In this document: one piece after another, positions 1-26,571 of the stretch
How positions within the stretch are numbered: position 1 is the first letter of the stretch
Layout: each line of letters opens with the position of its first letter
NCBI GenBank assembly: GCA_023091735.1
Contig: JALKBU010000726.1
Location: 1 to 26,571 of the forward strand
Reading direction: 5' to 3'
Source: Trichomonas tenax
Taxonomy: Eukaryota > Parabasalia > Trichomonadida > Trichomonadidae
Length of the DNA: 26,571 nt
The notes under the pieces: generated by a model
Seen by the model: only the letters and a program-made list of their open reading frames with translations
Told to the model about the DNA's origin: nothing
Databases searched by the model: none
Made by a program: the position numbers and the translations under genes

Positions 1-2
1 CC

Positions 3-13
3 TGACATGTAAA
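3..13 (+). promoter_or_regulatory. TGACATGTAAA motif copy
   Basis: Exact copy of an 11-base motif found four times in this window, always between genes. It lies at the window edge, so the gene on its left is unknown. The function is not known; a cis-regulatory role is inferred only from recurrence and placement. Confidence 0.35.
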
Positions 14-845
14 TTATCAAGTTGTCAAATTGACAAATTATAACATCAAAGAAATGCAATAAAATATGCAGTGCTTAACATATATAAGTATCAATAATCA
101 CATATCCTTATATATCTCTATCACCTAATAAGATTATATATATGTATAATAAGTATGATTGCAGGATATCAGATCTAATTCTATTTATCGATAAGCTTTT
201 GATGCATATCTCATAGTCTGGATTGTGTACAATATACATATTATTAGTAGAGTTTTCGGCTTGAGTCTATAAGTCATCGCTATAAAAACTTTTCTAAAGC
301 GATTCTTTTTTTATACACTTAATAATTACTGCCTTAGAAATATCTTAAAATTGAATGTCAGCTACGATTAATTTAATTTTTGTATTGCGGTAAACTGCTC
401 TTTATTCCTCTTTGTTACACTATCAATGCTGGATTGAATTTTTTCCATAATATAAATTCAGGAAATCAGAGCAGTTTTATATAGGAAATATATACTTTAT
501 CTATTTTACAACGTGTTTATTAAGTTATAATTTCTTTTTCCTATTAGCCCGAATAGTTTTTGACTACCCATGCGACATGTCGAAAAAGCGGTTATTTGTG
601 TGCAAGCGAAAGAAACCTGAGTCCAGTATGTATTACCTTTTGCAAGATTAATTTTTTGTGCAATTTTTGTATTTTATGAGATTTTTACATGTTATTTACA
701 GATTTTAATTCAGCCATTATGATTCATTTTATTCATAGTATACATATGTCACATTAACTCAGATATGCATATTTTTGACTAAATGTGATCAAAATAATAT
801 TTTTTTTTATTTCTCATCTACTAAATTATTGTCAAAAAATATATT

Positions 846-859
846 TTTACATGTCATAT
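846..859 (+). promoter_or_regulatory. Motif copy overlapping an initiator-like TCATAT
   Basis: TTTACATGTCA (846-856, reverse orientation of the recurrent motif) runs directly into TCATATA (854-860). The latter fits the trichomonad initiator TCA-pyrimidine-A/T-A/T. Transcription from the A at 856 would leave a 26-nt leader before the ATG at 882, within the short-leader range known for T. vaginalis. The initiator consensus is established knowledge; its use here is inferred. Confidence 0.45.
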
Positions 860-881
860 ATAATCTGACATTGACATATTT

Positions 882-2687
882 ATGAATGCAATGGATTTTT
901 TTATACAGGCTGCATCAAGGCTCGTATATCACCTTGAATGCAACTTTGTTATCGATGCTCAGTTGACTTCTGTGTTGACCAAACTTCCTGAATCAGACAT
1001 CAATGAAATTGATATTTTGGTCATGCAGCACAGAGCACAAGAACTACTGTATTTGAAGCTCAAAGAGTACTTAAATGTTCTTAAACAGACAGCAAAACCA
1101 ATTTGTCCATTCAAGCAAGCAATTAATATTCATATCTACGTTATCAAATCAATAGACACGCAGTTTTTCATAGAAGTTCTCAAGGAACATCAGGAAGCTT
1201 TATCAGCAGTGTCAGGAATTCCGCTTCCAAACGATGTCAGAAATTCAGATGAGGCTATTGCTGCAGTTTCTAGGTTCTTTCCATTCGATTTGATACTACC
1301 TTTGCTAGAAGATCAGACTTTTATTACAAATTTAGTTAAAATAGTTATAGATTTCACACCTGACAATTTTAAACAAACAATTAAAAATATTTACAAGCTT
1401 TTGAAGCAAGTCGAACTCAATCCAATGTCAAAGATCGTTGTTGCCGAAATGCTTCTTGATTATTTCGTTGGAGATAACAAATTATCAGATAAGAGAACAA
1501 TTTTCAAGAATTACTTACTTACAGATGTTCAGTTCTTGCAGAACTGTAAGCTTATTATATCCGGAGGTATATCAAGCTTAGGAATAGATCCAGAAAAATC
1601 GAAATTATTCGAATATACGATTCCTGAATCGAAAGAGAACACAAGCCCAATAGAATATGAACCGCCAATGTCACTTTCTTTATGTTTCGATGACACAGGT
1701 CTAGAATTACCTCTTCCGAAGCTCACACACGTTTGGATATTGCTGAGAAAGATACCAGTCACATTTTCAACAACGTCTTCTTTCTTTATTATTTCCCAAG
1801 CCATTGAATGGCTAAAAGCAGCTTTAACAAAAGAAGGAATGAGTGTTGGAGCTGATGAATTGTTCCAATTCTTCGTTGCATGTCTTGTTAATGCAAAGCT
1901 ACTCCATTTGCCGACTTACATTAAACTGATAGACAATTTCGCTGTTGAAGATTTAATGTCATCAAGATTCAACTACTTAAAGCAACAATTGATAAGTGCT
2001 GTAGAGTTCATTCAAACTAGGCAAATAAGAGTTCCACCTTTCATTGTTTTTCCATTTGAGAAAACAGATAATCCAGCTTTCGAGAAGGTGGAAAATGGGC
2101 ACATTATCCTTCCTCGCTTTACTGTTTTTTCATTTCCCCGTTATATAGGTTCAACAGTTGGGAGCGTTTTAGTATACACAGGTTCTCAAACGGATACAGC
2201 AATTGGCTACAGGTACAAAATCACAGAGAATGGAACAGAAACATTGCTAAAATTAGATCAAGATTTCATGACGATTCCAACAAGTGACGGAACAATTTTC
2301 ACGCTGGATATACACGAAGCCGAAGATAGACGACTCATACACATACCTGACGGAGATATGGCTAATCATGAAGCGGATTCGGCTCTAATATCGAATTTGA
2401 TGTTAATGGTTCCTAATCAAGTGAAATTTCCTTCTTTGAAGATAAAAGATAATCTTTTAAAGCAGTTCTCGGATTCATGGAGAATTAACTTAGAAGATGC
2501 AGAAAGATTGACATTCCAGATAATTTCCACTCTTCAATCTTCATTGATTAAGAAAGGACATAAGAGAGTTTCTGAAACGGGAATAGTCTCAGAAGTTGAT
2601 GTTCACATACTTAAATCTATGATACCTGGTTTCAAAGATAACAAATTCTATATTAACCAAAAAATCTTTCAATTTATTACTCGCTAG
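882..2687 (+). CDS. VPS9-domain protein, probable Rab5-family GEF
   Basis: 601 aa. VPS9 domains catalyse GDP/GTP exchange on Rab5-type GTPases at early endosomes. The signature half of the domain is visible at about residues 300-376: a GADELF block near 321 (family pattern ADELLPVLIYVV), followed after about 50 residues by SAVEFIQ near 373 (family pattern YYLTNL.SAVEFI). The conserved Asp of the first block and the first Tyr of the second are present. The usual Pro after the DELL block is Gln, and the Thr of the YxxT pair aligns with Gln, so activity may be altered. Helical sequence before it (about 50-220) could be the supporting bundle. The C-terminal 225 residues match nothing I recognise. 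There is no signal peptide or TM helix. The ATG at 882 is the first in frame after a stop at 861-863, and an initiator-like site lies 26 nt upstream; Met4 at 891 is an alternative start. No intron is evident. Confidence 0.75.
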   Translation: MNAMDFFIQAASRLVYHLECNFVIDAQLTSVLTKLPESDINEIDILVMQHRAQELLYLKLKEYLNVLKQTAKPICPFKQAINIHIYVIKSIDTQFFIEVLKEHQEALSAVSGIPLPNDVRNSDEAIAAVSRFFPFDLILPLLEDQTFITNLVKIVIDFTPDNFKQTIKNIYKLLKQVELNPMSKIVVAEMLLDYFVGDNKLSDKRTIFKNYLLTDVQFLQNCKLIISGGISSLGIDPEKSKLFEYTIPESKENTSPIEYEPPMSLSLCFDDTGLELPLPKLTHVWILLRKIPVTFSTTSSFFIISQAIEWLKAALTKEGMSVGADELFQFFVACLVNAKLLHLPTYIKLIDNFAVEDLMSSRFNYLKQQLISAVEFIQTRQIRVPPFIVFPFEKTDNPAFEKVENGHIILPRFTVFSFPRYIGSTVGSVLVYTGSQTDTAIGYRYKITENGTETLLKLDQDFMTIPTSDGTIFTLDIHEAEDRRLIHIPDGDMANHEADSALISNLMLMVPNQVKFPSLKIKDNLLKQFSDSWRINLEDAERLTFQIISTLQSSLIKKGHKRVSETGIVSEVDVHILKSMIPGFKDNKFYINQKIFQFITR

Positions 2688-3327
2688 TTACTATATATAT
2701 TTTTAAATGTTTGTTTCATTTTTTATAATAAGCCAGATTTGCTTATTTACTATTACACTTACAACTTATGAGCTTCAAAATATATGATGCCGACAAACTC
2801 ATGGAAATCGCACGTATTTGTTAATGGTAATGGCATCAAATTTCAAAAATAAATTAGTGCTTTGTCAAAAGCCGACATTAGTGACATGTTAACAAAATGA
2901 CGCATTGGCTGAGAGTTTCCTTAAGCCTCTTATAAATATATATGACCTCATGTGATCTATCATTCTTCCCCTATTTCCAACATAATAAATAGGGGAAGTC
3001 AAAACTATGCAAACTTTTATTAACTATAATTGATGCTTTTGATGAAGCAGTCTTTACAAATTTTTTTTTGAGACAACAAAAAGTATCCGATTGGAGAATT
3101 AATTCCGTCAAATATAATATTCTCTTATGTGTTGTTAAAGCCAATGAATCTATCTTAGTTTGCTCATTCTGGGTAAAATATAATTAATGAAAATTTTGCT
3201 AATTTCAACGTAGTTAATAGATCAGGCTACACCACATGCCTTGGGGCCATAAACGAAGTACAATCTCTCGAATTAAGAACATTACATTGATTTACTAACG
3301 AAAATCGCTATCTGACAAATCAGAATC
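2688..3327. other. Intergenic region with hairpin
   Basis: About 640 bases without a supported gene. It contains a motif variant TGACATGTTAA at 2882-2892 and a perfect 12-bp inverted repeat at 2965-2998. The leader of the next gene has no clear initiator match. Confidence 0.55.
2965..2998. repeat. Perfect 12-bp inverted repeat (hairpin)
   Basis: CTTCCCCTATTT (2965-2976) and AAATAGGGGAAG (2987-2998) are exact reverse complements around a 10-base loop. The C/G runs stand out from the AT-rich surroundings. It lies 278 bases after the VPS9 gene and 330 bases before the next gene. It could be a transcript 3'-end structure, a miniature element remnant or a chance palindrome. Confidence 0.8.
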
Positions 3328-4821
3328 ATGACTGAGGAAACTCCAAGCGGCGAAACACCAGCAGAGATTCCAGCAGAGGAACAGCCAAAAGATGAAATGA
3401 AGGAAGCGACAGAGGCAATTGTTGATGCTATTGGCATTAAAACAGAAGAAAATCCTCAACCTGAAGAAACAGCAGAAACAACCGAGGAAAAACATGAAGG
3501 CTTTGGACTGCCGGACAACATAATGCAAGCCGCTCACAAATTAGTTGAAGAAGAATCTGAAAACAAAGATAATCAGAATGAGCCAGAAAATATTGAACAA
3601 CCAGAAGAAACAGAGACAGCAAACAAAGAATTACAGGAAGCTGAAGGAAATTCTCCTCAAGAAAATGAAAATAACGGTGAGGAACCAAAAGATGAAGAAA
3701 CCCTGGAAGAACAAAATCAAGAGAACACTGAAGAAAACGAAGTTCCTGTCGCGGAAAATAACACTGAAGGAGGAACAAAACTTTCAATTTTCGAAGAAAC
3801 ACCTAAATTCGAGGATGAAGATGCTCAGGAGCCTCCAAGCTCTCCAACTCCACCACCAAAAAAGAATAAAAATGCTGCCAGATCTCCACGTCCGAAACCA
3901 AAGTATGTTCCTGCTCCACGTTATGTTCCCGATCCAAATTTCGACGAGAAAACTCTCGATAAGTACGCGATGGAAGCAGCCAAAAGTAAGACACCTCCAA
4001 TGGAAGCTACACAGGCAACACTGAAGTACGCTAATCACAGAGTCGAAGAATGTGTTAATGCTCAAGATTACGACAAAGCAACTGTTTACGAAACAGCAAT
4101 TGAGTATCTACACACAATTTGTGATCGAAGTGCTTACGAGGAAGCTATACAACGTGAAAAACAAGAAAATCAGGATCGTCTCAACAATGCAAAGTCAACA
4201 GTCGAAGAACTTGTGAAGAAATGGGATGAAGAACTGAAGCAGCAAAAAGAGAATCATGACAAATTATTAGAAGCATTGAAACAAAGAAATCAACAAGAAT
4301 TGGACGAATTCGAACAAAAATGGCAAAGTGAGGAGTTCTTGGCCCAGTACAACAAGCCATCTGCAAGACTACTTTCAATGCGTTCAATCGAGCAAACTTT
4401 TGCTGCTGCAAAACTTTTCGATCGTGCTAAAGAAGCAAAGAAACAAGCAGATGAACTACAGAAGATTGAAACAGAAGAACAAAGAAGACGCGCTATGGAT
4501 GACATGAAAACACAATACGATATCATTGTTGCTAGGCATCAAAACTCTCTTGGTTGTTTCCAGCAGTGGAGTGAGCGTGAGAAAACAAACATGGAGCTTA
4601 AGCGCGAAAAAGAGCTCTATGGCTGGAGGATGCTTATCAAGAGAATGGAAGGTCCTGCTGGTCAAAACTCTAAGATCAAACCATTCCAAGAAACACAAGT
4701 TCTCGGTTCTCGTCCATTGAAGAAATCAAACACCAAGAACGCTCCAGCATTCTCTATTGGCACTTTAACACTCAAGAATATTATTAAATCGCCAAAGGTC
4801 TCATCTCCTAGGAAGAAATAA
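3328..4821 (+). CDS. Acidic coiled-coil protein, two-block helical family
   Basis: 497 aa, function unknown. Residues 1-155 are strongly acidic (repeated EE, PEE, NEE and TEE runs). Residues 160-205 are Pro/Lys/Arg-rich with PPPKK. A helical block follows at about 207-265 (LDKYAMEA...PP...ANHRVEE...DYDKATVYETAIEYL), then a charged coiled coil at about 270-340. A second helical block spans about 340-430 (YNKPSARLLSMRS...FDRAKEAKKQADEL). The tail is basic (SPKVSSPRKK). The two helical blocks correspond in order and pattern to those of the protein at 24545-25678, so I regard the two as distant paralogs. There is no signal peptide or membrane helix, so a cytosolic or cytoskeletal location is inferred. 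The ATG at 3328 is the first usable start. ORFs on the opposite strand here are a by-product of the GAA/AAA-rich codons. Confidence 0.8.
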   Translation: MTEETPSGETPAEIPAEEQPKDEMKEATEAIVDAIGIKTEENPQPEETAETTEEKHEGFGLPDNIMQAAHKLVEEESENKDNQNEPENIEQPEETETANKELQEAEGNSPQENENNGEEPKDEETLEEQNQENTEENEVPVAENNTEGGTKLSIFEETPKFEDEDAQEPPSSPTPPPKKNKNAARSPRPKPKYVPAPRYVPDPNFDEKTLDKYAMEAAKSKTPPMEATQATLKYANHRVEECVNAQDYDKATVYETAIEYLHTICDRSAYEEAIQREKQENQDRLNNAKSTVEELVKKWDEELKQQKENHDKLLEALKQRNQQELDEFEQKWQSEEFLAQYNKPSARLLSMRSIEQTFAAAKLFDRAKEAKKQADELQKIETEEQRRRAMDDMKTQYDIIVARHQNSLGCFQQWSEREKTNMELKREKELYGWRMLIKRMEGPAGQNSKIKPFQETQVLGSRPLKKSNTKNAPAFSIGTLTLKNIIKSPKVSSPRKK

Positions 4822-5203
4822 GCATTTTTCATCTCCTTGTTCTTTGTTTATTTGCAAATTCATATTTTTAATTTTTATTTACGTTTGGCCTATGGATTAT
4901 ATATCTCAACCTATTCTTATTTCAATTTGATAATTTAATATTTCTTAATGATTTCATTGTTTTATAATGAAAAAGGGGGCAAGGCAATGGTGTGGTGATG
5001 GATTTATATAGAAAGGAAACTTCTCGAGTTGGTTCTTAGCATGATGAATCATATTATTATTTTGACATGTAAACTAACCTTAGTAATTTATTATCATATC
5101 ATCAAAACGAGTGGATTTGGAGTAACTAATGGAAAGGATAACCAAGCTTTATTATACGCAACAATATCAAAATAATGAATATATCTATAGGCCAGATAAT
5201 ATA
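4822..5203. other. Intergenic region before the transposon remnant
   Basis: AT-rich, with no supported gene. A TGACATGTAAA motif lies at 5063-5073. The 3' end carries the TA (5202-5203) that appears to be the left copy of the target-site duplication of the adjoining element. Confidence 0.5.
5063..5073 (+). promoter_or_regulatory. TGACATGTAAA motif copy
   Basis: Exact copy of the recurrent 11-mer, 242 bases past the end of the upstream gene. No gene starts nearby, so this copy does not by itself argue for a promoter role. Confidence 0.3.
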
Positions 5204-5223
5204 TAGTGGTCAAAATAGGATCG
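5204..5223 (+). repeat. Left terminal inverted repeat of the Tc1-like element
   Basis: TAGTGGTC, AAAA and TAGGATCG in order. It pairs with 6494-6516, which has the same blocks in reverse complement with three extra bases between TAGTGGTC and the A-run. Confidence 0.7.
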
Positions 5224-5271
5224 CACTTTTGTGAGGAATTGAAAAAGGCTTCCTCTCAAATCGTGATCCTA
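5216..5271. repeat. Subterminal imperfect hairpin
   Basis: Arms 5216-5238 and 5250-5271 (TAGGATC... / ...GATCCTA, with GAGGAA / TTCCTC inside) pair with a few mismatches around an 11-base loop. The TAGGATC unit therefore occurs three times in the element: left end, inverted copy here, and right end. Repeated subterminal units are typical transposase-binding sites, but that role is inferred. Confidence 0.6.
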
Positions 5272-5703
5272 TTATTGTGACTCTCAATTGAGAATTTTCC
5301 TTGTACTTCTTTCGTGTAAAGTAAAATGATTTTAAAAACACTACAATAAGCATATATTTACTAACTAACATAGAAAAATAAAAGATTCGAAGAAAAATAT
5401 GAAATTATTCATTGTAATATAGGAAAAATTCTTGAGTATTCCGGCTTTGATGGCGTGCCCGGGCAAACTAGGAAATAATTTAAGCCTGAATGATAAAAAA
5501 TAAATATTGAAGCTTCGATTATATGGTTTTAAGTAGGAGAAGATGGAGCCTGAGGAGGCGTAACTAAATTTATGATATATCAAGCTAGTTGGATATAATA
5601 AATACCAATTATTTGGGTGCTTTGTCGAGAAAAACTAAGCAAAATCGCCGCTGTTGAGTTCTTAGTTATGTTTGAACTGGTAAAAGCAGCTTTTACATCA
5701 TGA

Positions 5704-5736
5704 TATTGGCCTCAAATCAGCAGATGAATGAGGCCA
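5704..5736 (-). pseudogene. Transposase signature remnant WPHSSADLRPI
   Basis: Eleven codons on the minus strand that resemble the Tc1 WPxxSPDLNPIE block. The aligned Pro of SPD is Ala and the Asn is Arg. Stops occur a few codons before and after in the same frame. The patch lies about 790 bases from the right end of the element, a plausible place for this motif if the transposase reads leftward. It is short, so chance resemblance is possible. Confidence 0.45.
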
Positions 5737-5761
5737 TCATGAAAGAGTAAACGGTCTCGTT

Positions 5762-5772
5762 TGTCATGTAAA
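5762..5772 (+). promoter_or_regulatory. TGTCATGTAAA motif variant
   Basis: One mismatch from TGACATGTAAA and identical to the copy at 24362-24372. It lies inside the decayed transposon, which weakens a promoter reading for this copy. Confidence 0.25.
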
Positions 5773-6493
5773 ATGGATATTTGGCAAGTAAATTTTGTAA
5801 AATATTTTATTTGTCAGAGAATGCCAGAAAATAATCGTACAAATCGAATTAATGATTTAAAAATGCATATTGTTTAAAATAAAGTCAAGTCTATTATTTA
5901 TTTTCGCGAAAGACTGCTAAATTTCATTGAAAAATCTTATTGATGAAAATTTTAAGACAAATTTGAATTTTATATAGCAAGTTTTGGTTAATGGAAGTTA
6001 TTTTATAAACATTAAAAGTATTGCTTTTATGTTTCAATATGAATACAGAATTATATGAAAAAGAATCAAGAAGAGATATCGGTATTTTTGTAAAAAATGA
6101 ATCGATGGTAAAAATGAAAATCATAGGATTTGTCATATAAGCCATCTGCTATAATGTAGATTAGCAACAATTAAAGACAAAAATAAGACTATATATTTTT
6201 TTGAAAATGTTTGCCTTTCGAAAAATCCATTTTTAATCGAAAACCTCATTATGATTACATATGCACGGCTGATTTATGGTGATAAAAAGCTCCAAAGTGA
6301 TAATTTTTGTTAAAAAATTTTCGAAAATAGCTGGAAATAATATATAGAATATAATTAGCATATAATATTTTTCATCACCTTTTCAAAAAATTAATAATTC
6401 AAAAAAATTTAATGCGTTAAACTCTGTAACATATTTCATGTATTATTCCCGAAAATACGTTTTCTGCTTTCTCAAAACAATTTGTAAAGGTCA

Positions 6494-6516
6494 CGATCCT
6501 ATTTTTGAGACCACTA
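6494..6516 (-). repeat. Right terminal inverted repeat of the Tc1-like element
   Basis: CGATCCTA, a T-run and GACCACTA, the reverse complement of the left terminus. It is followed by TA at 6517-6518. Confidence 0.7.
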
Positions 6517-6648
6517 TATCGATAAAATTTTTTATTTTTGGATCGTAAAAATTGCTATATCAATCCAAATAAAAGATATCACTGATTGTTAATCTCACTG
6601 AAAATTGAGAATTGAGTATTACGCAAAATCGCATAATTGACCATAATT

Positions 6649-9600
6649 ATGTTTTTCTTCCTAAAATTAGCTCTCTGTGAAACCATTGACTACGATAAGA
6701 TCTGCGATATCAAGTGCTTCGTGCAGTCTATGGTTTTTGACCTCGGTGATAAAGCTATAGAAATCGGAGGTGGAATTGGAATGAAAGATATTAAAGTTCA
6801 CTCAATCTCACTAAATAACTTCGAATTCCAATTTAATCCAGAGACAACTGCTATTGATGAGCAATTCGAAATTAAGTTGTATCTTGATTGTATTGCAAAT
6901 GGAGTTTATTATGATGCACTATCTTCGGGTACGTTTACAGCTGTTGCAACCGGTGTTACAGTTTCCCTAGGTATGACCTTCCAGACCGATCAATATGGCT
7001 TTATTGTTAATGTTATAATCGAGCCTTATCCAACTTGTAACATTCAAATAGATGATTTAAAGATTACCTCCACACAAGCAGGACTAACAATCTTGACTCC
7101 ACTGATTAGAGCCATTAGAAATCAAATAGCTCCCATGGTTTGCCCAGAAATTCAAAAATTAGGTCAAAACATCACAGAAATGATCCAACCATTCAACAAC
7201 ATGACAAGAAACAACCTAAATGGTTCGGTTCCTTTTGACATTCCTCTCGAAGATGACATAATTGAGCTTGATACAAACGTTCTCTTTAGAGCTCTTCGTT
7301 ATATTTTTGGTACGTTGATCGAAAACGACGGTCCATTTGATTTAAACAAGCTTCTTGGCCGTGTAACAAATAATACTGGCAAATTCACACTAAAAGATTT
7401 GCTTGTAATCATGGATTCAATTAAAGATTTTATGAATTTCAGCACAATTTTCGAGATCCCAGTTGATGCTCTCAATGGGTCAATCGTTCTCTCCTTGGAT
7501 GATTTCTTCATTGATGGACTCAATACATTTCACGATCTTAATCTTCTCCACGTTGTATCCCACTACGACCTTATGACAAACATCAGATTGAGACACTTTA
7601 GTGTCGGTGCCTCAATAAGTTTGGCTCTCAAAGATGCAATAACTGGAGAAATCACCCTTGGCCAAAAAGTATCAGTAGAAGTCACTTTAAATGATAACAA
7701 GATAGGCTTCATTGCGCAATTAGCATTGCCTCACGGAAGAGGCGACGATTATTCGAATGCAATGTGTACAGACATTGACTGTATTGGAGCTCTGTTCTCA
7801 TCTAAGGGAACTGCATTTACCAATTTCAACCTCTCAACAACACTTGATCATGCTTCAATAAATCTCACAACAGGGCAATTACAAGACAAGCTCAATATTG
7901 CTATCAATAACTTATTGCTGTTCATTTCTTTACACTTTGGAAAATTTACAGGTGCTTTCTTGACAGGATTAATGCATGATAATTTGATTCCAATGATTAA
8001 CCATATTATTACGACAAAGATTGATGAAACCGACTGCAAGAAACAAGAGGATCCACCTTATCGAGACATTGATTCATTCTCAACCTATCTTTCATTGGCG
8101 GTCTTGGGTGGGTTTGGTGTTTTTCTTGCTCTCTTTGTTGTATTTTTCGTCAATAACTGCAAGTCCCTTAGGAAGAGCTTCTTCCGCAATGATGAATACG
8201 CATCACTTTTAATGACCAAGAAGCTTCCAGTTTGGTTCCGTCTCTTAATCCCATTCATCCTCCTTTTGACATTCGCGCTTTTCATTTCTTCAAATACAGG
8301 TCTTGGTGCATCCGTTTTCGGTAAGATTTACCTCGGCAAAAACGGAAAGCACGTCGAACTTCCATCTCTGTTCGACTTTGGTCTCATTAACTCAATTCTC
8401 GATATGTGGCACTCTGGAGCTCTCGTTCTCGCCGTTCTCATCGCCATTATGTCCTGCGCATGGCCTTACACTAAGATTGTGTTTATGTTTGTTGTTTGGT
8501 GCCTTCCGGCGACAAAGATCAAACCACACCAACGTCAGAAAGCCGTCACAATCCTGGATATCCTTGGTAAATGGTCTCTTATCGACTCATATGTTATGAT
8601 TCTCATGCTCATCGCTTTCAGAATGAAGATCAATCTCCCTCCAATTGATGACGATAATGTCTTCCAAATCAACCTATTCGTATTCCCTGCTTACGGTTTC
8701 ATTACATTGGTCATTGGTACCATTCTTTCTCTTTTGTGTTCACAGATTATTCTTGCTGCAGAACGTTATGTGGATAAGGAGAAGCTGAAGGATCACGAGA
8801 TCCAAGTTTTATACGATGAAGAAGAAAAGAAGAGGGAGAAGGAAATGGAGGCAGAGTATTCATACTCATATTCTTATTCCGATGATCTTCCACCACGATC
8901 CACGGAAAATGACAAGAAGAAGTCTAAAGAGAAGAAAGCGAGGAGAATCACTATGGAAGTTGAGTTGAACGACATCGATGATTCTCCAAAACCAAAGAAG
9001 AAGAAACAAGATAACATTGATGACGGCGTTCCGGCCCCCACACCAGATCCAGAGGTACCCCCGGCTTCCCAGAACCAACAGCTATTAGAACATGAGAAGA
9101 AACCAAAGAAGAAGATGACACTTAAGCAACATATGCTTGAAAAGGAGTCTTTTGTTGTTTATGTTTGGGCAGAAGGATTAATCATGAAGAATTTAATCAC
9201 CCTTGCCCTGCTATTTGGTATAATTCTGTTTTTGTTTGGCAGCTACATGAAAACATTCTCGTTCGAATTTGTCGGTCTTGCTGGATGGGCACTTCAGTTG
9301 TTGAATGCTGAGCAATACAGAGAGTATTCTGTCATCGATCTTGGTTTGAAGCTTCCAGATGCTGCAGAACAGCCAAACTCTTTTACTGTTAGATGCACGC
9401 AGGCTGTTTACATTCTTGTTACTAATATTATGCCGCTTATTCACATGATTGGCCTGTGCATACTTTGGTTCATTCCGCTTAAGATCAAGAGAATCCACTT
9501 CATGGAAAAACTCTGCGAATACATGTATTCTTGGGCTTGTTTGGATGTTTTTGTCATTGCTATCGTTGCCGCTGTCATGGAAATTTCACAGCTTGCCAAG

Positions 9601-9873
9601 TTCATGGTAGGTGATAAGTGTCTTGTTGTTGATGTTATCACTAAGAATTATTTCGCCGACGAAGAATTAATCAAGGACCATCTTACCTGTTTTGACGTTA
9701 TCACAACACTTCTTCAGGGTTCTTACTTGCTCATTGCTGCAGCTGTTTGCCATACAATTGCAACAATCGGCATCAACGTGACTTTGAAGAAACTGTTCAA
9801 ACAGATGGCTATGTATGAAAGAAAGAGGAGAGAAGATAAAGGTCTTTCTCCTCTATTAGCGAAGACAAAATAA
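6649..9873 (+). CDS. TULIP (BPI/LBP-like) - PqiA/LetA-like fusion membrane protein
   Basis: 1074 aa from the ATG at 6649; four more codons are open back to a TTG at 6637, which is not a credible eukaryotic start. A short signal peptide (MFFFLKLALC) leads into a lumenal/extracellular part (about 15-475) with the amphipathic beta-strand pattern of BPI/LBP lipid-binding domains, probably two TULIP units (about 20-190 and 205-465), with several Asn-X-Ser/Thr sites. A TM helix follows at about 478-503. First PqiA-type module: TM segments near 526-548, 589-623, 640-661 and 677-707, with the hallmark GKWSLID. Then a charged cytosolic linker (about 710-840; YSYSYSYS, KPKKKK, Pro-rich). Second PqiA-type module: about 845-867, 918-946, 962-985 and 1022-1046, with WACLDVFVIAI. 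Bacterial PqiA/LetA are inner-membrane partners of MCE lipid-transport proteins; I see no CxxC zinc ribbon here. Inference: lipid handling at the plasma membrane or an endomembrane. Confidence 0.75.
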   Translation: MFFFLKLALCETIDYDKICDIKCFVQSMVFDLGDKAIEIGGGIGMKDIKVHSISLNNFEFQFNPETTAIDEQFEIKLYLDCIANGVYYDALSSGTFTAVATGVTVSLGMTFQTDQYGFIVNVIIEPYPTCNIQIDDLKITSTQAGLTILTPLIRAIRNQIAPMVCPEIQKLGQNITEMIQPFNNMTRNNLNGSVPFDIPLEDDIIELDTNVLFRALRYIFGTLIENDGPFDLNKLLGRVTNNTGKFTLKDLLVIMDSIKDFMNFSTIFEIPVDALNGSIVLSLDDFFIDGLNTFHDLNLLHVVSHYDLMTNIRLRHFSVGASISLALKDAITGEITLGQKVSVEVTLNDNKIGFIAQLALPHGRGDDYSNAMCTDIDCIGALFSSKGTAFTNFNLSTTLDHASINLTTGQLQDKLNIAINNLLLFISLHFGKFTGAFLTGLMHDNLIPMINHIITTKIDETDCKKQEDPPYRDIDSFSTYLSLAVLGGFGVFLALFVVFFVNNCKSLRKSFFRNDEYASLLMTKKLPVWFRLLIPFILLLTFALFISSNTGLGASVFGKIYLGKNGKHVELPSLFDFGLINSILDMWHSGALVLAVLIAIMSCAWPYTKIVFMFVVWCLPATKIKPHQRQKAVTILDILGKWSLIDSYVMILMLIAFRMKINLPPIDDDNVFQINLFVFPAYGFITLVIGTILSLLCSQIILAAERYVDKEKLKDHEIQVLYDEEEKKREKEMEAEYSYSYSYSDDLPPRSTENDKKKSKEKKARRITMEVELNDIDDSPKPKKKKQDNIDDGVPAPTPDPEVPPASQNQQLLEHEKKPKKKMTLKQHMLEKESFVVYVWAEGLIMKNLITLALLFGIILFLFGSYMKTFSFEFVGLAGWALQLLNAEQYREYSVIDLGLKLPDAAEQPNSFTVRCTQAVYILVTNIMPLIHMIGLCILWFIPLKIKRIHFMEKLCEYMYSWACLDVFVIAIVAAVMEISQLAKFMVGDKCLVVDVITKNYFADEELIKDHLTCFDVITTLLQGSYLLIAAAVCHTIATIGINVTLKKLFKQMAMYERKRREDKGLSPLLAKTK

Positions 9874-9930
9874 TTCATTTTTATATTTGTAAAAATATAT
9901 TTCTGTTTTTATAAATGAAAACACATAAAT

Positions 9931-12669
9931 TTAAAGGACAAGGGGTACATCTGTAGTACCAATTGATTTAGTTCTCTTGCATGTTTTGATTGTAATTAGC
10001 AAAGCCATTACAATCATCAACAGCCCAGCGAGAACACAGGCAGTCAACATTAAAGGAAAAGCATAAGGTTTCTGCCACCACACAACAATAAATTGACTAT
10101 TATCATCATTATTATCTTTATTTGCTGTGGAGACTGGGAATAATGTTCGTATAGGAGGAACTTCCGGTGTTTGTAGAGGGACACTCGATGGACTTGGAGC
10201 AGGAGTTGCCGGAATAAAAGTAGAGTCAATGAAATCGAGTATAGCCTTTCCTGCGTTAAATGCTCTTGCAACAATAGTAATATTGGTTCCAGGCTCAAGA
10301 ACTTCGTAATTAGAATGAACCTCATAAGGCGAGGCATCCCTGAATTCAATTGAAGCAAAACTATCATGTGGATACCAAGAATTGCCCTTAATCAAATAAA
10401 AGAAGGCATTTCCATGGAATTTGAGATCAATTCGAGGCTTAGTGATATTAGGAACAGTTTGTACGAAATAGTTAAGGCCAGTACCAACGAAAGATAGTGA
10501 TTTCTTAACCTTTATATCGCACTTGTTTCCAGCATATCCACTATGACATTTACAAATACCTCTTGTGCAGGACTCACAATTATTACTGAAGCAATGCGTG
10601 TTATCTTGGAAAGTAAGCTTAGCGAATTTGTTATTTGAAACAGCAAATGCAAATGAAATATTTCCTTCAAAATTAGATGATAAAACATGAGCTTTCCATT
10701 TTCCAGGAACAGAATTAGCTAAAACTTTCTTGTTCGTTGTTGCAATTGCAAAGCTTTTCGTAACTGTATAGTTGTTTCCTTGTGGGTCTTCGAGAATGAG
10801 ATCTAAATCTGCGTATAATGGGTAGGCGGCATTTCTGGAAACTGGTGGATCAAGCCACGATATCGATGCCGAAACATTACCCGTGTCAGAATCAAATTCC
10901 GTTGACATATGCTGAAGACCAGCTATGGTTTGTCGATCAGAAAAGGAAGCCTGAATAGCCAGATTCAGCTGCGGAATTCCATGTCCCAATTCAATTGTTG
11001 ATTCATCAGGAGAAGAAGCAATGATCATTGATTTAAGCAAAGAAGAGCTCGGAGTGTAGCCTGATTCGCGCATTTTCTGCCGTAAAAGTGTTGCAAGTCC
11101 TGCTATCATTGGGGTTGATTCTGAGGTTCCACTAAACTTATACAAACTATCAGCTGTGCATTTTCTCTCCGAAGTAGAGGTTCCATAAGAAAGTGGGCCT
11201 AAAATTTCACCTGGCGCAGAAATATCGGGCTTTGACAGTCCTGAGTATGTTGGACCTGAACTAGCGAAATCTGCTTTCTTATTTCTATTATATGAATTTA
11301 TATGGAATGAAAAATTTGCTTTTGATGAGAACTTAATTGCATCAAAATCCTCTTGCGATTGTGTTGCTAATACAGCAGCTTGACTTTCAGGGCAATCCAT
11401 GCTGTTTCTAATAATAACAATCTTCGAACCGCTTGTTTCTACATTTTTAACTGAATCACAGCTATCTTCGGCTGTTATATAAGTTGGCTTTGATACATCA
11501 AATATTGGCTCTTCGCCTTGCATTAAATTCCAAAGAAGCTGTGACCACGGTGTCTGTATTAATGAAATGACTTTGTCATCAAATTGAATTTGTGGTTGAT
11601 TTGATTCTGACATTCTTTGACCCGGTGTTCCTTCGCTGGCACCAACACAAAAAACATTCTTTGCAGATGATGGACTTTCTATTGTTGCCTCTTTGGCATT
11701 GTTTCCTGCTGCAAACAGGAACAAAATATCAGAGTTATTATACGCAATTTCATCCCAAAGAGAAGTAGTAAGTTGCTGGAAATCTTTTTCTTGAGAGCCC
11801 CAGCTATTGGATATTATTCCGCTGTTGTATGCTTTCATGCGATTTATGAGTGCCTCTTTATCAAAATTATCATATATATCTTTTCTGTCACCCAACGCGA
11901 GATCTAAGAAAAATAGTTTTGATTCAGGTGCAATTCCATTGTATAAAGGTAAAACATTACCGCAATTAGCATTTCCTGACAATATAGCAGCTGTGTGAGT
12001 TCCATGACCCGGGATGTAGTCATTGAAATCCTTCCAAGCATCGTAATAAATTATTTTACGATGATTCATATTTTCAGTATTTGCTTTCAGTTCAACAGTC
12101 GAATCATAAAACATAGGATGCTTGTAATCGATGCCAGTATCTGTTACAGTAACGATTTCATTAGATCCATTTATGTTAAGTGATCTTGGATATGTCATGT
12201 ATCCATTCTTGTAACCAATATCATTTTTACCCGTTTCAAGAAATCCTGCCTCGAATCTAGTACTAAAACTAATTGGATTTTGTTTTTGTATTTCTAGAAC
12301 ATGCTTATCATTGCATATTGATTGCAGTTGCTGTACTGATGGGTTCTCTATAACAAAATAGTTTCCATAAAGTCTTTTCGCAGGAATTGATTCTGAAAAT
12401 ACGAAATTACTTGTTGTCTCAACAACATAATATGAATCTGATGATTCCAAAGTCGATCTAATTGGAATATTAGTCCTAATTTTAGTCATTTCGAAGTTTT
12501 TGAAAACTTCAAAATTTGATTTATCGATATAGATATCTCTTTTTGTGCTAGAGACATAAGATTTTGAATCGAAGGAGTAGTTTAAGGCATTCGGGTTGTC
12601 AATTATAACTCTGTACCAACCTTCAACAATGAATAAACTAAATATCAAATGCATGTTTAATTTTGTCAT
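9931..12669 (-). CDS. Subtilisin-like serine peptidase (S8), type I membrane protein
   Basis: 912 aa. An N-terminal hydrophobic signal (HLIFSLFIVEG) is followed by a propeptide-like region to about 150. All catalytic elements of family S8 are present: Asp177 (VTDTGID), His222 (GHGTHTA), oxyanion Asn323 (AAGNN) and Ser516 (SGTSESTP; the usual GTSMATP has Met-Ala where this has Glu-Ser). An insert at about 350-475 separates the oxyanion region from the Ser block, as in PA-type insertions. A Cys-rich EGF-like motif occupies 693-717. A Thr/Pro-rich stalk (about 820-850) precedes a TM helix (about 869-893) and a 19-residue tail. T. vaginalis has surface subtilisins of this plan (TvSUB1-type, family knowledge). 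It should be an active ectopeptidase. It converges with the TULIP-PqiA gene, the stops being only 57 bases apart. Three TGTCAAA repeats precede the start. Confidence 0.9.
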   Translation of the reverse strand: MTKLNMHLIFSLFIVEGWYRVIIDNPNALNYSFDSKSYVSSTKRDIYIDKSNFEVFKNFEMTKIRTNIPIRSTLESSDSYYVVETTSNFVFSESIPAKRLYGNYFVIENPSVQQLQSICNDKHVLEIQKQNPISFSTRFEAGFLETGKNDIGYKNGYMTYPRSLNINGSNEIVTVTDTGIDYKHPMFYDSTVELKANTENMNHRKIIYYDAWKDFNDYIPGHGTHTAAILSGNANCGNVLPLYNGIAPESKLFFLDLALGDRKDIYDNFDKEALINRMKAYNSGIISNSWGSQEKDFQQLTTSLWDEIAYNNSDILFLFAAGNNAKEATIESPSSAKNVFCVGASEGTPGQRMSESNQPQIQFDDKVISLIQTPWSQLLWNLMQGEEPIFDVSKPTYITAEDSCDSVKNVETSGSKIVIIRNSMDCPESQAAVLATQSQEDFDAIKFSSKANFSFHINSYNRNKKADFASSGPTYSGLSKPDISAPGEILGPLSYGTSTSERKCTADSLYKFSGTSESTPMIAGLATLLRQKMRESGYTPSSSLLKSMIIASSPDESTIELGHGIPQLNLAIQASFSDRQTIAGLQHMSTEFDSDTGNVSASISWLDPPVSRNAAYPLYADLDLILEDPQGNNYTVTKSFAIATTNKKVLANSVPGKWKAHVLSSNFEGNISFAFAVSNNKFAKLTFQDNTHCFSNNCESCTRGICKCHSGYAGNKCDIKVKKSLSFVGTGLNYFVQTVPNITKPRIDLKFHGNAFFYLIKGNSWYPHDSFASIEFRDASPYEVHSNYEVLEPGTNITIVARAFNAGKAILDFIDSTFIPATPAPSPSSVPLQTPEVPPIRTLFPVSTANKDNNDDNSQFIVVWWQKPYAFPLMLTACVLAGLLMIVMALLITIKTCKRTKSIGTTDVPLVL

Positions 12670-12702
12670 TTTGACATCTAATTTGACATATTTTTGACAT
12701 CA
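12668..12702 (-). repeat. Triple ATGTCAAA repeat at the subtilisin start
   Basis: On the minus strand ATGTCAAA occurs three times at spacings of about 12-15 bases, the last abutting the start codon. It may be part of the leader or a protein-binding array. Confidence 0.5.
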
Positions 12703-12707
12703 AAAGG

Positions 12708-12719
12708 TTATAAAAAGTG
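12708..12719 (-). promoter_or_regulatory. CACTTTTTATAA element upstream of the subtilisin gene
   Basis: The same 12-mer lies upstream of the RalGAP gene (19960-19971), where it overlaps an initiator-like TCACTT. Here the preceding base is G rather than T, so the TCA is lost. It sits 39 bases from the ATG. A core-promoter role is inferred. Confidence 0.35.
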
Positions 12720-12871
12720 CTATTAACGAGATTTCAAGAGCCGCAAAGCAGGGTCACTTTTTTTGGTTATATGTGTATTTGCTAAAATTATTTTTGGTAA
12801 AAATGTTTAGCATAGTCATTAAGATATAATATTAAAAATGTCAAGCCGTCGCTCCTAACTGAAATTTTGAT

Positions 12872-13575
12872 ATGAAAATTACCTCATATGATGTCTGCGA
12901 TGAATCACATCTATTAAAACTAAAACGAATTGCATGCAGATCCTTAGCACTCACAGACTCGCCTTATCTTGCGCTTAAAACAAATGAATATGACGTCGAT
13001 CCACCCTCAAGATCTTGGGTGAACAAGATGTTAGAGGGTTTACAATGCTCACTCAAATATCGCCGGGAACTCGATCCTTCAAGGTATCTTGGTTGCAGTA
13101 GAGATATTATAATCAACTTCTTTCAAAGATATCAAGATTTAATACGAAGTATACCACCAGAGCTACTGCTCATTCACATATCCCTAAAATCAACCGGAAG
13201 GTGTTCCACAATGACACTTTTCGGGTATTTATTGAATAAAATTTTGTTTCGCGGCTTATGGTCAGATTCCATTTTTGTAAGACTACGTTATACTCAAAAA
13301 GAAAAGAAAGAAATCAGCTACGTATTCCCTCTAACAGACACAGAAAAGTCTAAAAGGCGTGTTCAAGTCCATAAATACAAAGGTAAATTATTGATTGATA
13401 TCAGAGAACTTTATTGTAAGGATGATGAATGGCTTCCCGGTAAAAAGGTATTTCGCTTCGCGTTGAAGACTTTAAGAAGCTCTTGGAGCTTCTTCCTCTG
13501 ATAAAAGAATCTGTCAATTGACTTGCTGGGAACCTAGATGACAATGAGATTGAAATTGTTGAACTTGAAGATTAG
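12872..13575 (+). pseudogene. Transposase N-terminus fused to a broken PC4/Sub1 domain
   Basis: An open frame runs 12872-13501 (209 aa). Residues about 25-95 resemble the CENP-B/Tc5-type helix-turn-helix of DDE_1 (pogo/Tigger-like) transposases: SRSWVNKMLE, SLKYRRELDPSRYLGCS, then INFFQRY...IRSIPPELL, stopping just before the expected FNxDET. Residues about 162-192 match the PC4 fold (RRVQVHKYKGKLLIDIREL, then EWLPGKK). The normal continuation (GISLRVEDFKKLLELLPL) lies one frame back, from the G at 13447, so one base is missing in the AAAAAGG run. That frame then meets TGA at 13519-13521, after which an acidic stretch (NLDDNEIEIVELED) runs to TAG at 13573-13575. The frame break plus the probable premature stop suggest a dead gene. 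PC4 binds single-stranded DNA and acts as a transcription coactivator. A sequencing error in the A-run could explain the first lesion only. Confidence 0.6.
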
Positions 13576-14124
13576 GCCTTTTTTTCTTAAATTTTAACTC
13601 AAATCTAACCACTTTAGATATTAACTCGGTTTTGCAAAATATTAGCAGCCGTAACTACAGCTATGCGTTTTCGTTTTGACCACCAGAAAGTAAATAACAT
13701 TGGATTATAATTTCAATATCAGAAATTGAATGTATCTAATATAGTTAAAAATCCCATCCCACAGTTATTTAGAAGACCAATTATATACAAGGTGGCAACA
13801 TAAATCCTGCGCTTGCAAACAACTTCCAATTACATTATTTTTCAATCCTACCGGAAACTCTCAGTTTTGTGGTCATGCGATAGCAATTGGTATTCTTTTA
13901 GTGATTATCGTCTGTTGGTTGTTAATTCTGAAAGCGCAATTTAGACAATAAAAGTATGAATATCACAATAAAATTTTATATAAAATGAAAATATTGCCTT
14001 GTTTCTCGCCAAAACCTTCTCTAGGGTTCACATACTCTGTTGGCTTGGTATTTGCTCCTTCTAGCGCATCTTATACTACTTACAAACATATTTTTTTAAT
14101 GATAAAAACAAAACAAAAATGAAA
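13576..14124. other. Intergenic region with gene debris
   Basis: Apart from the orphan membrane tail at 13745-13951, nothing is recognised. With the broken gene on its left it forms a stretch of about 1.2 kb that appears to hold no intact gene. Confidence 0.5.
13745..13951 (+). pseudogene. Orphan C-terminal tail of a membrane protein
   Basis: Between a TAG (13742-13744) and a TAA (13949-13951) 68 codons are open without any ATG. They read as a Cys-containing extracellular stretch (HKSCACKQLP, NPTGNSQFCG), a clean hydrophobic helix (AIAIGILLVIIVCWLLIL) and a short polar tail (KAQFRQ). This is the layout of the C-terminal anchor of a type I surface protein. The upstream part of such a gene is absent, so I read it as a fragment. 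A spliced exon or chance is possible. Confidence 0.4.
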
Positions 14125-15882
14125 TCACATGTCCTTAGGGCTGTTGTTATTCTTAGAGTCAGCGGGGACAAATGGCTGAAAATCTAACACTGTTTCTATT
14201 CCTTCCTGTGTCTCCATCATCGACTTAGAACGCTCGTAGTATGAACTTTTAGTGCTTCGGGTTGTCAATCCTGTTAATGTGTTTGTGTTTTGGTCCGGAA
14301 GTTCTTTGAAGTACATCTTTCCATCATCGCCGATTGCATACTTGTCGTTGACTCCCAACATCTTTGGATTTCGTGCTGGAACTAATGGCAATGGCCCTTT
14401 TAGCTCAGCTGTCTTCTTTCGAGGAGTGACGACTTTGTTTGATGCTGCAGACCTCGAGGTAGAGCGAACTGGAGGCTCTTTCGTCGCTGTGTTGTAAGCG
14501 TGAGGCCTCAGATTGCCTGTCTCCATGTATGCGAAGAATTCATCACGTTTGACGTAAGAATCGAATTCTTGTTTGGCAATTGATTTGTCGACTTTCATGC
14601 TCAGTCCGAGTTTGACTTTAGAAAGGTCTTTCCTAACTTCTTCGACGTCTCTGAGTCCCTCCAATATTGTCTTTATGTCGCTGCGCTGCAAATTGGATCC
14701 AATTCCTGTCAAAGCGTCTGTTAATCTGTTCGTTATTTCCTCTTCGACATCTGCTAAAACTTTCGCTGTTAACACAGCAGTGTCGATTTGCGATGTCGAG
14801 TGCGCGTTTTTAATATTTTCTTCCATCACTTCAATCAATTCTTCTTTTCCTTTCTCCCTTGTGCTTGTGCAGTTCTGCGGTCCATCGAAGTTAGTTCCAA
14901 TTGTTCTCTTCTTGTATTTCTTTAGAATCAGTCCAAATTTAGGCTCCAAAACTTCAGTGACGCCGCTGTCGCATCCGACATCGCGAAGTTCGACTCTCTC
15001 GTAGTTTTCTGGCGAGAGAGAGCCTTCAGCGTCGTCATCGCCGACAGAGCTCGCGAGACGCTTTAGTTGAGCGAATTCATTGATGCATTCAGACTGCTCT
15101 CTGTTGACTCTGTTTCTCTCGACACTCAACATTTCGAAGCAGCGCTGAATTTTCTCTTCATTTGTGAGTTTGATGTCAGCGAAAACCTGCGGAATGATGT
15201 CAGGAATACGGATTTGCTTATTCACAGGCATGCTCTTGAACATCATGATTAGTTCTGCAAGATTTGATGTCGAAATATAACTTTCAAGAATCTCTTTGTC
15301 AACTTTGTTGTTAATGTGTTCTTCAACTTCTTCGTTCTGTTTACTAATGAATTCTTTCATCGAAGCCCACTTGTCATCAATCATTTTACCCTGGTCTTGA
15401 ATTTTCTGGTGAATAACTTGGACAGCATCAGTCATGTCATTGGACATTTTACTCGCATGCTTGATTTCGACCTTTAGGTCCTTCACTTCGTCCGGTTTAA
15501 ATGAGTTATTGATAAAATCATCAAATTTTTCTTCTCTTTGTTCGATTCTCGCAACTCTAGATAGAACAGCTTGGACTCTATCACTAATGTCACCAAGTGC
15601 ATCGTCTAATTTCTGTCCATCTTGCGTGTAAACAGAGATCGGATTTCTTGCTAAGTAACTGTTAACGGCATCGTCTACATTTAACATTTGATTATTCAAA
15701 AAGTTGACTTCATTTTTCAGTTGCGAGAATTTTGTCGTTAAAGCTTTAAGTCCTTGATATAACATATTTTGAAAATTAAGAATCTGCTTCATTGATGATT
15801 GAAAAATGTCGATGCTCTGTCCCAATTGGGTCATCTGAGAAACAGCTGTCGGAGGAATGATTTCTTCAATGAAAGAGTCCAT
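14125..15882 (-). CDS. Coiled-coil protein of unknown function
   Basis: 585 aa, no signal peptide or TM helix. Heptad-rich helices span about 15-300, with long runs without Pro or Gly. A variable acidic Ser/Gly segment follows (about 285-300), then a second helical part (about 345-450). The last 130 residues are Ser/Thr/Pro-rich and basic. Two stretches with KVDK (KVDKEILESY near 191 and KVDKSIAKQEF near 425) resemble the repeats seen in flagellar DUF4795-type proteins; this is a weak link only. The gene lies 115 bases downstream of the RalGAP gene on the same strand; the gap carries a TGACATGTAAA motif, so it probably has its own promoter. The start at 15882 is the first ATG; no clear TCA initiator is seen before it. 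Confidence 0.75.
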   Translation of the reverse strand: MDSFIEEIIPPTAVSQMTQLGQSIDIFQSSMKQILNFQNMLYQGLKALTTKFSQLKNEVNFLNNQMLNVDDAVNSYLARNPISVYTQDGQKLDDALGDISDRVQAVLSRVARIEQREEKFDDFINNSFKPDEVKDLKVEIKHASKMSNDMTDAVQVIHQKIQDQGKMIDDKWASMKEFISKQNEEVEEHINNKVDKEILESYISTSNLAELIMMFKSMPVNKQIRIPDIIPQVFADIKLTNEEKIQRCFEMLSVERNRVNREQSECINEFAQLKRLASSVGDDDAEGSLSPENYERVELRDVGCDSGVTEVLEPKFGLILKKYKKRTIGTNFDGPQNCTSTREKGKEELIEVMEENIKNAHSTSQIDTAVLTAKVLADVEEEITNRLTDALTGIGSNLQRSDIKTILEGLRDVEEVRKDLSKVKLGLSMKVDKSIAKQEFDSYVKRDEFFAYMETGNLRPHAYNTATKEPPVRSTSRSAASNKVVTPRKKTAELKGPLPLVPARNPKMLGVNDKYAIGDDGKMYFKELPDQNTNTLTGLTTRSTKSSYYERSKSMMETQEGIETVLDFQPFVPADSKNNNSPKDM

Positions 15883-15948
15883 TTTTAAAAAAAATAACGG
15901 AATTTGAAATTTAGGGGGGAGAAACTAATTTTACACGACAAATATCAT

Positions 15949-15959
15949 TTTACATGTCA
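15949..15959 (-). promoter_or_regulatory. TGACATGTAAA motif copy
   Basis: Exact copy on the coding strand, 67 bases upstream of the coiled-coil gene. A degenerate second copy (TGTCGTGTAAA) follows at 15930-15940. The 115-base gap between two same-strand genes makes a promoter element likely, but this is not shown. Confidence 0.45.
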
Positions 15960-15996
15960 ATAAATTTAAAAAAATTCAAAGAGAATAAAAATATTT

Positions 15997-18900
15997 TTAG
16001 CTGCGTATTGTAAATAGGTGAAGTTCTTGCATTGTTGAATATTCGATTGTATCTGGTTCCGTGTAATCTGTAAACATCTGTTGGATCTTCTTCTCTGTGT
16101 CGAGAGATGGATGTGAGTATGGCATCGAAGCAATTCTCAAGTTCGTCATCGCGATTGAAATTGTTGAGTTGATGAAAGAACACAATGATTCTTTGGCAAC
16201 GACAACAGGTTCATGGAGAGGTCCGAACCACTTGAGGCCATCTCTGTGGTGCATATCAACACGATACAAACCGTTCTGGAGTGGATAAACAATAATGGTG
16301 ACAAAGTTGAATTGCGATGTGATCGTTAATGCGTCATACTGAGAATCAGACTCGACAAACAAAACCTGGATGTGGTCGTTACCGACGTGCTTCTTCTTAT
16401 CGACTTGCTGTGCATCTTTCTCGTTGGTTGGCATCAGAGGGGCGACGTGATACATCGTTTCGTAGTCGAATCCAGATGCGTAAATACTAGAAACACCGTT
16501 CAAGTCCTTCGCTGTGTCTAAGCCACCGCTGTAGCACGGGAAATTCTTCAAGCCGACATTCCAGCCAAGCAATGAAATAAACTCCTTGAATCGCGGGGAA
16601 ACTTGTTCAAGAGATGTTCCGAGGATCTTCAGTTGGTCATTGTTCTGATCGTTGACATAAGCGAGTGCAGCTTTAACGTTCCATCTGTAGTCTGTCTTGA
16701 GGGTATTCGCTGCAAGTGTTTCGACGTTCTTCTTTGATGTTGATGTTTCTTCGACGTGTGTAACAGCTGTTCTCTTGATGAGGCCCGGATATCTCGAGTC
16801 GATGAGTCCAATTGCGTTGAGTGCTGCAGAGCATGGCATTTCGACTTTGAGTGAAGGACGCTGTGGCTTCGCTGGAGTGGGAACATGTGTTATAGCGAAC
16901 TCCTTGTAGAACCTGTTGATTTCACTGATATTCTTCTCGATTGCTTCAGATTCATCGTCGATGGAGTCCATAACATAATCGCGGTTGAAGAAATCAGCGA
17001 ATTTTCCGACTTGTTCTGTGAACCCATTTATGAAAACTTGTTGCTGTTCGTCTTCGTTGATGGAAATGACAGTGTCAGCTCCTTGTTCTGGGCACAATGT
17101 CATCTCACAAACAGTATCGTCGTAGATGTCTGTATCGGGCATTATCTGCCAATTGAACTGTCCAATTCTTGTCTGAACTGCGTAGGACAAATTTCCTGTC
17201 GCCTCATCGAAATCTGGAGTGATGTAAGTGTGGTTAGGCATAAGAACAGTCAATGGCTGATCAGGGCGCTTCTGGACATGAGAGCTTGGGAATGCAGGTG
17301 TGTCATAGAACGGATAAGAGCCCAAGAAGATTGCGAGCATTTCTCTAGCTGAGATGGCGAACTGCTGGATCTGCATCGGATAATCAGATGGGAATATTGA
17401 CTCCTTGATGAAGCGAGAAAGCAAATCACTGAACTTACTCGCCGACTTTCTTCCTGCGTCTAGAGTAGACACCAAAATGTTTGTCATAGCCTGCATGTAC
17501 AAGAATGTGAATGATGGGTCTGTTCCTAATGTAATAGAGTTGGAAATATCAGCGAGATCATCGGCAGCTTTGTACATTGCCTCTGGACAGATCTGGAGAA
17601 GCCTCGAAGAGTGAACGGCGACACTCAAAAACATCTGTAGTGCTGGTTCACTGAACTTTTTAGCAGCATCAGTGATATGGACTAAAAGTCTCTGAAGGTA
17701 CTCTTTATTTGGTTCTGGTTGAAGGATTTCATCAATAATGAAAGCAGAGCATGATGTGACCAGTTTCTCGTTGTTTGTGTCGTGAAGGCTCTTAGAAAGC
17801 CTGTCAATGGCCTGCATAACAATATCGATGGCGTCATGTGTACTCTGGGAGAAGACATTCTTCCAATCTGGCCTCAAAATGTTGGCTCTTTCGCTTAGTT
17901 TCTTGTAATTAGTCTGGAAGATGTCGTCTGGGATAGAGTGAGGGACTCTGAAGAAAGGCGTGGAAGAAAGAAGTGACAAAATCGAGTGTGACATGACTTG
18001 TGATGTTGTCGCAATCTTCATCAATGTCGGGATCAAAATTCCAGCTCCTTTGAATCCAATGATGATGGAATTAACGGAGCATTCGAAGCCGAGCTTTGCG
18101 ACTTCCAAGTTGTTCGACAAAGTTGAGAAAATCAATATCAAATACCAATGACTCAACATTTCATCTGAGAGATGCGCTCTTAAGTCCTGTGTCAACAAAA
18201 GACTCGAAAGGACTTTGAGGCCGTTAAATTGAATGATAGGATTCTCTTCGTGGATCAATGCGGTAAACAAAGCATGAGATGCGATTTCGAATGGTGCAAT
18301 GTGATTGTATTCGATGCCAGGAGGGAACATTTTGAGGCGAGCAAACATTTCGTAGTAAGAACAAACAACAGCGAAACCGTTTTCGCGACACTTCAAGTTT
18401 TCATTTTCATAATATCTTTCTACTGTCTTAATGAATGTCTTTGTCGCTGCGGCGATCTCTTCAGTCTCATTCTTGAACTCTGCAGCAGGTGTAAACGGAA
18501 CGTTGCTCAATGTTTGATCGAATTTAGAAAATGTTGGCCAAGACAGTTTCACACGCTCATGGATGAGTTGTGCTGGTTCATTAATGATCGCTCTCACATG
18601 CTGGGCAACAAAATCGAACGGAGTCGTGATTTTATTGCGCTGATTGCGATCAAATGCGTATTTGCAAGCGTCGTAAATTGTTTCAACATTGACTTTGAAA
18701 ATATTGACAAACTGGAACATTGCAAATAACTGAGCATGCTTTGAAGCAATTGCAGCGTAAATCTCGTGATTCATGATATTATCGACGATGCACTTCCAAA
18801 CATCTTGTTCGGGCTCGTTTGAGTTGATGCAGCGTGCGAGGAGTGATGCCATTATGACAGCAGCAGCCTGTTCGTATTTTGCAGCTATTGCGAGAACTTG

Positions 18901-19950
18901 ATTAATCAATTTCACTCTGGACTCAAGGGAACCGATCTGCTTGTCGAGGAAGAGCCAGTAACCGAATTCACCAAGCGCATTTAACACTTGAGTGTCCTTA
19001 TTCGAGTTAAATAAATCAATTGCGATTTCGCTAACTTTTGTCATTAAATCGTTAGATTCGAATCCATCACTGAGATTTGTGTTAGAAGCAATGGCAATTA
19101 ATGCATGCATTGCTGATAATGTGGCAGAAAGCGAATTTGTCGTTGTTGCTGTCCTTAGTATCTCGATGATGAAGTTGAGTTTTCTTTTCTCAACAAGGAT
19201 GCTGAAGTTGTGGTCTTCTTCGAATAGATCTGAAAAAAATTTGCAAACAAGTTCATGAATTTCGGCAGTTACAGGTGAAGTGCAGCGATATGTTGGGATA
19301 TCCCAGCTTGTCTTTTCCGCCGCCTGCGTGTAAATCGCGCTAAATATTTTCTCGAATAAAGGTTGAATTAAAGAACCTGAACGATTGTCCCAGTTCTTAA
19401 TGATCCACGTCAATAGAGTCTGAAGATAAGAGCCGACATTTATCACTGGCATTGTTCCAGTTTCTCCTGAAATAATCGCTTCAGATTCTCTATCGATGAA
19501 TGGCTTCAACGAAGCTTTCTCGGATTCGTTCTTCGCAAGGAAGGTAATCGGAATAAAATACTTAAACGAGTATTTGAGCATTGGAAGTTCAGTATCATTG
19601 CATGTTTCGAGGAATTGGAGGTAAATTGGCGCGAACATCTGTCGTAGGTCGTCGGGAGACTCCGGGTGGAAAATCATTCCGAAGAAACTATCTGCATCTG
19701 ATATTTTATCGGGCGAATAAGAGCCAACTTTGATTTTCGAAAGAATTATCGCCAAACTCTGAGCAAGCTTCTGGAAGTCTATGCTGTATGTTTTCGCAAA
19801 AATTCCTTTTTCGCTTTTCTTATTATTTGATTTCACATAATCAATGATATTCTTCCAAAAGTCCATGAAGTACTTACCCATGAACTTCTCGAAGTTGAAG
19901 TCCTTCTGGTTCAAAATGTACTTCATGTTGCTTTCGGCTTGATGCGGCAT
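15997..19950 (-). CDS. Rap/Ral-GAP domain protein (RalGAP/tuberin-like)
   Basis: 1317 aa. The N-terminal 950 residues or so are helical and repeat-like (HEAT/ARM-type impression), as in RalGAP subunits and tuberin. The GAP domain occupies about 1100-1285: FKEFISLLGWNVGL, YHVAPLMP, then KKHVGNDHIQVLF near 1185-1198, FNFVTIIVYP, YRVDMHHRDGLKWFGPL and a closing helix. The Asn of HVGND corresponds to the catalytic Asn thumb of RapGAP/tuberin (family knowledge), so a working GAP for a Rap/Ral/Rheb-type GTPase is likely; the target is unknown. No membrane segment is visible. The ATG at 19950 is preceded by TCACTTTTTATAA, which fits a trichomonad initiator with a 20-nt leader. The conserved GAP blocks are unbroken. 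Confidence 0.85.
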   Translation of the reverse strand: MPHQAESNMKYILNQKDFNFEKFMGKYFMDFWKNIIDYVKSNNKKSEKGIFAKTYSIDFQKLAQSLAIILSKIKVGSYSPDKISDADSFFGMIFHPESPDDLRQMFAPIYLQFLETCNDTELPMLKYSFKYFIPITFLAKNESEKASLKPFIDRESEAIISGETGTMPVINVGSYLQTLLTWIIKNWDNRSGSLIQPLFEKIFSAIYTQAAEKTSWDIPTYRCTSPVTAEIHELVCKFFSDLFEEDHNFSILVEKRKLNFIIEILRTATTTNSLSATLSAMHALIAIASNTNLSDGFESNDLMTKVSEIAIDLFNSNKDTQVLNALGEFGYWLFLDKQIGSLESRVKLINQVLAIAAKYEQAAAVIMASLLARCINSNEPEQDVWKCIVDNIMNHEIYAAIASKHAQLFAMFQFVNIFKVNVETIYDACKYAFDRNQRNKITTPFDFVAQHVRAIINEPAQLIHERVKLSWPTFSKFDQTLSNVPFTPAAEFKNETEEIAAATKTFIKTVERYYENENLKCRENGFAVVCSYYEMFARLKMFPPGIEYNHIAPFEIASHALFTALIHEENPIIQFNGLKVLSSLLLTQDLRAHLSDEMLSHWYLILIFSTLSNNLEVAKLGFECSVNSIIIGFKGAGILIPTLMKIATTSQVMSHSILSLLSSTPFFRVPHSIPDDIFQTNYKKLSERANILRPDWKNVFSQSTHDAIDIVMQAIDRLSKSLHDTNNEKLVTSCSAFIIDEILQPEPNKEYLQRLLVHITDAAKKFSEPALQMFLSVAVHSSRLLQICPEAMYKAADDLADISNSITLGTDPSFTFLYMQAMTNILVSTLDAGRKSASKFSDLLSRFIKESIFPSDYPMQIQQFAISAREMLAIFLGSYPFYDTPAFPSSHVQKRPDQPLTVLMPNHTYITPDFDEATGNLSYAVQTRIGQFNWQIMPDTDIYDDTVCEMTLCPEQGADTVISINEDEQQQVFINGFTEQVGKFADFFNRDYVMDSIDDESEAIEKNISEINRFYKEFAITHVPTPAKPQRPSLKVEMPCSAALNAIGLIDSRYPGLIKRTAVTHVEETSTSKKNVETLAANTLKTDYRWNVKAALAYVNDQNNDQLKILGTSLEQVSPRFKEFISLLGWNVGLKNFPCYSGGLDTAKDLNGVSSIYASGFDYETMYHVAPLMPTNEKDAQQVDKKKHVGNDHIQVLFVESDSQYDALTITSQFNFVTIIVYPLQNGLYRVDMHHRDGLKWFGPLHEPVVVAKESLCSFINSTISIAMTNLRIASMPYSHPSLDTEKKIQQMFTDYTEPDTIEYSTMQELHLFTIRS

Positions 19951-21622
19951 TTACAAAAATTATAAAAAGTGACATTTCTTTCTGCCAAAAAAGAGGACAA
20001 GACAAACTATCATGAAGTTAAAGCTGCTTACAGCAGTTCAAACATAAATAAAAACTCAGCTGCAGCGAATTTACTTAGTTTTTCTCGAGAAAGCGCAAAA
20101 ATTATTGGATTTTATGCCCGAAATCAATATTCAGCATCCTAAACTAGCTTGGCATGTTATACATTTAGTTGCATTTTCTCAAATACAATCTCTTAATCCT
20201 TAAATCCCTATAATCTAGGCTTAAATAATTATTGTTTAACGTTCATGTTTAGATTATTTCCCAACTTACCCGGCACACCACGAAAGTCGAAATACTCAAG
20301 AATTTTCCTATCTTTCAATGCACATTTATTCTTTTAATCTTTTCTTTTTCTTTGTTATTTAATAAATATATCACCAGCATTTTGATATTTACTCTGTTTC
20401 TGATAAGTTTCTCTGTGCAGGAAGGATGCACACATATACAAAATAATATATACTAAATAGCATCAAAATTTAAGTGAATATTTTTGATATTTTCTCATTC
20501 ACGTCCATATACATGTTGGATGCTCAACGCAGCATGTGAAAGCATGTACCCAAGTACATATGTTATGAAATAAGAGACTTGAGAAAATAATTTTTTGTTT
20601 TTCTGAATTTGAGGCTTATGAAAGCGCACAAATGACACACTCTCATATGAGTAGTATAGAGTTACCTTTAATCTGACATAGCATATGATACTTTTTTGAT
20701 GAATCTAATCATATATTGTAATTAGCTATTTATGATAAACAAATGCTCTACACACGCTACAATTTAGTGCTTCATGTCAAACAATCCCAAATCACTCTTC
20801 TGAATATAAGATATTACATATTTTCATAAAATATTATAATAAACCATCAAAAACTGTGTGCATGTAATAAGGTATCTTTGAATAGCATGCAGACTTCTTA
20901 AATACACACAATTTCATGGATTAAGCAATCACAATAATTCTAGCATCGGATGAATGCACATTAGCACAAATATTTATACAAAGGCAACAACAATATACAA
21001 CTCGATGCAAAAGTATATACCAGTACTATAGTATATGAGTATAATAACTGATATGCTGCTTATGATCTTCTTGATGTGATTCGTTTCTGCTTCCATGTTT
21101 TTAAAAAGTTAAAGGATATTTTAAAAATCACTTTTTCTCGTTTTTGGATCAACATTTTTCATTATTTTCCTTATATTTGTTATCTATAATATATTGTGAA
21201 TGTATATTTACGATTTAAGTCCTTCGAATACTACGAAGAAACAGCTGTGAGTTAAATATTGTAATTTGTTTAAACTCCTGCACATCTGTTTTTCTCCTAT
21301 AATTTCATTTGATTTTAACTTAAAATGAGGAACAACATCTTTTGATTTTTGTTTTTTAATCAATAATCAACCATTGTAGAACCTAAAGCGTATATAAATT
21401 TTTCTGATTCCGCATCCCATAAAATCCTTACTTCATGTTCATTTAAATTCAACAATCATTTGATATTCTTCAACATCAAATTGGAATTATTAATAAAATC
21501 TCATATAACTATTGTATTTTATATTAGTTCCATCAATTTGGATTAAATTTGGATGTTAAATCAAATAATTTGGATAAGAAATTTTAAAAAGTTTCAAATT
21601 TAATATAAATATAAAAAGCAAT
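19951..21622. other. Long AT-rich intergenic region
   Basis: About 1.67 kb between two minus-strand genes with no supported gene on either strand. The right-hand end next to 19950 is the RalGAP promoter. Small palindromes occur (CTGCT-TAC-AGCAG at 20024-20036, CTCATATGAG near 20642), none clearly functional. No tRNA-like T-loop or transposon ends were recognised. Confidence 0.5.
19960..19972 (-). promoter_or_regulatory. Initiator-like TCACTTTTTATAA of the RalGAP gene
   Basis: On the minus strand TCAC followed by T5 matches the trichomonad initiator TCA-pyrimidine-A/T. The A at 19970 would give a 20-nt leader. The 12-mer CACTTTTTATAA recurs upstream of the subtilisin gene. Confidence 0.5.
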
Positions 21623-23005
21623 TTAATGTTTAGCACCGCTCTTAAGTGGACACTGCTTATCAAGTCTAGCATCGATTTCCGCGAGAATCTGTGACTCCTT
21701 CTTAACATAGTTTGCTTCATCGCCGAAGATAGAGTAAATGTTGGCCTCGACGCGACTTCCTTTATCTGTTCTGACGTAGTCTCTTGCGATCTTAGCATTG
21801 ATAGAACCACGAATATGATCGAGATCCTTATCTATCTGATCAATCTCCTTCTCGTAGTTGTGAGATACTCCATCAAGTTCAGCGAGCTTATCGTTGATTC
21901 TCTGCTGAGCTGCGACTGGATCGTTGTACTCTCTTTCCCAGTCCTCCTCGACATGGTTGACATCGGACTGCATCTTCGGATGCTTCTCTTCGTGATTCTT
22001 CTCGAGCTCCTCTCTGATGTGCTGATAAAGGTTGTTGAGGCGAGCCTGAGCATCCTCTTCGATCCTCTTCAGTGCTGGATCGCCAACACCGTTTGGAGAT
22101 AATGGTCCCTCAACGAGGATGTCTGCTGTGCGTGTGAATTCGCGAACGAGCTTATCAAGTCTTTCTGCATTGGAGTTGATTTCTTCGTCGAGTAATTTCA
22201 TGTTTCTCTGGTGGTCGTTCTCGAGATATCTCTTCAAACCGCTGTTTGCATCGAGCATGTCATCACCGAACTCTCTCAACTGGTCCATGCACTTTGCTGT
22301 AGTCTGGTTGATCAAGTCCTGTGTCTGATGGCGTGTCTGGGAGAGTGAGTAAGCAACGAAGAAGCCAACAGACTGATTACGCATCTCTGGAGATTCGAAG
22401 AGGGCTTCGTTGTCTTCTTCGTTAATTTTTGTGAAATTGAGTCTAAGAGAGAGCAAAACAGCTGCCTCTGGACTTGTCTTTCTAAGTTTCAGCACGAAAT
22501 CAGCATATTTCTGTTCATCCCAATTGGGAAGTTTCTCAGCGTAAGCAACAATACGGAAAAGTGGTTCAGGATCGAACTCAAGAAGTCTATCGTCATCCAA
22601 TGAGTCCATGAAAACGGCTCCAGCACGTTTGTAATCGGCGGCGCAATCTTCATTTTTATCTTGCTTTAGCTTTAAGTCGCCAATTGGGTCAATACGTGGA
22701 TAAACAGGGTATCCGTTCTCTTTGCAGACTGTTGTAGCATAGCTCTCCAAAGAGGGAGCGTCCCATTCGCGTGCTAATTTAAGCAGTGCTTGTGCTTTCT
22801 TCGGATGGATCTGAAATGTTTTTAATTGGCAGCTGGAGATGAACGCGATGAAGACTTCTTGGTCGACTTCCGAATCCTCAAATTTATATTTTTCCGGGTA
22901 TTGGCTGTAGATTGTTTTGAATTTCTCGGACATTTTGCAGAAAATCGCTGGATCGACTCTGTATTTCTTGTTCTCGTAGATGATGGAATAGTTTTTCGCG
23001 CTCAT
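21623..23005 (-). CDS. BTB-like domain coiled-coil protein
   Basis: 460 aa. Residues about 5-95 form the degenerate BTB/POZ-like module common in trichomonads: an opening YSIIYENKKYRVDPAIF, SEKFKTIY, VFIAFISSCQ, then LLKLAREWDAPSLESYA. After a middle helical part (about 130-230) comes a long coiled coil (about 230-440) with many charged residues. The tail ends in KSGAKH. BTB-like modules mediate protein-protein contacts; partner and pathway are unknown. There is no signal peptide or TM helix. Codons end in C or G more often than in the flanking spacer or in the 5' genes, as in well-expressed trichomonad genes (inference). The start at 23005 is preceded by TCACAAATG, which would fit a very short leader. 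Confidence 0.8.
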   Translation of the reverse strand: MSAKNYSIIYENKKYRVDPAIFCKMSEKFKTIYSQYPEKYKFEDSEVDQEVFIAFISSCQLKTFQIHPKKAQALLKLAREWDAPSLESYATTVCKENGYPVYPRIDPIGDLKLKQDKNEDCAADYKRAGAVFMDSLDDDRLLEFDPEPLFRIVAYAEKLPNWDEQKYADFVLKLRKTSPEAAVLLSLRLNFTKINEEDNEALFESPEMRNQSVGFFVAYSLSQTRHQTQDLINQTTAKCMDQLREFGDDMLDANSGLKRYLENDHQRNMKLLDEEINSNAERLDKLVREFTRTADILVEGPLSPNGVGDPALKRIEEDAQARLNNLYQHIREELEKNHEEKHPKMQSDVNHVEEDWEREYNDPVAAQQRINDKLAELDGVSHNYEKEIDQIDKDLDHIRGSINAKIARDYVRTDKGSRVEANIYSIFGDEANYVKKESQILAEIDARLDKQCPLKSGAKH

Positions 23006-24544
23006 TTGTGAAAACTGACAAAAGTGTAACGCAAAGCCGTTACTTTACATTGTAAGCTTCTGATTTCTCTATTTCTTTCTATTTTATGCTTTTACTTGAT
23101 GTGTTGATCCTACCTATTAAGAAATTTTGGCGTTTAGTTAACTATTTCGTTATTTATTTGGAATCTGATTTCATATGTTTTCTGTTGAATATTTCAGATG
23201 CTGCTGCCATGACATAAATGCACGAACGTCAAAAAGTATTGCATACCGTTAAAACAATTTGATGAAAATATATAATGTATAATAATTAAAGAAAATCGAT
23301 CCTGTATCAAAGGAATTTATATACAAATTTTTGTTTTTATTATCTGTAATCATCAAACAATGATGTGATGCATTAAAACTTATGAAAATCAATATTCGAC
23401 ATCAATCTTTAGAAATGCAAAATATTCTAATTAATGGCAGTTTCACATAAAACAACCTATGAATGTATGATCGTTGTTAAAGTTCAAGCACAGTTTATCA
23501 TATTTCAAAAGGCAATATCTCGATCACTAACACTAATTAAATGGTATATATCTTGCATATAAATCTAATTTGTATGGAACATAATTATGATATTGAATTT
23601 TTAACATTATCCACTTAGCAGACGAAATTCAAATGTGATTATTGGTATTGTGAGATATTGATCAATAATGAAAATAACACAAATTACAAATTTCATATAG
23701 ATAATATTGTCACCAAATATTTAGTGATCAATTTCCAAATAATAATGAAAATAAATTATCAATGCAGTAAAATGGATGCAATGAACAAAGGAAAGAAAAA
23801 TATTTCGCATATACTTTCTGTGCATGATTTTATACATGTTTGATCCAAATCTCAAATTCATTCTTTGATGAAAATTTTCAACGAATTTTCATTGAGATAA
23901 GTGACTGAGTTGTTTCAAACATAATATACCCTCAGTTAGTGGAGCCAAATGTTTATACAAATATCCTCTAAAAGCTAAAAACTTTCAATAACGATTTTAA
24001 TTTTCATTACAAAACAGAACTTCTTTACAATGACAATACATAAAATCATTTTCTCTTCAAAATGAATGTGAAGTTAAAGCGAAATGTAAGCAACGAAATT
24101 ATGGAATCTTCAAATGAGCAGTTATAAACAAAATAATTGATTGGTATAACAACAAACCGGGATACTTATATAAGAGGAAACCATCCAAATCGATTAAAAA
24201 TTATTTTCGAGTTTTTCTTTCATAAATAGATTGCCCATATGAAATAAATCATTTATTTACGTTTACATTTTGCTCAATAGTTTTCCAATTGGCAGGTAAT
24301 CTTATATAAATGACTTGTAAAATCGGAAATATATCACTTTTAATTCTCAATTTGGTCATTTTGTCATGTAAAATAAAAAATATGCCAAAAATACAATCCT
24401 CCTTTTTATTGTAAATATATAATATGTATACTATGATGATGCTAAATTTTAGGTTTTAAAGACAAAATCAGAAGAGAATAAAAAAACGTTATCGATTTGA
24501 TGGCATTTTAATCGTTCTTTATTAACGTATTACTAAAAAAATAA
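23006..24544. other. Long AT-rich intergenic region
   Basis: About 1.54 kb between divergent genes. The only ORF near 60 codons (23658-23843, +) is Asn/Ile/Lys-rich and looks non-coding. A small inverted repeat ATGAAAATT / AATTTTCAT lies at 23868-23892. A TGTCATGTAAA motif lies at 24362-24372, just after TCATTTT at 24354-24360. Confidence 0.5.
24362..24372 (+). promoter_or_regulatory. TGTCATGTAAA motif variant
   Basis: On the coding strand, 173 bases before the start codon of the downstream gene. Same variant as at 5762-5772. A regulatory role is inferred. Confidence 0.35.
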
Positions 24545-25678
24545 ATGAGGAGAGCTTTGAGAGCTCGCTCGCTCACAGGATCTTTTCAGTCCGACCGCGA
24601 CGCAGCCGACATTGTCGAGCAGCTCATGCGTGGTGCTAAATGCGACTCAATCCCACCACACATGACACAGAACGTTATCACAATATTGACAGCAAGAAGG
24701 AAGGACGCGCTTTTGCACGGCAAGGAGACAACAGCCGCTAAGATGGAAACGCTCATCAGCGAACTCAAGTACGGTCCAGATAAATTCGAAATTGATGGAA
24801 CAGAAGACCCGATCGCAACACGCACACGCAGCCTCGTCAAGACACGCGACTTCTCTGAGCATGACCTCAATCCGACAAGAAAGGAGATGGCGAAGGGTAC
24901 AAAGACCGCTGAAGTTCCACCGAACGTTCGCCCAAAGGTGATGCCTCTTCTGAAGAACTCCAGATCAACAAAGGTCGCCAGAATCAATTACGAGTCCTCA
25001 GACCGCTACGACAAGGCTATGGATCAGCTCGATGAGTACCAGATCGATTCTCGCCGCTTAGGACCAAGATTCCAGCGTGTCGAAGCGATCCAGCGCAAGC
25101 TCGACGAGGCACGCATGCACTATAACGAGGTTCGCCTTCAGGTTCACACTCAGAGACAGCAGTACGAGGCGTTAGAGGCCGCTGCAGCTGAAGAACTTGA
25201 GGAGAAGATCGCCGGTGAGTCTCTTGAGTATGGTTCACACGTCCCGAAGTCTCTTCCACTCGAGTACTCCAAGTTCAGTGCCAACGCCCTTAATCTCAGA
25301 GAGCGCCAGAGGAAGGCCGCTAGACTGAGAATGTACGACGATGCAGACAACTTCAGCAAGCAGGCTCTCGCTCTTGAGAAGAAGCAGCTCCAGGCTCAGA
25401 ACGAGAAGTTCGTTCGTGCCTTCAATCTCAATCGTAAGTACCTCGACAAGAAGATGGTCGAGCAGAGGGAGTGCTTCCGCGAGATCTGGAGGAGGAAGAA
25501 GGAGAAAGTGTCCCGCGACACCACAGCAGAGCTCCGCCAGTCAAAGAAGGCCATCGAGAATCTCGAGAAAGAGCTCGCTGAGGCCCAGGCTTCCTGCGCC
25601 AGGGAAATGCGCCGCATCAAGCTTAACGAGCGTATTGGTACTGCACCAGTTAATGCACGCCAAGGAGCTCTTTACTAA
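24545..25678 (+). CDS. GC-rich helical protein, paralog of the 3328-4821 product
   Basis: 377 aa, function unknown. Two helical blocks are visible: about 20-85 (IVEQLMRGAKCDSIPP, RRKDALLHGKETTAAKMETLISELK) and about 236-320 (PLEYSKFSANALNLRERQRKA, YDDADNFSKQALALEKKQ, then ECFREIWRRKKEK), joined by a coiled coil at about 175-230. Both blocks match, in order and residue pattern, those of the protein at 3328-4821, which adds an acidic N-terminus. Codon use is striking: third positions are mostly C or G, and the gene is about half G+C by eye against roughly a third around it. In trichomonads such bias goes with high expression, so an abundant cytoskeletal or regulatory protein is plausible. There is no signal peptide or TM helix. 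No clear initiator precedes the ATG. Confidence 0.8.
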   Translation: MRRALRARSLTGSFQSDRDAADIVEQLMRGAKCDSIPPHMTQNVITILTARRKDALLHGKETTAAKMETLISELKYGPDKFEIDGTEDPIATRTRSLVKTRDFSEHDLNPTRKEMAKGTKTAEVPPNVRPKVMPLLKNSRSTKVARINYESSDRYDKAMDQLDEYQIDSRRLGPRFQRVEAIQRKLDEARMHYNEVRLQVHTQRQQYEALEAAAAEELEEKIAGESLEYGSHVPKSLPLEYSKFSANALNLRERQRKAARLRMYDDADNFSKQALALEKKQLQAQNEKFVRAFNLNRKYLDKKMVEQRECFREIWRRKKEKVSRDTTAELRQSKKAIENLEKELAEAQASCAREMRRIKLNERIGTAPVNARQGALY

Positions 25679-25961
25679 GCAGATTATTATTATTATTTTT
25701 GCAAATTCTCGTTCTGGAAATAATTTTATTTATAAAAATGCCTTAATTTAACCTCATTCTATATTTAAGTTTTAAAAGTTAAATATATATTATAATGTTG
25801 CCAAAATTAATTTTAATACAAGAGCATCGTTTATTATACATGTGGTATCAGTTACGATTTTGCTATCAAATCAATGCTTATTACTTAAAAAAAAACATAT
25901 TTTTTTTTAAGAAATATATTTACAAACAAAAAAATACAAACATAGTAATAGGTTAGATTGA

Positions 25962-26123
25962 TCAGCCACTGAAGTATAATTCCTCGTACTCAGATGCCTC
26001 TTCGAGAGCAGCATCGACATAATTGGTGTTTTTCTTTGGGAATTCATCAACGATTGTCTGTTGTTCCTCTTTAAATGTCAGCTTTACTTCAACACTGATT
26101 GTGTTCTGTGTGTTGTTTGCCAT
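25962..26123 (-). CDS. Small 53-aa acidic protein
   Basis: ATG at 26123 to TGA at 25962-25964. It begins MANNTQNTISVEVKLTFKEE and ends ALEEASEYEELYFSG. It is acidic, with no Cys, signal peptide or TM helix. Support for a real gene: codon choice is like that of the neighbouring genes (GTT, CTC, GAG, AAC), the composition is not the Asn/Ile/Lys mix of spacer DNA, and TCATTATT lies on the same strand at 26137-26144, placing a TCA(+1) start 19 nt before the ATG. I do not recognise the family. It could be a small complex subunit. Its 3' end lies 283 bases from the stop of the convergent gene at 24545-25678. Confidence 0.65.
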   Translation of the reverse strand: MANNTQNTISVEVKLTFKEEQQTIVDEFPKKNTNYVDAALEEASEYEELYFSG

Positions 26124-26136
26124 TTACTGCAACAAG

Positions 26137-26144
26137 AATAATGA
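26137..26144 (-). promoter_or_regulatory. Initiator-like TCATTATT of the small gene
   Basis: It matches the trichomonad initiator TCA-pyrimidine-A/T-A/T exactly, and would give a 19-nt leader before the ATG at 26123. Confidence 0.55.
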
Positions 26145-26213
26145 AGGAAAAATAAACTTGGAAAAGGGAAGAAATGGATTCCTTCACTTTTTTCAGTATT
26201 TAACTTTTGTCCA

Positions 26214-26224
26214 TTTACATGACT
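26214..26224 (-). promoter_or_regulatory. AGTCATGTAAA motif variant
   Basis: On the coding strand of the 53-aa gene, 91 bases before its ATG. It shares CATGTAAA with the other copies. Confidence 0.3.
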
Positions 26225-26356
26225 AAACTATTCGGTGTTTCCTTCTTATTGATATTATTTTTAATGAAGGTGAATATTTTGTGTCTTTCGCTACAATTCT
26301 TTATATTCTTACAGCGAAATGAATAAGAGTCAATGTTGGCATGGAGTTAGTAATAT

Positions 26357-26406
26357 GATGTTCGCAGAGCTCGAGGCGAAGACTCGAGGGATGCGAACAT
26401 CTTTTT
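26357..26406 (+). ncRNA. Candidate structured RNA hairpin with T5 tail
   Basis: GATGTTCGCA (26357-26366) pairs perfectly with TGCGAACATC (26392-26401). Inside, a 3x3 internal loop (GAG/GGA, allowing tandem G-A pairs) is followed by a 6-bp stem CTCGAG (26370-26375 with 26383-26388) and a 7-base loop GCGAAGA. Five T follow directly (26402-26406), as at a Pol III stop. The GC-rich structure is isolated in AT-rich DNA. A second stem TTTCGCT/AGCGAAA (26286-26292 with 26313-26319) lies just upstream and could belong to the same RNA. It matches no snRNA, 5S, SRP or tRNA signature that I know. It could be the 3' part of an unrecognised small RNA or a transcript-end structure. Confidence 0.45.
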
Positions 26407-26571
26407 AAATATATTTACGACAGAATTAGTTTTACAAGTTAGGTCCCCCCTATATAGAAAAATAATTTTTGAATTACTTACAAAACTAACGTTAATTTTA
26501 TTTTAAAAATTATGACTTTATATAATGTATTCAGTTTTGAAAAATAATTTATGACTAACTAACTAAAAAAA
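26407..26571. other. AT-rich end of window
   Basis: No gene or repeat recognised. It includes an isolated CCCCCC run near 26445. Confidence 0.4.

Follow-up and report, generated by a model that had tools for sequence, protein, structure and literature searches.

A gene of Trichomonas tenax joins, in one open frame, a BPI-type TULIP ectodomain to a membrane half of the PqiA/LetA type. The preliminary description, made from the letters alone, had seen here a eukaryotic-type lipid carrier fused to a bacterial-type membrane unit, and both sequence comparison and predicted structure support that assignment. The gene lies on the plus strand at 6649..9873 of the window (the whole stretch of 26,571 nucleotides that was analysed) and encodes 1074 aa; the first ATG is at 6649, the stop codon ends at 9873, and the ORF listing opens the same frame at a TTG at 6637. 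Neighbouring frames within the window match the eukaryotic Pfam families VPS9, subtilase, PC4 and Rap-GAP. The subtilase gene (9931-12669, minus strand; Peptidase_S8, E 2.6e-42) is convergent with the fusion gene across a gap of 57 bases, and its product has, judged by eye, a hydrophobic stretch near the C terminus.

We consider it probable, if well short of certain, that the protein acts as lipid carrier and lipid permease in a single chain. The TULIP ectodomain, predicted to lie outside the cytosol, is tied through a membrane helix to two four-helix PqiA modules that match LetA. It would accommodate a lipid within its greasy tube and hand this lipid to, or receive it from, a pocket that the PqiA unit would offer in the membrane. 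There a lysine-aspartate pair in module 1 may help to move the lipid head group, and an MCE tunnel would not be needed. Trichomonads live on outside lipids and uptake is preferred as the direction for this reason; its site would be either the cell surface or a digestive vacuole.

A membrane half with two PqiA modules

Helix 0 (residues 476-503, 8074..8157), recognized by hydropathy and as a helix in the model, is predicted to lead from the ectodomain to the cytosolic side. Module 1 (residues 528-712, 8230..8784) and module 2 (residues 844-1046, 9178..9786) follow, each with four membrane helices, giving nine predicted in all. Pfam PF04403 (PqiA) matches the protein in two stretches, residues 579-657 in module 1 and 9406-9618 in module 2 (E 6.1e-14; the score is 52.6 bits and the cut-off 23.8), and is matched at E <= 0.01 by 36 of the 37 family members scanned. 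The hallmarks GKWSLID (residues 640-646) and WACLDVFVIAI (962-972), on which two membrane modules had been proposed, are confirmed, and in the predicted structure both modules have the LetA fold. To call the PqiA part double, however, is not to describe a doubling, since E. coli LetA itself comprises two PF04403 stretches. Module 2 also contains H932, D966 and a Cys991/Cys1014 pair, the latter kept in 62 of 63 aligned members. The fusion protein has no CxxC motif, and after residue 500 none occurs in 57 of 63 members (one or two in the other 6), in contrast to four in E. coli LetA and five in PqiA, where the CxxC pairs form zinc ribbons.

It is possible, but in our view unlikely, that the protein is an anchored receptor, with a TULIP domain that captures, on the cell's outside, either lipids or bacterial lipopolysaccharide and a PqiA half that serves as anchor or signalling partner and moves nothing. 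A mere anchor, however, needs no two modules with charged near-membrane residues, and K609 and D646 of module 1 are kept in 62 of 63 members. Moreover, linker aside, the membrane half is more conserved (block means 0.54-0.68) than the ectodomain (0.33-0.48), which also argues against a PqiA half without transport function.

No more probable than such a receptor is a role in export or within the lumen, in which a membrane lipid would be loaded onto the TULIP domain and then be secreted or transferred within the endomembrane lumen. The predicted topology, which places the TULIP domain, eight of nine sequons and the Cys pairs on the outer side and the charged linker on the inner side, suits both directions, and the direction of transport is debated for bacterial LetA and PqiA as well. 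Nothing decisive speaks against export, but the trichomonad lifestyle favours uptake. Thus, we retain a carrier and permease working inwards as the preferred reading.

Between the modules lies a charged linker (residues 713-836, 8785..9156), predicted to be cytosolic and disordered in the model (pLDDT <50 at 738-816), which carries 27 K/R and 29 D/E in 126 residues. The preliminary description had noted it, and in this protein it is real, but it is rare in the family: 3 of 63 aligned members have a long linker and the remaining 60 have 13-28 residues there, so that we rejected it as a family trait. The long Lys/Glu-rich form with its YSYSYSYS stretch is restricted to this gene and two close relatives, and is possibly a regulatory or partner-binding insert. 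Pfam matches over the linker to FAM76, CDC45 and Sec62 were put down to charge bias.

A TULIP ectodomain recognized through relatives

At the N terminus a hydrophobic leader (residues 1-15, 6649..6693) is a probable signal peptide; of the signal peptide named earlier the sequence shows no more than this leader, and the model builds a helix there (2-8) only at low confidence. It is followed by barrel N (about residues 21-188, 6709..7212), with strands at 37-141 and a long helix at 146-187, and by a probable second TULIP barrel, barrel C (about residues 259-460, 7423..8028), with strands at 267-406 and a helix at 412-460. AlphaFold2 gave pLDDT 80.0 and pTM 0.66 for the full length and pLDDT 84.6 and pTM 0.75 for the ectodomain alone.

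Because the fusion protein alone has no match to Pfam PF01273 (BPI/LBP/CETP N), the TULIP call needs its relatives. This miss, together with a distant fusion (P0123) that reaches PF01273 at E 0.13 only and hits no PDB sequence at E <= 1, could mean that the TULIP match is due to chance and the ectodomain an unrelated beta-rich domain, but we give this next to no credence, given that the genome holds two further full-length copies, paralogues that exceed the curated PF01273 cut-off of 28.8 bits (35.0 and 39.1 bits), that a 63-member profile reaches BPI (1bp1) in the PDB at E 6.1e-12, that 141 residues of barrel N in the ectodomain model superpose on LBP at 3.4 A, and that a pair of BPI-aligned cysteines occur together in 26 of the 28 members having either. 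For barrel N, the chance reading is largely refuted. The same profile also finds LBP (4m4d; E 1.5e-7), and PF01273 is reached at E <= 0.01 by 15 of the 37 family members scanned, the strongest of them at 1.5e-10. The BPI/LBP-like ectodomain proposed earlier is thus borne out by the Pfam matches of relatives, by the profile and by the superposition, and not by a Pfam match of the protein itself; in the predicted structure, the N-terminal TULIP barrel fold is present. The cysteines concerned, Cys130 and Cys165 (7036..7143), are a probable disulfide, as we take their BPI counterparts to be; 35 of 63 members have neither. Cys378 and Cys463 (7780..8037) are invariant (63 of 63) and may form a disulfide that links barrel C to the stalk.

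That the ectodomain probably has two units can be upheld in part: barrel N is clear, whereas barrel C is modelled and its packing against barrel N is unsettled. Structural alignments to BPI and CETP span both barrels of the ectodomain model, yet at rmsd >20 A. As modelled, the pair of barrels does not superpose on these proteins, whose boomerang-like joining of two barrels the ectodomain may or may not share. Profile comparison of the two ectodomain halves saw no homology between them (probability 8%). The ectodomain also gave a weak match to ribosomal protein L11 (E 1.2; Pfam 0.24), which was taken as chance, and rows of retinaldehyde-binding protein in the family profile search (E 0.14) were not significant. 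BPI, LBP and CETP share the TULIP barrel with the fusion protein, but they are described as secreted and without a membrane part (PMC5507252).

Paralogues and spread of the fusion family

Among named proteins, T. vaginalis TVAG_414190 is the closest; it is 62% identical over the full length and also has a long linker (128 residues), whereas TVAG_124530 has a short one (15 residues). In their source records these two are named 'hypothetical protein' or 'Lipid-binding serum glycopro...'. Of 7,993 candidates scored in a search with the membrane half, at least 167 proteins reached E <= 1. According to precomputed Pfam assignments, the best 120 of these at least 167 relatives all carry PqiA and 13 carry PF01273 as well. 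The named members among the matches listed come from T. vaginalis, Histomonas meleagridis and Tritrichomonas musculus, all Parabasalia. The 63-member alignment comprises the fusion protein and 62 of a set of 121 homologues, the 37-member set 34 of the 121 with the fusion protein and its two paralogues, and the ectodomain alignment 60 of the 121 with the fusion protein ectodomain. Two proteins outside the profile, P0123 and P0124, match the ectodomain profile at E 3.4e-8 (over most of the profile) and 9.9e-9 (second half only), respectively, and both match module 1; P0123 has no clear module 2, and P0124 has no match to PF01273.

Among the 59 homologues outside the 63-member alignment, 22 have exactly 1,064 residues and nearly the same score; they are listed within P0091-P0121, and the longest contig of each is 3.4-3.7 kb. 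P0054 and P0076 represent 229 and 230 member sequences. One protist may carry or express the fusion family in many copies.

In the genome scanned (53.4 Mb, 1,528 contigs), PF04403 is found in three full-length genes, namely the fusion gene and paralogues on contigs C195 and C754, and in a 171-residue frame on C750; PF01273 is found only in the two paralogues. The C754 paralogue entered the 37-member alignment without about 41 C-terminal codons and with its start 32 codons before the first Met. The C750 frame (21211-21645, within C750:16500-25500) holds only the second PqiA module, is very like that of the C195 paralogue, and is perhaps a decayed or partial copy. The MCE domain (PF02470) had no match in this genome assembly, which may be incomplete.

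The lysine-first order and its bacterial counterparts

The module 1 pair consists of a lysine after a WPY motif and the aspartate of GKWSxxD, and P0003, a distant relative, is the one aligned member in which it is not kept. The pair is not universal, since it is replaced in P0003 and P0122, both distant (WPYAQ, GKWSFIY); the profile match of P0003 is circular, since the profiles concerned were built with this protein included. The matching place in module 2 is occupied by His in 48 of 63 members. In E. coli, by contrast, the lysine is in the second module: LetA has the pair K328 and D367 there, residues that structure work on LetA reportedly found to matter for its function, and PqiA has PTLK and GRWSMID. 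From these two proteins we drew our own expectation that the lysine-bearing module is the second, from which the fusion family departs, its lysine being in module 1.

The lysine-first order recurs in Planctomycetota, where 36 of 199 sampled genomes have PF04403 matches. In all of the five CxxC-less tandem PqiA frames read from this phylum (L012/L024, L051, L060, L061, L062) the lysine is in module 1 and absent from module 2. CxxC-bearing frame pairs (L026-L031) have the lysine and GRWSMLD in the downstream module; the upstream module of L026 has a lysine too, but Glu replaces the Asp. Three CxxC-less Planctomycetota proteins fit the fusion membrane profile best (E 1.5e-11, 3.1e-9 and 2.7e-7, against 1.4e-5 for LetA and 9.8e-6 for PqiA), a ranking of the single sequences compared, in which the class alignment holds three distinct CxxC-less proteins (L051 and L063 are the same frame) and excludes L060 and L061. 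Since the lysine-first order is common to both, the membrane half is nearer to the CxxC-less bacterial type by motif. These bacterial proteins share with the fusion the two modules, the lack of CxxC and the lysine in module 1; they differ in having no TULIP domain in their frames and in coming from five genomes that all have MCE matches. One of their genes (L012, 3833-4831 on G001:C18) apparently does not lie beside MCE genes: in its genome, MCE matches are on contigs C6 and C10.

It is possible that the order arose by a simple module swap. However, both fusion modules fit the second module of LetA best by profile, which disfavours a swap. The hhalign comparison with the LetA halves swapped gave uninterpretable rows and was dropped, so that the point about module order is one of motifs. 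The lysine-first order may reflect either descent or parallel change, and the roughly 60-120 columns aligned by hhalign to bacterial proteins were judged too few for a donor tree. A bacterial TULIP-PqiA fusion was set aside: a scan of genome contigs with the family alignment gave 136 stretches that fit a pattern, and the single relative confirmed was an ordinary tandem PqiA frame of 332 residues.

Discussion

The preliminary description left it open whether the pairing of TULIP and PqiA was new. It is already in print: Wong and Levine (2017; PMC5507252) describe, in protists and amoebae, CETP/BPI proteins that end in a PqiA domain and have 9-12 membrane helices, with the idea that a single lipid may be handled by both parts, which is close to what was proposed for this DNA. 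The fusion protein agrees with that account in domain order and, with nine predicted helices, in helix count. The account predates the LetA structure, gives the fusion two sentences and, in the text available, does not contain the word Trichomonas. A literature search by title and abstract opening, its scope lying outside most subscription journals, found no further account of such a fusion, and the locus tags TVAG_414190 and TVAG_124530 were not found in the literature searched. What is new here is thus the sharper structural placement.

In E. coli, letB and pqiB adjoin the genes for LetA and PqiA, whereas the T. tenax assembly has no MCE match; we take the letB and pqiB products to be MCE proteins, as PqiB is described to be. 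By its predicted topology, the TULIP domain would stand where MCE proteins stand in bacteria, and a TULIP domain in place of the MCE tunnel fits both this topology and the MCE result. A bolder, but distinctly tentative, scenario is an MCE-free lipid importer made of one protein: eukaryotes would have taken a zinc-ribbon-less, lysine-first tandem PqiA from bacteria and added TULIP in the place of the MCE tunnel, and trichomonads would have multiplied it for scavenging.

If the carrier and permease mechanism is true, LetA-type transporters would be independent of MCE tunnels, and such a membrane unit would function in a single chain together with a lipid carrier of a very different kind. Since donor and acceptor would then be covalently linked, the fusion would offer a clean test of the LetA unit by itself, and it would be a candidate route of lipid uptake in trichomonads.
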